DNA of 64,000 nt from assembly GCF_011682175.1 (NCBI RefSeq), contig NZ_WHJG01000031.1, positions 1-64,000 of the forward strand. Direction: 5' to 3'. A program made the position numbers and the translations under genes. This stretch comes from Massilia frigida (lineage in GTDB: Bacteria > Pseudomonadota > Gammaproteobacteria > Burkholderiales > Burkholderiaceae_D). This document shows, piece after piece, positions 1-64,000 of this stretch. Positions within the stretch are counted from its first letter, which is position 1; every line of letters starts with the position of its first letter. Below the pieces are notes generated by a model. That model searched no databases and had not been told where the DNA came from. It was given only the letters and a program-made list of their open reading frames with translations.

Positions 1-85
1 TATCTGCGCATGTCCAAACTCGCTCATTTACCCGTCAATCCCTTGCAGGCCGCCGCGAAGCGGTCGGTTTCAATTAGGCGATACC

Positions 86-565
86 GTGGCGGTCGTCAAG
101 TTTCACCGAAAACGTCATAGAGCCGCCACGACCAAGGCCTCGCCCTATCGCATCGACTTCCAGGCGGCCCGTGACGTGAATGGCGATAGCCGCCAGCGCC
201 CTTCCCCGGTCCAGGTCAAGGTATATGCGCTGCGTTCGCCGGCCAGCTTCCAGTCGGCCGATTTCTTTGCGCTGCAAAACCAGGCCGAAACGGTGCTGGG
301 CAAGGATCTGGTGGAAATCGAACAGATCGTGCTGGCGCCAGGTGGAAGCCGATCAATCAAAAAACCGGGCAATCCTGAGGTCACCGCCATTGGCATCGTC
401 GCTGAATACCGGCTATTGGAAAAGAATAAGTGGCGCGAAATAATTACCCTGCCAGATCCGAAACAATTGAATGCCTTTAAGTTCTGGCAAACCTTGCCCG
501 ATCAGTTCCTCTTGCAGGTCGGAATTAACAAGGGCGGTATCGCATTGATTCAAAAAGCCAAATGA
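86..565 (+). CDS. tssJ: T6SS outer-membrane lipoprotein TssJ, N-terminus abnormal or incomplete
   Basis: The body of the protein matches the TssJ/VasD family: a conserved N-terminal beta strand (SPYRIDFQAARDVN), the RPSPVQVKVYAL segment and a transthyretin-like beta-sandwich. TssJ is normally an outer-membrane lipoprotein that holds the periplasmic end of TssM. The usual signal peptide ending in a lipobox cysteine is not visible. The first start in this frame is GTG at 86, which gives a basic, non-hydrophobic leader (AVVKFHRKRHRAATT). The frame stays open upstream to base 2 but encodes no hydrophobic stretch, and the other two forward frames offer no lipobox either. Either the 5' end has been altered or the true start lies before the window. 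The stop overlaps the possible tssK start by 4 nt. The family call is firm; the start is uncertain. Confidence 0.8.
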   Translation: MAVVKFHRKRHRAATTKASPYRIDFQAARDVNGDSRQRPSPVQVKVYALRSPASFQSADFFALQNQAETVLGKDLVEIEQIVLAPGGSRSIKKPGNPEVTAIGIVAEYRLLEKNKWREIITLPDPKQLNAFKFWQTLPDQFLLQVGINKGGIALIQKAK

Positions 566-1950
566 AACCATATTCACCCAATCCGAATATCGCCAGCAGC
601 ATGCATCAACGCATAGTCTGGACCGAAGGCATGTTTCTGCGCCCGCACCACTTCCAGCAGATGGAGCGCTACCTCGAAAACTTCGTGCAATCGCGCGTGC
701 TGCCTATGCAGGGTTTTCACTGGGGATGGTCACGCCTGGTGCTGGACCGGGACGCGCTTGCACTGGGAAAGCTGGCCATCGGCAGCGGCGCCGGGGTCAT
801 GCCTGATGGGACGCCGTTTGCATTTGAAGCGGACAATGCCCCTGCCATGCTGGACGTGCCGGCGCAGCTCAAGGATCAGGACATCGTGCTGGCCTTGCCC
901 TTGTGGCGTGCCAACCGGCCCGATTTTTCCTGGTCCGATGAGACCCCGCCCCAGGACGGCGCCGGCAACCCCGGCTGGACCCGCCATGACATCGGCGAGT
1001 TCGAGATTGAAGACGCCAACACCGATGCCTTCGGCCCGGCCGTGCTGCAATTTGGCCGCCTGAACCTGCGCCTGATGCCCGCGTCCGCGCTCAATGCGGA
1101 CTGGCAGTCGGTGGGGGTGGTGCGCGTGAACGAACGGCGCAACGATGGCCAGGTGCTGCTCGATGAAAGCTACATCCCGCCGATGCTCGCCGCCACTGCG
1201 CATCCGGTGCTGGAACGGTTTGTCTCGCAGCTGCACGGCCTGCTACAACAGCGCGGCGACGCCTTGGCCGAGCGCTTGTCGCAGCCTGGCAGCAGCGGCG
1301 TGGCTGAATTTGCCGATTTTCTGCTGCTTGAAGTGATCAACCGCTACACCGGCGTCACCTGGCATGCGGGTCAAAGCAGTCGTTTGCATCCGGAGATGCT
1401 CTACAAGGACATGCTGAAACTGGCTTGCGACCTGGCCACCTATACCTCCGACAAGCGCCGCCCGACTGTCTATCCGCCGTATCTGCACGACGACCTGCAA
1501 GCCACTTTTACGCCACTGATGCTGGAACTGCGCCGTGCGCTATCCATCGTCCTTGAGCAGCACGCCATCGCCATCCCGCTGCAAGAACGCGGCAATGGCA
1601 TTCGCGTCGCGCAGATTCCTTCGCTGGAACTGATCCAGGACGCCGGGTTTGTGTTGGCAGTCAATGCCGATATGCCGTCCGACCTGCTGCGCACGCGCTT
1701 CCCGGCGCAACTGAAAATGGGCGCCGTCGAGCGCATCCGTGACCTGGTGCTCCTGCAGCTTCCCGGTATCGGCGTGCGCCTGTTGCCGGTGGCGCCGCGC
1801 TATCTGCCGTACCACGCCGGCTTCACGTATTTTGAGCTCGACAAGACCGGCGAGTTCTGGAAACAGCTGGAAAAGTCCGGCGGCCTGGCGCTGCACGTGG
1901 CCGGTGATTTCCCCGGCCTCTCCATGGAATTCTGGGCCATTCGTCAATGA
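562..1950 (+). CDS. tssK: T6SS baseplate subunit TssK
   Basis: TssK is the trimeric baseplate protein that links TssF/TssG wedges to the TssL/TssM membrane complex. The hallmark N-terminus IVWTEGMFLRPHHFQQME is present, and the protein (462 aa from the first ATG) has the usual family length. The ATG at 562 overlaps the tssJ stop (ATGA). A second in-frame ATG at 601 gives MHQRIVWTEG, which fits the start of most family members better, so the true start may be 601. Neither has a strong Shine-Dalgarno sequence, consistent with translational coupling. The stop overlaps the tssL start by 4 nt. Confidence 0.95.
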   Translation: MKPYSPNPNIASSMHQRIVWTEGMFLRPHHFQQMERYLENFVQSRVLPMQGFHWGWSRLVLDRDALALGKLAIGSGAGVMPDGTPFAFEADNAPAMLDVPAQLKDQDIVLALPLWRANRPDFSWSDETPPQDGAGNPGWTRHDIGEFEIEDANTDAFGPAVLQFGRLNLRLMPASALNADWQSVGVVRVNERRNDGQVLLDESYIPPMLAATAHPVLERFVSQLHGLLQQRGDALAERLSQPGSSGVAEFADFLLLEVINRYTGVTWHAGQSSRLHPEMLYKDMLKLACDLATYTSDKRRPTVYPPYLHDDLQATFTPLMLELRRALSIVLEQHAIAIPLQERGNGIRVAQIPSLELIQDAGFVLAVNADMPSDLLRTRFPAQLKMGAVERIRDLVLLQLPGIGVRLLPVAPRYLPYHAGFTYFELDKTGEFWKQLEKSGGLALHVAGDFPGLSMEFWAIRQ

Positions 1951-3281
1951 ACACCACCAACACCCTCGGTTTCGATCCGCTCAGCCAGCTGGGCCGGCGC
2001 GGCGAGCATTTTGTCGCCCCCAATCCTGGCGGCGCGTCCACCACGCCCGGCGCCGGAGCCAATGCCGCCGCTGCGCCGCCTCCCGGCCAACGTATCCACA
2101 GCGGCAGCAACCCGCTGGTGGCGCTGGCCAACCCGCTGCTCAATCTCATTCCACAGATTCGCACGACCGTGCATCACGCCGATCCGGCCATGCTGCGCGA
2201 GCAGTTGCTGGCCGAATTGCGCCAGTTCGAAACCCGCGCCCGGGAAGCGGGCATTGCGAACGAAACCATTATCGGCGCACGCTACTGCCTCTGCACCACG
2301 CTCGATGAAGCCGCCACGCTGACGCCTTGGGGCGGCGGTGGCGTGTGGTCGGCCAGCAGCCTGCTGGTGACGTTTCATAACGAAACCTGGGGCGGAGAGA
2401 AGTTCTTCCAGTTGCTGTCGCGCCTGGCGCCCTATCCGGCCCAGCACATTGATCTGCTTGAACTTCAATATTTCTGCCTGATGCTTGGCTTCGAAGGACG
2501 CTACCGGGTGCTCGACCAGGGCCGCTCGCAGCTTGACCTTCTCAAGCAGCGCCTGCTGCAACTGATCCGCACCCAGCGCGGCGAGCATGCCAGCGCCCTG
2601 TCGCCGCATTGGCATGATCCGGTCATGGCGGCGCGTGCGCAGCGCAGCGTGCCGCTGTGGGCAGTCGCCAGTCTGGTGGCGCTGGCCTGTATCGGCTTGT
2701 TCATTTGCCTGCAGTGGTCGCTGTCGTCGCGCTCCGATGAAGTCTATGCCGCGATCGACCAGTTGCGCGTCCCGCGCGTGCTCGCCAGCGCCGCCAAGCC
2801 CTCCCCTGCACCGCAAACGCGCCGCCTGGCGCAGTTCCTGGAAACGGAAATCGCCGAAAAGCTGGTCAGTGTGCTGGACCTGAGCGACCGCAGCACGATC
2901 ATCATCCGCGGCGACAGCTTGTTTGAGTCAGGCGCCGCAACGGTCAGCAACAGCCCGGCGCACGCGGCCTTGCTGGAGCGAATCGGCAAGGCGCTCAACG
3001 CTGTCCCTGGCGCCGTGCTGGTGGTCGGTTACACGGACGATGTGCCGACCCGAGGCTTGCGCTTTGCGTCCAACTGGGAGCTGTCGGTGGCGCGCGCCGG
3101 GAGCGTCAAGAACGTGCTGCAAGCGCTGCTCGATCAAAAAGACCGCCTGCGAGCTGAAGGCCGCGGCGCTGCCGAACCGGCCGTGCCGAACGACAGCCCA
3201 GCCAACCGGGCGCGCAACCGTCGCGTCGAAATTACCTTAATGGTGCCGCCGTCGGCACCGGCCACCGGGTCCGCACCATGA
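1947..3281 (+). CDS. tssL: T6SS membrane subunit TssL with fused OmpA domain
   Basis: This is a DotU/IcmH-family inner-membrane protein of the TssJLM complex. A Pro/Ala-rich cytoplasmic leader (about residues 1-50) precedes the DotU domain (NPLVALANPLL, then CLCTTLDEAA and the GGEKFF segment). A single transmembrane helix lies near residues 234-257. A C-terminal periplasmic OmpA-like peptidoglycan-binding domain (about 290-440) ends with NRARNRRVEITL. The OmpA fusion makes this an evolved TssL that can anchor the complex to the cell wall itself. Start and stop overlap tssK and tssM by 4 nt each. Confidence 0.95.
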   Translation: MNTTNTLGFDPLSQLGRRGEHFVAPNPGGASTTPGAGANAAAAPPPGQRIHSGSNPLVALANPLLNLIPQIRTTVHHADPAMLREQLLAELRQFETRAREAGIANETIIGARYCLCTTLDEAATLTPWGGGGVWSASSLLVTFHNETWGGEKFFQLLSRLAPYPAQHIDLLELQYFCLMLGFEGRYRVLDQGRSQLDLLKQRLLQLIRTQRGEHASALSPHWHDPVMAARAQRSVPLWAVASLVALACIGLFICLQWSLSSRSDEVYAAIDQLRVPRVLASAAKPSPAPQTRRLAQFLETEIAEKLVSVLDLSDRSTIIIRGDSLFESGAATVSNSPAHAALLERIGKALNAVPGAVLVVGYTDDVPTRGLRFASNWELSVARAGSVKNVLQALLDQKDRLRAEGRGAAEPAVPNDSPANRARNRRVEITLMVPPSAPATGSAP

Positions 3282-6200
3282 ATGTTGTTATGAACCTGTT
3301 CGGCAGCGTGGCCGGTGTCGTCTTCGGTCGTCAGCTGTGGATATTTTTTGGCCTGCTTGCCTTGTGCTGCATGGTCTGGCTGCTCGGGCCGATCATCGCC
3401 ATCGGCCAGATGCGCCCACTGGAGAGCGAACTGGCGCGTTGGTGCGTGATCGGCCTGGTGTTTGCCATCTGGCTGCTGCGCGCGCTGTACCGCAACTGGC
3501 GCGCGGCCCGTCTGAACTCCCAGCTGCTGCGGCAAATCCGCACGCCCACCGCACGCGCCAATGCCGCGCCAGTCGCTGCCAACCCGCACCTGGATGAACT
3601 CAGCCAGCGCTTCCAGGACGCGTCCGAAAAGCTGCGCACGGCCAGGTTTGCCACCGACGCTGGCCAGGGCAAGCTGGCTTTCCTGCAGCGGTTCTCGGGC
3701 CAGTATCTGTATCAGCTACCGTGGTACGTCTTCATCGGCGCGCCCGGCTCCGGCAAGACCACGGCGCTGGTCAATGCCGGCCTGGAATTTCCGCTGGCTG
3801 AACAATTTGGCAAAGCCGCCATTCGCGGCATCGGCGGCACCCGCAACTGCGACTGGTGGTTCACCAATGAAGCGGTGCTGATCGACACGGCCGGCCGCTA
3901 CACCATGCAAGAGAGTCATCGTGAACACGACCAGGGCGAATGGCAGGGGTTTGTCGACCTCCTCAAGAAATTCCGGCCGCGCCAGCCACTGAACGGCGCC
4001 ATTCTCACCATCAGCATCGCCGATCTGCTCGGCAGCAGCGAGCAGGAACGCGCGCTGCATGCGCTCACCTTGCGCAAGCGCCTGCACGAACTGCGCGATC
4101 AGCTCGGCATTCAATTCCCGGTCTACGTCCTGATCACCAAGGTCGATCTGCTGGCCGGTTTTACCGAATATTTTGCGCAGCTGAGCAAGGAACAGCGCAG
4201 CCAGGTATGGGGCCTGACCTTCAAGCTGGACGCCGTGCGCGATAGCAGCTTCGATGTGCCCGGCGCTTTTTCAGCGCAGTACAAGCAACTGCTGGAACGC
4301 CTGTATGCCAGCCTGCCCGAGCAACTGCTGGCCGAGCACGACCCGCGCCAGCGCGAACTGGCCTACCTGCTGCCGCAGGAATTTGCCGGGCTGGAGGGCA
4401 TCCTGAGCGAGTTCCTGGCGCACGTCTTCGTCTCGTCCAAATTCGAGTCGAATGCCTTGCTGCGCGGCGTGTACTTTACCAGCGGCACCCAGGAAGGCAC
4501 CGTGTTCGACCGGGTCCTCGGCGGCATCAAGAACTTCTTGCAGATCAATACCGGCCAGCGTTCGCCGCAGATCGGCGAACCCGGCCGCAGCTTCTTTCTG
4601 CGCAGCTTATTGCAAGACATCATTTTCAAGGAAGCCGGCCTGGCTGGCATCAATGAACGCTGGCAGAAGAAGCAAACCTGGCTGCGCGCAGCCGGCTATG
4701 CCGCCACCGCCGTGCTGGCGATCGCGATCTCGCTCGCATGGCTGAATAGCTACCGCGCCAACCAGGCTTACGTCAACGATGTCGCAGCGCGCCTGCCGGC
4801 GCTTGAAAAACGCCTCGGGGCAGTAAAACTGAGCGACCGTGAACAGATCACCACCGTCATGCCGATGCTCGACGCCTTGCACGCCGTGCCCGTCAGCACT
4901 GTGCTCGACGTGGAACATCCAGCGCTGGGTTACCAGTTGGGCCTGTATCAGGGCGGCAAACTGCAAGCGGCGTCCACCCGCGCTTACGAACGGGCGCTGG
5001 ACGACATGTTTCTGCCGCAACTGGCGCGCCGCCTGGAAGACAGCCTGCGCCAGGCCCCGAGCGGCGACGTGGAACTGAGCTACAACGCGCTCAAGGTATA
5101 TCTGATGCTGTTCGACCAGGCGCATTACGACGCCGATTTCCTTCAAGCGTGGCTATCGCTGGACCTGGAACGTCAATTGGGCAAAGCCCTGTCAAACACC
5201 CAGCGCGACGAACTGCGCGCCCATCTGAAGCGCTTGCTTGCGCAACGGATCGTTGCGTCACCGTTTGCGATCGATGAGCCACTGGTGGCGCAAACACGTG
5301 AACGGCTGCTCACGCATACCCTGGCACAACGCGCCTACGGTTCCATGAAGCGCATGCTGCAAGGCAACAAGCAACTGCCGACGTTCAATGTTGGCACCGT
5401 GGTCGGTCCGCAGGCACCGCTGGTGTTTCGGCGCGCCAGTGGCGCCAGCCTGAATCAGGGCGTGGCCGGCTTGTACAGCTATCGCGGTTACTGGGAACTG
5501 TTCGCTCCCGGCCTGGACGCGCGCGTCGCCAAGCTGGCGGAAGAAGAGAAATGGGTCCTGGCCCAGCCAACAAGCGCGCCGGCGCGCGGCGATCACCTGG
5601 CCGCGTGGAGCGCCGAGGTACGCCGCCTGTACCTGACCGACTATATTCGCGTGTGGGAAGACTATCTGGGCGACCTGCGCCTGAAGACGGGCGGCACCCT
5701 GGCCCAGAACATCCAGGTCGCGCGCATCCTGTCGTCCACCGATTCACCGCTGGTGCGCGTCATGAACGCCGCAGCCAGGGAAACCACGCTGGTGCGCCTT
5801 GACGAGATCAACGGCGCCACCATCGTCGACAAGGCCAGAGACAAACTCGACAGCACGCGCTCGTCCCTGAGCCAGATCTTTGGCCAAAGCGAGCTGGCCA
5901 GCGGCAAGCCGGAGGCGGCCGCCGCGGAACGCGTGGAAATGCTGGTCGATACGCGCTTCGCCGCGCTGCGCGAATTTACGACAGCGCGCGCAGAAGGCAG
6001 CAAGGCCCCTATCGAAGGCATTGTCGAGACCATCGGCGAGCTGTACGCCCAGTTGACCGCCACCGAAACCGCGCTGCGCGACGGCGCCACGCCGCCACCG
6101 AATCAAGTGCTCAGCAAAATCCTGGCCGAAGCCGGCCGCCTGCCGACCCCGTTTCGCGGCATGCTGGGCGAACTGGCCAATTCGTCCGGCAACAACGTGA

Positions 6201-6904
6201 CCCAGGTGCTGCAACAGCAGCTTGGCAAGAATGTGGCCGCCAACGTGGGCCACTACTGCCAGCAAAGCGTGGCTGGCCGCTACCCGTTCGTGCGCGGCTC
6301 CTCGCGTGACATGGCGCTTGGCGACTTTGCCCAACTCTTTGCGCCCGGCGCCCTGATGGACGAGTTTTTCCAGAAGAACCTGGCAAACCAGGTTGACACG
6401 GCAGTACGGCCATGGCGCTTCAAGGGCGAACAGAAGGCCCGTGCCGGCTACCTCGATTCCTTTGAGCAGGCAGTCGTGATCCGTGATGTGTATTTCGCTG
6501 GCGGCGCCCGTACGCCCACCATCCGGCTCGATATCAAGCCGGTCCGGATGGACGCTTCCATCGCCCAGTTTGTCATCGACATCGACGGCCAGGCAGTGCG
6601 CTACGCCCACGGTCCGCAAGTGTCGACGCCGGTTCAATGGCCGGGCCCGGCAGGCCGCAACCAGGTGCGCGTGCAGCTTACCGGCAGCAACGGCAGCAGT
6701 GCTTCCCTGATGACCGAAGGCGCCTGGGCGCTGCACCGCATGTTCGACCGCGCCAGCCTGGCGCCACAGCGCGACGCGGAAAAAATGCTGGCAACCTTCG
6801 ACGTCAACGGCGCCAAAGCCGTGTTCGAAGTGACCGCCAGCAGTGCGCGCAACCCGTTCCGCCTGGCCCAGCTGGCCAGCTTTTCCTGCCCGGGAGGGGT
6901 GTGA
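3278..6904 (+). CDS. tssM: T6SS membrane subunit TssM (IcmF/VasK)
   Basis: At 1208 aa this is the large inner-membrane component that spans to TssJ. Two transmembrane helices lie within the first 70 residues. The cytoplasmic domain has a Walker A motif GAPGSGKTT near residue 154 and a Walker B-like VLIDTAGRY. A third transmembrane helix is near residue 470 (AATAVLAIAISLAWLN), followed by the long periplasmic IcmF-related region and the C-terminal beta domain. The intact P-loop suggests nucleotide binding, which varies among TssM proteins. It overlaps tssL by 4 nt, and its last base is the A of the tagF ATG. Confidence 0.96.
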   Translation: MNVVMNLFGSVAGVVFGRQLWIFFGLLALCCMVWLLGPIIAIGQMRPLESELARWCVIGLVFAIWLLRALYRNWRAARLNSQLLRQIRTPTARANAAPVAANPHLDELSQRFQDASEKLRTARFATDAGQGKLAFLQRFSGQYLYQLPWYVFIGAPGSGKTTALVNAGLEFPLAEQFGKAAIRGIGGTRNCDWWFTNEAVLIDTAGRYTMQESHREHDQGEWQGFVDLLKKFRPRQPLNGAILTISIADLLGSSEQERALHALTLRKRLHELRDQLGIQFPVYVLITKVDLLAGFTEYFAQLSKEQRSQVWGLTFKLDAVRDSSFDVPGAFSAQYKQLLERLYASLPEQLLAEHDPRQRELAYLLPQEFAGLEGILSEFLAHVFVSSKFESNALLRGVYFTSGTQEGTVFDRVLGGIKNFLQINTGQRSPQIGEPGRSFFLRSLLQDIIFKEAGLAGINERWQKKQTWLRAAGYAATAVLAIAISLAWLNSYRANQAYVNDVAARLPALEKRLGAVKLSDREQITTVMPMLDALHAVPVSTVLDVEHPALGYQLGLYQGGKLQAASTRAYERALDDMFLPQLARRLEDSLRQAPSGDVELSYNALKVYLMLFDQAHYDADFLQAWLSLDLERQLGKALSNTQRDELRAHLKRLLAQRIVASPFAIDEPLVAQTRERLLTHTLAQRAYGSMKRMLQGNKQLPTFNVGTVVGPQAPLVFRRASGASLNQGVAGLYSYRGYWELFAPGLDARVAKLAEEEKWVLAQPTSAPARGDHLAAWSAEVRRLYLTDYIRVWEDYLGDLRLKTGGTLAQNIQVARILSSTDSPLVRVMNAAARETTLVRLDEINGATIVDKARDKLDSTRSSLSQIFGQSELASGKPEAAAAERVEMLVDTRFAALREFTTARAEGSKAPIEGIVETIGELYAQLTATETALRDGATPPPNQVLSKILAEAGRLPTPFRGMLGELANSSGNNVTQVLQQQLGKNVAANVGHYCQQSVAGRYPFVRGSSRDMALGDFAQLFAPGALMDEFFQKNLANQVDTAVRPWRFKGEQKARAGYLDSFEQAVVIRDVYFAGGARTPTIRLDIKPVRMDASIAQFVIDIDGQAVRYAHGPQVSTPVQWPGPAGRNQVRVQLTGSNGSSASLMTEGAWALHRMFDRASLAPQRDAEKMLATFDVNGAKAVFEVTASSARNPFRLAQLASFSCPGGV

Positions 6905-7608
6905 TGAACGGCCCATTCAACACGCTCGTCCACGGCACCGCAAGCGCGCCGGTCGGCTGGTTCGGCAAGATCCCGTCGGCTGGTGATTTCGTCCGGCAGC
7001 AGTTGCCTTACGCTCTGCTGGGCGATTGGGAGCACTGGCTGCAAAACGGTTTGGCGGCCTTGCAGCAAGCCGGCCCAAACATGCTGGCCACGCACTATGC
7101 CGTGGCGCCGCTGTGGAATTTCCTGCTCCCTGCGGGACTCGGCCACGACTCGGTTCAGCTCGGCGTCCTGGCACCCAGTTGCGATCGGGTTGGCCGCTAC
7201 TACCCGGTCGCGGCGCTGTGGCCGGTGCCGGTAGGCGCCTTCCATAACGGCATGCTGGAGCGCAGCGATGAATTTTACGGTGCGCTCGGCCAGGCGCTGC
7301 TGGAGGCGATCCGCCACGGCCACGCCATCGACCGCTTGGGCGCTTCCCTGGCGCAGGTCAATACCGCGCCGATGAGCACCCGCGCCGCCGTGGAGCGGGA
7401 CGCGTTTTGGCGCCAGGCACAGGCCGGCGCCCGTCAACACGCCAAGTCCAGTCCCGACCTGGCGCTGTATTTCGACGCCGCCAGCGCCACCAGTTTCTGG
7501 TGGACCAACCAGGGCGATGGCTCGCCCCTGAAGACCTGCACCCACACCGGACAGCTGAACAATGCCCTGTTCGCCCGCCTGTTTGGTCCCCAACAAGGAT
7601 CCGTATGA
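6904..7608 (+). CDS. tagF: T6SS-associated protein TagF (ImpM family)
   Basis: This 234-aa protein begins with the conserved TagF signature GWFGKIPSAGDFVRQ and includes the family region around YYPVAALWPVPVG. In Pseudomonas aeruginosa, TagF acts as a post-translational repressor of T6SS assembly that works alongside the PpkA/PppA switch. The ATG at 6904 shares its A with the tssM stop, so translation is coupled. The frame is open well upstream inside tssM, but homology starts at 6904. Its place directly before the kinase gene fits a joint role in post-translational control. Confidence 0.93.
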   Translation: MNGPFNTLVHGTASAPVGWFGKIPSAGDFVRQQLPYALLGDWEHWLQNGLAALQQAGPNMLATHYAVAPLWNFLLPAGLGHDSVQLGVLAPSCDRVGRYYPVAALWPVPVGAFHNGMLERSDEFYGALGQALLEAIRHGHAIDRLGASLAQVNTAPMSTRAAVERDAFWRQAQAGARQHAKSSPDLALYFDAASATSFWWTNQGDGSPLKTCTHTGQLNNALFARLFGPQQGSV

Positions 7609-9269
7609 CCGATTTTTCCAACGCCAGCGTCCTGATCGAACCGGCAGCAGCGTCGGGTGCCGACACGCGCCCGCTGCCCAACGGCCACCGCATGGAAGAA
7701 TTCGAAATCACCGGCGTGCTCGGTATCGGTGGCTTTGGCGTCGTGTACCGCGCTTTCGACCATGCGCTCGCGCGGGTGGTGGCGATCAAGGAATACATGC
7801 CGGCCATGTTGGCGGCGCGCCAGGGCGACCTGAGCATCGCGCTGCGCGGCGAGCGTTTCGCCGCCACCTTCAAAAGCGGCCAGGCAGGCTTTATCAATGA
7901 AGCGCGCCTGCTGGCCAAGTTCGACCATCCGGGCCTGATCAAGGTGCTGCGTTTCTGGGAAGCCCATGGCACCGCCTACATGGCCACGCCCTGCTACGAA
8001 GGCCTGACGCTCAAGCAGCGCCTGGCGGGCGGGCGCGCCCTCAGCGAAGCGGACATCATGCGCATGCTGGCGGCCCTGCTGGGTGCGCTTGAAACCTTGC
8101 ACCGCACCCAATGCTTCCACCGTGACATCGCCCTCGACAACATCATGATGCAGCCGGACGGCACCCCGGTCCTGCTCGATTTCGGCTCGGCGCGCAAGCT
8201 GATCGGCGACCTGGTCGACGACGCCAGCATCATGCTCAAACCCGGCTATTCGCCGATCGAGCAATATACCGACGACCCGGCCTTTCCCCAGGGCCCGTGG
8301 ACCGACATTTATGCGCTCGGCGCGGTCATTCACATCCTGGTGTCGGGCCAGCTGCCGCCAGCGGCGGTCGTACGCAGCATTTCAGACAACTACCAGCCGC
8401 TTGAAGGCAGCACCCAGCGCTACAGCGCCACCCTGCTGCGCGCCGCCGATGCGGCGCTGCGCCAGCGCATTGAAGAGCGGCCGCAATCGGTCGGCGCGTT
8501 TGCGGCCCTGCTGGGCCTGACGTCGGCCACGCCTGGACACTACAGCGCTGTCGATCCGGTGGCGCCGGTGGCGAGCGTTGCGGTGCCAGCGGCAACAGAA
8601 GCCGCGCTTCCAGCCAGCCCGGCACCCCCGCCAGGCGCGCCACGCGACGCACTTGTCAGGTCCGCGTCGGCCACGCCGCATAGGTCGTCCGGCGAGCGCG
8701 CCGCGCCAATACCTAAAGCGCGCTGGTGGGTGCTCGGCGCAAGCGCATTGGCAGTGGCGCTTGTTGCAGTGCTGTGGCTGGTGAACCTTGCGCCGGCCCC
8801 TGTGACGGCAAGCGCGCAGCTGCCGCAATCCACAGCAGGCATGAACGCTGCGGCACCGTCACGGATGCCCGCAACGCCAGTCGTGACGACCTTACCAGAG
8901 CCGGTAGCGCCTGCGCCCGAGGTCAACAGCAGCGAGGTATCGGTATCCCCGCCGCTGCCAGCGCGGACAAGCGAACCCGAAGCCCTTGCGCCGGCGGTGG
9001 TTGATGCCGAGCCCGCGCCCAGGCTTCCTGCCGCGCCAGTGCTCAAGCCAGTGCGGGTTGCGCTGCGTATCAGCCCATGGGGCGAAGTGTATGTGAACGG
9101 TAAAAAACGCGGCGTCAGCCCGCCCATGAAGTCACTCCAGCTGATGCCCGGTGACTACAAGATCGAAGTGCGCAACGGAGCGCTGACACCGCACCGCCTG
9201 CAACTGAAGGTGACGGCCGGCACAGCCGCGCCCGATGTTGTCCACGCTTTCAAGTCGGGCCAGCCATGA
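7605..9269 (+). CDS. ppkA: T6SS Ser/Thr protein kinase PpkA-like with C-terminal PEGA domain
   Basis: This 554-aa protein has an N-terminal Hanks-type kinase (about residues 30-300): Gly loop GIGGFGVVY, Lys62 in VAIKEY, catalytic loop HRDIALDN (His172, Asp174, Asn179) and DFG at 192-194. The usual Lys two positions after the catalytic Asp is Ala, a variant common in this kinase subfamily. A Pro/Ala-rich linker, one transmembrane helix (about 373-395), a second low-complexity linker and a PEGA-like domain (about 485-545; ISPWGEVYVNGKKRGVSP) follow. It should phosphorylate the FHA partner TagH to trigger assembly, opposed by PppA. The ATG at 7605 has AGGA at 7596-7599 and overlaps the tagF stop by 4 nt. 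Confidence 0.92.
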   Translation: MTDFSNASVLIEPAAASGADTRPLPNGHRMEEFEITGVLGIGGFGVVYRAFDHALARVVAIKEYMPAMLAARQGDLSIALRGERFAATFKSGQAGFINEARLLAKFDHPGLIKVLRFWEAHGTAYMATPCYEGLTLKQRLAGGRALSEADIMRMLAALLGALETLHRTQCFHRDIALDNIMMQPDGTPVLLDFGSARKLIGDLVDDASIMLKPGYSPIEQYTDDPAFPQGPWTDIYALGAVIHILVSGQLPPAAVVRSISDNYQPLEGSTQRYSATLLRAADAALRQRIEERPQSVGAFAALLGLTSATPGHYSAVDPVAPVASVAVPAATEAALPASPAPPPGAPRDALVRSASATPHRSSGERAAPIPKARWWVLGASALAVALVAVLWLVNLAPAPVTASAQLPQSTAGMNAAAPSRMPATPVVTTLPEPVAPAPEVNSSEVSVSPPLPARTSEPEALAPAVVDAEPAPRLPAAPVLKPVRVALRISPWGEVYVNGKKRGVSPPMKSLQLMPGDYKIEVRNGALTPHRLQLKVTAGTAAPDVVHAFKSGQP

Positions 9270-10315
9270 ACCTGCTTGATGCTCCCTGCGCCGAGTCAGC
9301 CCTGCTCGGCACCTTGCTCGCGCCGGTCGATGAGGCATCGCCTTGCGGCCCCAACCTGGAATATGCCGCCCCCTTCCTGGCGCTGATGCACGCCGCGCAG
9401 CCGCGCGCCGAGCAGCAATACGGCGACACCATCATCGCGGCCGAGGCGCCGGACTGGCGTGAGGTCGCGCGTCAGGGTGAGCAGCTGATTTTGCAAAGCA
9501 AGGACCTGCGCATCGCTTCCCTGCTGGCGCAAGCCTGGACCAACCTGCAAGGCATGCAGGGCTACGCCCAGGGCTTGCGCCTGGTGGCAGGGCTGCTGAG
9601 CCGCTACTGGAGCGATCTTTACCCGCGCCTGAAGGACGACGGCGAGGACGACGAGGACATCGACCCATTCCCGCGCACCAATGCGCTGGCGCCGCTGTTC
9701 GAGCCACTGAGCGTGCTGCGTGACTTGCGCGCAGTGCCGCTGCTCGGTCCCGGCGCCCTCGCATTGCGCGAGATTGAATCGGTACTCAATCACAGCGCCC
9801 CGGAGCATGTGAACTACGCGGGTGGCCCTGACCGCCTGCGCATGGAACTGACGCGCGCCCGCCACGACCATCACCCTGCCCTGCTGGCCGTGGACGAAGC
9901 GCAGTGGGCGCTCGACACGATTGTCGCGCTGCTGCAGGAACACCTGGGCGCGGAATGGCTGCCGGAACACCAGCACGTCAGCAAACTGCTGCGACGCCTC
10001 ACCGAAACCAGCGGCAGCGGCCACGCTGCCGTCGAGATCGCGCCTGAGCACGCAGCTGGCCAGCCTGCCGCGCCGTCAGCGCCGGGCACGCGCGCTCCAG
10101 ACTGGCGCACACAGGAGCCGGGCAGCCGCGACGACGTGCGCCTGATGCTCGAAAAAATCTGCTTTTATCTGGAAAAGCACGAACCGAGTCACCCGGCGCC
10201 GCTGTTGCTGCGGCGCGCGCAACGGCTGATGCAGATGAATTTTTACGACATCATGCGCGACCTCGCGCCGGACAGCGTCAGCCAGATCGACCTGCTGATG
10301 GGCACCCAGACATGA
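9266..10315 (+). CDS. tssA: T6SS assembly cap protein TssA
   Basis: This 349-aa protein has an N-terminal ImpA_N domain (SPCGPNLEYAAPFLAL; DWREVARQGEQLL-like segment; RYWSDLYPRLKDDG) and a short C-terminal oligomerisation region (LLLRRAQRLMQMNFYDIM). TssA proteins start sheath polymerisation at the baseplate and stay with the growing tail. The ATG overlaps the ppkA stop by 4 nt. About 75 nt of non-coding sequence then separates it from tssB, the first real gap in the operon. Confidence 0.93.
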   Translation: MNLLDAPCAESALLGTLLAPVDEASPCGPNLEYAAPFLALMHAAQPRAEQQYGDTIIAAEAPDWREVARQGEQLILQSKDLRIASLLAQAWTNLQGMQGYAQGLRLVAGLLSRYWSDLYPRLKDDGEDDEDIDPFPRTNALAPLFEPLSVLRDLRAVPLLGPGALALREIESVLNHSAPEHVNYAGGPDRLRMELTRARHDHHPALLAVDEAQWALDTIVALLQEHLGAEWLPEHQHVSKLLRRLTETSGSGHAAVEIAPEHAAGQPAAPSAPGTRAPDWRTQEPGSRDDVRLMLEKICFYLEKHEPSHPAPLLLRRAQRLMQMNFYDIMRDLAPDSVSQIDLLMGTQT

Positions 10316-10390
10316 CACCGCAGCCCTCCCTTTTAGCGCATGTGCACACCGTTTTCGTCCAATTGACAGCTTTCACAAGGAGTTATTTCC

Positions 10391-10942
10391 ATGGCTAACC
10401 CACGGGCCGCAAGCAGCGGCCAGAAATTCATCGCACGTAACCATGCACCGCGCGTGCAAATTGAATACGACGTCGAAGTGTATGGCGCCGAACGCAAGGT
10501 GCAACTGCCGTTCGTCATGGGCGTCATGGCCGACCTGGCCGGCAAGCAGCTGACCCCGCTCCCAGACCTGGCCGAGCGCAAATTCCTGGAAATCGACATC
10601 GACAATTTCGATGAACGCATGAAGTCGCTGCAACCGCGCACCGCTTTCCAGGTACCAAACACGCTGACCGGCGAAGGCATGCTGCAAGTCGACCTGACCT
10701 TCAACAGCATGGATGCCTTCTCGCCGGCCAATGTGGCGCGCAATGTGGATTCGCTGGCGCAGCTGCTTGACGCCCGCACCCAGCTGTCCAACCTGCTCTC
10801 CTACATGGACGGCAAGAGCGGCGCCGAGGAACTGATTAGCAGCGTGCTGAAGAATCCGGCACTGCTCGGCAGCCTGGCCGCCCGCCCGGCCAATGACAGT
10901 GTGGCCGGCCCCGCGGCCGTGCAGGGAGACGCGCATGAATGA
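10391..10942 (+). CDS. tssB: T6SS contractile sheath small subunit TssB (VipA)
   Basis: At 183 aa this is a typical TssB/VipA/ImpB subunit (APRVQIEYDVEVYGAERKVQLPFVMGVMADL; LSNLLSYMDGKSGAEEL). It polymerises with TssC into the contractile sheath and carries the N-terminal region bound by ClpV in recycling. A strong Shine-Dalgarno sequence (AAGGAG at 10377-10382) lies 8 nt before the ATG, which suits an abundant structural protein. The last 8 nt overlap tssC. Confidence 0.97.
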   Translation: MANPRAASSGQKFIARNHAPRVQIEYDVEVYGAERKVQLPFVMGVMADLAGKQLTPLPDLAERKFLEIDIDNFDERMKSLQPRTAFQVPNTLTGEGMLQVDLTFNSMDAFSPANVARNVDSLAQLLDARTQLSNLLSYMDGKSGAEELISSVLKNPALLGSLAARPANDSVAGPAAVQGDAHE

Positions 10943-12443
10943 TTTTTCCGCCCTGCTGGAAGCGGGCGCCCCACCGGCCCACAGCACCAGCGCCGACAGC
11001 GACTTTGCGCTGCTGCTGCAAAAGCAATTCAAGCCGACGAGCGAGCACGCCAACCAGGCGGTGCAAAACGCCGTGCGCACCTTGGCCCAGCAAGCGCTGG
11101 CGCACACGGTGACGATGTCGTCGGACGCTTACAGCTCAATCCAGGCCATCATCGCCGAGATCGACCTGAAGCTGTCGGAGCAGATCAATCAGATTTTGCA
11201 CCACGCCGACTTCCAGCAGCTGGAAGGCGCATGGCTCGGTCTGCATCACCTGGTCAGCAACACCGAAACCGACGAACTGCTGAAGATCCGCGTGTTGCCA
11301 ATTTCGAAAAAAGAACTGGCACGCAACCTGAAACGGTACAAGGGCGTGGGCTGGGACCAGAGCCCGCTCTTCAAGAAAGTCTACGAAGAAGAGTACGGCC
11401 AGTTCGGTGGCGAGCCTTTCGGCAGCATGATCGGCGACTTCCACTTTGACCACAGCCCGCAGGACGTTGAAACGCTGGCGGAACTGGCGCGCATCTCGGC
11501 GGCCGCACACTGCCCGTTCATTTCCGCCGCCGCCCCGACCTTGCTGCAGATGGAATCCTGGCAGGAACTGGCCAACCCGCGCGACCTGACCAAGATTTTC
11601 CAGAACACGGAATACGCCGCCTGGCGCAGCCTGCGCGAATCGGAAGACGCGCGCTACATCGGCCTGACCATGCCGCGCTTCCTCGGTCGCCTGCCCTACG
11701 GCGCACGCACCAATCCGGTCGATGAATTCAGTTTTGAAGAAGACACCGACAGCGCATCGCACGAGCGTTACACCTGGGCCAATTCGGCCTACGCGATGGG
11801 CGTCAACATCAATCGCTCGTTCAAGCAATTCGGCTGGTGCACCTCGATTCGCGGTGTTGAATCCGGCGGCGCGGTCGACAACCTGCCGTGCCACACCTTC
11901 CCCACCGACGACGGCGGCGTGGACATGAAGTGCCCGACCGAAATCGCCATCAGCGACCGGCGTGAAGCGGAACTGGCCAAGAACGGCTTCATGCCGCTGG
12001 TGCACCGCAAGAACTCAGACTTTGCCGCGTTTATCGGCGCCCAATCGTTGCAGCAACCGGCCGAGTATTTCGACGCCGACGCCTCGGCCAACGCGCGCCT
12101 GTCGGCCCGCTTGCCTTACCTGTTCGCCTGCTGCCGTTTCGCGCACTACCTGAAATGCATCGTGCGCGACAAGATCGGCTCGTTCAAGGACCGCGATGAA
12201 ATGACCAGCTGGCTCAACAGCTGGATCATGCACTACGTCGATGGCGATCCGGCCAACTCGTCGCAGGAAACCAAGGCGCGCAAGCCGCTGGCCGCCGCCG
12301 AAGTCCACGTGGAAGAACTGGCCGATAACCCGGGTTATTACGCCGCCAAGTTTTTCCTGCGTCCCCATTACCAGCTGGAAGGCCTGACCGTCTCCCTGCG
12401 TCTGGTATCGAAATTGCCGTCGCTGAAGAAAGTGGATGGCTAA
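10935..12443 (+). CDS. tssC: T6SS contractile sheath large subunit TssC (VipB)
   Basis: This 502-aa protein has the full TssC/VipB/ImpC domain, including LEGAWLGLHHLVSNTETD, GEPFGSMIGDFHFDHSPQD, PFISAAAPTLL and the C-terminal PGYYAAKFFLRPHYQLEG. It forms the outer layer of the sheath with TssB. The frame is open upstream, but MNDFSALLE at 10935 is preceded by GGAG at 10924-10927 and matches family length. It overlaps the tssB stop by 8 nt, so expression should be coupled at the fixed sheath ratio. Confidence 0.97.
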   Translation: MNDFSALLEAGAPPAHSTSADSDFALLLQKQFKPTSEHANQAVQNAVRTLAQQALAHTVTMSSDAYSSIQAIIAEIDLKLSEQINQILHHADFQQLEGAWLGLHHLVSNTETDELLKIRVLPISKKELARNLKRYKGVGWDQSPLFKKVYEEEYGQFGGEPFGSMIGDFHFDHSPQDVETLAELARISAAAHCPFISAAAPTLLQMESWQELANPRDLTKIFQNTEYAAWRSLRESEDARYIGLTMPRFLGRLPYGARTNPVDEFSFEEDTDSASHERYTWANSAYAMGVNINRSFKQFGWCTSIRGVESGGAVDNLPCHTFPTDDGGVDMKCPTEIAISDRREAELAKNGFMPLVHRKNSDFAAFIGAQSLQQPAEYFDADASANARLSARLPYLFACCRFAHYLKCIVRDKIGSFKDRDEMTSWLNSWIMHYVDGDPANSSQETKARKPLAAAEVHVEELADNPGYYAAKFFLRPHYQLEGLTVSLRLVSKLPSLKKVDG

Positions 12444-12488
12444 GCAAGCACCAACCCTGCAAGTCTTTTCTCAATTTAGGAGTTTTAC

Positions 12489-12965
12489 ATGGCAGCAATG
12501 ATGTTTATGAAAGTAACTGGCGTCACCGGCGAGGCAACCGATGACAAGCACAAGGAATGGAGCGACATCAAATCGTTCTCGTGGGGTGCCAGCCAGCCAG
12601 GCGGCATGGTCGTCGGCGGCGGCGCGGGCCGCGCCAGCTTCAATGACCTGCAAGTGGTCGCCTACATGGACAAGGCCACCCCGGCCTTGATCAAGAACTG
12701 CGCAAGCGGTTTGCGTCTCGGCAGCGTGATTGTCCACGTGTGCAAATCGACAGGCTCGAAAAAAGAGTTTTGCGTCGTCACGCTGGAAGATGTGCTGGTG
12801 ACGTCGGCCCAGATCATCGGCGTCGATCCACAAGACACGCTTGAGCGTCTGGTCATGAACTATGGCTTCCAGGCTGCAAAAGTGCGTCAGGCTTATACCG
12901 ACAAGCAAGGCAACGGCGCAAGCAGCCCAATGGGCTGGAACATCACCGACAACATCGAAATGTAA
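12489..12965 (+). CDS. hcp: T6SS tube protein Hcp (TssD)
   Basis: This 158-aa Hcp-family protein contains GVTGEATDDKHKEWSDIKSFSWG and ends NGASSPMGWNITDNIEM. Hexameric rings stack into the inner tube that is fired out of the cell. AGGAG at 12478-12482, 6 nt before the ATG, is a strong ribosome binding site. No extra domain is fused, so this is a structural rather than an evolved Hcp. A perfect stem-loop follows the stop codon and may help set its high expression relative to the genes downstream. Confidence 0.97.
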   Translation: MAAMMFMKVTGVTGEATDDKHKEWSDIKSFSWGASQPGGMVVGGGAGRASFNDLQVVAYMDKATPALIKNCASGLRLGSVIVHVCKSTGSKKEFCVVTLEDVLVTSAQIIGVDPQDTLERLVMNYGFQAAKVRQAYTDKQGNGASSPMGWNITDNIEM

Positions 12966-12970
12966 TGTGC

Positions 12971-13002
12971 GGGGTTCATTGCGTCAAGGCGCAATGAACC
13001 CC
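12971..13002 (+). terminator. Perfect 13-bp stem-loop between hcp and tagJ
   Basis: GGGGTTCATTGCG (12971-12983) and CGCAATGAACCCC (12990-13002) are exact reverse complements separated by the 6-nt loop TCAAGG. The hairpin starts 5 nt after the hcp stop. No T-run follows, so it may be a leaky or Rho-aided attenuator, or an mRNA-stabilising end for the hcp message, rather than a classic terminator. An in-frame ATG at 12994 lies inside the right arm, which argues for tagJ starting at 13021. Confidence 0.7.
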
Positions 13003-13020
13003 ATCTCGGCAAGGTTGAAC

Positions 13021-13851
13021 ATGAATCGAAGCGCGATCGCTGAAGTAGCAAGTCTGGATGAAGAACATGCGCAGCTCAAGGAGCGCATCCGGCGCAAACC
13101 GGAAGACCCGGACCTGCGGGCGCAGCTGTTCCAGGTGCTGGCATTGCGCGGCGACTGGCTGCGTGCGCAGGCGGCGTTGACAATGACGCTGGAACTCAAT
13201 CCCAACGCCGATTCGCTGGCGGGAACGTACCTGCGGCCGCTCGCTTGCGAACTGATGCGCGCGGCGGTGTTCGCCGGCGCCCGGCGGCCCGAGGTCTGCG
13301 GAGCCGATGCGGCAGTGGAGCGCCTGGCCGACGCCTTGCAACTCGACGCAGGTGGCAGCGATGCCCAGGCTGGCGCGGTGCGTGCCGCCGCCATGGCCGA
13401 GCTGCCGGCGCGCAGCGGGCACGTGCGGCTGCACGGCAGCGATACACGCGTCCCGTTCGCCTGGCTGGCCGATGGCGACAGCCGCTTTGGCCCGGTGCTC
13501 GAACTGTTCGCAGGCGAGCGCTATCTCTGGCTGCCACTCGCGCAGGTACAGCGCATTCGCCTGGTGCCGGCGACCAGCCGCTGTGCGCTGGTCTGGTCCC
13601 ATGGCGCCATCGATCTCGTGACCGGCAAGAAAATCCACGGCGCTGTGCCGGTGCGCTACCCCTTGCCTGCCGTAGCCACCGACCAAAAGATCCTGACCGC
13701 CGCTTATACCGAATGGCAGGCGCTGGCGGGAGCCGACCAGTACCTGGGAATCGGCCAGCGCATGCTGGTGACCGACCAGGGCGAATACGCCCTGCTCGAT
13801 ATCGCCGAAATTGTGTTCGAACTTGACGACGCGCAGGTGAGCAATGTTTAA
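13021..13851 (+). CDS. tagJ: T6SS accessory protein TagJ (ImpE/SciE family)
   Basis: This 276-aa protein has an N-terminal TPR-like helical region (residues 1-70, RRKPEDPDLRAQLFQVLALRGDWLRAQ) and the ImpE domain. TagJ binds the TssB N-terminus and influences ClpV-mediated sheath recycling; its presence defines a subset of T6SS clusters. The start at 13021 is chosen because AAGG (13011-13014) is well spaced and the alternative ATG at 12994 is buried in the hairpin after hcp. It overlaps tssE by 8 nt. Confidence 0.93.
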   Translation: MNRSAIAEVASLDEEHAQLKERIRRKPEDPDLRAQLFQVLALRGDWLRAQAALTMTLELNPNADSLAGTYLRPLACELMRAAVFAGARRPEVCGADAAVERLADALQLDAGGSDAQAGAVRAAAMAELPARSGHVRLHGSDTRVPFAWLADGDSRFGPVLELFAGERYLWLPLAQVQRIRLVPATSRCALVWSHGAIDLVTGKKIHGAVPVRYPLPAVATDQKILTAAYTEWQALAGADQYLGIGQRMLVTDQGEYALLDIAEIVFELDDAQVSNV

Positions 13852-14410
13852 ATCAGGCAATCAGATCTCGCGCGCCCTCCACGGGCGCCACGACGACGCC
13901 GAACGCCTGCGCCTGGGTGCGCGCGACCGCCTGCGCCCGGCCCTGCTGGAACGCCTGACCGACCACGACCGGCTGCAAGCCATCGAAATGGAGCCGCCCG
14001 GCACGTCCAGTGCGGCCCTGCGCAGCGCCGTCATGCGTGACCTGGTCTGGCTGCTCAATTGCACGGCCATGGCTGCCGACGTCGATCTCGATGCTTACCC
14101 GCAGGTGCATCGCTCGGTGCTCAATTACGGCATCCTTCCGCTGTCGGGCAAGCATTTGTCCGAGCTCGATAGCCAGGAACTGGCCGGCAGCCTGCGCCGC
14201 GCGATTCTCGCATTCGAGCCGCGCCTGCTGCCGGACACGCTCCAGGTGCATTGCGTGTCCGATCCGGACAGCCTGTCACTGCACAACGAACTGGCGTTCG
14301 AGATTCGCGCCCAGTTATGGTCGCAACCATATCCGGTGGAATTCCTGGTGCGTTCCGACGTGGACATTGAAACCGGCCACACCAAACTGCACGATCTGGT
14401 GGCCGGCTGA
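13844..14410 (+). CDS. tssE: T6SS baseplate subunit TssE (gp25-like)
   Basis: This 188-aa gp25/TssE lysozyme-like baseplate protein contains the conserved segment HRSVLNYGILPLSGK and a C-terminal beta region ending in VEFLVRSDVDIETG. TssE joins the TssF/TssG wedge and the first sheath ring. It overlaps tagJ by 8 nt, and its last base is the first base of the tssF ATG. Length and order (tssE-tssF-tssG-tssH) are typical. Confidence 0.95.
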   Translation: MFKSGNQISRALHGRHDDAERLRLGARDRLRPALLERLTDHDRLQAIEMEPPGTSSAALRSAVMRDLVWLLNCTAMAADVDLDAYPQVHRSVLNYGILPLSGKHLSELDSQELAGSLRRAILAFEPRLLPDTLQVHCVSDPDSLSLHNELAFEIRAQLWSQPYPVEFLVRSDVDIETGHTKLHDLVAG

Positions 14411-16278
14411 TGGATGCACGGCTGCTGGACTACTACAACCGCGAACTGGGCTACCTGCGCGAGATGGGCGCGGAATTCGCGGAACAATTTCCCAAGGTCG
14501 CTGGCCGCCTGGGCATGCACGGCATTGAAGTCGCCGATCCCTACGTTGAGCGCTTGCTGGAAGGCTTCAGCTTTTTGACGGCGCGCGTGCAGCTGAAAAT
14601 GGATGCGCAGTTTCCACGCTTTACCGAGCAGCTGCTGACGTCGATCTACCCTGGCTATCTGGCCCCGAGCCCGTCGATGGCGGTGGTGCAGCTGCAGCCG
14701 GACCTGACAGTGGGCAGCTTGGCGTCGGGCTTCACCTTGCCGGCCAAGACCTCGCTGCGCGCCGGTCTGGCGCGCGGTGAGCAGACTGCCTGCGAATTTC
14801 GCACCGGCCACGCCGTCACCCTTTGGCCGCTGACTCTGGAGCAGGTGCGCTTCGGCCCTGCTCCAAGCGATGTGCCGGCACGCTTGCGCCACCGGGCCAA
14901 GGCCGCGCTGCGCATCAACCTGCAATTTGGCGGCGGTCAGCGCTGCGAAGTGTCGCCGCTCGACAAGCTGACCTTCCATGCGGCCGGTCCCGAGCAGCGC
15001 GCCTTGCGCTTGCTGGAACTGGTGGCAGGTCGCACCGTCGCCGTGCTATGCCGGCAAACCGACAGCGGCAATGGGGCCAGCCGTCCATGGGGCGAGGTGC
15101 TCGACGCCAGCGCCGTGCGCCATGAAGGCTTCGATATGGAGCAGGCCCTCCTGCCGAGCGACCAACGCCACTTCCAGGGCTACCGGATCTTGCAGGAGTA
15201 TTTTGCCTACCCTGCCCGCCTGCTGTTTTTCAGTATCGCCGGCTTGCAGCGCGCCTTGCGCGGTGTGACCGGCACGCACTTTGAAATAACGATCCTGCTT
15301 GACCAGGATGACGCAACGCTGGAGCGACTGGTTGGCACGGGCGACCTGGCCATGCACTGCACGCCGGTGGTGAATTTGTTTGCGAAACGTGCGGACCGGG
15401 TCGTGGTCACGCCCAAGGTCAATGAATACCATCTGGTGGTCGACCGCAGCAAGGCACTCGACTTTGAAGTCCATAGCGTGACGTCCATGCTTGGTCACGG
15501 CAGCGGCGACGAACGCCAGTTTCGGCCATTTCATGCATCGTTCGCACGCGACCCGCGCGACCATGGCGCCTACTACTGCCTGCGGCGCGAAGCACGCCTG
15601 CTGTCGCAGCGCGCCCGCCAGCATGGGGCGCGCACCTCGTATAACGGCAGTGAAGTCTATATTTCGCTGGTCGACCAGCGCGAGGCGCCGTTTGCCGACA
15701 CGCTGCGCCAACTGTCGGTCGATACGCTGTGCACCAACCGCGACCTGCCCTTGCTGCTCAGTACCGGCGGCGACAGCGACTTTACGCTCAACGTGTCCGC
15801 CCCGGTGGGTGCGATTACGACCGTGCGCGCGCCTTCGCGTCCGCGGGCGCCACTGGCCGATGGCAAGCTGGCCTGGCAGCTGATCAGCCACCTTGGCCTG
15901 AATCAGCAGGGCCTGTTCGAGCAAGACGGCGAGCAAGGCGCGGCGATCCTGCGTGAATTGCTGGGTCTGTATCTGGACGACAGCCAGGCTGGATTGCAGC
16001 GCCAGGTCGAAGGCGTGCGTTCGGTGGTGCACCAGCCGCTGTTCCGTCGCCTGCCCCAGCCTGGCCCGCCGGTGCATGGGCGCGGCGTGAAGATCGCCGT
16101 GACCATCGATGAGCAGGCCTTCTCCGGCGACAGTCCGTATTGTTTCGGCGCGGTGCTGGAACAGTTTTTCGCGCGCTACGTGTCGATCAATCTGTTCGCC
16201 GAGCTGGAGCTCCATAGCGGCAAGCGGGGCCGGGTTGCCAGCTGGCCTGCGCGCCTGGGCAACAGGCCGCTGTTATGA
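14410..16278 (+). CDS. tssF: T6SS baseplate subunit TssF
   Basis: This 622-aa TssF/ImpG/VasA protein starts with the family hallmark LLDYYNRELGYLREMGAEFAEQFPK and ADPYVERLLEGFSFL. It forms the baseplate wedge (TssF2-TssG) attached to TssK. The frame is intact throughout, and the stop overlaps the tssG ATG by 4 nt. Confidence 0.96.
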   Translation: MDARLLDYYNRELGYLREMGAEFAEQFPKVAGRLGMHGIEVADPYVERLLEGFSFLTARVQLKMDAQFPRFTEQLLTSIYPGYLAPSPSMAVVQLQPDLTVGSLASGFTLPAKTSLRAGLARGEQTACEFRTGHAVTLWPLTLEQVRFGPAPSDVPARLRHRAKAALRINLQFGGGQRCEVSPLDKLTFHAAGPEQRALRLLELVAGRTVAVLCRQTDSGNGASRPWGEVLDASAVRHEGFDMEQALLPSDQRHFQGYRILQEYFAYPARLLFFSIAGLQRALRGVTGTHFEITILLDQDDATLERLVGTGDLAMHCTPVVNLFAKRADRVVVTPKVNEYHLVVDRSKALDFEVHSVTSMLGHGSGDERQFRPFHASFARDPRDHGAYYCLRREARLLSQRARQHGARTSYNGSEVYISLVDQREAPFADTLRQLSVDTLCTNRDLPLLLSTGGDSDFTLNVSAPVGAITTVRAPSRPRAPLADGKLAWQLISHLGLNQQGLFEQDGEQGAAILRELLGLYLDDSQAGLQRQVEGVRSVVHQPLFRRLPQPGPPVHGRGVKIAVTIDEQAFSGDSPYCFGAVLEQFFARYVSINLFAELELHSGKRGRVASWPARLGNRPLL

Positions 16279-17399
16279 ACGCGGCCTGGACCAGTCAGGC
16301 GCCGTGGCGGCAGCTGCGCGAGGCGCCGTACGAGCACGATCTGTTCGCGCTGCTGCGCTGGATCGATGCGCGCGCAGGTGCCGCGCAGCTGCTCGGCCGG
16401 ACCGGTCACCCGACCGAGGAACCGGTGCGCCTGGCGCAAAAGGCGTCACTCGCCTTCGCGCCCGCCTCGGTCGCTGGCCTGAGCGAGCCGGAAGGCCGCG
16501 CGGCGCAACTGAGCATTTACGGCTTCGGCTTGTTTGGACCGAACGGCCCGCTGCCGCTGCACCTGACCGAATACGCGCGTGAACGCGAGCGCATGGCGGC
16601 CGATCCGACCTTGGTCGCCTTTGCCGACCTGTTTCATCATCGCCTCATAACGCTGTTTTACCGGGCCTGGGCGGATAGCCAGGTGACCGCCACGCTGGAT
16701 CGTCCGGGCGAGGCGCGTTTCGATGCGCATCTGGCCAGCTTGCTGGGCATGGGACTGCCGGCGCAAAAACGCCCTGGCGCCATCGGTCTGCATGCGCGCT
16801 ACTGCCAGGCCGGCCATCTGGGCCGGCAAAGCCGCAATCCGGAAGGCTTGCGGGCCATCCTGCGCAGTTATTTTGAGATCCCGGTCAACGTCATCGAGCA
16901 TGTGACGCACTGGGTCCGGCTGGCCGACGCGGACCGCCTGGCGCTCGGTAACGCGGGCATGGGCTTGGGTCAAGGCAGCACGCTTGGCGTGGCCGTGCGC
17001 GACGCCCAGTCGCGCTTCCGGCTGGTGCTGGGGCCGCTGACCCTGGACGACTACCGGCGCTTTTTGCCGGGCGGAGAGCATGTCGCCGCGCTGGTGGAAT
17101 GGGTGCACGAATTTGTCGGCATGGACTTGAGCTGGGATGTCCAGCTGGTGCTGGCGGACGAGCAGAAGCCCATGGCGGCCCTGAGCCAGATGCAGCCGCT
17201 CGGCCTGTCGACGTGGCTGGGGAAACGGCCTGCCAACCCGGCGCGCGCAACGGGCGCTCACCTGCCGCGCGCGACGGACGCACACCTGCCGCGCACAAAG
17301 GGCGCACACCTGATTCTCGATTACACCGCACGCGCGGCCAACAAGCGTGCCGCGCCGCGCCCCAACGCTCACCTTCAACGAGGAACACTTCATGTCTGA
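16275..17399 (+). CDS. tssG: T6SS baseplate subunit TssG with repeat-bearing C-terminal tail
   Basis: This 374-aa TssG/ImpH/VasB protein is recognisable from FFALLRWIDAR-like and FGPNGPLPLHLTEYARER segments and YRRFLPGG near the C-terminal domain. The conserved domain ends near residue 320 (STWLGKRPANPARA). A basic tail of about 50 residues follows, with three copies of an 8-residue unit (RATGAHLP, RATDAHLP, RTKGAHLI). The tail is not part of the normal TssG fold. The last 8 nt overlap tssH. Confidence 0.94.
   Translation: MNAAWTSQAPWRQLREAPYEHDLFALLRWIDARAGAAQLLGRTGHPTEEPVRLAQKASLAFAPASVAGLSEPEGRAAQLSIYGFGLFGPNGPLPLHLTEYARERERMAADPTLVAFADLFHHRLITLFYRAWADSQVTATLDRPGEARFDAHLASLLGMGLPAQKRPGAIGLHARYCQAGHLGRQSRNPEGLRAILRSYFEIPVNVIEHVTHWVRLADADRLALGNAGMGLGQGSTLGVAVRDAQSRFRLVLGPLTLDDYRRFLPGGEHVAALVEWVHEFVGMDLSWDVQLVLADEQKPMAALSQMQPLGLSTWLGKRPANPARATGAHLPRATDAHLPRTKGAHLILDYTARAANKRAAPRPNAHLQRGTLHV
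17244..17315 (+). repeat. Three tandem 24-bp units in the tssG 3' end
   Basis: Units at 17244-17267, 17268-17291 and 17292-17315 are in frame and encode RATGAHLP, RATDAHLP and RTKGAHLI. They differ at a few bases each. The unit length is a multiple of three, so copy changes keep the frame. Probably a recent slippage expansion in the non-conserved TssG tail. Confidence 0.8.
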
Positions 17400-20100
17400 A
17401 ATTAGCCGCCTGGCCCTGTTCGGCAAGCTCAATCCCACGCTGTACGCGGCACTCGAAAGCGGCACCGCGTTCTGTCGCCTGCGCGGCAATCCGTACGTCG
17501 AGCTGGTGCACTGGATCCATCAGCTGTGGCAGGCGCCCGACGGCGATCTGCAGCACGTCGCCAGCCACTTCAATGTGGACCAGGACCAGTTGACGCGCGA
17601 CTTGCTGGCGGCGCTGGAACGATTGCCGCGTGGCGCAGGCGCGGTGAGCGACCTCTCCGGCCATATCGACGACGCCGTTGAACGCGCGTGGGTCTACGGC
17701 AGCCTGACGTTTAACGCCGAGAAGATTCGTGGCGCGCATCTGTTGCTCGGTTTGCTTAAAACCAGCAGCCTGCGCCATGTCCTGACCGGTATCTCGCGTC
17801 AGTTCGAGCGGGTCTTGCCGGACGTCCTATCCGGCAGCCTTGAGCAGATCCTGGCCGGCTCGCCGGAACAAGCCAGCGCCGCAGCCGCGAACTCAGCCGG
17901 AAGCCCGGCCGACGCCCTCGACGGCTTGCGTCCGGCCGGCAGCGGCAAGGCCCTCCAGCTCTACACGGTCGACCTGACCGCACGCGCACGTGCTGGCGAG
18001 ATTGACCCTGTCACCGGGCGCGATGAGGAAATTCGCCAGATGGTGGACGTGCTGCTGCGGCGCCGCCAAAACAATCCGCTGCTGGCCGGTGAAGCCGGGG
18101 TCGGCAAGACCGCCGTGGTGGAAGGCCTCGCGCAGCGCATTGCCAACGGCGACGTACCACCGCCGCTGCGCGATGTTGACCTGCTGCTGCTTGACATCGG
18201 TCTGCTGCAAGCTGGCGCCAGCGTCAAAGGCGAATTTGAAAAGCGCCTGCGCGAATTGATCACCGAGGTGCAGGCCAGCGATCGTCCGGTCATCTTGTTC
18301 ATCGATGAGATTCACACCCTGATCGGCGCTGGCGGCGCGGCAGGCACCGGCGACGCCGCCAATCTGTTAAAACCCATGCTGGCGCGCGGCGAACTGCGCA
18401 CCGTTGGCGCCACCACCTGGGCCGAATACAAGAAATATATTGAAAAAGACGCCGCCCTGACCCGCCGTTTCCAGGTCGTGCAGATCGCCGAACCGGACGA
18501 GGCGCGCGCCGTCACCATGATGCGCGGCCTGGCCGACAAGCTGGCCACCCACCACCGCGTGCTGCTGCTCGATGATGCCATCGTGGCGTCGGTGGCGCTG
18601 TCGCACCGCTACATTCCGGCGCGCCAGTTACCGGACAAGGCCGTCAGCCTGCTCGACAGCGCGTGCGCCCGCGTGGCAGTAAGCCAGCACAGCCAGCCGC
18701 CCATGCTGGAAGACTGCCGGCGCCGCATCGACGCCATGCTGGTTGAGCAGGACATCGTGACAAATGAATGCAATCTCGGCGCGGGCGATGCCAGCCGGCT
18801 TGAACCGCTGGCGCGGCGCATCGCCGCCGAGCGGCATGAGTTCGACACCATCAGCGCGCGCTGGCACGCCGAGAAGCTGATGGCGGAGCAAATATTTACC
18901 TTGCGCGTAGCGTTGCAGGCGGCCGCTCCGGGCGAGCGTGCCGCGCGCCTGACCGAATTGCAGGCGGTACTGGTGCAGCTTGAACTGCACCAGGAAGAAC
19001 AGGCGCTGATCCACACTGCGGTGGACGCCCATGCAGTGGCCGCAGTGGTTGCGGACTGGACCGGCATTCCGGTCGGACGAATGGTCGGCGACGCCGTCGA
19101 AGCGGTGCTGGAGCTGGCCAACACGCTGGGCCAGCGCGTGATCGGCCAGCAGCATGCGCTTGAAGCGATTGCGCGCCGCGTGCAGACCGCGCGCGCACGC
19201 CTGGACGATCCGAACAAACCGGTGGGCGTGTTCCTGCTGGCCGGCCCGTCCGGCGTCGGCAAGACCGAAACCGCGCTGGCCCTGGCCGAAACCCTGTACG
19301 GCGGCGAGCAGAATCTCATCACCATCAATATGAGTGAATTCCAGGAAGCCCATACCGTCAGCACCTTGAAAGGCGCGCCGCCAGGGTATGTTGGCTACGG
19401 CGAAGGCGGTGTGTTGACCGAGGCGGTGCGCCGGCGTCCGTACAGTGTGGTCCTGCTCGATGAAATCGAAAAAGCCCATCCGGATGTGCATGAAATTTTC
19501 TTCCAGGTGTTCGACAAAGGCTGGATGGAAGACGGCGAAGGCCGCTACATCGACTTCAAGAACACCGTCATCATCCTGACCTCGAACGTCGGCAGCGATC
19601 TGTTGATGCGCCTGTGCCAGGACCCGGACTTGATGCCGGACGTGGATGCGCTGGCCGGCGCGCTGCGCGAGCCGCTGCTGAAAGTGTTCCCGGCCGCCCT
19701 GCTCGGCCGCCTGTCGGTGGTGCCGTACTTCCCCCTGTCGGACAGCATGCTCGCGCGTATCGTCGCGCTGCAATTTGACCGCATCCGCAGCCGCCTGCTG
19801 GCCAATCACAATATGGTGTTCACCTATGAAGACGGCGCCGTGGCCCTGCTCGGTCAACGCTGCACCCAGCTCGAATCCGGCGGGCGCATGGTCGACGCGG
19901 TATTGACCCAGACGGTGCTGCCGCACATCAGCCGCGAGATCCTGCTGCGCTTGTCGGCGCCCGAAAAACTGACGGGTGTGACGATCGGTGCGCAGGGAGG
20001 CGAGTTCACGTATCGCTTCGAGCATGCGCACGCTGCGCCGGCCACCCCGAGCACGCGGGCCGACGACCTGGACGTCGAACTGTCGGCACTCCCACACTGA
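17392..20100 (+). CDS. tssH: T6SS sheath-recycling AAA+ ATPase TssH (ClpV)
   Basis: This 902-aa Clp/Hsp100 ATPase has an N-domain (residues 1-150), AAA1 with Walker [10 protein letters not shown] near residue 232 and [14 protein letters not shown], a ClpV-type middle domain, and AAA2 with Walker [10 protein letters not shown] near residue 617 and [14 protein letters not shown]. It disassembles contracted TssBC sheaths for reuse. Start at 17392 is chosen because GAGGA (17380-17384) sits 7 nt upstream and [14 protein letters not shown] is the family N-terminus; an upstream in-frame start would lie deep inside tssG. Confidence 0.96.
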
Positions 20101-20113
20101 CCTTGCCTCACCT

Positions 20114-20632
20114 ATGACGAAAGATTATTTGATGAACCGTATCTTTAACGCTCGCCCTCCGGTATCCATGTTGACAACCGCTGCCTTCAAAGCTGGCGCA
20201 TCGGTGCTGGCTATCAGCGCCCCGCTCTGGCTGAGCGCGTGCGCCAGTACTGACAGCGCGCCGGTTGCCGCTCCCGAGCCAGCGGCCAGGCCCGCCGCAG
20301 TCATATTGAATGCCATGGAACAGCGCGCGCAGGTTGTCATTGCGGAAGCTAACAAGCAATTTACGGCCGGTGACTTCAAGGCAGTCATCGTTAACCTGAG
20401 CACCAGCAAGGCCATCGATTTTTCAAGCACCGCAACCCAAGTCCAGGCGCACAAGCTGCTGGCGTTCAGCTACTGCATCACAAGGAAAACCGCGCCTTGC
20501 AACGCCGAGGCGGAGCGCGTGATGCTGCTCGATCCGGGCTTTCAGTTGTCCGAAGCCGAGCGTTCGCATCCGATGTGGGGGCCGGCGTTTGATGCCGCCC
20601 GCAAAAAAGTCACGCTTCCAGCCAAGCCATAA
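20114..20632 (+). CDS. T6SS-associated lipoprotein, TssQ-like
   Basis: A hydrophobic segment ends in the lipobox LSAC (SAPLWLSACAST), so this should be an outer-membrane lipoprotein. The mature part is about 130 residues, helical (ILNAMEQRAQVVIAEANKQF), with a C-terminal SHPMWGPAFDAARKK motif. This resembles the lipoproteins annotated as TssQ family in related clusters; the name is from memory of that family and not certain. In-frame ATGs at 20114, 20132 and 20168 are all possible; 20132 has a GAAAG-type site and 20168 gives a tighter signal peptide. It lies between tssH and the FHA gene, 12 nt before the latter. Confidence 0.7.
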   Translation: MTKDYLMNRIFNARPPVSMLTTAAFKAGASVLAISAPLWLSACASTDSAPVAAPEPAARPAAVILNAMEQRAQVVIAEANKQFTAGDFKAVIVNLSTSKAIDFSSTATQVQAHKLLAFSYCITRKTAPCNAEAERVMLLDPGFQLSEAERSHPMWGPAFDAARKKVTLPAKP

Positions 20633-20644
20633 CCAGGATCACGC

Positions 20645-22117
20645 ATGCGATTCACCATCCTCGAACACGGCGGACAGCCGCTACGTGCGCCGGTCAGCAA
20701 GGACTTTTCCCGGCCTGGCGCAACCATTGGCCGGGGCGCGGACAACCATCTGGTGCTGGTCGATGACACCAGGCAGATTTCGCGCTTGCAGGCATCGGTG
20801 CGCATCGATGACAGCGGGACGTATCTGGCCAACCTGAGTACGGTCTGCCCGGTTGAAGTGAATGATGCGGCATTGACGGGCGACCAGCCCTGGCGCCTGC
20901 GGGATGGCGACCAGGTACGGATTGGTTTGTATCTGCTGCAGGTTGGCGAACAGCAGGCGGCAAATAGCGGCGCTAACCCGCTGCCGCCTGTGGCCGACGT
21001 GGAGATTGCGCCCGTGCGTGTCGCGCTGGCGCCGGCTCCGCCAGCGGCGACGGTGGCTCCCGACGACGCGTTCTGGGACAACCTTGTGTCCGACTTTGCG
21101 CCGGCGCCGAGCGCCAGGCTGTTTGCCGCGACCGCGCCGGTGGCAGCGCCGCTGGCGGTCGCGCAGGCGGCAGCGCCAGAGGTGCTCTTGCCGGATGACG
21201 CCCTGGCGACGCTCAGCAATCCATCGGTCGATCCGCTCGATTTCTTTGCCAATCCTGGCGCGGAATCGCACAGCAATCTGTTCGCCGACAATGCCAGCGC
21301 TCTGCCCGACACCAGCACTGCGTTGCTGGAATTGGCGCAGCAAGAACATGCGGCGAGCGCCCCCTTCGACACCAGCGCCTTGTTTGGCCGGGCGATTGGC
21401 AGCGGCGTGCAAGCAGAACCCGCGCCAGCCCGGTTCGCTGCTGACATGGCGTCGTCGCCTATCCAGACTGCGACGCGGCCCACGGCCTGCGACCCGGCGC
21501 CACCAACGCCGGACGCCGCCAACATGGTCGCAGCGTTTCTGGAGGGCGCCGGCTTCACGCCAAATGAAGGCAGCTTGACCGAGGCGCACTTTCATCAGGC
21601 CGGTCGCCTGTTGAGCAAACTGGTCGGAGGCTCCATGAACCTGTTGACCAGCCGCACGATCATCAAGCGTGAAGTCAAGGCAGAGCTGACCATGATGCTC
21701 GACAAGGAAAACAATCCGCTCAAGCTGCTGCCGGACGCCCAGACCGTACTCAAACAAATGTTCGGGCCATCGTTTTCCGGTTTCATGACGTCCGAGCGCG
21801 CCGTCGACGATACCTTCCACGACCTGCAAGCCCATCAGATGGGCATGCTGGCGGGCATGCGCGCCGCGCTCAATCAGCTGCTGCGCAATTTCAGTCCGGA
21901 AGTGGTGGACAAGCAGATGGGCGCTGACGTCTGGTACGAGCGCCTGATGCCGAAGGGGCGCGACGGGCGTGCGTGGGTGCGTTATCGCGCGCTGCACCAG
22001 GCGGCGGTGACCGCCGTGGAGGAAGACTTCCATACCGTATTTGGGCAGGTGTTTTTGTCCGCCTACGACGCCGAGGTCGAACTGTACCGCGCACAGAGGG
22101 TGCAACAGGCATGCTGA
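20645..22117 (+). CDS. tagH: T6SS FHA-domain protein TagH (Fha1/ImpI-like)
   Basis: This 490-aa protein has an N-terminal FHA domain (residues 1-100; TIGRGADNHLVLVD and the ISRLQASV stretch), a long Ala/Pro-rich linker (about 110-290) and a conserved C-terminal T6SS domain (about 300-490; GRLLSKLVGGSMNLLTSR, KENNPLKLLPDAQTVLKQMF). Fha proteins are phosphorylated by PpkA and read phosphothreonine to promote assembly. The canonical FHA phosphopeptide-binding RxxS/H pattern is seen as SRLQAS. The stop overlaps the phosphatase ATG by 7 nt. Confidence 0.92.
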   Translation: MRFTILEHGGQPLRAPVSKDFSRPGATIGRGADNHLVLVDDTRQISRLQASVRIDDSGTYLANLSTVCPVEVNDAALTGDQPWRLRDGDQVRIGLYLLQVGEQQAANSGANPLPPVADVEIAPVRVALAPAPPAATVAPDDAFWDNLVSDFAPAPSARLFAATAPVAAPLAVAQAAAPEVLLPDDALATLSNPSVDPLDFFANPGAESHSNLFADNASALPDTSTALLELAQQEHAASAPFDTSALFGRAIGSGVQAEPAPARFAADMASSPIQTATRPTACDPAPPTPDAANMVAAFLEGAGFTPNEGSLTEAHFHQAGRLLSKLVGGSMNLLTSRTIIKREVKAELTMMLDKENNPLKLLPDAQTVLKQMFGPSFSGFMTSERAVDDTFHDLQAHQMGMLAGMRAALNQLLRNFSPEVVDKQMGADVWYERLMPKGRDGRAWVRYRALHQAAVTAVEEDFHTVFGQVFLSAYDAEVELYRAQRVQQAC

Positions 22118-22872
22118 CCTTGACCACGGCGCAATGCTCGCATCAAGGCAGCCGCGCCAGCAATGAAGACGCCTTGGGTTTCCGGGTGCGTGATGACGAC
22201 GCCTGCTTTGTGATCAGCGACGGCGTGGGTGGCCAGGCCGGCGGCGCCATCGCATCCAGGCTGGCGGTGCACTGGAGCTTGCAGCAACTCGATGACAAGC
22301 AATCGTACGGCCTGCAAGCGATGACGCACGGCAGCGTGGATGCCGCCGACGCTGCCATCGTCGCGGAACAACGGCGCAACCCCGAGCGGGCGCGCATGGC
22401 AGCGACCGTGGTGGCGCTGTTCATCGACCGGCGCGAACGAATGGCGCAGTGGATTCATGTCGGGGACAGCCGCCTGTACCTGTTCCGGCGCGGGCATCTG
22501 CTGCGCCGCACGCAAGACCACAGCCTGGCCGCCCAACTGCAACAGGCGGGTTTGTCCTGCGGCCCGGACAAAGCGCATTTGCTCAGCCACGCGCTGGGCC
22601 AGGCCGATACCGACAACATCGAGCCAGGAGCGGCTTGCACGCTTGAAGACGGCGATGCCTATCTGCTGTGCACCGACGGCTTCTGGAACGGGCTCGACGA
22701 CGCGGCGATGCAGCGCTGCCTGCAAGTGGCAGGCAATGTGGCGGATTGGGTCACCCTGCTTGCCGGGCACGTGCGTCAACACAGCGATTGCGACGGCACG
22801 CAAGACAACTACTCGGCGCTGGGCGTATGGGTCGGCGATCCGCAATTGGTAACCCGCGCACATCGCGATTGA
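22111..22872 (+). CDS. pppA: T6SS PP2C-type Ser/Thr phosphatase PppA
   Basis: This 253-aa PPM/PP2C phosphatase has metal-binding motifs SNEDALGF and VISDGVGGQAGG, then HVGDSRLYLFRRG, LCTDGFWNGLDD and GTQDNYSAL at the C-terminus. It should dephosphorylate TagH and switch T6SS off, opposing PpkA. The ATG at 22111 overlaps the tagH stop. It closes the core T6SS operon; an AT-rich gap follows. Confidence 0.93.
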   Translation: MLTLTTAQCSHQGSRASNEDALGFRVRDDDACFVISDGVGGQAGGAIASRLAVHWSLQQLDDKQSYGLQAMTHGSVDAADAAIVAEQRRNPERARMAATVVALFIDRRERMAQWIHVGDSRLYLFRRGHLLRRTQDHSLAAQLQQAGLSCGPDKAHLLSHALGQADTDNIEPGAACTLEDGDAYLLCTDGFWNGLDDAAMQRCLQVAGNVADWVTLLAGHVRQHSDCDGTQDNYSALGVWVGDPQLVTRAHRD

Positions 22873-23095
22873 TAAGCGCCCGATTGCAATCCATACGATA
22901 TTTATATTACCTGTTGATGACCTAATTAATATATTTAAAACTGTGGGGAATATTATTGACCGGGCCGCGCCAATAACGTTAGCATGGCTCGCCAATTAAA
23001 ATAGTTGCAATACTTTATTATCAAATTTTGATTCATAAATATCGCGCGATCTATATCTATTCTAGTTCCAGCGTCACCGGATAAACAAGCAGCGT
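22873..23095 (+). promoter_or_regulatory. AT-rich intergenic region before the effector module
   Basis: This 223-bp stretch is strikingly AT-rich compared with its GC-rich surroundings (for example around 22900-22960 and 22995-23060). It separates the core T6SS operon from the DUF2169/VgrG module. One possible -35 is TTGACC near 22957, with TTAGCA 17 bp downstream as a poor -10. The composition suggests a promoter and possibly H-NS/MvaT-type silencer binding. No gene or terminator was recognised. Confidence 0.45.
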
Positions 23096-25753
23096 ATGAA
23101 GATCATCAAACCGATGCGCCTGGGCGTCATGCCCCGGCCCTTTACCTGGCAGAACAAGCATTTTTTATGCGTGACGGCGTACGCGCATGTCACCTTGAGC
23201 CCCAATCCCCAACTATTGAATGAACAAGGATTGTGGCCGATGCTGGCAAGCGAGCTTGGGGGAACCAGCGTCCTCGACCTGGGCTTGCCAAAGCAATATC
23301 CGGAGTTTCTGGTATCCGGTTTTGGCTATACCCATCATCAGCAAGACAAAACCCGTTGCGCCGTCTCCGCCCAGGTTGGCGATATAGAAAAACGCCTGAC
23401 TGTCTTTGGTGACCGCTATTGGATCGCCGGCGGCGCCAGTGCGCCGACGCCGTTCGATGCCATGCCGCTGGACTGGACGCATGCATTCGGCGGCGCGGCC
23501 TGCGCTGCCAATCCGCTTGGCCGGGGCATGGACGCCGAGGATATTGGCGGTCAAAAGGTGGTGCGGCTGCCAAACGTCGAGCTGGCCAGCGAACTTTACC
23601 GGGCGCCAGGCAGGCCACCATCGGCGCCGGCTGGCATGGGACCGATCGACGTGGCCTGGCAGCAGCGCCAGGCGCGCATGGGCGTGCACGACCAAAGCTG
23701 GTTCGAGAATGATTTCCCCGGCCTTGCCCGCAGCATGGACTGGCGCGCATGGAACGCCGCGCCCGACGATCAGCACTTCCCTGCCAGCTTTGAACTTGCC
23801 GGCGCGCCTTACACGCTGCGCAATATGCACCCGGAGCACCCGGTGCTGAGCGGAACCATTCCCGACTGGGTTGGCCGTTGCCTCGTGGTGAAACGGCGGA
23901 ATGACAAGCATGTTACCGCCGACATCGACTTGCGCCTGACCACCGCGTGGTTCTTCCCGCACCGGCTGGAAAGCGTCCTGATTTATCACGGCGTGGTCGA
24001 AATCGACCAGGACGATGCCCACGACGTTATGCAACTGATGCCCGCGCTGGAGCATCGCCATGCGAAACGCGATCACGCCTACTTCCTGAAGGTGCTCGCA
24101 CAGCGGCTCGACAGCAAGACTGGCAGTCACTACGCCTTTCGCGATGGCGACCTGTTGCCTGAAGGCGCGGCGCTGGGCCTCCTGTTTCCTGGGGAGGACA
24201 CCATGTTCGACAAAGTGCCAGGCCCGCTGGAACGCAATCAGCGGCAGCGTATGCAAAACCAACGCGACAAGAGTGCGCAGATGGCGCGTGATGAAGGGCT
24301 CGACCCGGACGAGATACTTCCTCCAATGAACGCCGCCCCCGAGCTGCCGCGCCGCCTGGAAGATTTACCGCAATTTATGGAAAAGGTGGATCGGCTGCAC
24401 GCCGCCGACATGGAGAAAGCCCGGGCGTCACTCGCGACGACGCGTCGGGAAATGGCAAGCAATCTGCCGCCCGAACACCAGGGCCAGCTTGCGATGCTCG
24501 ATCAATTGGCGCCCCTGCTCGACGGTCATGCCGGCATGAAACACGCGCCGCCGGCACCCACCCACAGCTTCGCCGAGTTCAGCGCCAGCCACGCCGACAT
24601 GGCAAGCGAGGCAGAATCATTTTCCGGTATGCCCATTCCCGAGATCATCCCGGCTGCGGAGCTGAAATCGACCATGCACAAGATGTACTTGCACGGCGCG
24701 ACCAGTTTCGCGCCAGCCGCCGTGCTGGTCGGCGACGCAGCCCGGCGCGTGCGCGACCATGTGGCGGCGATCTACGCCAGCACGCGCGACTTTGCCGGCC
24801 TGGACCTGACTGGAGCGGATCTGTCAGGCATGGATCTGCGCGGTGCAAATTTCAGGGGCGCCATGCTGGAAAGCGCCGACTTGCGCGGAACAAAACTGGA
24901 CGGTTGCGACTTGACGGAAGCGATTCTGGCGCGCACCTCGCTGGCCGGCGCCAGCTTTGCGCACGCCAGGTGCGATGGCGCCAGCCTGGCGCAAGCGGAC
25001 GCCCGCTACGCCTCGTTTGCGCACGCCGTACTGAACAAGTGCACATGGGAAGAAGCCCGGCTCGATCATGGCGACTTCTCCCACGCGCAGATCGGTGACG
25101 TCATGCTGACAGAGATGCAGATCGCGTCGGCCAGGTTCGATCATGCGCGCTTTTTCTCGCTGACTTTCTACAAAATCGGCATGCGCAATTGCAGCTTCCG
25201 CCATGCGCATTTCGAGAAATGCGTCTTTATAGAAGGCCGGCAAGAAGATCTGTGTTTTGACCTGGCCACCTTGCAAGACAGCGCATGGGTCACGACGGAT
25301 GCGGCACGGCTGAGTTTTCGCGGCAGCGTCCTGCGCACCTGCGCGGTCACCGACAAGACCGCACTGGACGAAGCCGACTTCACGGATGCCCAGCTATCGC
25401 AATGCAATTTCCGTGAAATCAGCATGCAGCGAGCAAATTTCTGCGGTGCGACAGCGGCGATCACGGATTTTTCCGAAGCCAATCTGAGCGGCGCCAACTT
25501 GCAGCGCATGAACGCCAGCGGCAGTTTTTTCACCCGCGCCATCCTGGTCGCCAGCGACCTGCGCGACGCCAATCTGATCGGCGCAAGCCTGGTGAAAGCC
25601 GACTTGCGCTCGTGCGACCTGCGCGGCGCCAACCTGTTTCGCGCCGATCTGGCGCAAACCTTGGGCGACGGCGGAACCCTGTTCGACCAGGCCTACCTGG
25701 AGCAGACCAAATTCTTGCCCCGGCGGGTACTTGACACCGCCTTGGCCGATTGA
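23096..25753 (+). CDS. DUF2169 T6SS adaptor with C-terminal pentapeptide repeats
   Basis: This 885-aa protein has an N-terminal DUF2169 domain (about residues 10-310), with WTHAFGGAACAANPLGRG and the Trp/Pro-rich DWRAWNAAPDDQHFP segment. A helical middle (about 380-480) follows, then a long right-handed beta-helix of pentapeptide repeats from about residue 565 to 870 (LDLTGADLSGMDLRGANF). DUF2169 proteins are found beside PAAR-like tips and effectors and act as loading adaptors in other T6SSs. Here the immediate downstream gene is a DUF4150/PAAR-like protein. The fusion to pentapeptide repeats may hold cargo or shape the VgrG tip. Confidence 0.85.
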   Translation: MKIIKPMRLGVMPRPFTWQNKHFLCVTAYAHVTLSPNPQLLNEQGLWPMLASELGGTSVLDLGLPKQYPEFLVSGFGYTHHQQDKTRCAVSAQVGDIEKRLTVFGDRYWIAGGASAPTPFDAMPLDWTHAFGGAACAANPLGRGMDAEDIGGQKVVRLPNVELASELYRAPGRPPSAPAGMGPIDVAWQQRQARMGVHDQSWFENDFPGLARSMDWRAWNAAPDDQHFPASFELAGAPYTLRNMHPEHPVLSGTIPDWVGRCLVVKRRNDKHVTADIDLRLTTAWFFPHRLESVLIYHGVVEIDQDDAHDVMQLMPALEHRHAKRDHAYFLKVLAQRLDSKTGSHYAFRDGDLLPEGAALGLLFPGEDTMFDKVPGPLERNQRQRMQNQRDKSAQMARDEGLDPDEILPPMNAAPELPRRLEDLPQFMEKVDRLHAADMEKARASLATTRREMASNLPPEHQGQLAMLDQLAPLLDGHAGMKHAPPAPTHSFAEFSASHADMASEAESFSGMPIPEIIPAAELKSTMHKMYLHGATSFAPAAVLVGDAARRVRDHVAAIYASTRDFAGLDLTGADLSGMDLRGANFRGAMLESADLRGTKLDGCDLTEAILARTSLAGASFAHARCDGASLAQADARYASFAHAVLNKCTWEEARLDHGDFSHAQIGDVMLTEMQIASARFDHARFFSLTFYKIGMRNCSFRHAHFEKCVFIEGRQEDLCFDLATLQDSAWVTTDAARLSFRGSVLRTCAVTDKTALDEADFTDAQLSQCNFREISMQRANFCGATAAITDFSEANLSGANLQRMNASGSFFTRAILVASDLRDANLIGASLVKADLRSCDLRGANLFRADLAQTLGDGGTLFDQAYLEQTKFLPRRVLDTALAD

Positions 25754-25790
25754 GGCCGATGTATTTCTTACACTTTCAGCAGGATAGCCC

Positions 25791-26144
25791 ATGTTTTTGA
25801 AAACCCAGCTTGGCCTGAGCCTGGCGCCGGTCGATGCGAAGATTCCCATTACCTCACCCAATGCGGCGCCGGCACCCATGCACATCCCGAATGCCTTCAA
25901 CATCTTGGTGGGCGGCACCCCGGCCCACAACCTGGCCACGTTTGCGCCGATGACCATGACCTTGCCCGGCGTTGGCGTGGCCAGCGGTACGGTCATGGGA
26001 CCGTCGCGTGAAGTGACCGGCAAATACAATTTGCTGATCAAAGCGACGCCAGCGACGCGCATGACCAGCATGTCGATTCAAAATTCCACCAACGCACCGG
26101 GTATCTATCTGGTGCCAGGGCAGTTCAAGGTGCTGGCATTTTAG
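25791..26144 (+). CDS. PAAR-like (DUF4150-type) tip protein
   Basis: This 117-aa protein has no signal peptide. Its composition and motifs (IPNAFNILVGGTPAHNLATF, SGTVMGPSREVTGKYNLLIKATPATRM) match DUF4150/PAAR-like proteins that cap the VgrG spike in place of a classical PAAR. It carries no C-terminal toxin extension. It lies between the DUF2169 adaptor (38 nt upstream) and the hydrolase (26 nt downstream), the usual adaptor-tip-effector order. Confidence 0.8.
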   Translation: MFLKTQLGLSLAPVDAKIPITSPNAAPAPMHIPNAFNILVGGTPAHNLATFAPMTMTLPGVGVASGTVMGPSREVTGKYNLLIKATPATRMTSMSIQNSTNAPGIYLVPGQFKVLAF

Positions 26145-26169
26145 CCATGGCCTGCCGAAAGGGTTTTTC

Positions 26170-26961
26170 TTGAATTACCGCAGCGTCGTCGCCAGTCCGG
26201 CCTATTGCCCTGCACCCGGGCGGGCCAGCCGCATCCTGCATATTGCTTCGCGCGAGGCCGAGCCGGTCATGATGGTGAGCACCTTGTACCTGCCCTGCGG
26301 GCCGGGCCCTTTTCCTCTCTGGGTATTTAACCACGGCAGGAATTTCGGCAATACCGTGCATCAGGCGCGCAGCCGGCCAGACGCCCTGGCCAAGGTGCTG
26401 CTGCGCCAGGGCTATGCAGTGCTTGCGCCCAACCGCCGGGGTTTTGCCGACTCAGGCGGCCGGCATCTGAGCCACTGGGCCAACCCGCTGGCCGGCTCAC
26501 TGTGCTGTGCGCGTGACATCGAGACCGTGGTGCTGGCCATGTCCGGCAAGCCTTATATCGACGCCAGCTGCATCATCGTCAGCGGGCACTCGTATGGCGC
26601 GCTGGGGACGCTGGCCTACGGCATGAAGCCGCACGCCGGCGTGCGCGCCCTGGTGAACTTTGCCGGCGGCCTGCGCGGCGAGTCGGACCAGGGCTGGCAG
26701 CAGCCGCTACGCGAAGCGTTCCGGTATTACGGCCGGCGCGCCAGGGTGCGCTCGCTGTGGCTGTACGCCGACAACGACAGCTTTTGGCCGCTGGACTATG
26801 CCAAGTCGCTGCATGACGCCTACTGCGAGCACGGCGCCAGCGCTGAATTTGTCAACCTCGGCCACTTCAAGGAGTGCGCCCACCGCTATGTGCTGGACCC
26901 GGATGGCGTCGACTTCTGGTGGCCGAGGGTGGCTGGACTATTACGTGGAATCGCAGCATGA
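26170..26961 (+). CDS. Alpha/beta hydrolase, candidate T6SS effector
   Basis: This 263-aa single-domain alpha/beta hydrolase has the nucleophile elbow GHSYG (Ser141), an oxyanion-side HGRNFG segment, an acid in YADNDSFWP (Asp201 or Asp203) and a base in GHFKECAH (His232 or His238). It resembles dienelactone hydrolase/esterase-type enzymes and has no signal peptide. The start is TTG at 26170 with AAAGGG upstream. Its place between the PAAR-like tip and VgrG suggests a cargo enzyme such as a lipase or esterase toxin, but no immunity gene is obvious; the small membrane protein at 31241 is one possibility. Family assignment is good; the effector role is inference. Confidence 0.75.
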   Translation: MNYRSVVASPAYCPAPGRASRILHIASREAEPVMMVSTLYLPCGPGPFPLWVFNHGRNFGNTVHQARSRPDALAKVLLRQGYAVLAPNRRGFADSGGRHLSHWANPLAGSLCCARDIETVVLAMSGKPYIDASCIIVSGHSYGALGTLAYGMKPHAGVRALVNFAGGLRGESDQGWQQPLREAFRYYGRRARVRSLWLYADNDSFWPLDYAKSLHDAYCEHGASAEFVNLGHFKECAHRYVLDPDGVDFWWPRVAGLLRGIAA

Positions 26962-27010
26962 GCGACTGTCCGCATCCGGACATTGTGTTTAAGCCTACAA
27001 GGAAATTGAT

Positions 27011-29449
27011 ATGGAACGCATTGTAAAAGCCCACACGCCACTCGGTGACGAGGTGCTGCTCTTTAGCGCCCTGCGCGGTACAGAAGCACTGTCGCAGCTG
27101 TTTGAATTTGAAGTGGACATGATTGCCGATAGTAACGCGCTGGACTTGAAAGCGCTGCTGGGCCAGCCATTGACGGTGGAAGTGCAAACGCGCGACGGTG
27201 CAGTGCGCTACCTGAACGGCATCGTCGGGCGCGGCATGCTGGTGGGCCGGGAAGGGTCGACCGCGCGCAGCTACCGCTACCGCGCCATCGTGCGCCCTTG
27301 GTTGTGGCTGCTTACGCAAACCAAGGACTGCAAGATCTTCCAGAACAAAAGCGTCGCCGAGATCTTGCAGGAAGTACTCGGCGAATATGGCTTTGCCCTG
27401 GAACTGAATCTGACCGGCAATTACCGCACATGGACCTATTGCGTGCAATACCAGGAGACCGACTTCGACTTCGTCAGCCGCCTGATGGAGCACGAAGGCA
27501 TCTATTATTACTTCAAGCATGCGCTGGGCAGTCATACCCTGGTGCTGGCCGATGATATTGGCGCGCACGAGGTCTTGCCAGGCTACGCCTCGATCCCGTT
27601 CTTCAAGGCCGAGCGCGTGGCCACGCCCCAGGAAGAGTTCATCGACCGCTATCACGTGGCGCAAGAAATCGCGCCGGGCAGCTACGTGACGGACGACTTC
27701 AATTTCACCAAGCCGCGCGCCAGGTTGCAGAACCAGCGCGCCAATGCCGGTTCGCACCAGCATGGCGACATGGAAGTCTACGACTGGATGGGTGGCTACG
27801 CCGAGATGGGCGATTCCGACCATTACAGCCGGATTCGCCTTGAAGGATTGCAGTGCGAGCGTGAACGCGACCATGGCCACGCCACCGTGCGCGCCATGGC
27901 GCCCGGCTACCGCTTCAACCTGAGCAACTGCCCGCGCGACGATGCCAACCGCGAGTATTTGCTGGTGAGCGCGACGTATCGTTTTCAGGAACCTTGTTAC
28001 GCCAGCGACCCGACCCCGGCGTGCTACGAATGTGATTTCGTCACGCAACCGGCCAGCCTGCCGTTTCGCCCACGCCGTGTCACGCCCAAGCCGCGCACCA
28101 GCGGGCCGCAAACGGCGACCGTGGTCGGCCCGGCAGGCGAAGAAATCTGGACCGATGAATACGGCCGCATCAAAGTGCAGTTTCGCTGGGACCGTTACGG
28201 CAACATGGACGAAAACAGTTCCTGCTGGCTGCGCGTGGCAACGAGCTGGGCTGGCTCCAATTTCGGCACCTTGTACATTCCGCGGGTGGGCCAGGAAGTC
28301 GTGGTCGACTTCATCGGTGGCGAAGCCGACCGGCCGATTGTCATTGGCAGCACCTACAACGCCGACCAGATGCCCCCGTTCGGGTTGCCGGGCGCCGCCA
28401 GCAAAAGCGGTATCGTGTCGCGCTCGACCAAGGGCGGTTCGCCCGCCAATGCCAATTCGCTGGAGTTCGAGGACGCCATTGGCGCAGAAAGGTTGGCGCT
28501 GCATGCCGAAAAGGACATGCTGATCGAAGTGGAAAACAACAAGACCAATACGGTCGGCGTCAATCAGGTAGAGACCATTGGCGCCAACCATACGGAGTCG
28601 ATCGGCGCCAACGCGACCCAGGCGGTGGCGGCCAACCTGACTGAAAGTGTCGGCGCCAATAAAGCGACGGCGATTGGCGCCAATCATGTCCATGCGGTTG
28701 GCGGCACCAGTACACGCACTGTTGCGGGAGCCAGCACTGAGCAGCATCAGAGTGGCCATGCGCACAAAGTTACCGGGGACCACGAGCATATCGTCACAGG
28801 CGACTACAACGAAACCATCTATGGCAATCACAATTACGTGCTGCATGGGGACCATAATTACACGGTGCATGGACATCGCAATTACGATTTGCATGGCAAC
28901 CAGGCACACAAGCTGAACGGAAACCAGGAACAGAATGTCATCGGCGATTATTTGCGCGCGGTCAGTGGGAACCAGGACCACATCGTCGATGGCAGTCACG
29001 TTCACGTTGTGCATGGCGGACATAAGGTGACCGCCAACAATGCCGATTACCATACGAGCGGCGTGCATAATATTTTTGCCGGCGACGTGTTCATCAAGGC
29101 GGGCGGCGGTGGCGGCGGGGCTGCCGGTGCAACTGGTGGCGGCACATACGACAATAAATTCGGCATTACTGCCACCTACGCGATCGACGTGGTCGGGATG
29201 GTCAAATTCTCCTACGCGACGAGTGCGGTATCGGTCATTCCAATTAATCTGAACTTCCGGATGCTGCATTCTTCTTTCAACATCAAGGCATTAAGCTTTT
29301 TTGTTTTCAAGACCGACTTCTGCGTGTTCAAGCGCGATGTCAACGGTGCAAAAGTCGAAGGCAATGTCATGTTCAACCAATCCAGCGCGGTAGAGACGGT
29401 TAACGGTGGCGTAGCTGTTCACAACAGATTCATGAACCTGATTTTTTGA
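27011..29449 (+). CDS. vgrG: T6SS spike protein VgrG (TssI) with C-terminal extension
   Basis: This 812-aa VgrG has a gp27-like region (FEFEVDMIADSNALDLKALLGQ; RLMEHEGIYYYFKHA), the gp5 OB-fold (GEEIWTDEYGRIKVQFRWDR; WAGSNFGTLYIPRVGQEVVVDF) and a spike helix rich in short repeats. The repeats from about residue 510 run through GAN-rich units and then GDHxxxVxGxHN-type His/Asn-rich units to about 680. A Gly-rich hinge (GGGGGG near residue 700) and about 100 residues of beta-rich sequence follow that I do not recognise. The extension is not an obvious enzyme. AAGGAAA precedes the ATG. Confidence 0.94.
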   Translation: MERIVKAHTPLGDEVLLFSALRGTEALSQLFEFEVDMIADSNALDLKALLGQPLTVEVQTRDGAVRYLNGIVGRGMLVGREGSTARSYRYRAIVRPWLWLLTQTKDCKIFQNKSVAEILQEVLGEYGFALELNLTGNYRTWTYCVQYQETDFDFVSRLMEHEGIYYYFKHALGSHTLVLADDIGAHEVLPGYASIPFFKAERVATPQEEFIDRYHVAQEIAPGSYVTDDFNFTKPRARLQNQRANAGSHQHGDMEVYDWMGGYAEMGDSDHYSRIRLEGLQCERERDHGHATVRAMAPGYRFNLSNCPRDDANREYLLVSATYRFQEPCYASDPTPACYECDFVTQPASLPFRPRRVTPKPRTSGPQTATVVGPAGEEIWTDEYGRIKVQFRWDRYGNMDENSSCWLRVATSWAGSNFGTLYIPRVGQEVVVDFIGGEADRPIVIGSTYNADQMPPFGLPGAASKSGIVSRSTKGGSPANANSLEFEDAIGAERLALHAEKDMLIEVENNKTNTVGVNQVETIGANHTESIGANATQAVAANLTESVGANKATAIGANHVHAVGGTSTRTVAGASTEQHQSGHAHKVTGDHEHIVTGDYNETIYGNHNYVLHGDHNYTVHGHRNYDLHGNQAHKLNGNQEQNVIGDYLRAVSGNQDHIVDGSHVHVVHGGHKVTANNADYHTSGVHNIFAGDVFIKAGGGGGGAAGATGGGTYDNKFGITATYAIDVVGMVKFSYATSAVSVIPINLNFRMLHSSFNIKALSFFVFKTDFCVFKRDVNGAKVEGNVMFNQSSAVETVNGGVAVHNRFMNLIF

Positions 29450-29457
29450 GCTGCGCC

Positions 29458-30540
29458 ATGTCTTCCACCACTTTCTCCAGTACAGCGCGCCCGATGATGT
29501 CGGCGCAAGAGCTGCAATCGAAAATCCGAAACGGCGAGGGCGTGGAAAAATGCGACCTGCGCGGTGCCGTGCTGACCGGGCTCGATCTCTCGGGTGGCCA
29601 GTTCGACCGGGTCGACCTGCGCGGTGCCCAGCTCGGTGGTGCCGATCTGAGCGAGTGCGACTTCATGCACTGCCAGTTCGAGCAGGCCGACCTGCGGGGC
29701 GCCAGGCTGGCTAAAACAACCTGGCATGACTGCAATGTGAGCCACGCCCTGCTTGAAGGCGCGGACGCCAACGGCGCCGGCATGCTCAATTGCGATCTGC
29801 GCTCTGCGCAGCTGCATTCATCGTGTTTTAGCAATGCCACGCTCCTTCGCTGCAAGCTGGACGATGCCAGCCTGGCGGGGCTCAGGGCAGAGATTTTATG
29901 TGTCACTGAATGTTCGGCACATCGCTGCGATTTCTCCGAAGCGCTGCTGGAAAAAACCGTGTTCATGGAGGTCGATTTCGCTGGCGCCCTGTGGCGCGCG
30001 GCCAGCTTGAAGAACGTTGTTTTCGCCAAAGCGAAGCTGAGCGGGAATGTATTTGCCGGACTGGCGATGCCGATGTGCCAGTTCGTTGAAAGCGATCTGG
30101 CGGAAGCCGATTTCACCGGGGCCAATATCGCGCACTGCATGTTCAAGGGTGCGCAACTGCCGGGTGCGCTGCTGCGAGACGTCCAGGCACGCTTTGCCTT
30201 GTTTGCCGAGGCCAAGCTGGACGGCGCCGATCTGTCCGGCGGTTTTTTTGAACAAACGCTGTGGCCGCGCGCAAGCCTGCGCAAGGCCAACTTGCGCGGT
30301 GCCAGGCTCGCTTACGCCAATTTCCAGGCGGCGTGCTGCGAAGGCGCGGACTTGCGCGACACCGAGCTGCGCTTCGCCGATTTTTCCTATGCCGATCTGC
30401 GCGATGCCAGCTTCAGCCACGCCGGCTTCGACCATACCCGGCTGCATCGCAGCACGCAAGATGGTGCGACATGGACCAGCCGGCGCGGTGTCATCGAACA
30501 CGATGAGCCACTCCTGCAAGCCGAACTCTGGTCGCGTTGA
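29458..30540 (+). CDS. Pentapeptide-repeat protein of the T6SS module
   Basis: This 360-aa protein consists almost wholly of pentapeptide repeats (CDLRGAVLTGLDLSGGQFDRVDLRGAQ-type pattern, A(D/N)LxX) folding as a quadrilateral beta-helix. Cys residues are unusually frequent at the third or fourth positions. The start is ATG at 29458, 9 nt after the vgrG stop. It is a stand-alone relative of the DUF2169 protein tail upstream. Genes of this type often sit after VgrG in DUF2169 modules; the role in cargo loading or spike assembly is inferred only. Confidence 0.85.
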   Translation: MSSTTFSSTARPMMSAQELQSKIRNGEGVEKCDLRGAVLTGLDLSGGQFDRVDLRGAQLGGADLSECDFMHCQFEQADLRGARLAKTTWHDCNVSHALLEGADANGAGMLNCDLRSAQLHSSCFSNATLLRCKLDDASLAGLRAEILCVTECSAHRCDFSEALLEKTVFMEVDFAGALWRAASLKNVVFAKAKLSGNVFAGLAMPMCQFVESDLAEADFTGANIAHCMFKGAQLPGALLRDVQARFALFAEAKLDGADLSGGFFEQTLWPRASLRKANLRGARLAYANFQAACCEGADLRDTELRFADFSYADLRDASFSHAGFDHTRLHRSTQDGATWTSRRGVIEHDEPLLQAELWSR

Positions 30541-30586
30541 GCCTGCCCTGGCGATTGCCTCCCCTATTTTTTAAAGGATGTTCACG

Positions 30587-31237
30587 ATGCATACCGTACT
30601 CGAACACGCCAGCGCCCTTGACGCGGCCATTCACGCCATTGCCACGGTCGTCGCCGATCTGGGCCATGGCAATTTTTTGTTGGACCTGCATGGCGGCACC
30701 CTGACCTGCAAGCGCGCCGCCAGTTGCCTGCTCCATCCGGAAACTGGCGACAAGGTGCTGGTCTCCGGTCCGAGCCGCCAGCAAAGTTACCTGATCGCCG
30801 TGCTGGAACGCGATAGCGCGCGCACCGCCCGGATCGGCGTCGAGGGCGCCATGGCGATCGGGTACGGCGGCGCGGTGCAGGTCCTCAGCGACGACGCCAT
30901 CAGCCTGGAGAGCGCAGCGCTGTCCTTGACATCGGGGCAGTTGGGCATCCGCGCCGAGAGCGCCGTCGTCGTCGCGCAGGAACTGAGCTATCAGGGACGG
31001 CAGTGGCAAGGCGCACTGGGGGTGCTGCGGCATACCGGGCAGGCGCTGGAAATGCTGTTGGACAAAGTACGCCAGGTCACGCGTGTCTGCTATCGCCAGG
31101 TCGAACAAACCGACCATCTGCGCGCAGGTCAGCTCGATTATCAGGCCAGGGACTATCTGCGGCTGCATGGCGACCACGTCATGGTGACCAGCGACAAGCT
31201 GTTGAAAATGGATTCAAAACAGATTCATCTGGGCTGA
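30587..31237 (+). CDS. DUF3540 domain protein of the T6SS module
   Basis: This 216-aa protein matches the DUF3540 style found in VgrG/DUF2169/DUF4150 clusters. An N-terminal beta domain with repeated LSG/VLVSG strands is followed by a helical segment (GQALEMLLDKVRQVTRVCYRQVEQTDHLRAGQ) and a C-terminal HGDHVMVTSDKLLKMDSKQIHLG that resembles the end of VgrG spike-like proteins. An ATG at 30578 abuts the Shine-Dalgarno sequence, so the ATG at 30587, 8 nt after AAAGGA, is the better start. Function unknown; the DUF call is from memory of the family. Confidence 0.75.
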   Translation: MHTVLEHASALDAAIHAIATVVADLGHGNFLLDLHGGTLTCKRAASCLLHPETGDKVLVSGPSRQQSYLIAVLERDSARTARIGVEGAMAIGYGGAVQVLSDDAISLESAALSLTSGQLGIRAESAVVVAQELSYQGRQWQGALGVLRHTGQALEMLLDKVRQVTRVCYRQVEQTDHLRAGQLDYQARDYLRLHGDHVMVTSDKLLKMDSKQIHLG

Positions 31238-31240
31238 GGC

Positions 31241-31594
31241 ATGAGCGACTTTGCCTATATTGCGATCGCAGCGGTGGTGGTCGTGCTTGTTGGCGGGCAT
31301 ACCGCCTGGCAGATCCGTGGCTTGTTTCGTGCACAGGCAGCCGACGCCAGGCTGCTCGCGCACGGCGCTATTTGCTTTGCAAAGGTGGTCAGTGCGCGCC
31401 AGAGCGGCACCCTGATCAATGACCAACCGCTGTGCGTGGTGCACCTGGTGGATGTGCAGGCGCCTGCAACGCAGCGCGACATCGCCCAGCCCATCGCAGC
31501 GATCCATCTTCCGGCCATACAAACCGGCTGCACGGTCGCCTTGCGGGTAGACCGTTCAAGCGGGCGGGCACTGATTGATTTTTCCCGCTCCTGA
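31241..31594 (+). CDS. Small single-pass membrane protein at the end of the T6SS module
   Basis: This 117-aa protein has one N-terminal transmembrane helix (residues 5-20, AYIAIAAVVVVLVGG). A soluble domain of about 95 residues follows, with beta-strand-like ILINDQPLCVVHLVDVQ and VALRVDRSSGRALIDF. Its form recalls small DUF3592-like OB domains that follow a helix. It starts 3 nt after the DUF3540 gene and is the last gene of the run. It could be an immunity protein for the hydrolase or a structural accessory; I cannot tell which. Confidence 0.6.
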   Translation: MSDFAYIAIAAVVVVLVGGHTAWQIRGLFRAQAADARLLAHGAICFAKVVSARQSGTLINDQPLCVVHLVDVQAPATQRDIAQPIAAIHLPAIQTGCTVALRVDRSSGRALIDFSRS

Positions 31595-31790
31595 ACCTGG
31601 CGTCGATCATCCGACTTGGCGAGCGTGGTCCGTTCCGTCGCTATTTCAGTGGTAGCCGCCAGGCTGCAATAATGTGTCGTTGGTCGTCAGGTTGTTCCCA
31701 ACAAGCTTCGAATCGGTACTGCAATGGATAGCGCCGAAGGCCGCCACTCGACCGGCGGATGCCGCCGTCGGCAGCTTTGGCCCGACAGCG
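31595..31790. other. Convergent intergenic spacer, no gene recognised
   Basis: About 196 bp between the last T6SS-module gene (+) and the ATP-grasp gene (-). No clear hairpin with a T-run was seen, so where transcription stops for these convergent units is not evident. Confidence 0.5.
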
Positions 31791-32948
31791 TCACAGCTGC
31801 ACCAGCGCCTCGCCATCCCATTCGATATCGCGGGTGGCCACTTCGCGCAGCGTGCAACGCTGGCGTAGCGAGAGCATCAGATAGGAGCCCATGTCTGCCA
31901 CGGCGCCCGCCATGGGGCGGCGGTCACCGCCAACGCCGAGCACATCGTCCGCCGCCAGGAAATCGCGGCGCCAAGTGTTGACGCGACCGTTCGCCAGCGC
32001 CTGGGCCAGGCCGACGCTCACCATGATAGGGGCGATCATCCGCGCACGCAGCATGGATGGCGTGACCAGCCTCGCCGCAGTTCCGGCCAGGGCAGCAGGC
32101 AGCAAATCCCCGGTACCGAACAGATGGACGCCGCTGATGGCCCTCGGATTACATTCGATCACCGCCGGGCTGTCGTTACCGGCGTCGATCCAGTCGAACG
32201 ATATCTGCCCGGTGAAGTGGTGCCGCGCGACGAAGCGTGCGGCGAACGCCGCGATGCGTTCTGAAGCATGGTGCGCAAAATAGTAGCTCGAACTGCGCTT
32301 CAGACGGTACTTCGGCAGGTACACGGCATGGGCGAGCAGGCGCCCCTGCTCGGCGACACTGTATGAGCACAGTTCCTGCCCGTGGAGGTAGTGCTGCGCG
32401 ACCCAGCGGCCCATGTTCGCCAATTCGGGGGCGTCAGCCGGAATCCCGTCGGGATAGAGTCGTACGTGGACGCCGAAGCGGGAAAATTCGGGCTTGAGCA
32501 CCACCGGCGCGCCATTCGCCCAATCTTTCGCTTCACCGATGCTGCGCACCAGCGCGCTGGCCGGCGGGTTGCCACCGCATGCGGCAGACAACTGCAAAAA
32601 CTCCCATTTGCTGTGCAAGGTGCGCAGTTTGTCGAAATCGTCCGTGAGAATGCGGCATGACGATGGCAGTGCGTGCCGGTAGCGCGACAGGTAAAACACT
32701 TCTTCGCAGGTGGGGATGACGAGATCGATCGCGTGCTGGCCGATGGTACGCGACAATCCGGCGATGAAGGCCGCCGGATTGAAACGCGGCGATGGCAGCT
32801 CCACTGTTGACTGTACCGCATGCGACCATCCCGAGATGCGGCAGGGGATGCTGTCGCCGATATGGACAGTCCAGCCTTGACTGGCAAAGCGCCGGGCATG
32901 ATCCGCGGCGACGGGCGCGCGTCCTCCCAATATCAGTACGTTAGGCAT
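31791..32948 (-). CDS. ATP-grasp domain ligase, last gene of ketosynthase operon
   Basis: This 385-aa protein begins MPNVLILGGRAPVAADHARRF (pre-ATP-grasp, Rossmann-like). The ATP-grasp fold includes VVLKPEFSRFG, FDWIDAGND and the metal-binding VIECNPRAISGVHLF. It resembles carbamoyl-phosphate-synthase-type ATP-grasp enzymes that join a carboxylate to an amine, thiol or alcohol. The start at 32948 has AGGAAAA upstream and overlaps the adenylating enzyme by 8 nt. As the final step in the operon it may ligate the acyl or beta-keto acid product to another group. Substrate unknown. Confidence 0.8.
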   Translation of the reverse strand: MPNVLILGGRAPVAADHARRFASQGWTVHIGDSIPCRISGWSHAVQSTVELPSPRFNPAAFIAGLSRTIGQHAIDLVIPTCEEVFYLSRYRHALPSSCRILTDDFDKLRTLHSKWEFLQLSAACGGNPPASALVRSIGEAKDWANGAPVVLKPEFSRFGVHVRLYPDGIPADAPELANMGRWVAQHYLHGQELCSYSVAEQGRLLAHAVYLPKYRLKRSSSYYFAHHASERIAAFAARFVARHHFTGQISFDWIDAGNDSPAVIECNPRAISGVHLFGTGDLLPAALAGTAARLVTPSMLRARMIAPIMVSVGLAQALANGRVNTWRRDFLAADDVLGVGGDRRPMAGAVADMGSYLMLSLRQRCTLREVATRDIEWDGEALVQL

Positions 32949-34284
32949 GGTTTTCCTGGTTGGTTGCGGGGCGCCCGACACAGCGGATGCGCCTGCGTTT
33001 GACATGGGCATCGGTGTCGGCGAACGGCATGCGCTGGAAGACCGGCGGCGTCAATGCGTGGCGTGCGGCCAGGCGCTGCAGCGATGCCGTCAACGCCGCA
33101 TGGGATGCCTCTGCCTCGTCCGCGACGGCGATGCGCCATGCCATGCCATGCTGTTCAATGCGGTAGTCCGGCAGGGCCGCAGGTGCCGACGTTACCGCCT
33201 GGCGCACCATGTCGGGATAGAGCGCCACCAGGGCACCGTGATGTGCGCCAGGCAACCAGAGTACATCGTCGCAACGCCCTTCGACGGCCTCGATTGCGCG
33301 GCCGGCGGCGCCACAGGCGCAAGGCGTAAGGCGCACGCGCAGCACGTCATCGAGCCGGTAGCGCACGATCAACTGCGTGGTACGCGAAAAATCGGTGACG
33401 ATGGGGACGAAGCGCGTCCTCTCCTTGTCCAGCCATTCCGGCTCGATGTGCACGAATTCCTCATTCAGGTGCAGCACACCCGCCTCGCAGGTGTAACCGA
33501 GAAATCCTTCCGTGCACTGGTATAGCTGGTGGACGTTCATCCCAAATGCCTGCTCGATGCGTGCTTTGTCGTCGGCTTCCAGCACTTCGGCCACGGAGAT
33601 GATGCGCTGCGGCCGGATTGGCAGCGCGCCGTTCGCCGCGTGTTGCGCAAGCCGGGCCAGGATGCTGGCGGGAGCGACCACGAGATCCGGCTGCTGTTCG
33701 ATCAGCGCAGGCAGATGGCAATCCACGCCCCGCAGCAGATCGTGAAAACGGAAATCCACACGGCGGCTTTTTAAGGTGGTGTAAAGATTGCTGTTCGCCC
33801 GGAGGAAAAACGCGACTTTCACGGGTCGTGCACCGATCAGCAGCCGGCGCATCAGTGCGTTCGGCAAGGTGCGCGCCATCATGATGCCGGCCCAGCGCGC
33901 GCGTTCCTCGTGCGCCACCAGGAACACACCGCGTGTTCCCTGTGTGCCGCTCGACAGGCCGACCGTCATGCCGCGCAACTCGGGCGCGAAATCACGCGTC
34001 GTTTCGGCGGCCAGGGCGACACGCGTCGCTTCGTCCAGGCTGACGCCGGCAGTGTTCATGTCGTCGAAGCGCGCCAGCATGGTCTGCTTGTCGATGACAG
34101 GAAGCGCGGACAGCGGCTGGCCCGCGTAGTCACGATAAAACGGGCTGAGCGGCAGGTGCTTGTCGAGAAAGCGCTGCACTTGGCGCCGCTGCCAGTCGTC
34201 GAATGCGGCGCGGTTGCGAAAACGCAGCAGCCAGCGCGTGCGCGCCAGATAAGCGCCGAGGCGCAGCGTGTCAGCGAGTCTCAT
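32941..34284 (-). CDS. PaaK/F390-synthetase-like adenylate-forming enzyme
   Basis: This 447-aa member of the phenylacetate-CoA ligase/CapK/coenzyme F390 synthetase group has the P-loop-like GLSSGTQGTRGVF, the aromatic-TE motif YQCTEGFLGY, and YRLDDVLRVRL followed by a CACG cysteine pair. Such enzymes activate a carboxylic acid with ATP. The start MRLADTLRLG at 34284 overlaps the MBL gene stop by 14 nt; the frame is open further upstream but that sequence is antisense-like. It probably activates the product of the ketosynthase/SDR steps or a separate acid. Substrate cannot be read from sequence. Confidence 0.8.
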   Translation of the reverse strand: MRLADTLRLGAYLARTRWLLRFRNRAAFDDWQRRQVQRFLDKHLPLSPFYRDYAGQPLSALPVIDKQTMLARFDDMNTAGVSLDEATRVALAAETTRDFAPELRGMTVGLSSGTQGTRGVFLVAHEERARWAGIMMARTLPNALMRRLLIGARPVKVAFFLRANSNLYTTLKSRRVDFRFHDLLRGVDCHLPALIEQQPDLVVAPASILARLAQHAANGALPIRPQRIISVAEVLEADDKARIEQAFGMNVHQLYQCTEGFLGYTCEAGVLHLNEEFVHIEPEWLDKERTRFVPIVTDFSRTTQLIVRYRLDDVLRVRLTPCACGAAGRAIEAVEGRCDDVLWLPGAHHGALVALYPDMVRQAVTSAPAALPDYRIEQHGMAWRIAVADEAEASHAALTASLQRLAARHALTPPVFQRMPFADTDAHVKRRRIRCVGRPATNQENHA

Positions 34285-35116
34285 TGAGCCAGGCCTCCCA
34301 TGTCCGTTCGCAGTGCGAGGGCACGATGGCGACCTCCGTTCTGCCTGCGGCGAGCTCGCGCAGCCTGCCGAAGGTAGCGGCGTAATCATGCCGGCTGTCG
34401 AACAAACGGCTGGCAATCCAGGTGGGAAGCCGATGCTCGTCGAGTGCGTTGCGTGTCCAGCACGCGTCTGCCACCAGGAACACGTGCCGGCCGTCGGCGC
34501 GGCAAAAGGCGAGTCCCATCTGGCCGGTCGAGTGACCAGGCAAGGCAATGCCGGCCACACTTGCGTCGCCGAACAGGTCGAAGCCGCTGTCGAACGGGTG
34601 AAATTCGCGCGGCAGCGCCATGCGTTTCGCGTCTTCAGCAAAGTCCAGGCGCGTCATGAAATCGGCCGGCAACAGGGCGGGCAAGCAACCATGAACCAGG
34701 TTGCCAAAGCGAGAGCGCTTGCGCAGTGCGTCGTAGTCGGCCCGGGTCGACCAAAAGCGCGCCTGCGGAAAATCTTTCAGGCCCGCGATATGGTCGCCGT
34801 GGTAGTGCGAAATGATGACGTGCCGGACCGCGCCGGCCTCAATACCCATGCGCGCCAGTTGGGCCACGAGCGCCTCCTCTGGCGCGAGCGTGGGGGGCGT
34901 GACCCAGCGGTAGGCGCGTTCCGGAAACGGCTGCGTCGCGTCGAAGAAGTGCGAACTATATCCGGTATCGAACAGGATCACGCCACGTTGCGGGTGCTCG
35001 ATGACGCCGCACAGCGCCGGAAAGCGCAGGCTGGACCAGCGTCCGCCACGCATGGCGATGCATTCGGGATGCGAGCAGTGCCCGGCCTTGAGCAGATGGA
35101 ATTTGATTGGTTTCAT
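34271..35116 (-). CDS. Metallo-beta-lactamase-fold hydrolase of ketosynthase operon
   Basis: This 281-aa MBL-fold enzyme has the dinuclear metal motif HYHGDH (His104, His106, Asp108, His109), later LPGHSTGQMG and VADACW for the remaining ligands, and a C-terminal SHCERTWE. No signal peptide, so cytoplasmic. It resembles AHL lactonase-like and thioesterase-like family members. In this operon it may release an acyl chain from a carrier or open a lactone. The ATG overlaps the SDR stop by 4 nt (35113-35116). Confidence 0.82.
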   Translation of the reverse strand: MKPIKFHLLKAGHCSHPECIAMRGGRWSSLRFPALCGVIEHPQRGVILFDTGYSSHFFDATQPFPERAYRWVTPPTLAPEEALVAQLARMGIEAGAVRHVIISHYHGDHIAGLKDFPQARFWSTRADYDALRKRSRFGNLVHGCLPALLPADFMTRLDFAEDAKRMALPREFHPFDSGFDLFGDASVAGIALPGHSTGQMGLAFCRADGRHVFLVADACWTRNALDEHRLPTWIASRLFDSRHDYAATFGRLRELAAGRTEVAIVPSHCERTWEAWLNETR

Positions 35117-36130
35117 GTCGGGTGCTGTCCCATTGTTTCACGCCACCAGAGGCTGGTACGGCGGATGCCTTCATCGAGGCTCACGCGCGGCCGATAATCG
35201 AGCAGCGACGTTGCGCGCGACAGATCCAGCGTTTGCGAAAAAGCGATGGTACCGAGCGAATAGCGCGTGAAAGGCGGCTCCCAGCCTGGCACCAGGGGCG
35301 CGCAGGCTTCGAGCAGACGTGCGACCAGGTCGGCAACCAGATAGGGCCGCGGCGCTGTTTCGAGCGGCAAATCGAATGCTGTTGAAATGCGGGCAAACAG
35401 ATCCCCGATCTCGACCGGCTCGCCGTTCGAGATATTGAAAATCGGATCCACGCCGGCCGGGTTGGCTGGCAGCGCAAGAGAGGCCTCGACTGCGTCCACG
35501 ACATTGTCGACATAGGTCAGGTCGATCAGCGCCCGGCCACCACGCAGCAGCGGCACACGGCCCAGGCGGATGAGCCGAAGCAGGCGCGGCAACAAGGCAT
35601 TATCCCAGGGACCGAAGATGGCGCGCGGCCGCAAAATGATCGAATGCGGCAGTCTAGCTGCGAGCACCAGTTCTTCCGCAGCGCGCTTGGTGCGGGCGTA
35701 CTCGTTCACCGGCCTTGGCAAGGGGCTGTCTTCGTGCACCTGCAAACGGTCGGTGTAGTCGAAGTAGATGCTGGGGCTCGATATGTGAACGAGCCTGGCG
35801 ACGCTGCGCTCACGACAGGCGGCAAGCACCTCGTCCACCGCACTGAGGTTGCTGCGCTCGAATGATCGCTTGCTTCCCCACGGCGCGGCCAGCGCCGCGC
35901 AATGCACTATGGCATCCGCCCCGCGGCAGCAAGCCGACAGCCTGGCGCGCGCCGCTTTGGCGCCATGGTCGACCTTGACGAAATCGACATCGGCACCGGC
36001 CAGCGCTTTGACCGACGCCGCTTCGTGGGTATTTCGGCCGGTGAACACGATACTGTGTCCACGCGCGGCAAGGCGCCACACGACATGCCTGCCGAGGAAT
36101 CCGGTCCCCCCCCGTGACGACGATATTCAT
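35113..36130 (-). pseudogene. Extended SDR (NAD-dependent epimerase/3-beta-HSD type) with one-base frameshift in G8 tract
   Basis: The ATG at 36130 overlaps the ketosynthase stop (ATGA) and begins MNIVVTGG. Reading on in that frame breaks the protein, because the coding strand has eight Gs at 36113-36106 where seven restore MNIVVTGGTGFLGRHVVWRLAARG, a perfect Rossmann start. After correction the product is 338 aa. It has HISSPSIYF and the YARTK catalytic pair, RPRAIFGPWD and a substrate-binding C-terminal region typical of OleD/3-beta-hydroxysteroid dehydrogenase-like SDRs. The rest of the frame is intact, so the lesion is recent, reversible (slipped-strand phase variation) or a sequencing error. 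Likely role: reduction of a beta-keto product of the ketosynthase. Confidence 0.8.
36106..36113 (-). repeat. G8 homopolymer (C8 on + strand) at codons 6-8 of the SDR gene
   Basis: Eight consecutive Cs on the + strand. Seven would put the downstream SDR frame in phase with the ATG at 36130. Its position just after the start codon is where contingency loci usually sit. Confidence 0.9.
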
Positions 36131-37122
36131 ACGGTCAGTACCATCCCGCCCATCGTCAGGCCGGCTCCGGTACCGAGCAGCATAATCGTGCTTCCACGCT
36201 GGAAGCGCCCGTTCGCCAAGCCGAGGTGCAAGGCGGTGGGAAGCGATGCGGCGACCTGGTTGCCGTAATCGGCGAAGATGTCGACCAGTTGTTCGGACGA
36301 GATGTCCAGGCGACGGGAAAGATGGGTCAGCGCGAGCTGGCTGGCCTGGTGCGGGACCACGGCTGTCAGGTCCTTCATCCGTACACCGGCATCGGCGAGC
36401 AGCTTGGCCGTAAAATCCGGCAGCGCTTCGTACGCCAGCTTGAACACGGCCTTGCCCTCCATATGGAAGACGGTAAGCGGATCGAAAGGCACGTCCAGTA
36501 GGCGGCGCGGGTGGTAGCGCGAACCGCCGGCCGGAATGCGGCAATGGTGCACGCCGGCGGACAGGGTTTCGAGCTTCGACGACAGGATGCCAGATGCCTC
36601 GCCGGCGTCCGTGCGGCGCATAACGGCCGCCGCGGCACCATCCCCGAAAATGCCGCCCTCGCGCAGATCGGTCCAGTTGATGCCGAAGGTAGCGATATCG
36701 CACGACACCAGCAGGATATTTCGATAGCGGCCGGCCTCGACGAGATAGCTTATCGTGTCCAGCGCTACGAGAAAGGACAAGCAGCTTGCATTGATATCGA
36801 ACGTCGTCGTACGCTGTTGCGACAGCCCCAGCTCGGCATGGATCAGGGCAGCATTGTAGGGCAGCGCCTGATCCATCGTGGCCGAAGCGGCAACGATGCA
36901 ATCGATATCGCCCCAGTCCAACCCCGCGTTCGCGACTGCATCGCGGCAGGCCTTGGCGGCGAGCTGAGCTGTGGTCTCGGTCGTTGACAGGAAGCGGCGG
37001 CGTATGCCCGTCTGCTTCAAGCTCGTTCCCGGCGCCAAGCCCAGCCGATCGTCCAGTTGCTGGCTGCTTGTCGACTGCGCCGGCAACGCCATTCCTGTAC
37101 CGGCAATTTGTATCCGTCTCAT
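36127..37122 (-). CDS. Ketoacyl-ACP synthase III-type ketosynthase
   Basis: This 331-aa thiolase-superfamily condensing enzyme has a complete triad: Cys114 in DINASCLSF, His258 in VVPHQASQ and Asn288 in YGNQVAAS, plus the C-terminal LGTGAGLTMGG loop. It belongs to the KAS III/FabH-OleA-like class rather than being a housekeeping FabH by context. The ATG at 37122 follows AAGGG at a good distance; a GTG 9 nt upstream is too close to that site. It is the first gene of the five-gene operon and probably primes the pathway by condensing an acyl-CoA or acyl-ACP. Confidence 0.85.
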   Translation of the reverse strand: MRRIQIAGTGMALPAQSTSSQQLDDRLGLAPGTSLKQTGIRRRFLSTTETTAQLAAKACRDAVANAGLDWGDIDCIVAASATMDQALPYNAALIHAELGLSQQRTTTFDINASCLSFLVALDTISYLVEAGRYRNILLVSCDIATFGINWTDLREGGIFGDGAAAAVMRRTDAGEASGILSSKLETLSAGVHHCRIPAGGSRYHPRRLLDVPFDPLTVFHMEGKAVFKLAYEALPDFTAKLLADAGVRMKDLTAVVPHQASQLALTHLSRRLDISSEQLVDIFADYGNQVAASLPTALHLGLANGRFQRGSTIMLLGTGAGLTMGGMVLTV

Positions 37123-37444
37123 TTCAAGCACCCTTAGATTGTTCCTGTATTTACTATTTGTTGCTTATTGGAACGTATCATAGGGTACTGAAGCCGAAAC
37201 AAAAATTCCTATGGGAAAGTTGTTGTATATTGAGCCGCCGGGTATCATTTTGTGATACTCGCCGCACATCGACGGCCAGATTCTAAGTTGGCAGACGGGC
37301 AATGCGTCGTTGATAGAACAGTCAGGCGATGCCAGACCCTCATGCAAACATGATACGAGCGAGTCGGTCCATGTCACTCACGCCATAAAAAGTCTGAGGA
37401 AGCGCCGATTGATTCGGCCCCACCCGTTTCCCGGGCCTGAAATA
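37123..37444 (-). promoter_or_regulatory. Leader/promoter region of the ketosynthase operon with repeated GTATCA motif
   Basis: About 320 bp with lower GC content. GTATCA-N5-TGATAC forms an inverted repeat at 37242-37258. The same half-site occurs at 37175-37180 (GTATCA) and 37351-37356 (TGATAC). This looks like a multi-site operator for a dimeric regulator. No convincing gene is present; a 70-codon frame on the - strand (37165-37377) has no recognisable product. Confidence 0.45.
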
Positions 37445-38494
37445 TCACGACTGCAACGACAACCTGTACACCGTGGTCTGCCGATACACCTGCCCCGGCC
37501 GGAGAATCACCGCCGACGCGCACTGCCCGTTCAACTGATCCGGATACGCATGCGCTTCCAGGCAAAACCCGTCGTGCCGCGCGTACGGCCGTCCGGCCCT
37601 GCCCTGCACGCCGTCGAGCCAGTTGCCGCTGTAGAACTGCAACCCCGGCTCGGTGGTCGACACCTGCAAGCGCCGTCCCGACCCCGGGTCATACACGCGC
37701 GCCACCTCGCGCAGCGGCCCCGCCCTGCCCATCGCGTGCGGCTGGATGCAGTAACAGTGATCGAAGCCGCCCGCCAGGCGAATCTGCGCATCCGGCCAGC
37801 CCAAACGCGGCCCGATGGCGGCCGGCTGGCGGAAGTCGAACGGCGTGCCGCCCACCGCCGCCACCCCCACCGGAATCCCGCCCGGGTCGGTCTCCAGGTA
37901 AAAATCGGCATCGATCTGCAGCATGTGGTCGCCCACGTCGGCGCTGCCGCCATTGAGGTTGAAATACGGATGCGCAGTCAGGTTGACCGGCGTCGGCGCG
38001 TCCGACACCGCCTCGAAGTCGATGGTGAGCCGGCCTTCGTCATCAAGCCGGTAATGCACCTGTACGTCGAGCTGGCCGGGAAAGCCGCCGTCGCCGTCGG
38101 GCGAGCTAAGGCGCAGCGACACGCCGGCGCCCGATGCGCTCAGCGTCCAGCGCGCCTTGTGAAAGCCATCGTCGCCGCCGTGCAGGTGATTGCCGCGATC
38201 ATTCACGGCCGCCTGCACCGGCGCACCGTCGAGCATGAAGCGGCCCTGCGCGATGCGGTTGGCCCAGCGTCCGATCACGGCGCCGAAATAGGCGCTGTTG
38301 TCCGCATAGCCGTGCGCATCGCGATAGCCGAGCAGCACGTCGGCCACCTTGCCGTAGCGGTCAGGCGCCCACCACGACACCAGCGCCGCCCCGCGCTCGC
38401 TGATCGTCAGGCGCATGTCGTTGGCGTTGCGCAGGGTGAACAGCTGGTCGGCGCCGCGCAGCGCAGGTGTGGCAAGGATTTGCTTGGTCGTCAT
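37445..38494 (-). CDS. galM: Aldose 1-epimerase (galactose mutarotase)
   Basis: This 349-aa GalM-family beta-sandwich has conserved RWANRIAQGRF, HLHGGDDGFHKARW (a catalytic-site His), NLTAHPYFNLNG (catalytic His) and the C-terminal FCLEAHAYPDQLN with the catalytic Glu. It interconverts alpha and beta anomers of hexoses or pentoses. The ATG overlaps the stop of the upstream XylR-type regulator (TAATG), so the two are co-transcribed. The pairing suggests use for xylose or another plant-derived aldose. Confidence 0.93.
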   Translation of the reverse strand: MTTKQILATPALRGADQLFTLRNANDMRLTISERGAALVSWWAPDRYGKVADVLLGYRDAHGYADNSAYFGAVIGRWANRIAQGRFMLDGAPVQAAVNDRGNHLHGGDDGFHKARWTLSASGAGVSLRLSSPDGDGGFPGQLDVQVHYRLDDEGRLTIDFEAVSDAPTPVNLTAHPYFNLNGGSADVGDHMLQIDADFYLETDPGGIPVGVAAVGGTPFDFRQPAAIGPRLGWPDAQIRLAGGFDHCYCIQPHAMGRAGPLREVARVYDPGSGRRLQVSTTEPGLQFYSGNWLDGVQGRAGRPYARHDGFCLEAHAYPDQLNGQCASAVILRPGQVYRQTTVYRLSLQS

Positions 38495-39717
38495 TACGCA
38501 TCTGCAGGTTGATATTGGGGAGCCGGCGCCGGCTCGGCCTGGCCTTGCAGGGCTTGATCCTGATAGGCGCGCGGGGTGCAGCCAAGCTCGCGCTTGAACA
38601 CCGAATGCATGTACTGGCTCGACGTGAAGCCGCAACTGAGCGCCACATTGGCCAGGTTGCAGTCGCCGCGCCCGAGGATCGCGATCGCCGTGTCCAGGCG
38701 GAAGCGCAGGATCTCGTCGTGCACGCTGCAGCCGAGCTCCTGGCGGAAATACGATTCCAGCGACGAGCGCGAAATGCCGACGTAATCGGCCACCTGCCCG
38801 GTCTTGATGCCCTGGCAGGCGTACTGGCGGATGAAGTGGCGCGCGCGCATCACGTGCGGGTGCTTGGCCGGTTCGTGCTTGCTCGACGCCAGCACGTTGA
38901 TGCCGGCCGGCGGCACCAGGATGCGCGTATCGGCCAGGCGCGCACCGTGCAGCATCTGGTCGAGCAAATGGGCGGCGGCGCGCCCCATTTCCTGCGCGCC
39001 CTGGATCACGGAACTGAGCGGAATGCGGGTCAGCATGCGCGCCAGCGGGTCGTTGTCGATGCCGATCAGGGCCACCTGCTCCGGCACTTCGATGCCGGCG
39101 ATCATGCAGGCCTGCATCAGCTGACGCGCGCGCGCATCGGTCACGGCAATGATGCCGCAGGGTTTGGGCAGGCTGTGCAGCCAGTTGATCTGCTGCTGCA
39201 CCGCTTCATCCCACGAGGGCGCGCTGGTGCCCTGGCCACGGAAGACCTCGGCTTCCATGCGGTCGCGCCGCATCAGGCTGCGAAAAGCGTTTTCGCGTTC
39301 CTGGGCCCAGCGGTTTTCCTGGGCTTCGGGCAGGCTGAACAGGGCGAAGTGGCGCAAGCCGGCTTCGATCAGGTGCTCGTAAGCCAGTTTGATCAGCTTG
39401 ACATTGTCGGTGGCCACGTAGGGCACGCCGGCCGGATAGGCATTGACGTTTTCGTAGGAGCCGCCCACCGCGACCACGGGAATGCGGCTGCGCGCGAGCG
39501 CGGAGGCAACCGCCGGGTCGTCGAAATCGGCGATCACGCCATCGCCCTGCCAATCTTCGATGCCGGGCAGGCGCAAGCGGAAGTCTTCTTCGAGGAACAG
39601 GTCACACGAGCTGCGCGTGCTTGACAGATAGGCGGCGATTCCTTCAATAACTTCACGGTCGAAAATCTTGTTTGCGTTAAACAGCAATGCAATTCGATGC
39701 GATTTGGGCATCAACAT
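38494..39717 (-). CDS. xylR: XylR-type sugar-responsive regulator (periplasmic-binding-like plus AraC HTH)
   Basis: This 407-aa protein has an N-terminal LacI/periplasmic-binding-like ligand domain (residues 5-275; RIALLFNANKIFDREVIEG, VALIGIDNDPLARM). A C-terminal AraC-family double helix-turn-helix follows (about 290-395; VADYVGISRSSLESYF, VALSCGFTSSQYMHSVFKRE). This is the domain order of E. coli XylR. The start at 39717 is supported by AAGGAGA (39733-39727, - strand) 9 nt upstream. It likely activates xylose or related sugar genes, including galM downstream. The symbol is by architecture; the inducing sugar is not proven. Confidence 0.85.
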   Translation of the reverse strand: MLMPKSHRIALLFNANKIFDREVIEGIAAYLSSTRSSCDLFLEEDFRLRLPGIEDWQGDGVIADFDDPAVASALARSRIPVVAVGGSYENVNAYPAGVPYVATDNVKLIKLAYEHLIEAGLRHFALFSLPEAQENRWAQERENAFRSLMRRDRMEAEVFRGQGTSAPSWDEAVQQQINWLHSLPKPCGIIAVTDARARQLMQACMIAGIEVPEQVALIGIDNDPLARMLTRIPLSSVIQGAQEMGRAAAHLLDQMLHGARLADTRILVPPAGINVLASSKHEPAKHPHVMRARHFIRQYACQGIKTGQVADYVGISRSSLESYFRQELGCSVHDEILRFRLDTAIAILGRGDCNLANVALSCGFTSSQYMHSVFKRELGCTPRAYQDQALQGQAEPAPAPQYQPADA

Positions 39718-39783
39718 GGTGGATGGTCTCCTTAGGCCCCGCCGGCGCCCCTCTTGATCGGGAGCGCTTCCTTTATTTATTGT

Positions 39784-39812
39784 ATAACTAAAACTAATTG
39801 CTTTAGTATCAA
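39784..39812 (-). promoter_or_regulatory. Candidate sigma-70 promoter for xylR-galM
   Basis: On the - strand TTGATA (39812-39807) is followed 17 bp later by AGTTAT, with TATACA overlapping just after, in an AT-rich patch upstream of xylR. This leaves a 5' leader of about 60 nt that contains GGAGCGCTTCC (39761-39771), a palindrome-like element. Only a pattern match. Confidence 0.35.
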
Positions 39813-39915
39813 TGAATTGGACGGTGTAGCGGGGCTGCGGATCATTCTGCAAGCAACGGGTCGCAGTTTCAATTATGAAAATCAGCAAGCGGCGTAGCGA
39901 TTCTCGGTGAAGGCC

Positions 39916-39950
39916 GCGCGTCGCATAGCGCGTCGCATAGCGCGTCGCAT
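39916..39950. repeat. Three tandem 12-bp units GCGCGTCGCATA
   Basis: Units at 39916-39927, 39928-39939 and 39940-39950 (last one lacking the final A) in the intergenic region between xylR and the NHL lipoprotein gene. No function seen. Confidence 0.85.
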
Positions 39951-39957
39951 GGTTGGC

Positions 39958-39992
39958 GGGATGGGATGGGATGGGATGGGATGAGATGGGAT
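39958..39992 (+). repeat. (GGGAT)7 microsatellite, potential G-quadruplex
   Basis: Seven 5-bp units with one GAGAT variant (39983-39987). Five uninterrupted GGG tracts separated by 2-nt AT loops come first, then a sixth after the variant. Short loops and at least four G3 tracts meet the usual rule for a stable parallel G-quadruplex on the + strand. Confidence 0.85.
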
Positions 39993-40088
39993 GCGCAAGC
40001 GCTAGCCGCCTGCGGGGCGGGGAACTGCGCACTACAAACAACTGCGCGCAGCCTCAGTTGTCCCCATGCCGACGCTTGGCCAGGACGC

Positions 40089-41324
40089 CTATGGCAGTTT
40101 GGCGCGCACGACACCCTTGTCCACCGTCACATACAAACGGCCCTCCGCATCCATCGCCAAGCCCATCGGCGCTCCCAGCCCACCGGGCAACTCGCCGGTT
40201 TTGGTCTGCGCTTGCCCGGCCACGCCCAGGACCGTGGTGACCACGCCGGCGGGCGTGATCTTGCGAACGGTCGCATTGCCGCGGTCGAGCACGAACACAT
40301 TGGCGGCCTTGTCCACCACTAACTGGGTCGGCTGATTGAAGCGTGCAGCCGTACCGGTGCCGTCGGCGCTGCCCGCCTGCGTCACGGCGCCGGCAAACAT
40401 GCTGGCGCTTCCGGTCGGGGTGACCTTGATGATGGCATGGCGGGCCGTGTCGGCGATGTAGCCATTGCCCACGCTGTCGACGGCCAGGCCGCCATCGTTA
40501 CGGCCCAGCCGTCCCGCTGTCGCGCCAAGATCGGCGGGATAGGTATAAGTAAATGGGCCACGCGGGTCGTACCCGCCGGTCCTGTGGCCCGATTCCTGCG
40601 AATACACGACCCGCCCGCTGCCGTCGGGATTGACGGTCTGCCAGCCATTGAAGCTCACGCCGAAATAGCCCACGCCGGGAGTGCTGGACGGGGCATAGTC
40701 GCCGGTCCCGTAGGCATGAAGCGCGCCGTCCGGGCCGATTGCCAGCGCGACCGGACGCTGCGCGATGGTGGTGGGCAGTTGGCTGTAATTCGCATGGGTC
40801 GGCGTATCCGCCAGGAGGATCGTGCCGACCACGCCAGCGGCACTGATCGAACGGATGACGCCATGAGAATAGGACGAGTCCATACCGGACATCTCGAGCG
40901 CATACAGGGTCTGGCTGGTGGAATTGAAAACCAACTGAACGACTTCTCCCGGAGCCACCGCGGCACCCTCGCCGATATAGGTGCTGGTTCGATTGATGAA
41001 GGGAGAAACCGTACCGGTTTGCGACATCTTCACGACTTCAATGACTGCCCCCGTGATGACCGAGGATGGCAGTTGTTCCGGCGAACCGTTGCCGACGTAA
41101 ATCGTGCCCGATGCATCGACCGCAATACCACCCGGCTTGAACTGCTTGCCGACCATGCTTTCGCCCAGCAGCTTGACTGGTGGTTCGGGCGGCGGCGGCG
41201 GTGGCGGGACGGGCGCAGGTGTGCTGTCGGAAGAGCCATTGCAGGCGCTGAGCAAGAGGCCCGCAATAACCAGGCACAGGGGATGGATTCGGAAGGAACG
41301 AAGGATCGGGAACATGGCTGCCAT
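40089..41324 (-). CDS. NHL-repeat beta-propeller lipoprotein
   Basis: This 411-aa lipoprotein has a hydrophobic signal segment ending in the lipobox LLSAC, then a Ser/Pro-rich linker with a run of prolines. The propeller carries NHL-type blades (GGIAVDASGTIYVGNG; GGLAVDSVGNGYIADTARHAIIKV; QLVVDKAANVFVLDRGNATVRKI; GLAMDAEGRLYVTV). NHL propellers bind proteins or ligands; no enzymatic motif is evident. ATGs at 41324 and 41315 are both possible. Divergent from the hydrolase at 41459. Confidence 0.85.
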   Translation of the reverse strand: MAAMFPILRSFRIHPLCLVIAGLLLSACNGSSDSTPAPVPPPPPPPEPPVKLLGESMVGKQFKPGGIAVDASGTIYVGNGSPEQLPSSVITGAVIEVVKMSQTGTVSPFINRTSTYIGEGAAVAPGEVVQLVFNSTSQTLYALEMSGMDSSYSHGVIRSISAAGVVGTILLADTPTHANYSQLPTTIAQRPVALAIGPDGALHAYGTGDYAPSSTPGVGYFGVSFNGWQTVNPDGSGRVVYSQESGHRTGGYDPRGPFTYTYPADLGATAGRLGRNDGGLAVDSVGNGYIADTARHAIIKVTPTGSASMFAGAVTQAGSADGTGTAARFNQPTQLVVDKAANVFVLDRGNATVRKITPAGVVTTVLGVAGQAQTKTGELPGGLGAPMGLAMDAEGRLYVTVDKGVVRAKLP

Positions 41325-41458
41325 CTGAAAGGTTTTAGGAAAATCATTATTGCATGATATATATCAATAAACCATGCGCCCGGTCCGATGATCCTCGCAT
41401 TCTTCATACATCGCTCTCTGGCGGTGCCCGACAAACTGCCCGATTACCCAAGCCGCAT

Positions 41459-42547
41459 ATGCTCAAGCACGCCCCCATCCGTATTCTCGGCACAATCGCC
41501 CTCCTCGCCGGCGTCATCGCCGTGCCGCTGTACGCCAGCGACAAGCCCAAGCACCCGCAAGCGCCGTCGGCAAGCGTGCCCTACTCCCAGACCACAGTCA
41601 CTTTCGCCAACCCAGGCGGCCCGGACCACCTGGCCGGCACCCTGACCGTGCCTCCCGGCACCGGTCCGTTTCCGGCCATCGTCATCGTTCCCGGCTCCGG
41701 CCAGGTCAACCGCGATGGCGAGCTGTTCGGCCACCAGTTCTACCGTGTCCTGGCCGACGACCTGACCCGGCGCGGCTTTGCCGTGCTGCGCAGCGACAAG
41801 CGCGGCGTGGGTGCATCGAACGGCAGCTTCGACACCGCAACCACCGCCGACTTCGCCTCCGACATCGAAGCGGGCGTGGCCTTCCTGCGCAGCCGCAAGG
41901 ACATCAACCCGCAGCGCATCGGCCTGGTTGGCCACAGCGAAGGCGGCATCATCGCGCCGATGGTGGCCGGCAAGGACCCGCGCATTGTGTTCGTCGTGAT
42001 GATGGCCGGAAACGGCATTCGCGGCGACCAGATGCTGCTCGACCGCACCCGCAAGCGGCGCATGGCCGGCAAGAGCGCCACCGAGACCGAGCGCGAACTG
42101 GCCCTGCAAAAGGCCGTCTTCGCTGCCGTGACCGCCGACGCAACGCCCGCCGAGCGCGAGAGCCGCGCCCGCCAGTTGTATCTGGACGCGCGGAAGAATT
42201 ACGGCCGCGCCTGGTCGCCGGACGAGCTGGCACCCCTGCTCTCGCCGTGGATGCGCAGCTTCCTGGCATCGGACCCGGTGCCGGTGCTGCAGCGGCTGCG
42301 GTGCGCCATCCTGGCCCTGGTCGGCGAAAAAGACCAGGTGGTCATGGCCGACGAAAATATCCCTGCGCTCACCCGTGCGCTGGCCGGCAACCCGAATGCC
42401 AGCGTCAAGCGCCTGGCGGGCTTGAACCATTTCTTCCAGAGCGCCGGCAGCGGCGCGTTGTCGGAAGTGGCCGGCATCGAGGAAACCATCGCCCCAAGTG
42501 CGCTGGAGCTGATCGGGTCGTGGGCCAGCCTGCACTCCCAACCCTAG
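41459..42547 (+). CDS. Exported alpha/beta hydrolase
   Basis: This 362-aa protein has an N-terminal hydrophobic segment (IRILGTIALLAGVIAVPLYA) that serves as signal peptide or anchor. The serine hydrolase domain has the oxyanion IVIVPGSGQVNRDG, nucleophile GHSEGG, acid near VGEKDQVV and base in LNHFFQ. It belongs to the family of exported esterase-like hydrolases. The start at 41459 gives the signal sequence directly. Its stop overlaps the end of the convergent LysR gene by 4 nt. Confidence 0.85.
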   Translation: MLKHAPIRILGTIALLAGVIAVPLYASDKPKHPQAPSASVPYSQTTVTFANPGGPDHLAGTLTVPPGTGPFPAIVIVPGSGQVNRDGELFGHQFYRVLADDLTRRGFAVLRSDKRGVGASNGSFDTATTADFASDIEAGVAFLRSRKDINPQRIGLVGHSEGGIIAPMVAGKDPRIVFVVMMAGNGIRGDQMLLDRTRKRRMAGKSATETERELALQKAVFAAVTADATPAERESRARQLYLDARKNYGRAWSPDELAPLLSPWMRSFLASDPVPVLQRLRCAILALVGEKDQVVMADENIPALTRALAGNPNASVKRLAGLNHFFQSAGSGALSEVAGIEETIAPSALELIGSWASLHSQP

Positions 42548-43470
42548 CCATCACGGCCGCCTGATGCCAGATCCGGGTCGGCGTCGAACAGCGCCGTCAG
42601 CCAGCCGGCGAACGCGGCCAGCTTGGGCGCCGCCATCCGCCCCTGCGGGTACAGCAGCGACACCGGCATGGGCGTGGGCGGCGTGTCCGCCAGCACCTGC
42701 ACCAGCGATCCGTCAGCCAGGTGCTTGCGTACCTGGTAAGTGGCGACCTGGGTCAGCCCCAGCCCCTGCAACGCGCAGATGAGGTTGGCGCCGGCATCGT
42801 TGACCGCAATCGGGCCGCTGATGGCGATGCGCGTCACCGCCTCGCCCACCACGAAATCCCAGTCGAAGGGCCGCCCCGTGCGCGCCGAAAAATGCACCAC
42901 GCTGCGATGCGCGTGCAGATCCGCAATGCTCTGCGGCACGCCATGGCGCGCCAGATACGATGGCGCGGCGCAGGTGACAAAGCGCATCTCGCCAATCTGG
43001 CGCCCGATCATCGAGGAATCCTGCAATTGCCCCACCCGCACCGCGCAATCGATGCCATCCCGAATCATGTCGACCAGGCGGTCGGTGATGCTGATGCCCA
43101 GTTCGACTTCGGGATACGCCTCATGAAAGGCGGCAATGTGCGGCAAGATCACGTGCCGCGCCACCGCCGACGGCAGGTCGATCCGCAGCTTGCCCTTGGG
43201 ACGGGTCGAGCCGGCGCCGAAAAACGCTTGCTCGGAGGCGTCGATCGCGGCCAGGATCTCGATGCAGTGGGCGTAGTATTGCGCGCCGTCGGGCGTCAGC
43301 GAGAGCTTGCGCGTGGTTCGCTGAAGCAACTGGCGGCCGAGAAAGGCTTCCAGGTTCTGCATCGTTGCCGTCAGCGAAGCGCGCGGCAGGTGCAGGCTTT
43401 CGGCCGCCCGCGAAAAGCTGTTCGCCTCCACGATCCGCACGAAGGTTTGCATTGCTTTGACCTTGTCCAA
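42544..43470 (-). CDS. LysR-family transcriptional regulator (divergent from MFS transporter)
   Basis: This 308-aa LTTR has an N-terminal winged HTH (MQTFVRIVEANSFSRAAESLHLPRASLTATMQNLEAFLG) and a C-terminal effector domain. It is transcribed away from the MFS transporter gene, and the 126-bp gap between them contains two perfect palindromes. It most likely controls that exporter. Confidence 0.9.
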   Translation of the reverse strand: MDKVKAMQTFVRIVEANSFSRAAESLHLPRASLTATMQNLEAFLGRQLLQRTTRKLSLTPDGAQYYAHCIEILAAIDASEQAFFGAGSTRPKGKLRIDLPSAVARHVILPHIAAFHEAYPEVELGISITDRLVDMIRDGIDCAVRVGQLQDSSMIGRQIGEMRFVTCAAPSYLARHGVPQSIADLHAHRSVVHFSARTGRPFDWDFVVGEAVTRIAISGPIAVNDAGANLICALQGLGLTQVATYQVRKHLADGSLVQVLADTPPTPMPVSLLYPQGRMAAPKLAAFAGWLTALFDADPDLASGGRDG

Positions 43471-43490
43471 GCGTGTTCTCCGGTCGATTG

Positions 43491-43533
43491 TTCACATAAT
43501 GTGAAAAGTATAGGCGCATTATGCGCATATAAT
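43491..43533 (+). promoter_or_regulatory. Divergent LysR/MFS control region with two palindromes and a TATAAT box
   Basis: TTCACAT-A-ATGTGAA (43491-43505) and GCGCAT-T-ATGCGC (43514-43526) are perfect inverted repeats. TATAAT at 43528-43533 follows directly, without a good -35, which suits activator-dependent transcription of the MFS gene at 43597. The first palindrome has the T-N11-A geometry of a LysR site. Confidence 0.6.
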
Positions 43534-43596
43534 CGGCCGGACGGTTTTGTCTACAATGTCTTCAGTTCAACGCAAGTTGATTTTTGAGGATGCAAT

Positions 43597-44811
43597 ATGA
43601 AACCGAACACCGAACACGCAGGCGATATCTCGTCCGGCATGGTGCTGCTGCTGGCCGTCGCCGCCGGCCTGATCGTGGCCAATCTGTATTACGCGCAAAC
43701 GCTGGTGGGGCCGATCAGCCGCGCCACCGGCCTGTCCGCCGGGGCCGCCGGCCTGATCGTCACCCTCACCCAGATCGGCTACACCGTCGGCCTGCTGTTC
43801 ATCGTGCCGCTGGGCGACGTGCTGGAAAACCGCCGCCTGGTGATCGGCGCGCTGCTGCTCACCGCCATCGCCCTGCTCAGCGCGGCCTTCAGTACCACCG
43901 GCTGGGTGTTCCTGGCGGCGGCGCTAGCCATTGGCCTGGGTTCCGTGGCCGCGCAAATCCTGGTCCCGATCGCCGCCCACCTGTCGCGCGAAGCGACGCG
44001 CGGGAAGGTGGTGGGCAATGTGGTCAGCGGGCTGCTGCTGGGCATCATGCTGGCGCGCCCGGTCGCCAGCCTGGTGGCCGACGCCAGCAACTGGCATGTG
44101 GTGTTCGGCGGCGCCGCCGTGCTGATCCTGGTGCTGGCCGCCGTGCTGCGCGTGAAATTGCCGCAACGCATGCCGACCTCGTCGCTGCCCTACGCGCGCC
44201 TGATCGGCTCCATGTGGACCCTGTTCAAGACCACGCCGCTGCTGCGCCGCCGCGCCGCGTATCAGGCTGGCTTGTTCGGCGCGTTCAGCCTGTTCTGGAC
44301 GGTGACGCCGATGATGTTGGCTGGCCCGCAATTCCAACTGTCGCAGACGGGCATCGCGATCTTTGCGCTGGTCGGCATGGCCGGCGCGATCGCCTCGCCG
44401 ATCGCCGGGCGCCTGGCCGATGCCGGCAAAACCCTGCCGGCCACCGGGGTGGCATTGACGCTCGGGGTGATTGCCTTTGCCCTGCCCTTGCTCATTCCGG
44501 CTTCGCGCGACGTGGCGCTGGCGGTGCTGGTGCTCGCTTCGATCATCCTGGACATGGGCGTGGCAGCCAGCCTGGTGCTCGGCCAGCGCGCGATTTTCAG
44601 CATGGCGCCCGAGATGCGCAGCCGCCTGAACTCGGTGTATATCGCGCTGTTTTTTGCCGGCGGCGCGCTCGGATCGGCGCTCGGCGGGTGGGTGTTCGCC
44701 GCCTATGGCTGGCACGCCGTGTTGCTGGCGGGGATGGCTTTTCCAGCGCTGGGGCTGGGCTTGTGGCTGTCGGAACTGCGGCCGCTCGCGCTCGCCGAAA
44801 CGGGCAAATGA
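43597..44811 (+). CDS. MFS efflux transporter
   Basis: This 404-aa protein has about 12 predicted transmembrane helices. The drug:proton antiporter-type loop 2-3 motif is seen as PLGDVLENRRLVIGALLLTA. Similar to YdhP/Bcr-like or sugar-efflux-type exporters; substrate unknown. It is controlled in all likelihood by the divergent LysR gene. Confidence 0.9.
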   Translation: MKPNTEHAGDISSGMVLLLAVAAGLIVANLYYAQTLVGPISRATGLSAGAAGLIVTLTQIGYTVGLLFIVPLGDVLENRRLVIGALLLTAIALLSAAFSTTGWVFLAAALAIGLGSVAAQILVPIAAHLSREATRGKVVGNVVSGLLLGIMLARPVASLVADASNWHVVFGGAAVLILVLAAVLRVKLPQRMPTSSLPYARLIGSMWTLFKTTPLLRRRAAYQAGLFGAFSLFWTVTPMMLAGPQFQLSQTGIAIFALVGMAGAIASPIAGRLADAGKTLPATGVALTLGVIAFALPLLIPASRDVALAVLVLASIILDMGVAASLVLGQRAIFSMAPEMRSRLNSVYIALFFAGGALGSALGGWVFAAYGWHAVLLAGMAFPALGLGLWLSELRPLALAETGK

Positions 44812-44978
44812 CCCATGGCCTACCACAAACCTTGCGCGCAGGCGAGCTAGCGCGATAGACGCAGATCGCGTCGCGTGCGCGCCAGAGGCCTACGCTGCGG
44901 GAGTACGCCGCCTTTGTTCCTGCGGCGACAGGCTAGTCCGGTGGCCTCAACACCGGGCACCAGTCCCCCTCCCCCGTA

Positions 44979-45968
44979 TCAGTTGGCCGCCGGCGTGACG
45001 TGGTCGTTCATGTACGGCATCGGCACCCAGCGATAGCCGTTGCCATCGGCGCGCAGGTGGCCCACCCCCGGGAAGGCGATGTGGTCGCCCGCCACCCAGT
45101 ATTTCTCCCTGGCCGCTTCGGCAAACGCGCGCTTGCGCTCGGCCGCTGCCGCCACCGGATCGACATCGAACACGATGGTGACCGCCGGGTCCGGCAACTG
45201 CACTTCGGCCACGTGCAGCAAATCGCCCCAGAACACCAGCTTCTCGCCGCCGCTTTCCAGTGCGTAAAAACTGTGTCCCGGCGTATGGCCGTAGCTCGGC
45301 ACCGAGCGCAGGCCGGGAGCGAGCTGGGTAGCGCCGTCGAAGGCCTTGACCTTGCCGGCATCGACATACGGTTTCACCTTCATCAGCGCTTCGTCGAAGT
45401 TCTTGCGCTTGCTGTCGGGCGCCTTGGCGCGCTTGACGGCGCTCATCCAGTAGTCCAGCTCGCGCGCATCGAGGTGCAGCGTGGCGTTGGGAAACACCAT
45501 GCGCTTGCCATCCATCAGCCCACCCGTGTGGTCGGTATGGATATGCGTGATCAGGATATCGGTGATCTGCCCGGGCTGGTAGCCGACCGCCTTCAGGGAG
45601 TCCACCAGTTTGTTCAGCGTCGGGCCGTACAGCTCGCCGCTGCCGGTGTCGACCAGCACCAGCCGCTTGCCGCTCTCGATCAGGTAGGCATTCACGGAAG
45701 CATGGACATGCGTGGATTGGAAGGTTGCCGCCAGGCTTGATGCGACCTGCCCGGGCGCCGCGTTGGTCAGCAGGTCGCCGGGCGGAATCGCCAGGGTGCC
45801 GTCGGACAAGGCCGTCACGTTCACGGTGCCCACCTTGAAATGGTAATAGCCGGCCTGGGCCTTCGTCATCTTGCTCACTGGTGCGCTCTGGGCCATGGCG
45901 TGCGGCGCCAGCGTGCCGAACGCAAGGAGAGCGGCGGCGATATAGGCGGTCATGGTGTTTCTGTTCAT
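44979..45968 (-). CDS. Exported MBL-fold metallo-hydrolase
   Basis: This 329-aa protein has a clear Sec signal peptide (TAYIAAALLAFGTLAPHAMA|QS). The metal motif HIHTDHTGG is followed by SYGHTPGHSFY and FWGDLLHVAE, as in exported lactonase-like MBL enzymes (MlrB/quorum-quenching style). Predicted periplasmic. Divergent from a LysR gene at 46072 that may control it. Substrate unproven. Confidence 0.88.
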   Translation of the reverse strand: MNRNTMTAYIAAALLAFGTLAPHAMAQSAPVSKMTKAQAGYYHFKVGTVNVTALSDGTLAIPPGDLLTNAAPGQVASSLAATFQSTHVHASVNAYLIESGKRLVLVDTGSGELYGPTLNKLVDSLKAVGYQPGQITDILITHIHTDHTGGLMDGKRMVFPNATLHLDARELDYWMSAVKRAKAPDSKRKNFDEALMKVKPYVDAGKVKAFDGATQLAPGLRSVPSYGHTPGHSFYALESGGEKLVFWGDLLHVAEVQLPDPAVTIVFDVDPVAAAAERKRAFAEAAREKYWVAGDHIAFPGVGHLRADGNGYRWVPMPYMNDHVTPAAN

Positions 45969-46071
45969 GGTGCATCCTTGAAAGTATCGAAGCGATCGAT
46001 TATATTTATTTCACTTTCATTGATACATGGGCTAAAAATACAATGTCTCTCTTCGCAGCGTTGATAATCCG

Positions 46072-46965
46072 ATGATCGACAATATCCTCGACCTCAGCAT
46101 TTTCGCGCGGGTGGTGCAGACCGGCAGCATGACCGACGCCGCCGGCGAACTCGACTTGTCGCTGGCGGTGGTCAGCAAGCGCATGGCGGCGCTGGAAGAC
46201 CGGCTCGGCGTGCGCCTGCTTAACCGCACCACGCGCAAGCAAGCGCTCACACAGGAAGGCGCGCGCTTCCACCAGCGCTGCATCCGCATCCTGGCCGAGG
46301 TGCAGGATGCCGAGGCCGACATGACCGACAGCCGCACCAGCATCGCCGGCCTGCTGCGGGTGGGCGCGCCGCGCGGCTTCGGGCGCCGTTACCTGAGCGG
46401 CATCGTGGCCGCCTTCCAGCGCCAGCATCCGGCCCTGTGCATCGAACTGAGCCTGGACGACGCCTTCGTCGACCTGGTCGAGTCGTCCATCGACGTGGCC
46501 CTGCGCTTCGGCAACCTGAACGATTCGAGCATGATCGCGCGGCCCATCGCCACCGGCAACCGCATCATGTGCGCCTCGCCCGGCTACATCGAACGGCACG
46601 GCGAGCCGCTCGTGCCGGACGAGCTGGTGCGGCACGCCTGCATCGTGTACCGCGCCGATTCGACCCGGCATTGGGTAGTCGAGCGCGATGGCAAGCCGGT
46701 GACGGCGGCTATCACGCCCACTTTCTTCTGCAACGATGGCGATGCCGCCCAGGCCATCGCGCGCGAAGGCGGCGGTATTTTCTACAAAGCGCTGTGGGAT
46801 GTAAGCGCCGACCTGGACAACGGCTCGCTGGTGCGCGTGCTCAAGGACTACAGCGCGCCGGGCGAGCCGCTGCAAGTGGTGTACCCGCACGCGCTGCACC
46901 TGTCGCCGCGCGTGCGCCAGTTCGCCGACTTCGCCATCGAACGGCTGCGCGCGGAGCTGCCCTGA
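46072..46965 (+). CDS. LysR-family transcriptional regulator
   Basis: This 297-aa LTTR has HTH segment LDLSIFARVVQTGSMTDAAGELDLSLAVVSKRMAALEDRLGVRLL and a standard effector domain. It is divergent from the MBL-fold gene with about 100 bp between start codons, the usual arrangement of an LTTR with its target. Confidence 0.9.
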   Translation: MIDNILDLSIFARVVQTGSMTDAAGELDLSLAVVSKRMAALEDRLGVRLLNRTTRKQALTQEGARFHQRCIRILAEVQDAEADMTDSRTSIAGLLRVGAPRGFGRRYLSGIVAAFQRQHPALCIELSLDDAFVDLVESSIDVALRFGNLNDSSMIARPIATGNRIMCASPGYIERHGEPLVPDELVRHACIVYRADSTRHWVVERDGKPVTAAITPTFFCNDGDAAQAIAREGGGIFYKALWDVSADLDNGSLVRVLKDYSAPGEPLQVVYPHALHLSPRVRQFADFAIERLRAELP

Positions 46966-47117
46966 GGCGGCCTGGCGCAAGCCGGGCGGTGCTTGCGGCG
47001 CGGCCTGTGCCCGGCCATCTTGATTATTTGCCAAGCCGTGCGGGTAGAATGCATGAACGGCAAGCGCGTCGATGCGCGCCCGCGCGTCCAATCCATCTTC
47101 TTTAATGAAAGCATGCC

Positions 47118-47531
47118 ATGCGCACTCTCCTCAGCTGTTCCCTGCTTGTCGCGGCGGCCTTGGCCGGAAGCGCCTGCGCGCGTGCCGCCGCGCCGCCCGC
47201 CGCCAACGAGCAGGCCAATCTGGAGCGCGATGCCCAAGGCAAGGTCGATACCGACGCCATGTTCGCCTTCATGCGGGCCCGCAGCGCGAGCAAGGGCCAG
47301 GCGCTGAGCGACAAGAAGGTGGCGTGTTACGGCATACCGCGCGCGCAGTTCCTGGCGGCGGTCGATGCCTCGCTCGTGACCTGCTATGCGCAGATCGCGC
47401 CGCAGCACAGGCCGCGCATCCTGCCCGAAAATGCCATTCCCGCAGTCGGCCTGTGCGCGCGCAAGGCGCTGCTGGCAGGACTGAAACTGGACCCGGACAC
47501 GGCTAACGCCTGCATCGCCACGTCAGATTAA
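47118..47531 (+). CDS. Small exported protein of unknown function
   Basis: This 137-aa protein has a signal peptide ending near GSACARAA. The mature part has several Cys residues (VACYGIP, VTCYAQIAP, GLCARK, NACIATSD) that could form two disulfides. No family recognised. A perfect hairpin follows its stop. Confidence 0.65.
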   Translation: MRTLLSCSLLVAAALAGSACARAAAPPAANEQANLERDAQGKVDTDAMFAFMRARSASKGQALSDKKVACYGIPRAQFLAAVDASLVTCYAQIAPQHRPRILPENAIPAVGLCARKALLAGLKLDPDTANACIATSD

Positions 47532-47539
47532 GCCGCCTC

Positions 47540-47561
47540 CCGGCCGACGCCAATCGGCCGG
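47540..47561 (+). terminator. Stem-loop after the 47118 gene
   Basis: CCGGCCGA (47540-47547) and TCGGCCGG (47554-47561) are exact reverse complements around the loop CGCCAA, 9 nt after the stop codon. No T-run follows. Confidence 0.55.
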
Positions 47562-47757
47562 CGTGCTCAAGGAAAGCGCAAGCAATGACGATAACACGCC
47601 AGGCGGCGCTGCGGCCGGATGTTGCAAATTTGGCCTCGCCATCAACATTTGTCACAAGATTGAAACTATTGTCATGCATACTATTTGTTGCCATGAGCTT
47701 GAAATCAGAAGTCAATTTCCTGCCATCACCGCTCTCTGATCGACCAGTGCACAAATG

Positions 47758-47778
47758 GGTGCCGGCCCACCCGGCACC
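47758..47778 (+). terminator. Stem-loop upstream of the 47810 gene
   Basis: GGTGCCGG (47758-47765) and CCGGCACC (47771-47778) flank the loop CCCAC; TTCCCTT follows. It lies about 20 nt before the ribosome binding site of the next gene, so it is either a terminator of an upstream transcript or a 5'-UTR structure. The rest of the 278-bp gap (47532-47809) shows no gene. Confidence 0.5.
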
Positions 47779-47809
47779 TTCCCTTGAGGTATGAAACAGG
47801 AGAAGTAAA

Positions 47810-48292
47810 TTGACCAAATTACTCTTTGCTCTGCTTTTGTTGTCCCAGTCGCTGTGCGCATTCGCTTCCGAGCAGTCCAGCTGCACGGCGAACAAGGGGG
47901 CCTATATCACCGGCACCGTGATCAGCGCGCCCAAGTTCGCGGCCGCATCGAGCACCATCGACGGCGTGAAACTGTCGCACACCCGCCTGAACCTGCGTGC
48001 CGACCAGGATGGCAAGACCTACGATGTGGCCATGGATAATGTGTACGCCATCGACTACGTGAAAAACGCATCCACCATGCCGACCTCGCTCGCCGCCATC
48101 AAGGTCAACGACCGGCTCGGCCTGTGCGGCAAAAAATACACCAGCGGCACCGGCATCCACTGGGTGCACAGCAATTGCGGCGACGTGCCCAGCAGCTCGG
48201 CGCCGAACGGCTGGGTGAAAGTGATTGCGGCTTCCGGTTCGGTCAGCGCCAGCAAAATGCGCAGCCAGAACTATTGCTACCTCTGGGATTGA
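47810..48292 (+). CDS. Small exported protein of unknown function
   Basis: This 160-aa protein starts at TTG (47810) with AGGAG 7 nt upstream. It has a short signal peptide (LLFALLLLSQSLCAFA|SE) and a mature domain with four or more Cys. The middle is beta-rich (YDVAMDNVYAIDYV) and includes GIHWVHSNCGD. No family recognised with confidence. Confidence 0.7.
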   Translation: MTKLLFALLLLSQSLCAFASEQSSCTANKGAYITGTVISAPKFAAASSTIDGVKLSHTRLNLRADQDGKTYDVAMDNVYAIDYVKNASTMPTSLAAIKVNDRLGLCGKKYTSGTGIHWVHSNCGDVPSSSAPNGWVKVIAASGSVSASKMRSQNYCYLWD

Positions 48293-48355
48293 AGTACCAA
48301 CCCGCTGGCGCCGTGCGGACCGTTCCGCATGGCGCCGGCATCGTCGAGTGAGCTG

Positions 48356-49237
48356 ATGAATGCACGCCTGCCCCTGTTGATCTGTCTCGGCCTCGGCGCC
48401 GCCAGCCTCGGCGTCTGGCTGGCCACCGGCATGCCGGCTGACAACGCCGCAACGCCGGTGGCGGCCGCCCGCCCCGCAGCGACCACGCCGGCCCAGCCGC
48501 GCTGGTTTGCGGCGCTGCCCGAGGCGGGCGCTGCGCGTCCGGGACCGGGCATGCTGGCCGATAAAAAGGCCACCGTCTACGGCCGCAACGGCCGCATCGT
48601 CGACCTTGGCGGCTTGAGCATCGCCCAGTACATCGGCACGCGCATCGCGGCCGCGCGTAGCGGCGACGCCAGGGCCGCCTACGATGTGTACCAGGCCGTA
48701 TCGGTATGCGCAGCCAACGACGATCCGGTGGCCGACTACAACGATCCGGCCGACCTGGCCGCCTTCCAGCGCGAGCGCAAGGAGCTCACCGCATTGTGCG
48801 CCGGCATGTCGCCGGCCCAGGTACAGGAACGGCTGGGCTTTCTGAACCTGGCGGCACGCTCGGGCAACAAGGCGGCGCAGATCGATGTGTACATGGAAGG
48901 CCCGTACGGACGCAGCGTGGACCTGACGCAAAACCCCGACGACCCCATCGTCAATCAATGGAAAGACGATGCGCTGGCTTACCTGAAACAGGCCGGCGAC
49001 CAGTGCGACCATTTTGCGCTGGCCTTGCTGTCGACCGTGTACGACGCCGGCCAGATCACGGCGCGCGACTTGCGCACCTCGATGGCCTACAGCATTGCCG
49101 CCGCCATACCGCGCCAGCGGCCGGTGACCCAGGAACAATTGCGCGACCGCTTTGGCGAGGGGTTGTCGGCCGACGATTTCTCCGGCGCGCTCGCGCTCGG
49201 GGAACAGCTGGGAAAACAGGCGTGCCCGGCGCGGTAG
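48356..49237 (+). CDS. Exported or membrane-anchored protein of unknown function, Sel1/TPR-like helical
   Basis: This 293-aa protein has an N-terminal hydrophobic helix (LPLLICLGLGAASLGVWLATG). A largely helical domain follows in which residues such as ARSGDARAAYDVYQA and AARSGNKAAQIDVY resemble divergent Sel1-like repeats. The start at 48356 (MNARLPLL) puts the helix at the N-terminus. Confidence 0.65.
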   Translation: MNARLPLLICLGLGAASLGVWLATGMPADNAATPVAAARPAATTPAQPRWFAALPEAGAARPGPGMLADKKATVYGRNGRIVDLGGLSIAQYIGTRIAAARSGDARAAYDVYQAVSVCAANDDPVADYNDPADLAAFQRERKELTALCAGMSPAQVQERLGFLNLAARSGNKAAQIDVYMEGPYGRSVDLTQNPDDPIVNQWKDDALAYLKQAGDQCDHFALALLSTVYDAGQITARDLRTSMAYSIAAAIPRQRPVTQEQLRDRFGEGLSADDFSGALALGEQLGKQACPAR

Positions 49238-49256
49238 CGCGCGTGCTGCCGCAGCG

Positions 49257-49577
49257 CTAGCGGCTGTCCTTGACCGAGATCTCGGCCAGCGTCTTGCCGT
49301 CGGCGCTCACCAGGCAGCGGGCCTGCAAGGTCGAGGCAATATTCATTTCGTTCTTGGCGGAGAATTTGAGCGTCACCTCCAGTTGCCCATTGGCGCCGTG
49401 CGTGACCGGGCTCGGTGCGTCGCTGACGTAGGAAATCGATTTGCTGTTGGTAGCGCGCGCCTCGATGGTGTCCATGCAGGTGCGGCGGGCGGCGGCCTCG
49501 AGCGGGTTTTCCGCTACGGCGCTCTTGCCGCAGGCCACAAGGGCCAACATGATTGGTAGCAGCTTCAGTATGTTCAT
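49257..49577 (-). CDS. Small lipoprotein of unknown function
   Basis: This 106-aa protein has a signal peptide ending in the lipobox LVAC (IMLALVACGKS), so it is predicted to be lipidated. The mature part is beta-rich (LEVTLKFSAKNEM) with two further Cys. It lies tail to tail with the 48356 gene. Confidence 0.65.
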   Translation of the reverse strand: MNILKLLPIMLALVACGKSAVAENPLEAAARRTCMDTIEARATNSKSISYVSDAPSPVTHGANGQLEVTLKFSAKNEMNIASTLQARCLVSADGKTLAEISVKDSR

Positions 49578-49751
49578 CGTGTCCCCGTTAAATTGAAAAA
49601 ATCATACATGACCCTGCAAGCCGCCGGCAAGTCCCCGCCTTGCCCGCCGGCCCTGTGACGTAAAGACAATCACCACATGTGACGGAAAAGCACGTAGAAT
49701 TGCAATTTAATCAATCAAGATCAATTCAACAACCTTGAAAGTCCATTCTGT

Positions 49752-50219
49752 ATGAACCACGCCCTGATCCGCCGCCTGCTCGCCATCGCACTGACCACGG
49801 TTTTTGCGAGTGCACAAGCACAACAGCCCGAGGCGACGCCGCAGGAACTCGCCGACCTTGAGAGCGCCGCGCCAAATCTGGTCGCCGCTATCGAATGCAA
49901 AAGAAAGCTGGTCTATTCGGATGCGGTAAAGGCGTTCGTCAAGGATCCGAACAGCTTCGAGAACATTATCCTGCCGGCGCCCGTGAGCATTTTCGGACTC
50001 AGGACCGTGGTGATCGGTGTGACCGAAGACGATGGTAACGGGGGCGGCGGCTACGTTGCCAAGTTCAGCAACGTGTCGCTGAAAGAAGTCGCCAAGGCGG
50101 CCAGGGTCAAGGCGCCGTCCTATAAACGCGTCGTCAAGGGTGGCGGCATGATCGAAGTGGGCAGCGAAGACAATGAAACGGTCTACATCACCTGCGTGCG
50201 CGGCGCCAGCGACGACTGA
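49752..50219 (+). CDS. Small exported protein of unknown function
   Basis: This 155-aa protein has a clear signal peptide (LLAIALTTVFASAQA|QQ). The mature domain has two Cys and the conserved-looking KAFVKDPNSFENIILPAPVSIFG and a Gly-rich turn DDGNGGGGYVAKF. Its 3' end overlaps the convergent gluconokinase gene by 37 nt. Direct repeats TGTGACG (49654 and 49679 regions) lie upstream. Confidence 0.65.
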   Translation: MNHALIRRLLAIALTTVFASAQAQQPEATPQELADLESAAPNLVAAIECKRKLVYSDAVKAFVKDPNSFENIILPAPVSIFGLRTVVIGVTEDDGNGGGGYVAKFSNVSLKEVAKAARVKAPSYKRVVKGGGMIEVGSEDNETVYITCVRGASDD

Positions 50220-50734
50220 TGTCGCGCCCTCAGGCGCACGCCACGCCACCCCCGCCCGAGAATGCGCGCGAGCTGCTGCGCGGGCGCGATGCCGATGTCG
50301 AGGACCACGCCGGCTTCGTCGGCCTGCAGTGGTTCGAGGTCGCGCAACTGGCTCTCGAGCAGCGATGGCGGCATGTAGTGACCGGCGCGCGCGCGCATGC
50401 GCCCGGCGATCAGTTCGCGCGCACCGTCCAGGTGGACGAAGCGCAGCGCCGGATCGCCCTGGCGCAACAGGTCGCGGTAGCGCCGCTTGAGCGCCGAGCA
50501 CGACACGACCAGGCCGGCACCGCGTGCGCGGGCCTCGCCAATCTGCTCTTGCAGCGTTCCCAGCCAGCCGGCCCGGTCGTGATCGTCGAGCGCGATGCCG
50601 GCGGACATCTTGGCAACATTCGCGGCCGGATGAAACTGGTCGCCCTCCACAAACGGCACACCGAGCGCATGCGCCAGGGCTTGCCCGAGCGTGCTCTTGC
50701 CGCAACCGCTCACCCCCATCACCACCCAGCGCAT
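50183..50734 (-). CDS. gntK: Gluconokinase
   Basis: This 183-aa P-loop kinase has Walker A VMGVSGCGKST, EGDQFHPAANVAKMSAGIALDDHDRAGWL and SCSALKRRYRDLLR, all hallmarks of the GntK/IdnK family. It phosphorylates gluconate to 6-phosphogluconate. Start at 50734 gives the family N-terminus MRWVVMGVSG; an ATG at 50767 would add 11 residues. Neither has a strong ribosome site. The 3' end overlaps the convergent exported-protein gene by 37 nt, an unusual tail-to-tail overlap. Palindromic LacI-type operators lie upstream. Confidence 0.9.
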   Translation of the reverse strand: MRWVVMGVSGCGKSTLGQALAHALGVPFVEGDQFHPAANVAKMSAGIALDDHDRAGWLGTLQEQIGEARARGAGLVVSCSALKRRYRDLLRQGDPALRFVHLDGARELIAGRMRARAGHYMPPSLLESQLRDLEPLQADEAGVVLDIGIAPAQQLARILGRGWRGVRLRARHQSSLAPRTQVM

Positions 50735-50785
50735 CGCCTTGCCGTGCTTGCCGTCCGCATTGATCATTTTGCTGCCCAGGTAACA

Positions 50786-50797
50786 GTTAGCGCTAAC
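50786..50797. promoter_or_regulatory. Palindromic LacI-family-type operator GTTAGCGCTAAC
   Basis: A perfect 12-bp palindrome with central GCGC, 50 bp upstream of gntK. It resembles GntR/LacI-family operators that control gluconate genes. Confidence 0.6.
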
Positions 50798-50833
50798 ATA
50801 GCACTCAAAGTCTAGCGAAACGGGGGAATTTGT

Positions 50834-50843
50834 AAAGCGCTTT
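50834..50843. promoter_or_regulatory. Second palindrome AAAGCGCTTT upstream of gntK
   Basis: A perfect 10-bp palindrome with the central GC of LacI-family sites, centred 47 bp from the first palindrome. The two could be bound by one tetrameric repressor by looping. Confidence 0.5.
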
Positions 50844-50918
50844 TGCTCCCGAACGCAATTGCCGCCCTCCTTGTCCAGGCCAAACGCTGTCGCGATCTCC
50901 CTAGTTGTAAACAAATTC

Positions 50919-50927
50919 TGTGGATAA
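50919..50927 (-). promoter_or_regulatory. DnaA box 1 (TTATCCACA)
   Basis: Exact match to the strong E. coli-type DnaA box consensus on the - strand, copy 1 of the 130-bp repeat. Confidence 0.75.
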
Positions 50928-51048
50928 GTGTGTTAACAAGCGCCGCGTGAGCGCGCCAAGCCATTGCTTTTAAAGGGAAAACTACCCATTGCGTGCTTTT
51001 TTGGCAGTGTGGGCAGGCGAGCCATCACGGCAAGTTGCAAACAGAATC

Positions 51049-51057
51049 TGTGGATAA
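51049..51057 (-). promoter_or_regulatory. DnaA box 2 (TTATCCACA)
   Basis: Exact consensus match, 130 bp after box 1, in copy 2 of the repeat. Confidence 0.75.
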
Positions 51058-51178
51058 GTTTGTTAACAAGCTCGCCCGCCCTGCCCTAAGTCCTTGTTTA
51101 TGAACGAAAGAATGCCGCTGCGCGCTTTTCAGGCAGGGTGGGAAGAAGATGTTTCGAGTACAACTTGCAAACAGAAAC

Positions 51179-51187
51179 TGTGGATAA
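51179..51187 (-). promoter_or_regulatory. DnaA box 3 (TTATCCACA)
   Basis: Exact consensus match, 130 bp after box 2, in copy 3 of the repeat. Confidence 0.75.
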
Positions 51188-51270
51188 GTTTGTTAACAAG
51201 CCGGGCGCACGCGCGCTAAGTCCTTGCTTTCAAACACAAATATGCGCGTGCGTGCTTTTCGGGCAGCGCT

Positions 51271-52086
51271 TCAGTTTGCCAACTGCAAGGGCAACACCGG
51301 ACCGACTGTCATCCCGCCTGCCTTGATGGCGGCGTTGAGCGTATCGATGCGGTCCTGCATGGCCGGATGCGAGGCCGCGTGATGGGACAAGCCGGCGAAG
51401 GCTTGGTCCTCGTCCTTGAGGGCGGCAAACAGCTCGGTGGCGCCGCCGGCGTGGCCGTAGCGGCAGTTCAGGATGCGCAGGGCCGCGGCATCGGCGGCGG
51501 CTTCGCGCGTGCGCGAATAGCGCGCCTGCCCCAGCTGATTGACGGGCGCCAGCAGGTCGCTCAGGCCCGAGTCGCTCCCCGTCAACAGCGTCGATATTCC
51601 GAACAGCACGATGCCGCGTCCCATCGCCCGCAAATGGTCGCGCTGGGTGATGTGCGCCAGTTCGTGCGCCAGCACGAAGGCCAGCCCGTTCTCCGAGCGT
51701 ACCTGCCCCAGCAAGGCGCTGAAGACGATGATATTGCCGCCCGGGACCACCGCCGCGTTGGGCGTGTCCGACTTGGCCAGGCTGACCTTGGCCGGCAGGC
51801 GCAGGCCGGCGCAGCTGCGCATGCTGTCGACCAGGGCCTGCAGCTGCACCTGCTGCGCCTGTTCGGCGGGGGCGGTGTCCATCACCTGCGCCGGCAGCAG
51901 CGCATACAGGCGCGCCTCGCTTTCGTGGCTGAGCCGGTCGACCACGGCGTCGACCGCCAGCCCGAGCAGCCAGAACAGCAGCACCGTGCCCGCCAGCAGC
52001 CAGCCCGCGATGACGGCGAAGTCCTTCAAGGGGTGCTCGGTCGACACATTGTCGTTATGTTCGGGCAGCGAGGGCTGGTATCTCAT
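51271..52086 (-). CDS. M48-family membrane metalloprotease
   Basis: This 271-aa zinc protease has an N-terminal transmembrane helix (about 22-48) and the HELAH zinc motif at 141-145 with the following TQRDHLRAMGRG. The third ligand Glu is in SRTREAAADAAAL. The domain faces the periplasm or cytoplasm depending on topology. It is the last gene of a unit with two YbjQ-type genes and may act in envelope quality control. Confidence 0.88.
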   Translation of the reverse strand: MRYQPSLPEHNDNVSTEHPLKDFAVIAGWLLAGTVLLFWLLGLAVDAVVDRLSHESEARLYALLPAQVMDTAPAEQAQQVQLQALVDSMRSCAGLRLPAKVSLAKSDTPNAAVVPGGNIIVFSALLGQVRSENGLAFVLAHELAHITQRDHLRAMGRGIVLFGISTLLTGSDSGLSDLLAPVNQLGQARYSRTREAAADAAALRILNCRYGHAGGATELFAALKDEDQAFAGLSHHAASHPAMQDRIDTLNAAIKAGGMTVGPVLPLQLAN

Positions 52087-52095
52087 GGCGTGCTC

Positions 52096-52551
52096 TTACT
52101 TGGCAAAATAGATGGCGGTGCCGTAGGCCAGCATTTCCACCGAGGCGACGCTGCCCGGCGTCTTGCCGGAAATCGCCATCGCTTCCAGGCGCAGGTTGAC
52201 GATCTCGTGCGCGTCGGGACAGCTTTCCTTGAGGCGCAGCACCGCTTCGCGGCGGGCGCGGTCGACCAGCGTTTCGTGCGACGTGACCGCACCGCCGATG
52301 AACGAGCGCAAGCCCAGCACCGCTTGCTTGAAGTAATCGATCGACACGACCACGTTGCCATATACCAGCTCGCTGCGCTCGACCGGACGGGCCGGGTCGA
52401 GCAGGGTCTTGAGCGAGGTCGATGGCAGATGCAGCCAGGCTTTTTCGCGGCTGAGGATGGAGCGGTAGTGCTTGGCCTCGGCGGCACGGCCGAAGATATA
52501 GCCGATCACAACCAGCCCCAGCCAAAATCCGATGGCGACTAATTCACCCAT
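52096..52551 (-). CDS. Membrane-anchored YbjQ/DUF74-family protein
   Basis: This 151-aa protein has an N-terminal transmembrane helix (LVAIGFWLGLVVIGYIFG). The C-terminal YbjQ-like domain contains VYGNVVVSIDYFKQAVLGLRSFIGGAV and ends VEMLAYGTAIYF, the usual alpha/beta fold that forms pentameric rings. The start at 52551 (MGELVAIGFW) is chosen to begin at the helix. It sits 9 nt from the protease gene and 4 nt from the next YbjQ gene. Confidence 0.8.
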   Translation of the reverse strand: MGELVAIGFWLGLVVIGYIFGRAAEAKHYRSILSREKAWLHLPSTSLKTLLDPARPVERSELVYGNVVVSIDYFKQAVLGLRSFIGGAVTSHETLVDRARREAVLRLKESCPDAHEIVNLRLEAMAISGKTPGSVASVEMLAYGTAIYFAK

Positions 52552-52555
52552 CGTG

Positions 52556-52864
52556 TCAGCCCACGGTGACGGCGGTGCCGTACACATAGATTTCCGCAGC
52601 GCCGGCAGCAACGGACGAGGTCGAAAAGCGCACGTTGACGATGGCATTCGCGCCCATCTGGGTAGCCTGTGCCTGCATGCGTTCGATCGCACTGTCGCGC
52701 GATTCGTTGAGCAGTTCGGTGTAGCCCTTGAGCTCGCCGCCGACGATGTTTTTCAGGCCGGCCATGATGTCGCGCCCGACGTGCTTGGCCCGCACCGTGC
52801 TGCCCGATACCACGCCGTGGCAGGTAAGGATGGACTTGCCCGGGATGGTTTCGATATTCGTCAT
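52556..52864 (-). CDS. YbjQ-family (DUF74) protein
   Basis: This 102-aa protein (from ATG at 52864; another ATG at 52870) is a classical YbjQ domain: GVVSGSTVRAKHVGRDIMAGLKNIVGGELKGYTELL and NAIVNVRFSTSS. YbjQ proteins are described as heavy-metal-binding-like pentamers of unclear function. It is the first gene of the YbjQ-YbjQ-M48 unit, so the protease and the rings may act together. Confidence 0.88.
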   Translation of the reverse strand: MTNIETIPGKSILTCHGVVSGSTVRAKHVGRDIMAGLKNIVGGELKGYTELLNESRDSAIERMQAQATQMGANAIVNVRFSTSSVAAGAAEIYVYGTAVTVG

Positions 52865-52870
52865 TAACAT

Positions 52871-53355
52871 AAATTAACTTTCTAGCTACTTTGAGTGGAC
52901 GCCAATTATAGTTGCAAACTTGCTAATTTGAAAGCTTTTCGGCATCGCCCCCTACCCAAGGCGCATGCGCGCTGGGCAAAAATGCAACAGCTCCGATGCG
53001 CCACCCAGCGCCGTCCGCCGTTCGGGCGCAGCAGCTTATGCGCACCACATGCACCGGCGTTGCTGGCCTGGCGCCTTGCGCCCCTGCCGCCACGGGGGCG
53101 CCGCAGCGCCCTGCGCCCGGGAAGTCGCGCCGCCAGCTGGCACAGGAAACTATTGAGCTTTCGCCACGTTGTGCGTACAGTGGAAAACTTGTTAAATACT
53201 CACATGCGTCAGACAGGGAAAACAACATCCATTATTTACCCGGACGACCTGCCAGCCTGCCCTGCCCTGGCGCCCCGCGCCGGGCGCCAGGCGCCTGTCC
53301 ACCCGCCTGCACCGCAATCCCCCGTCATCCCCTTATCCCCCACGGAGCCTCCAGC
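52871..53355 (+). other. Upstream region of the TonB receptor, no gene recognised
   Basis: About 485 bp between the divergent YbjQ unit and the TonB-dependent receptor. Open frames run through it on both strands, but none has a plausible product or ribosome site. It should contain the divergent promoters and perhaps a long receptor leader. Confidence 0.4.
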
Positions 53356-56109
53356 ATGCGCAAGCCCTATCGCCAGTACTGTCATCCCCTTCCCGTTGCG
53401 CGCCTGACGCGCGCCGTCCGGCTGGCGCTCCATGCGGGCGCCGCCGCCGGCCTGCTGGCCCATGGCGCCGCGTCGGCCCAGGCGCCCGACGCCCCGATGC
53501 AGAAGGTGGAAATTACCGGTTCGGCGATCAAGCGCATTGAAACCGACACCCCGCTGCCGGTGCAGATCGTCACGCGCGAAGAAATCGACAAGGCCGGCGT
53601 CACCACCGCCGCCGAACTGATGGCGCGCATCTCGTCCAACGTGGGCGGCCTGACCGATGGCGCCAGCATCAACGTCGGTGGCGACCAGCGCGGCTTTAAC
53701 AGCGCCAACCTGCGCGGCATCGGCACCTCGTCCACCCTGGTGCTGCTCAACGGCCGCCGCATGGCCAACTTCGCCTCGCCCGGCGACGATGCCGGCGTCG
53801 ACCTGAACAACATCCCGGCCGCCGCGATCCAACGCGTCGAAGTGCTGCTCGACGGCGCCTCGGCCCTGTACGGCACCGATGCGGTCGGCGGCGTGATCAA
53901 CTTCATCACGCGCAAGGATTTCCGTGGCGCCGAGATGAACGCCTACGCGCTCGGCACCAGGGAAGGCGGCGCCGGCAAGCGCGCCGCCACCCTCAGCCTG
54001 GGCTCGGGCGAACTGGAAAAAGACGGCTACAACGTGTTCGCCGTGCTCGACGTGCAAGGTACCGAACGCCTCAACACCTCGCAGCGCAAGTTCGTCAGCG
54101 AGCTGCAGATCCCGCAGCGGCTCGGCCATCTGCTGTCGAGCTTTACCAGCCCGGCGAATATCCGCCTGACCCCGGCCCAGCGCGACCACCTGCAGGAAAC
54201 CGGCTTCCTGCTCAACGGCCGCCCGATCACCAACCGCCAGATCAACCTGTCGATCCCGAGCTGCGCGCCGCAAGCCAATCTGTACCTGCCGGCCGGCAGC
54301 GGCGGCGTCGATGCCTGCACCTACGACTACATGGGCGACACCGAGCTGTATCCCAAGTCGACCAAGCAGAACCTGCTCAGCCGTGGCGTGATCAAGCTCG
54401 GCGCCGACACCCAGGCCTACGCCGAAGTGGCGCTGAGCCGCTCGCGCACCAACTACGTCGGCTCGTCGGCGCGCGTGATCGGCTACATCGATTACCGCAA
54501 GATCCCGGCCCTGGCCAATAGCGGCCTGGACCAGCTCGATGACGACATCCCGGGCGAAATCCAGCTGCGCATGCGCCTGAACGAAGCCGGCATGCGCACC
54601 AGCGAACTGACCAGCGAAAGCCAGCGCTACGTGCTCGGCGTGTCCGGCAGCGCGGCCGGCTGGGATTACGACGCCGGCTACAACCACAGCGTGAGCACGG
54701 TCAAGGACAAGGATACCCACGGCTATGTGCTGTACGACCAGCTGCTGGCCGGCATCGCCGACGGCAGGATCAATCCCTTCGGCCCGTCCAGCGCCGAAGG
54801 CGTGGCCCTGCTCAACAATATCCAGGTCAACGATGTGGTGCGGCGCGCGCGCGGCACCATGGATTCGTTCGACGTCAAGGCCTCGCGTTCGCTCATGACC
54901 CTGGCCGGCGGCGACCTGGGCGTGGCGGTGGGCGCCGAAGCGCGCCGCGAGCGCACCGATTTCCGTCCATCGGCCTTGCTGATGAGCGACAACATCAACA
55001 ACGATGCCGCGCCCGAAGGCGGCAAGGCCACTAGCGACCGGCGCAAGGTGGTTGCCGTGTTCGGCGAAGTGCTGGCGCCGTTCAGCAAACAGTGGCAGGG
55101 CCAGCTCTCGGCCCGCTACGACCGCTACCAGCAGATCGGCGGCGCCCTGAGCCCGAAAATCGGCCTGGCCTATACCCCGAACAAGGCGCTCACGCTGCGC
55201 GCCTCGGCCGGCAAGGGCTTCCGCGCGCCATCGATGTCCGACCTGTACCGCCCGACCGTGTACGGCTATACCGCCATCCTGCCCGACCCGGTCGTCTGCG
55301 CCACGGTCGAGAACAATTACGCCGACTGTGCCGACGCCTGGGATACGCGCCGCTACAGCAATGTGAACCTGAAACCGGAACGCAGCCGCCAGTTCTCGGC
55401 CGGCCTGGTGATCGAGCCGAGCAAGCACTGGAACGCCAGCCTGGATTACTGGAAAATCAAGCGCACCGATCTGATCAGCGAGATCGGCGACGATATCATC
55501 CTGGGCAAGCTGGGCAAATACGGTAACCTGGTGCACCGCGACGAAGACGGCGACATCGATTACATCGAGATGCACAAGGAAAACCGCGGCGCCCAGCTCG
55601 CCAGCGGCCTGGACCTGGTGGTCAACCTGCGCGGCGCAAATACCGGCCTGGGCCGCTTCGGCGGGCGCCTGAACGGCACCTACGTGCTCAACTCGAAGAT
55701 CCAGACCAGCCCGGGCGACCCGTACATCAGCAACCTGGGCAAGTTCGTCACCGACAGCGTGGTGCAGCGCTGGCGCCACACGGTCAGCATGGACTGGGAA
55801 CAGGGGCCGCTGTCGGCAACGGTGTCGAACACCTTTTCGGCATCCTACGACGACCAGAACTCGGCCATCAACATCGACGACGGCAGCGTGGTGGCCGCCA
55901 ACCGCGTGAAAGCGTACTCGCTGTGGGACATGTCGCTGGCCTATGAATGGGGCAAGAACCTGAAACTGCGCGCCGGCGTGCAGAACATGTTCGACAAGGC
56001 ACCGCCTTACTCGAACCAGGCCAACTTCTTCATTTCCGGCTACGACCCGAGCTACACCGACCCGCGCGGACGGCGCATTTATGCGAGCGTGAACTACGCG
56101 TTCCGCTAG
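53356..56109 (+). CDS. TonB-dependent outer-membrane receptor
   Basis: This 917-aa protein starts at 53356 (GGAG at 53344-53347). The signal peptide is Tat/Sec-like with a long n-region (LHAGAAAGLLAHGAASAQA). A TonB box-plug region (VEITGSAIKRIETDTPLPVQIVTREEIDKAG; GTSSTLVLLNGRRM; LYGTDAVGGVINFITRKDFRG) and a 22-strand-type barrel ending YASVNYAFR follow. It belongs to the large-substrate TBDR subgroup with the ITGSxIKR plug start seen in polysaccharide or peptide uptake. Substrate unknown. Convergent with a second TonB receptor. Confidence 0.93.
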   Translation: MRKPYRQYCHPLPVARLTRAVRLALHAGAAAGLLAHGAASAQAPDAPMQKVEITGSAIKRIETDTPLPVQIVTREEIDKAGVTTAAELMARISSNVGGLTDGASINVGGDQRGFNSANLRGIGTSSTLVLLNGRRMANFASPGDDAGVDLNNIPAAAIQRVEVLLDGASALYGTDAVGGVINFITRKDFRGAEMNAYALGTREGGAGKRAATLSLGSGELEKDGYNVFAVLDVQGTERLNTSQRKFVSELQIPQRLGHLLSSFTSPANIRLTPAQRDHLQETGFLLNGRPITNRQINLSIPSCAPQANLYLPAGSGGVDACTYDYMGDTELYPKSTKQNLLSRGVIKLGADTQAYAEVALSRSRTNYVGSSARVIGYIDYRKIPALANSGLDQLDDDIPGEIQLRMRLNEAGMRTSELTSESQRYVLGVSGSAAGWDYDAGYNHSVSTVKDKDTHGYVLYDQLLAGIADGRINPFGPSSAEGVALLNNIQVNDVVRRARGTMDSFDVKASRSLMTLAGGDLGVAVGAEARRERTDFRPSALLMSDNINNDAAPEGGKATSDRRKVVAVFGEVLAPFSKQWQGQLSARYDRYQQIGGALSPKIGLAYTPNKALTLRASAGKGFRAPSMSDLYRPTVYGYTAILPDPVVCATVENNYADCADAWDTRRYSNVNLKPERSRQFSAGLVIEPSKHWNASLDYWKIKRTDLISEIGDDIILGKLGKYGNLVHRDEDGDIDYIEMHKENRGAQLASGLDLVVNLRGANTGLGRFGGRLNGTYVLNSKIQTSPGDPYISNLGKFVTDSVVQRWRHTVSMDWEQGPLSATVSNTFSASYDDQNSAINIDDGSVVAANRVKAYSLWDMSLAYEWGKNLKLRAGVQNMFDKAPPYSNQANFFISGYDPSYTDPRGRRIYASVNYAFR

Positions 56110-56127
56110 CACGTTGCGGCGCACGCG

Positions 56128-56157
56128 GTAGCGCCCCCCGCCGCCGGGCGGCGCTAC
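56128..56157. terminator. Shared terminator hairpin between convergent TonB receptors
   Basis: GTAGCGCC (56128-56135) and GGCGCTAC (56150-56157) are exact reverse complements around a C/G-rich centre that can extend the stem. It ends directly at the stop of the - strand receptor gene, so it can act on both strands. Confidence 0.65.
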
Positions 56158-58353
56158 TCAGAATGTCAGTTCCAGGATGGCCCGCAGCACCGTGTAGCTG
56201 GGGGACGTCACCGTCTTGGTTTGCCACAGAGTATCGCCAACGTAGCCCGTGCGCTTGACATCGTCTTCATGCAGAAGGTTCGATCCGCTCAGGCGCAGTT
56301 GCGTCTTGGGCTGGAGTTTCCACAGCAGATAGCCTTCGAGCACGCGCTTGTTGGACTCGGCGGACGTCTCGAAGCGCGACAGGCGCACGCTGCCGTTGCG
56401 GATAAAGCCGAGCGTGGCGCCGGCCGACACGGGAACCGACTTGAAGGCGTAATCGGCGCCGACATTGACCGACAACGGCGCCTGGCTGCCGAGCCGGTTG
56501 TCCGGCCCCGGCACCGCGTCGACCGACGACCAGGTGCGCGAGAGCGCGCCGCGCAGCTCCACCGCGGGCGCCCCGCCGGCCAGCTGCGGCAGCTTGAACC
56601 TGGTTTCGAGCGTGATGCCGCGCGCCAGCGCCTGCCCGCTGTTGGTGGGACGGGCTACCCAGCGCCCCTCCTCGCGCACGGTCCGGGTCAGGGTCACGTC
56701 ATCGATCCGGCGCGCGAACAAGCCCAGGCTGACCAGGCCATCCTGGCTCAGGTAGTGTTCGTAGGCCAGGTCCAGTCCCAGCGCCCGTTCCGGCCGCAGG
56801 TAGGGGTTGCCGCTGGTGTCGGGCCGGGTCACCGTATTGATCACCGCCAGGGTGCGTCCGGCGATCAGGCTGTCGGCCTGGGGCATGCGCCAGGTACGCG
56901 CCAGCCCCAGGCGCAGCTGGTCGGACTTGGTATCGGGCAAGCGCCAGACTGTCTGCAATACCGGGCTCAGCATCGCCTTGGCGTAACCGGCTTCCCGCCC
57001 CAGGTTGTTGGCGCTGTGCAGCGACACCCGCTCCCAGCGCAAGCCGAGGTAAAGGGCCACGCGCGGCGCGATGTCCCATTCATCCTGGGCGTACAGGGCA
57101 TGGCGCCGGCTATTGACCCGGAAATTGTTGCCGGTCTGGTCCAGCCGCGAGACGGCATCGATCAGGTCGCTGCGGTCGACCTGGTCGCGCTCATGCTGGA
57201 CCTCGATACCGCTGACGAAGGCATGCTTGTCTGTGTAGGCGTTGCGCAGCTTGGCCGAGGCGCTCAGGCTGCGGTTGCGGTTATCGCGCGCGAGATCCTG
57301 GCGGTTCAGCACGCGGCCTTGTCCATCCACAAAATCGACCGCGCTCGATCCGTCCGAGCGGACCAGGGTCGCGCCCGCTTTTACTTCCAGCTTGCTGGTG
57401 GCGCTCAAGGTGCTCAGCCAGCTCAGGTTGTTGCGCACCGTCAGCGAGGAACCTTTGCTGGTGTAGTCTTCGTTGGCCAGCGCCGTCGGCGGCCCCTGCA
57501 AAAAGGCGGTGCGCCCGTAGCCGGCGCTGTCGTAGACCAGGCCCGACACATAGCCTTGCCAGGTCAGCGCGTCCTCGCCGCCGAGCTTTTTGGTGACGCG
57601 CGGCGCGACGCTCCAGTTCCAGCCGCGGTCTTCGTTGTACTGCTCCAGCCGGCGCAGGATGGGGCCATCCTCGCCACCGCCCCCGGTGCGGGTCAGGAAC
57701 GGTTCATCGGCGCTCATGCGCCGCGCCGACGCCGTCACCAGCCATGCCAGCGATTCCTCCTGGTCGCCATAGGTGGCGGACAGCTGGGGCTTGCTGCGGT
57801 CGTTGTCGTGGAATACGCCGGCGCGCAATTGCATCTGGCGTTTGCCGCTGCTGCGCTTGAGGATGATGTTGATGGTGCCGGCGATGGCCTGGGTTCCCAT
57901 GTCGACCGTGGGCACGGTCATGATCTCGATACGTTCGACCACATCGGGAGACAGATTGTCGAGCAAGAAATTCGGCGGGGCCGGGTCGCCATTGAGCAGG
58001 ATCCGCACATGGCCGCTGCCCAGGCCGCGCATGCTCAATTCGCCGCCCTTGCGTCCGGGCACGCCGCTGACGACGATCCCGGGCTGGCGCCGCAGCACGT
58101 CGAGCACGCTGCCATCGCCATAGCGCACCAGGTCGGCCGTGCCGAGGACCTGGCGGAAAGTGCTGGACTGGCGCCGCTCCTCGTTGCGGCTGGCGGCAAT
58201 GTCCACCTGCGGCACGGGGCCGGGCGCGGCGCTGACAGGCGTGGCGGGGCCGGCAGGCGCAGCGGCGGCGGCGTGCGCCTGTGCCGCGCTGCACAGCACC
58301 ATGGCCGCCAGCACGGGCGGGCGGAGGAATGGAGAAAACATCATGATCGTCAT
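56158..58353 (-). CDS. TonB-dependent outer-membrane receptor
   Basis: This 731-aa protein has a signal peptide (PVLAAMVLCSAAQAHA) and a plug domain (DGSVLDVLRRQPGIVVSG; GSGHVRILLNGDPAP; VDMGTQAIAGTINIILKRSSG). The barrel ends ILELTF with the terminal Phe for BAM recognition. It is a siderophore/vitamin-type TBDR by size. ATGs at 58353 and 58344 are possible. The small membrane gene at 58648 lies just upstream in the same direction. Confidence 0.92.
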   Translation of the reverse strand: MTIMMFSPFLRPPVLAAMVLCSAAQAHAAAAAPAGPATPVSAAPGPVPQVDIAASRNEERRQSSTFRQVLGTADLVRYGDGSVLDVLRRQPGIVVSGVPGRKGGELSMRGLGSGHVRILLNGDPAPPNFLLDNLSPDVVERIEIMTVPTVDMGTQAIAGTINIILKRSSGKRQMQLRAGVFHDNDRSKPQLSATYGDQEESLAWLVTASARRMSADEPFLTRTGGGGEDGPILRRLEQYNEDRGWNWSVAPRVTKKLGGEDALTWQGYVSGLVYDSAGYGRTAFLQGPPTALANEDYTSKGSSLTVRNNLSWLSTLSATSKLEVKAGATLVRSDGSSAVDFVDGQGRVLNRQDLARDNRNRSLSASAKLRNAYTDKHAFVSGIEVQHERDQVDRSDLIDAVSRLDQTGNNFRVNSRRHALYAQDEWDIAPRVALYLGLRWERVSLHSANNLGREAGYAKAMLSPVLQTVWRLPDTKSDQLRLGLARTWRMPQADSLIAGRTLAVINTVTRPDTSGNPYLRPERALGLDLAYEHYLSQDGLVSLGLFARRIDDVTLTRTVREEGRWVARPTNSGQALARGITLETRFKLPQLAGGAPAVELRGALSRTWSSVDAVPGPDNRLGSQAPLSVNVGADYAFKSVPVSAGATLGFIRNGSVRLSRFETSAESNKRVLEGYLLWKLQPKTQLRLSGSNLLHEDDVKRTGYVGDTLWQTKTVTSPSYTVLRAILELTF

Positions 58354-58375
58354 GGCAAGCCAGGTAAGAGATGTG

Positions 58376-58648
58376 TCAGCGCTGTCGCGTCAGATACTGA
58401 TAAATAAAGGCGAACACGAAAAACACGACGCCGATGGCCGCGCCGATCTGCGGCGCCAGGCTGGTGTCGAACAGGTCGCCGTGCTTGCGCGACATCGCGG
58501 CCACCAGCACCCCGGCCACATAGCCGCCTGCCGCGCTGAGCGCGCCGCCGAACACGGCCATCAGGGCCGGCAGCAGCGTCAGGCCGGCGAGCAGCACGCT
58601 GGTGGGCACGCGGCGCCGGGAAGGGGGGGGCTGGTCTTCATCTGTCAT
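58376..58648 (-). CDS. Small membrane protein of unknown function
   Basis: This 90-aa protein has two or three predicted transmembrane helices (SVLLAGLTLLPALMAVFGG; GAAIGVVFFVFAFIYQYL). Codons 7-9 are made of a C8 tract on the coding strand (58630-58623), so slippage there would switch the frame near the start. It lies 22 nt upstream of the TonB receptor and is probably co-transcribed. Confidence 0.65.
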   Translation of the reverse strand: MTDEDQPPPSRRRVPTSVLLAGLTLLPALMAVFGGALSAAGGYVAGVLVAAMSRKHGDLFDTSLAPQIGAAIGVVFFVFAFIYQYLTRQR

Positions 58649-58673
58649 GGGGCGGTCCTTGAAAATGCCGACA

Positions 58674-58799
58674 TCATACCGGCACCATGCTCGATGCCGC
58701 CAGCCTGGCGCAGCCGGTGACCAGGATCAAGCCCTTCTCCATGGCCAGCGCCATGCACGCGCGCAGCATCGCGCCGCTTCGGCGAATCGCCTTGTTCAC
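58674..58799 (-). CDS. Possible small protein (41 codons)
   Basis: A GTG at 58799 is preceded by AGGAGA (58809-58804) at good distance. The frame of 41 codons (NKAIRRSGAMLRACMALAMEKG...) includes a hydrophobic stretch with GLILVTGCARLA and ends 25 nt before the small membrane gene. No homolog recognised. The ribosome site is better than that of many neighbours, but codon evidence is too short to be decisive. Confidence 0.3.
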   Translation of the reverse strand: MNKAIRRSGAMLRACMALAMEKGLILVTGCARLAASSMVPV

Positions 58800-58889
58800 G
58801 CCATCTCCTATTGTGCGCGGGGGAGATTGCTATAATAATCGCCCGCGGTGCCCGACCCTGCCGCACTGTCAATTCATGGAAACTCCGGC

Positions 58890-59693
58890 ATGCATATTCA
58901 ACGCCGCAATAACGTCAAGGTGTGCGGGCGCGGCCCGGTCACACTCGTCTTCGCCCACGGCTTCGGCTGCGACCAGTCCATGTGGCGCTTCCTCGTGCCC
59001 TCGTTCGAAGCGCACTACCGGATCGTGTTGTTCGACTCGGTCGGCAGCGGCGCATCCAACCCGGCCGCGTACGACCGCGTCAAGTACGACAGCCTGCATG
59101 GCTACGCCGACGACCTGATCGAGATCGTCACCGAGTTCGGTTCCGGCCCCGTGGTGTTCGTCGGCCATTCGGTCGCGGCCATGGTCGGCCTGCTGGCGAC
59201 CATCAAGGCGCCCGCGCTGTTCGCCGCCCAGGTGATGGTCAGTCCATCGCCCTCGTACATCAACGATGGCGACTACATCGGCGGCTTTTCGCGCGAGGAT
59301 ATCGATGAACTGCTCCAGACCCTGCAAGACAACTACCTCGGCTGGTCGAGCAATATGGCGCCGGTCATCATGGGCGCGCCCGACCAGCCCGAACTGGGCC
59401 AGGAACTGAGCAACAGCTTCTGCCGCAACGACCCGGACATCGCCGCCCATTTCGCGCGCGTGACCTTCCTGTCCGACCACCGTGCCGATCTGCCGAAGTC
59501 GTCCACGCCGGCGCTGCTCCTCCAGTGCACCGACGACGTGATCGCGCCCGTGGCCGTGGGCGACTACATGCACCGCATCCTGCCGTCGAGCGTGCTGGCG
59601 CTGATCGACAATATCGGGCATTGCCCCCACATGAGCGCGCCCAGCGCCAGTACGGATGCGATCACGGCGTTCCTGGCCAGGGCGCTGGCCTGA
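58890..59693 (+). CDS. RsbQ-like alpha/beta hydrolase
   Basis: This 267-aa protein has the family size and triad of Bacillus RsbQ and plant KAI2/D14: GHSVAAM (Ser94), CTDDVIAP (Asp216) and GHCPHMSAP (His244). MHIQRRNNVKVCGRG is a typical RsbQ-like start; GTG at 58848 is an alternative. RsbQ-type hydrolases bind or cleave a small hydrophobic ligand and signal through a PAS partner. Here the next gene, 5 nt downstream, is a PAS-containing histidine kinase. Cytoplasmic. Confidence 0.88.
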   Translation: MHIQRRNNVKVCGRGPVTLVFAHGFGCDQSMWRFLVPSFEAHYRIVLFDSVGSGASNPAAYDRVKYDSLHGYADDLIEIVTEFGSGPVVFVGHSVAAMVGLLATIKAPALFAAQVMVSPSPSYINDGDYIGGFSREDIDELLQTLQDNYLGWSSNMAPVIMGAPDQPELGQELSNSFCRNDPDIAAHFARVTFLSDHRADLPKSSTPALLLQCTDDVIAPVAVGDYMHRILPSSVLALIDNIGHCPHMSAPSASTDAITAFLARALA

Positions 59694-59698
59694 CGCCC

Positions 59699-61273
59699 AT
59701 GCCCGGCCCCGCCCTCCCCGCGCCGGAGGACCTGTTTGCCCAGGCCGCGTGCGGCCTGATGCTGACCGATGTCGGCGGCAACATCTTGCGCGCGAACCAG
59801 ACCCTGCTGGCGTGGCTGGGCTACAGCGAAGCCGAGATGACGGCCGGCATGCGCCTGCAAGACTTGCTCAGTGTTGGCGGCCGCGTGTTTCACCAGACTC
59901 ACTGCGCGCCGCTGCTGCAATTGCAAGGCTCGGTCAGCGAGGTGCAGGTCGACCTGGTGCGCAAGGACCGCAGCCGGGTGCCGGCCCTGCTCAATATCGC
60001 CAGGAGCGGCGCGGGCGACGGCATGCTCGACCAGGTGGCGGTGTTCATCGCCAACGACCGCCGCGCGTACGAGCGCGAACTGCTGCGCGCACGCAGCGCC
60101 GCCGAAGCCGCGCTGGCGGCGCAGACGGGGGCCGAAACCATGCTGCGCCAGGCCAACGAACAATTGTCGCTGGCCGACCGCCGCAAGGATGAATTCCTGG
60201 CGACCCTGGCCCATGAGCTGAGAAACCCGCTGGCCCCGATGCGCAGCGGCGTCGATCTGCTCAAGATGAATATGCGGGACGACGCGCCGCACCGGCGCAT
60301 CGTCGACATGTTCGACCGCCAGCTGCGCCAGATGTCGCACCTGGTCGACGACCTGATGGAAGTGGCGCGCATCAGCCAGGGCAAGCTGGTCTTGCGCACC
60401 GAGCCGGTCCGCCTGAACGACATCGTCCAGGCCGCCCTGGGCGACATGCATGCCCAGATCGCGGCTGCGGGCCATGCGCTCACCGTCAACTTGCCGGCGC
60501 AGCCGCTCAGCGCGCAGGGCGACCCGACCAGGCTGACGCAGATGCTGGTCAACCTCTTGACCAACGCCTGCAAATACACGCCGGCGGGCGGGCGCATTGC
60601 GCTCGACATGCGCGACGATGCCGGCATGGCCGTCATAACCATCAGCGACAGCGGGATCGGCATTCCGCGCGAGGCGCTGGAGCGCGTGTTCGAGATGTTC
60701 TCGCAACTCGAACCGGCGCTGCAACGCGCGCACGGCGGCCTGGGGATCGGCCTGGCGCTGGTCAAGGGCCTGGCGCAGCTGCATGGCGGCAGCATCCGTG
60801 CCGACAGTGCGGGGCCCGGACAAGGCAGCACCTTCACGGTCCGCCTGCCGCTCGTGGCGCCGGCGCCGGCCACGCCGCACGCGCCCGTCGCAGCGCGGGC
60901 CGGCGCGCCGCTACCGGTGCTGGTGGTGGACGACAACCGCGATGCCGCGCAGATGCTCAAGGCCATGCTCGACCTGAGTGGCTATCCGACCAGCGTCGCC
61001 TTCTGCGGCGAAGACGCCACCCGCTATGTGCAGACGCATGCGCCGCAGGCATGCGTGATGGATATCGGCCTGCCCGACATCAACGGTTACGAGCTGGCGC
61101 GCCGGATCCGGGCGATGCCGCTGGCCAGGCAGCCCATCCTGATCGCCCTGACCGGCTGGGGGCAGCCAGCCGATATCGATGCCGCCCTGGCCGCCGGCTT
61201 CGATCACCATCTCGCCAAGCCGGTCGAGTTCGCGACCTTGCAGCAGTTGCTGGCCGAGGTGGCGCCGGGCTGA
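59699..61273 (+). CDS. PAS-containing hybrid sensor histidine kinase/response regulator
   Basis: This 524-aa cytoplasmic protein has a PAS domain (about 10-120; GLMLTDVGGNILRANQTLLAWLGYSE), a coiled-coil linker, and HisKA with LAHELRNPLAP (His172). An HATPase domain follows (NLLTNACKYTPAG, DSGIGIP, GGLGIGLAL), then a C-terminal receiver domain (VLVVDDNRD, phospho-Asp455 in CVMDIGLPD, Lys507). There is no output domain, so phosphate may pass on to another protein. The ATG at 59699 lies 5 nt after the RsbQ-like gene, so the two are a unit. Confidence 0.9.
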   Translation: MPGPALPAPEDLFAQAACGLMLTDVGGNILRANQTLLAWLGYSEAEMTAGMRLQDLLSVGGRVFHQTHCAPLLQLQGSVSEVQVDLVRKDRSRVPALLNIARSGAGDGMLDQVAVFIANDRRAYERELLRARSAAEAALAAQTGAETMLRQANEQLSLADRRKDEFLATLAHELRNPLAPMRSGVDLLKMNMRDDAPHRRIVDMFDRQLRQMSHLVDDLMEVARISQGKLVLRTEPVRLNDIVQAALGDMHAQIAAAGHALTVNLPAQPLSAQGDPTRLTQMLVNLLTNACKYTPAGGRIALDMRDDAGMAVITISDSGIGIPREALERVFEMFSQLEPALQRAHGGLGIGLALVKGLAQLHGGSIRADSAGPGQGSTFTVRLPLVAPAPATPHAPVAARAGAPLPVLVVDDNRDAAQMLKAMLDLSGYPTSVAFCGEDATRYVQTHAPQACVMDIGLPDINGYELARRIRAMPLARQPILIALTGWGQPADIDAALAAGFDHHLAKPVEFATLQQLLAEVAPG

Positions 61274-61276
61274 GCG

Positions 61277-61882
61277 TCACGCCGGCACCAGCCAGGCGGA
61301 TACCGGAAGCGCAATCGCCGCGCCCAGGCCGATCCCGGCCAGCACATCGCTGGGATAGTGATGCGCCGCGATCAGGCGGCACAGCGCCAGCAGCGCCAGC
61401 GCGCCGGCCACGAGCGGCAGCGTGGCGGGCGCCGCATGGGCGATCGGCACCAGCGCGGTGGTCAGGGTCATGCAGTGCCCGCTCGGAAAGGAATACTTGT
61501 CCAGCACCTTGGTCAGCGATTGCAGCGCCGGGTCGCGGTCGAACGGGCGCAGGCGCGCCACGCGGTGCTTGAGCACACGGTAAAACAGGTGCGCGATCAG
61601 GGTCGACAACAGCGCCGCCTGCAACACCGCCAGCGGATCCCGGATCTGTGCAAGGAAAATGGCGCCGGCCAGCGGTGCATACACCCAGCCGTTACCTAGC
61701 AGATTGATGATGTTCGTTGTAAAGCGGACGATGCGGTAGCGCGCAAGCGGCGCGATGCGTTGTACAATAATTAACTCCAGCCGCCCTGCCCGCAGCAGGG
61801 TGCAGCGCCAGCGGCTGGTGGGTGCCAGCACGATTGTTTCCGAAGTTTGCGATTGCTTGGGCCGACGAAAAGGAAGAGACAT
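61277..61882 (-). CDS. PAP2-family membrane phosphatase
   Basis: This 201-aa protein has PAP2 signature motifs KHRVARLRP, PSGHCMT and HYPSDVLAG among about five transmembrane helices. Such enzymes dephosphorylate lipid phosphates such as undecaprenyl pyrophosphate or phosphatidic acid. The first ATG (61882) overlaps the start codon of the divergent gene (CATG at 61880-61883); a later start inside the first 35 residues is possible, since they are basic and non-conserved-looking. Confidence 0.88.
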   Translation of the reverse strand: MSLPFRRPKQSQTSETIVLAPTSRWRCTLLRAGRLELIIVQRIAPLARYRIVRFTTNIINLLGNGWVYAPLAGAIFLAQIRDPLAVLQAALLSTLIAHLFYRVLKHRVARLRPFDRDPALQSLTKVLDKYSFPSGHCMTLTTALVPIAHAAPATLPLVAGALALLALCRLIAAHHYPSDVLAGIGLGAAIALPVSAWLVPA

Positions 61883-63173
61883 GTTGACGCATCCTCACAA
61901 AGAAATGGAACTGCAAGACACCCCCGCCAAGGCCTGGTCCGACCCCACCGGCCGGGCCTACAGCCAGCGCTTCCACATCGCCCTGGACGGCAATGGCGCC
62001 AACGGCCTGGAAGGCATGGCCGGGGTCTGCCTGTTCCTGTTCGACCAGGTGTCGCAAGGCTACGCCTACAAGGTGCGCTACTACGACGGCATCGCCGCCG
62101 GCCACGCGGTGTCGGTCAACCCCTCCGGCACCATCGGTTTCCTGGGCAATGCCGGCCAGCACCTGCTGTTCTACGACGCCCACACGCTCGACGAAATCGG
62201 CCGCGTGTCGACCCTGCGCTATGAATGCCCGCCCTCCTCGCTGCAAGGATCGACCCATCTGGTCTGGATGTCGGACACGGATTTCATCACCGTGATCGGC
62301 GCCCACTTCTACCGCTTTTCCATCGATGCGCTGGAGCACGGCGAACGCCTGTGCGCGCACCAGCTCAAGCTGCCGCACGGCATGAAGCGCAGCGCATCGG
62401 GCCGCTACATCGTCTACGGCTCGATGGACAGCCCGCACGACGGCCGCGATGGCGAGGCTTGCCACGTCGCCATCCTCGACCTGGAATCGATGGCGGTGCG
62501 CGTGGTCGATTTGCCGGCCACCTGCTGGCATGTGGCCGCGCATCCGGGCGAGGACCGGTTTTACGGTGTCTCGTTCCGCGTGCTGCCGCAGGATCATGTC
62601 GATTATCACGAGTGGGCCATGGCCTTTCGCAAGGAATATGCCTTTGAAATCGACGCCGCCAGCGGCCAGGTGCTGCGCCACTGGGCGGCCGGGCGCGAAA
62701 TACCGGCGCACATCAATTCCGACGTCTGCCTGTCCGATCGCGAACTGATTTTCTGCAACGGCGGCAGCCAGAACGTGATCGCCATCGACCTGGCCACCTT
62801 CGCCAGCTACCGCCAGCTGGTCGACGAACGCCCGGACGCCGCGGCGCAGCTGAACCGGCCGCGCGAGGTGGCGTCACAGGTCGCCGACGTTTTCACGCGT
62901 GGAAATTTCTTTTCGAATAGCCAGCACTTTCTCGGCGCGCTGCAAGTGTCCCGCAAGTCCTTGCTCGATTCCATTTATGGCTGCCAGTTGTCGGCCGGCC
63001 AGTCGCTGCTGTTCACGGCCAACCGCGGACTGAACCACATCACGATCTACGACTACCCTAGCGGAACCTTGCGCCTGCGCGTTGAGATGCCCCCGCTGCA
63101 AACGTATTTTTCGTGGATGTCGGCGCTGGCCGATCCGCGCCTGGGCTTCCACCACGCCTGGCTGCTAGGGTGA
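61881..63173 (+). CDS. Beta-propeller-like cytoplasmic protein of unknown function
   Basis: This 430-aa protein has no signal peptide. AAGGAAGAG (61870-61878) supports the ATG at 61881. Repeated beta segments (GIAAGHAVSVNPSGTIGFLGNAGQHLLFYD; MKRSASGRYIVYGSMDSP; AHPGEDRFYGVSFRV; QSLLFTANRGLNHITIYDYPSG) look like propeller blades with WD40/lactonase-like spacing. His and Glu residues are frequent (HVDYHEWAMAFRKEY) and could bind metal, as in carotenoid-oxygenase-type propellers. Family not identified. Confidence 0.6.
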   Translation: MLTHPHKEMELQDTPAKAWSDPTGRAYSQRFHIALDGNGANGLEGMAGVCLFLFDQVSQGYAYKVRYYDGIAAGHAVSVNPSGTIGFLGNAGQHLLFYDAHTLDEIGRVSTLRYECPPSSLQGSTHLVWMSDTDFITVIGAHFYRFSIDALEHGERLCAHQLKLPHGMKRSASGRYIVYGSMDSPHDGRDGEACHVAILDLESMAVRVVDLPATCWHVAAHPGEDRFYGVSFRVLPQDHVDYHEWAMAFRKEYAFEIDAASGQVLRHWAAGREIPAHINSDVCLSDRELIFCNGGSQNVIAIDLATFASYRQLVDERPDAAAQLNRPREVASQVADVFTRGNFFSNSQHFLGALQVSRKSLLDSIYGCQLSAGQSLLFTANRGLNHITIYDYPSGTLRLRVEMPPLQTYFSWMSALADPRLGFHHAWLLG

Positions 63174-63734
63174 GGCCGGCGGCGCCAGCGCCTGGCCAGG
63201 CGCTGGCGAAGCGCTGAACTCGCCGGCGGCATTGATGGCCTTGGACAAATTGCGGGGGATCAGGGTCGACACGATATTCTCGACCAGGCTCAGGATCGCC
63301 GGCTCGAACGCGGCCGGCAGGCGGTTCAAAAATCCCGGTTTGAGCGTGAAACTGCCGTCGAAGGTCACGCGCGTGCCGCGTCCGGCCATGGCCGGCTCGT
63401 AGCGCGTGCTGCCCCGGCATTCGATGTGCTCGGGCAGCACCGATGGCGTGATGGCCCATTCGCAGACGTGGGCCGCGTCATCCCAGCGGGCGCGGTCGAC
63501 CCAGGAAATCACGTCGCCGCCAAGCGCTCCGCGCAGCATCGCCGGAATGGTTCGCCTGGCTTGCCAGCGGTTGACCAGCAGCAGGCGGCCATCGCTGCCG
63601 GTGCTGCGTTCGAGCTGCACGATGGAATCGAGATCGTCCAGCTGGACCGCCAGCTCGGCCAGGTGATCGCGCATCACCAGCCAGATCTGGTCGACCGGAC
63701 GCTTGACCATGGTAAAGCTATGAAAAGGTGTCAT
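63165..63734 (-). CDS. SRPBCC/START-like protein
   Basis: This 189-aa protein has the overall pattern of the helix-grip (SRPBCC) fold: N-terminal VKRPVDQIWLVMRDH, a sheet of long strands (GRLLLVNRWQARRTI) and a C-terminal long helix (LVENIVSTLIPRNLSKAINAAGEF). It is a small hydrophobic-ligand-binding or cyclase-like protein. Its 3' end overlaps the convergent 61881 gene by 9 nt, and it overlaps the upstream SDR gene stop by 4 nt. Confidence 0.65.
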   Translation of the reverse strand: MTPFHSFTMVKRPVDQIWLVMRDHLAELAVQLDDLDSIVQLERSTGSDGRLLLVNRWQARRTIPAMLRGALGGDVISWVDRARWDDAAHVCEWAITPSVLPEHIECRGSTRYEPAMAGRGTRVTFDGSFTLKPGFLNRLPAAFEPAILSLVENIVSTLIPRNLSKAINAAGEFSASPAPGQALAPPASP

Positions 63735-64000
63735 TGCAACTCCTGGGTGGATGGCAAGCCGGCGCGCGCACGGTGCACCTCGCCGGCCAGGGTCATCGAG
63801 GTGCGCACTTCGCGGCTGATGTGCGGGCTGGCCGCCAGCCAGGCGCAGGCCTCGGCCAGCGCGGCGCGGGCCGGCATGGGAGCGTAGCCGAGCTGCGCGA
63901 TCTTGCCATGCTCGTACCAGTAATAGCGGCCGATCATGCGCGCCTGTTCGCGGCTGGTCAGCGCGGCGCGCCCTTGCAGGCGGGCGCGCACTTCCTCGTA
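63731..64000 (-). CDS. NAD-dependent epimerase/reductase, C-terminal part (runs off the right edge)
   Basis: The visible 89 residues end an SDR-like protein of the dihydroflavonol reductase/epimerase type (RYYWYEHGKIAQLGYAPMPARAALAEACAWL, matching the usual LGY-P-A-L-x-E-A end). The frame is open at base 64000. It overlaps the SRPBCC gene by 4 nt and is its likely operon partner. Confidence 0.65.
   Translation of the reverse strand, partial: YEEVRARLQGRAALTSREQARMIGRYYWYEHGKIAQLGYAPMPARAALAEACAWLAASPHISREVRTSMTLAGEVHRARAGLPSTQELQ

What the first reader, a model, noticed from the sequence alone, without database searches (positions are those of the whole stretch)
50903..51270. Tandem 130-bp repeat array with three perfect DnaA boxes between gntK and an M48 protease gene
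Three copies of TTATCCACA (- strand), the strongest DnaA box sequence, occur exactly 130 bp apart, each embedded in a conserved block with a TTGTTAACAA-type palindrome and flanking CAAAC/GTTTG arms. A 9-mer is expected less than once per 64 kb by chance. Exact spacing and absence of a gene suggest a DnaA-binding array comparable in principle to datA or DARS loci, or a secondary origin-like element. It could also be a dispersed genomic repeat.
Basis: partly seen in the sequence, partly recalled or inferred. Interest (0 to 1): 0.78.

Follow-up and report, generated by a model that had tools for sequence, protein, structure and literature searches.

The report
Tandem mini-DARS2 array for DnaA
Between two ordinary genes of a bacterium lies a row of three DNA units laid out like E. 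coli's site for recharging DnaA, the protein that starts chromosome copying; longer rows of related units sit beside another gene in the relatives checked, which hints at a copy-number-tuned replication control.

Summary
In detail: three 130-bp units, each with a perfect DnaA box. Each unit has three box-like 9-mers (box I +, 5 bp, box II -, 3 bp, box III -), an IHF-like 13-mer 38 bp from box II and a Fis-like 15-mer at 71 bp. Orientation and both core spacings equal those of the E. coli DARS1 and DARS2 cores; core, IHF, Fis is the DARS2 order in shorter form. The IHF-like site is at +38 in 78 of 78 units tested. The gntK array is in 7 of 17 genus genomes (Massilia). Related arrays of 4-9 units lie between xseA and a MotA/ExbB-family gene in 6 genera checked. 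A unit model hits 373 of 392 family genomes, 41 of 44 genera. The xseA array lies 0.22-0.29 of the chromosome from the inferred oriC in 24 of 26 genomes. DnaA, Hda, IHF and a Fis-like protein are encoded. Best reading: DARS2-type units in tandem, a new variant of a known kind. Binding and activity are untested; the outer boxes at gntK are weak. The datA/DARS idea was right in direction, 'secondary origin' unsupported.

The parts
50905..50939 (+). Unit 1 core: box I TTGTAAACA (50905-50913, +), 5 bp, box II (50919-50927, -), 3 bp, box III TTGTTAACA (50931-50939, -)
50957..50969 (+). Unit 1 IHF-like 13-mer CAAGCCATTGCTT (8 of 9 consensus positions)
50991..51005 (+). Unit 1 Fis-like 15-mer GCGTGCTTTTTTGGC, at +72 because of one extra base
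51035..51069 (+). Unit 2 core: boxes I (51035-51043), II (51049-51057), III (51061-51069)
51087..51099 (+). Unit 2 IHF-like 13-mer TAAGTCCTTGTTT (8 of 9)
51120..51134 (+). Unit 2 Fis-like 15-mer GCGCGCTTTTCAGGC
51165..51199 (+). Unit 3 core: boxes I (51165-51173), II (51179-51187), III (51191-51199)
51217..51229 (+). Unit 3 IHF-like 13-mer TAAGTCCTTGCTT (8 of 9)
51250..51264 (+). Unit 3 Fis-like 15-mer GCGTGCTTTTCGGGC
50183..50767 (-). gntK, gluconokinase; found beside the array in 7 of 7 genomes that have it
51271..52086 (-). M48 metalloprotease gene; found near the array in 6 of 7 (not in the 3 kb read of G002; about 0.6 kb further off in G003)

Best explanation
The array is a tandem set of compact DARS2-type units. 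In each, three DnaA molecules bind: those on boxes I and II head-to-head, the one on box III in line with box II. IHF bends the DNA at +38 and a Fis-like protein binds at +71, which brings the DnaA molecules into the contact that makes ADP-DnaA release its ADP; freed DnaA takes up ATP and can start replication at oriC. Tandem copies raise capacity, and the array beside gntK is a lineage-specific addition to the xseA array. Shown here: layout, conservation, distribution, presence of the genes. Inferred from sequence: binding by DnaA, IHF and Fis. Inferred by analogy with E. coli: ADP release.
For: Core geometry equals E. coli DARS1 and DARS2 as read from MG1655; a review says both DARS cores share spacing with box I opposed to II and III (PMC5742627, passages), another that head-to-head I/II is characteristic and essential (PMC10380432, passages). 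Model R1, built from 42 units of the window's genus, has its best hit in the DARS2 and in the DARS1 locus on the core, in register, but weakly (E 0.034 and 0.05). IHF-like 13-mer: unique best window at +38 in 78 of 78 units, shuffles mean 0.7, most 4. Fis-like G...C 15-mer at +71 in 70 of 78, mean 4.8 over 83 offsets. DARS2 order: IHF-like sites at +79 and +95, Fis pattern at +131. Among 16 gntK units boxes I, II, III are 92, 100, 100% identical, the 17-bp spacer 48%. Units in 373 of 392 family genomes. xseA array 0.22-0.29 from the inferred oriC in 24 of 26. IhfA, IhfB, Hda over cut-offs; DnaA.
Against: No binding or nucleotide-exchange data. Outer boxes at gntK are weak (box I 6-7 of 9, box III 7 of 9, the free fifth position counted as a match; E. 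coli 8 of 9). All 16 gntK units score 8 of 9, not 9, for IHF. Only 22 of 78 units fit all 7 Fis positions, and +71/+72 is among the best Fis windows in 61 of 78. The Fis-like protein is just under its cut-off (118.3 against 122), and papers call Fis conserved among gamma-proteobacteria related to E. coli. A second partial hit in the DARS2 locus scores nearly as well with R1 (E 0.062). A review says DARS2 core-IHF-Fis distances are highly conserved in E. coli-proximal beta- or gamma-proteobacteria; here they differ (+38, +71). The gntK array was not found in 10 of 17 genus genomes, and lies about 0.33 and 0.47 from oriC in the two finished genomes that have it. G016 and G255 depart for the xseA array (0.07, 0.17).
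Confidence: 0.7

Rival explanations
1. datA-type or titration site: the units bind DnaA to inactivate or sequester it (with IHF), so the array delays initiation.
For: Strong DnaA boxes with IHF-like sites; datA also pairs boxes with an IHF site (PMC5742627, passages). Several box clusters per genome could titrate DnaA (inference).
Against: Essential datA boxes all point the same way; here box I is opposed, with DARS spacing, in the 42 units aligned.
Confidence: 0.17
2. Transcription control: DnaA with IHF and Fis at the array regulates gntK, or xseA and its divergent neighbour, tying them to the replication state.
For: The array begins 138 bp upstream of the gntK start and stays with gntK in 7 of 7; the xseA array lies between divergent genes, upstream of both.
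Against: Unrelated genes at the two places; two lone units in Janthinobacterium sp. CG3 lie in a stretch without gntK, M48, xseA or exbB-like matches; a palindrome that looks like an operator lies nearer gntK (50786-50797); the one sigma-70-like hit is outside the units. Transcription was not measured.
Confidence: 0.08
3. Tandem small-RNA genes or another RNA element.
For: Some units hold GC-rich inverted repeats followed by T runs (my reading); one terminator-like hit at 51252-51269.
Against: 0 of 9 predicted pairs have a compensatory change over 42 units; best Rfam match 20.5 bits against a gathering score of 59; promoter and terminator counts near the shuffle means.
Confidence: 0.02
4. Mobile or plasmid-derived iterons left in the chromosome.
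For: Iteron-like look; lone related units elsewhere in Janthinobacterium sp. CG3.
Against: No blastn match at E 1e-5 in 72,556 plasmid or 50,697 phage records; same xseA position in the 6 genera checked.
Confidence: 0.02

Closest known systems
E. coli DARS2 (DnaA-reactivating sequence 2)
   Same: Three-box core with the same orientation and 5/3-bp spacing; then IHF-like site, then Fis-like site in the same order. Position: DARS2 is about 0.2 of the chromosome from oriC (oriC coordinate recalled; locus), near the 0.22-0.29 of the xseA array.
   Different: Compact (IHF +38, Fis +71 against +79, +131); 2-3 units at gntK and 4-9 at xseA in the loci read; other neighbours; weaker outer boxes; activity untested.
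E. coli DARS1
   Same: Same core geometry.
   Different: Single core; no IHF-like site of 8 or 9 between +21 and +119; needs no protein factors by PMC4585315 (passage).
E. coli datA
   Same: DnaA boxes plus an IHF site.
   Different: Essential boxes share one direction (PMC5742627, passage); here box I is opposed.
DnaA-box clusters of Bacillus subtilis and Streptomyces coelicolor
   Same: Non-coding DnaA-box clusters outside oriC.
   Different: Said to repress untimely initiation (PMC4585315 and PMC5742627, passages); their sequences were not compared here.

Membership tests
DARS | Core of three DnaA boxes, box I opposed to II and III, spacing as in DARS1 and DARS2 | tested here: met
   Units were picked by boxes II and III, so box III's place is partly by selection; box I was not used. 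Unselected check: of 30 perfect boxes, core offsets are filled in array and C222 sites (box I 6 of 10, box III 7 of 10 at score 7 or more), in lone boxes box I 2 of 16, box III 0 of 16
DARS | Each core box close to the DnaA box consensus | tested here: inconclusive
   box II 9 of 9; box I 6-7 and III 7 at gntK; 7-8 and 6-7 at the 4 xseA units with perfect box II; E. coli outer boxes 8
DARS2 | IHF then Fis site downstream of the core at fixed distance | tested here: met
   by sequence only, at distances other than E. coli's
DARS2 | Host encodes IHF and Fis | tested here: inconclusive
   IhfA and IhfB over cut-off; Fis-like protein full length but 118.3 bits against cut-off 122
DARS | Stimulates ADP release from ADP-DnaA; deletion delays initiation | not testable with these tools
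   needs biochemistry and genetics
DARS2 | Conserved chromosomal position | tested here: inconclusive
   xseA array 24 of 26 at 0.22-0.29 (genomes related, gene order shared); gntK array about 0.33 and 0.47 in two
datA | Essential boxes in one direction with an IHF site | tested here: not met
oriC / secondary origin | GC-skew switch at the site | tested here: not met
   G002 only
oriC / secondary origin | AT-rich unwinding element | not tested
   only base composition seen

The most novel reading that the evidence does not exclude
Most of a large beta-proteobacterial family controls DnaA with a tandem hub of compact DARS2 units at a mid-replichore site beside xseA, and single lineages add further arrays (here at gntK) to tune initiation; DnaA recharging by DARS would then be a general, copy-number-tunable device.
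Probability: 0.55. Interest if true: 0.85.

Novelty: new variant of a known kind. Interest (0 to 1): 0.72.

Why it matters
DARS function has, to my knowledge, been worked out in E. coli with its two single-copy loci. A roughly 100-bp unit with the DARS core and built-in IHF- and Fis-like sites, repeated in tandem and detected in 41 of 44 genera of a family, gives a natural experiment on how number and position of DnaA-recharging sites set initiation timing, and a minimal DNA for the mechanism. Review passages say DARS-like sequences exist in other proteobacteria; the passages seen describe no tandem arrays.

Tried and rejected
Dispersed repeat: not supported. RNA element: no covariation, no Rfam match near threshold. 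Plasmid or phage origin: no match. Secondary origin: origin candidate elsewhere. Constant distance of the gntK array from oriC: not seen in the two finished genomes; G016's skew samples are uneven, so inversion or assembly error is possible.

Limits. One search picked 78 units by box II (TGTGGAYAA) and by the 9-mer at box III ending CA, or starting TGT and ending CAA; one G016 gntK unit and one G013 xseA unit seen were dropped by it, and units with another box II were not looked for. A1/R1 used 42 of these units chosen by hand. In one search at most 9 candidates per genome were scored, so unit counts are lower bounds. xseA context was checked only where places were listed: 25 of 26 non-gntK loci and 17 of 17 xseA-array stretches had both xseA and exbB-like matches, 6 of 44 genera in all; an eighteenth stretch, the lone-unit site of G215, had neither. 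Position test: 26 of the 27 genomes (G012 left out, array place not listed); places were typed into the script; 7 of 26 genome lengths are rounded to 0.1 Mb and G033 uses one contig; genomes of one genus are not independent. A first run with more rounded lengths gave median 0.233 and the same 24 of 26. Absence from print rests in an open-licence library; the 2009 DARS paper was not seen.

Full report
Observation. The window holds three TTATCCACA boxes on the - strand at 50919, 51049 and 51179; 0.13 are expected and 0 of 100 shuffles reach three. They sit in three diverged 130-bp units between gntK and an M48 protease gene, both on the - strand. The genome (7.79 Mb, 255 contigs) has 33 perfect boxes and, by a 22-base pattern with up to 3 mismatches, no gntK-type unit beyond these three.

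Anatomy of a unit. Reading from box II (TGTGGATAA on the + strand), a box-like 9-mer in the opposite direction lies 5 bp upstream (box I) and one in the same direction 3 bp downstream (box III). The 42 units aligned keep TT...ACA of box I (its first T in at least 90%), TGTGGA.AA of box II and TGT...CAA of box III. A 13-mer near the IHF consensus (WATCAANNNNTTR as quoted in PMC4585315, passage) is best of 55 offsets at exactly +38 in 78 of 78 units; shuffling gives a mean of 0.7 units and at most 4 in 200 rounds. The 78 were chosen by boxes II and III, not by box I or IHF. A 15-mer with G first and C last stands at +71 in 70 of 78 units, against a mean of 4.8 over 83 offsets; the fuller Fis pattern that I scored (GNNYRNNWNNYRNNC, recalled) is met in all 7 positions by 22 units and in 6 by 26. 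Among 16 gntK units pairwise identity is 92% in box I, 100% in II and III, 85% in the IHF site, 75% in the Fis-like stretch, 72% in the 5-bp spacer, 61% in the IHF-Fis spacer, 48% in the 17-bp spacer and 40% downstream. The Fis-like stretch is uneven: 96% among 6 last units, 63% among 7 first units.

Match to DARS. I read the MG1655 regions that I recalled as DARS1 (bioD-uvrB) and DARS2 (rppH-mutH). DARS1 is TTATCCACT, 5 bp, TGTGGATAA, 3 bp, TGTGTATTA; DARS2 is TTATTCACC, 5 bp, TGTGGATAG, 3 bp, TGTGAAGAA. Orientation and both spacings equal those of the units. In DARS2, IHF-like sites (8 of 9) come at +79 and, in the other direction, +95, 3 bp apart as PMC4245941 reports for IBS1-2 (passage); a Fis pattern stands at +131; further IHF-like (+421, +496) and Fis-like (+485) hits lie far downstream. 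R1, built without E. coli sequence, has its best hit in each locus on the core in register, at E 0.034 and 0.05 only, and a partial hit elsewhere in the DARS2 locus is nearly as good (E 0.062). As an unselected check, 30 of the 33 perfect boxes of the genome were read: at 10 array or C222 sites box I scores 7 or more at the core offset in 6 and box III in 7; at 16 lone boxes 2 and 0; at 4 oriC boxes 0 and 1.

Where it occurs. A 21-base pattern with up to 2 mismatches matches 13 of 17 genus genomes; the tandem array is in 7 (G000, G002, G003, G004, G007, G009, G016), with 2-3 units 129-130 bp apart. gntK is beside it in 7 of 7, the M48 gene near it in 6 of 7. Named holders of a stricter pattern are Massilia rubra, M. 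atriviolacea, M. mucilaginosa and M. aquatica, and Janthinobacterium sp. CG3, which has two related lone units 2.2 kb apart elsewhere. The xseA array is the wider one: here six units lie between xseA and a MotA/TolQ/ExbB-family gene on C189. A family scan found units at E 1e-4 in 373 of 392 genomes and 41 of 44 genera. Of 30 loci fetched from it, 4 are the gntK array; of the other 26, 25 have xseA and exbB-like matches and 1 the exbB-like match alone; 17 of 17 further xseA-array stretches have both. These cover 6 genera, with 4-9 units in the stretches read. The unit matrix gave no hit of 15 bits or more in 40 sampled 20-kb stretches of G002 and G016.

Origin and position. A 681-bp region on C186 with five TGTGGAYAA boxes matches 17 of 17 genus genomes; in finished G002 it lies at 1.786 Mb, where sampled GC skew turns from negative to positive between 1.1 and 2.2 Mb (noisily) and back between 5.2 and 5.6 Mb. 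I take it as oriC. No dnaA match lies within about 10 kb of it in G002. The xseA array lies at a median of 0.236 of the chromosome from this locus, 0.22-0.29 in 24 of 26 genomes; G016 (0.07) and G255 (0.17) depart. xseA was verified at the array in these 26 (9, 17).

Proteins. DnaA, Hda, IhfA and IhfB (over curated cut-offs) and a 77-aa Fis-like protein (full-length match, 118.3 bits, cut-off 122) are encoded. Hda implies that DnaA is inactivated as in E. coli, so that recharging would be useful (inference).

Mechanism and verdict. Passages on E. coli hold that head-to-head DnaA on boxes I and II releases ADP, with box III helping and IHF and Fis activating DARS2 (PMC10380432, PMC5742627). By anatomy the units should work likewise; this is inference. 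datA is less likely because box I is opposed. The gntK units, with weaker outer boxes and imperfect IHF sites, may be weaker or tuned differently. Filing: works like DARS2; sequence-level features met or inconclusive, biochemistry untested; tandem and compact form a new variant. Review passages already say DARS-like sequences are found in many proteobacteria, and DARS2 spacings in E. coli-proximal beta or gamma species, so presence outside E. coli is not new; tandem arrays were not found in the searches made.

Noticed in passing
L049 (C222) about 3800 and 7250: Two sites 3.4 kb apart with direct strong boxes and a DARS-like core, on either side of a UvrD-family helicase gene; paired boxes at like spacing also in G002.
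   Followed up: partly
L188 (C211) 3600-4150: DnaA-box cluster with IHF-like motifs upstream of priA (NCBIfam); similar cluster about 0.27 Mb from the inferred oriC in G002 and 0.19 Mb in G013. A possible datA-like candidate.
   Followed up: partly
L047 (C186) 5650-6330: The inferred oriC seems to have two similar halves with TAGTAGT-type stretches and boxes (my reading), and dnaA lies on another contig.
   Followed up: partly
50786-50797: Palindrome GTTAGCGCTAAC just upstream of gntK, also seen in the six relatives printed; looks like a LacI-family operator (recalled).
   Followed up: no
Suggests that units can be copied elsewhere.
   Followed up: partly
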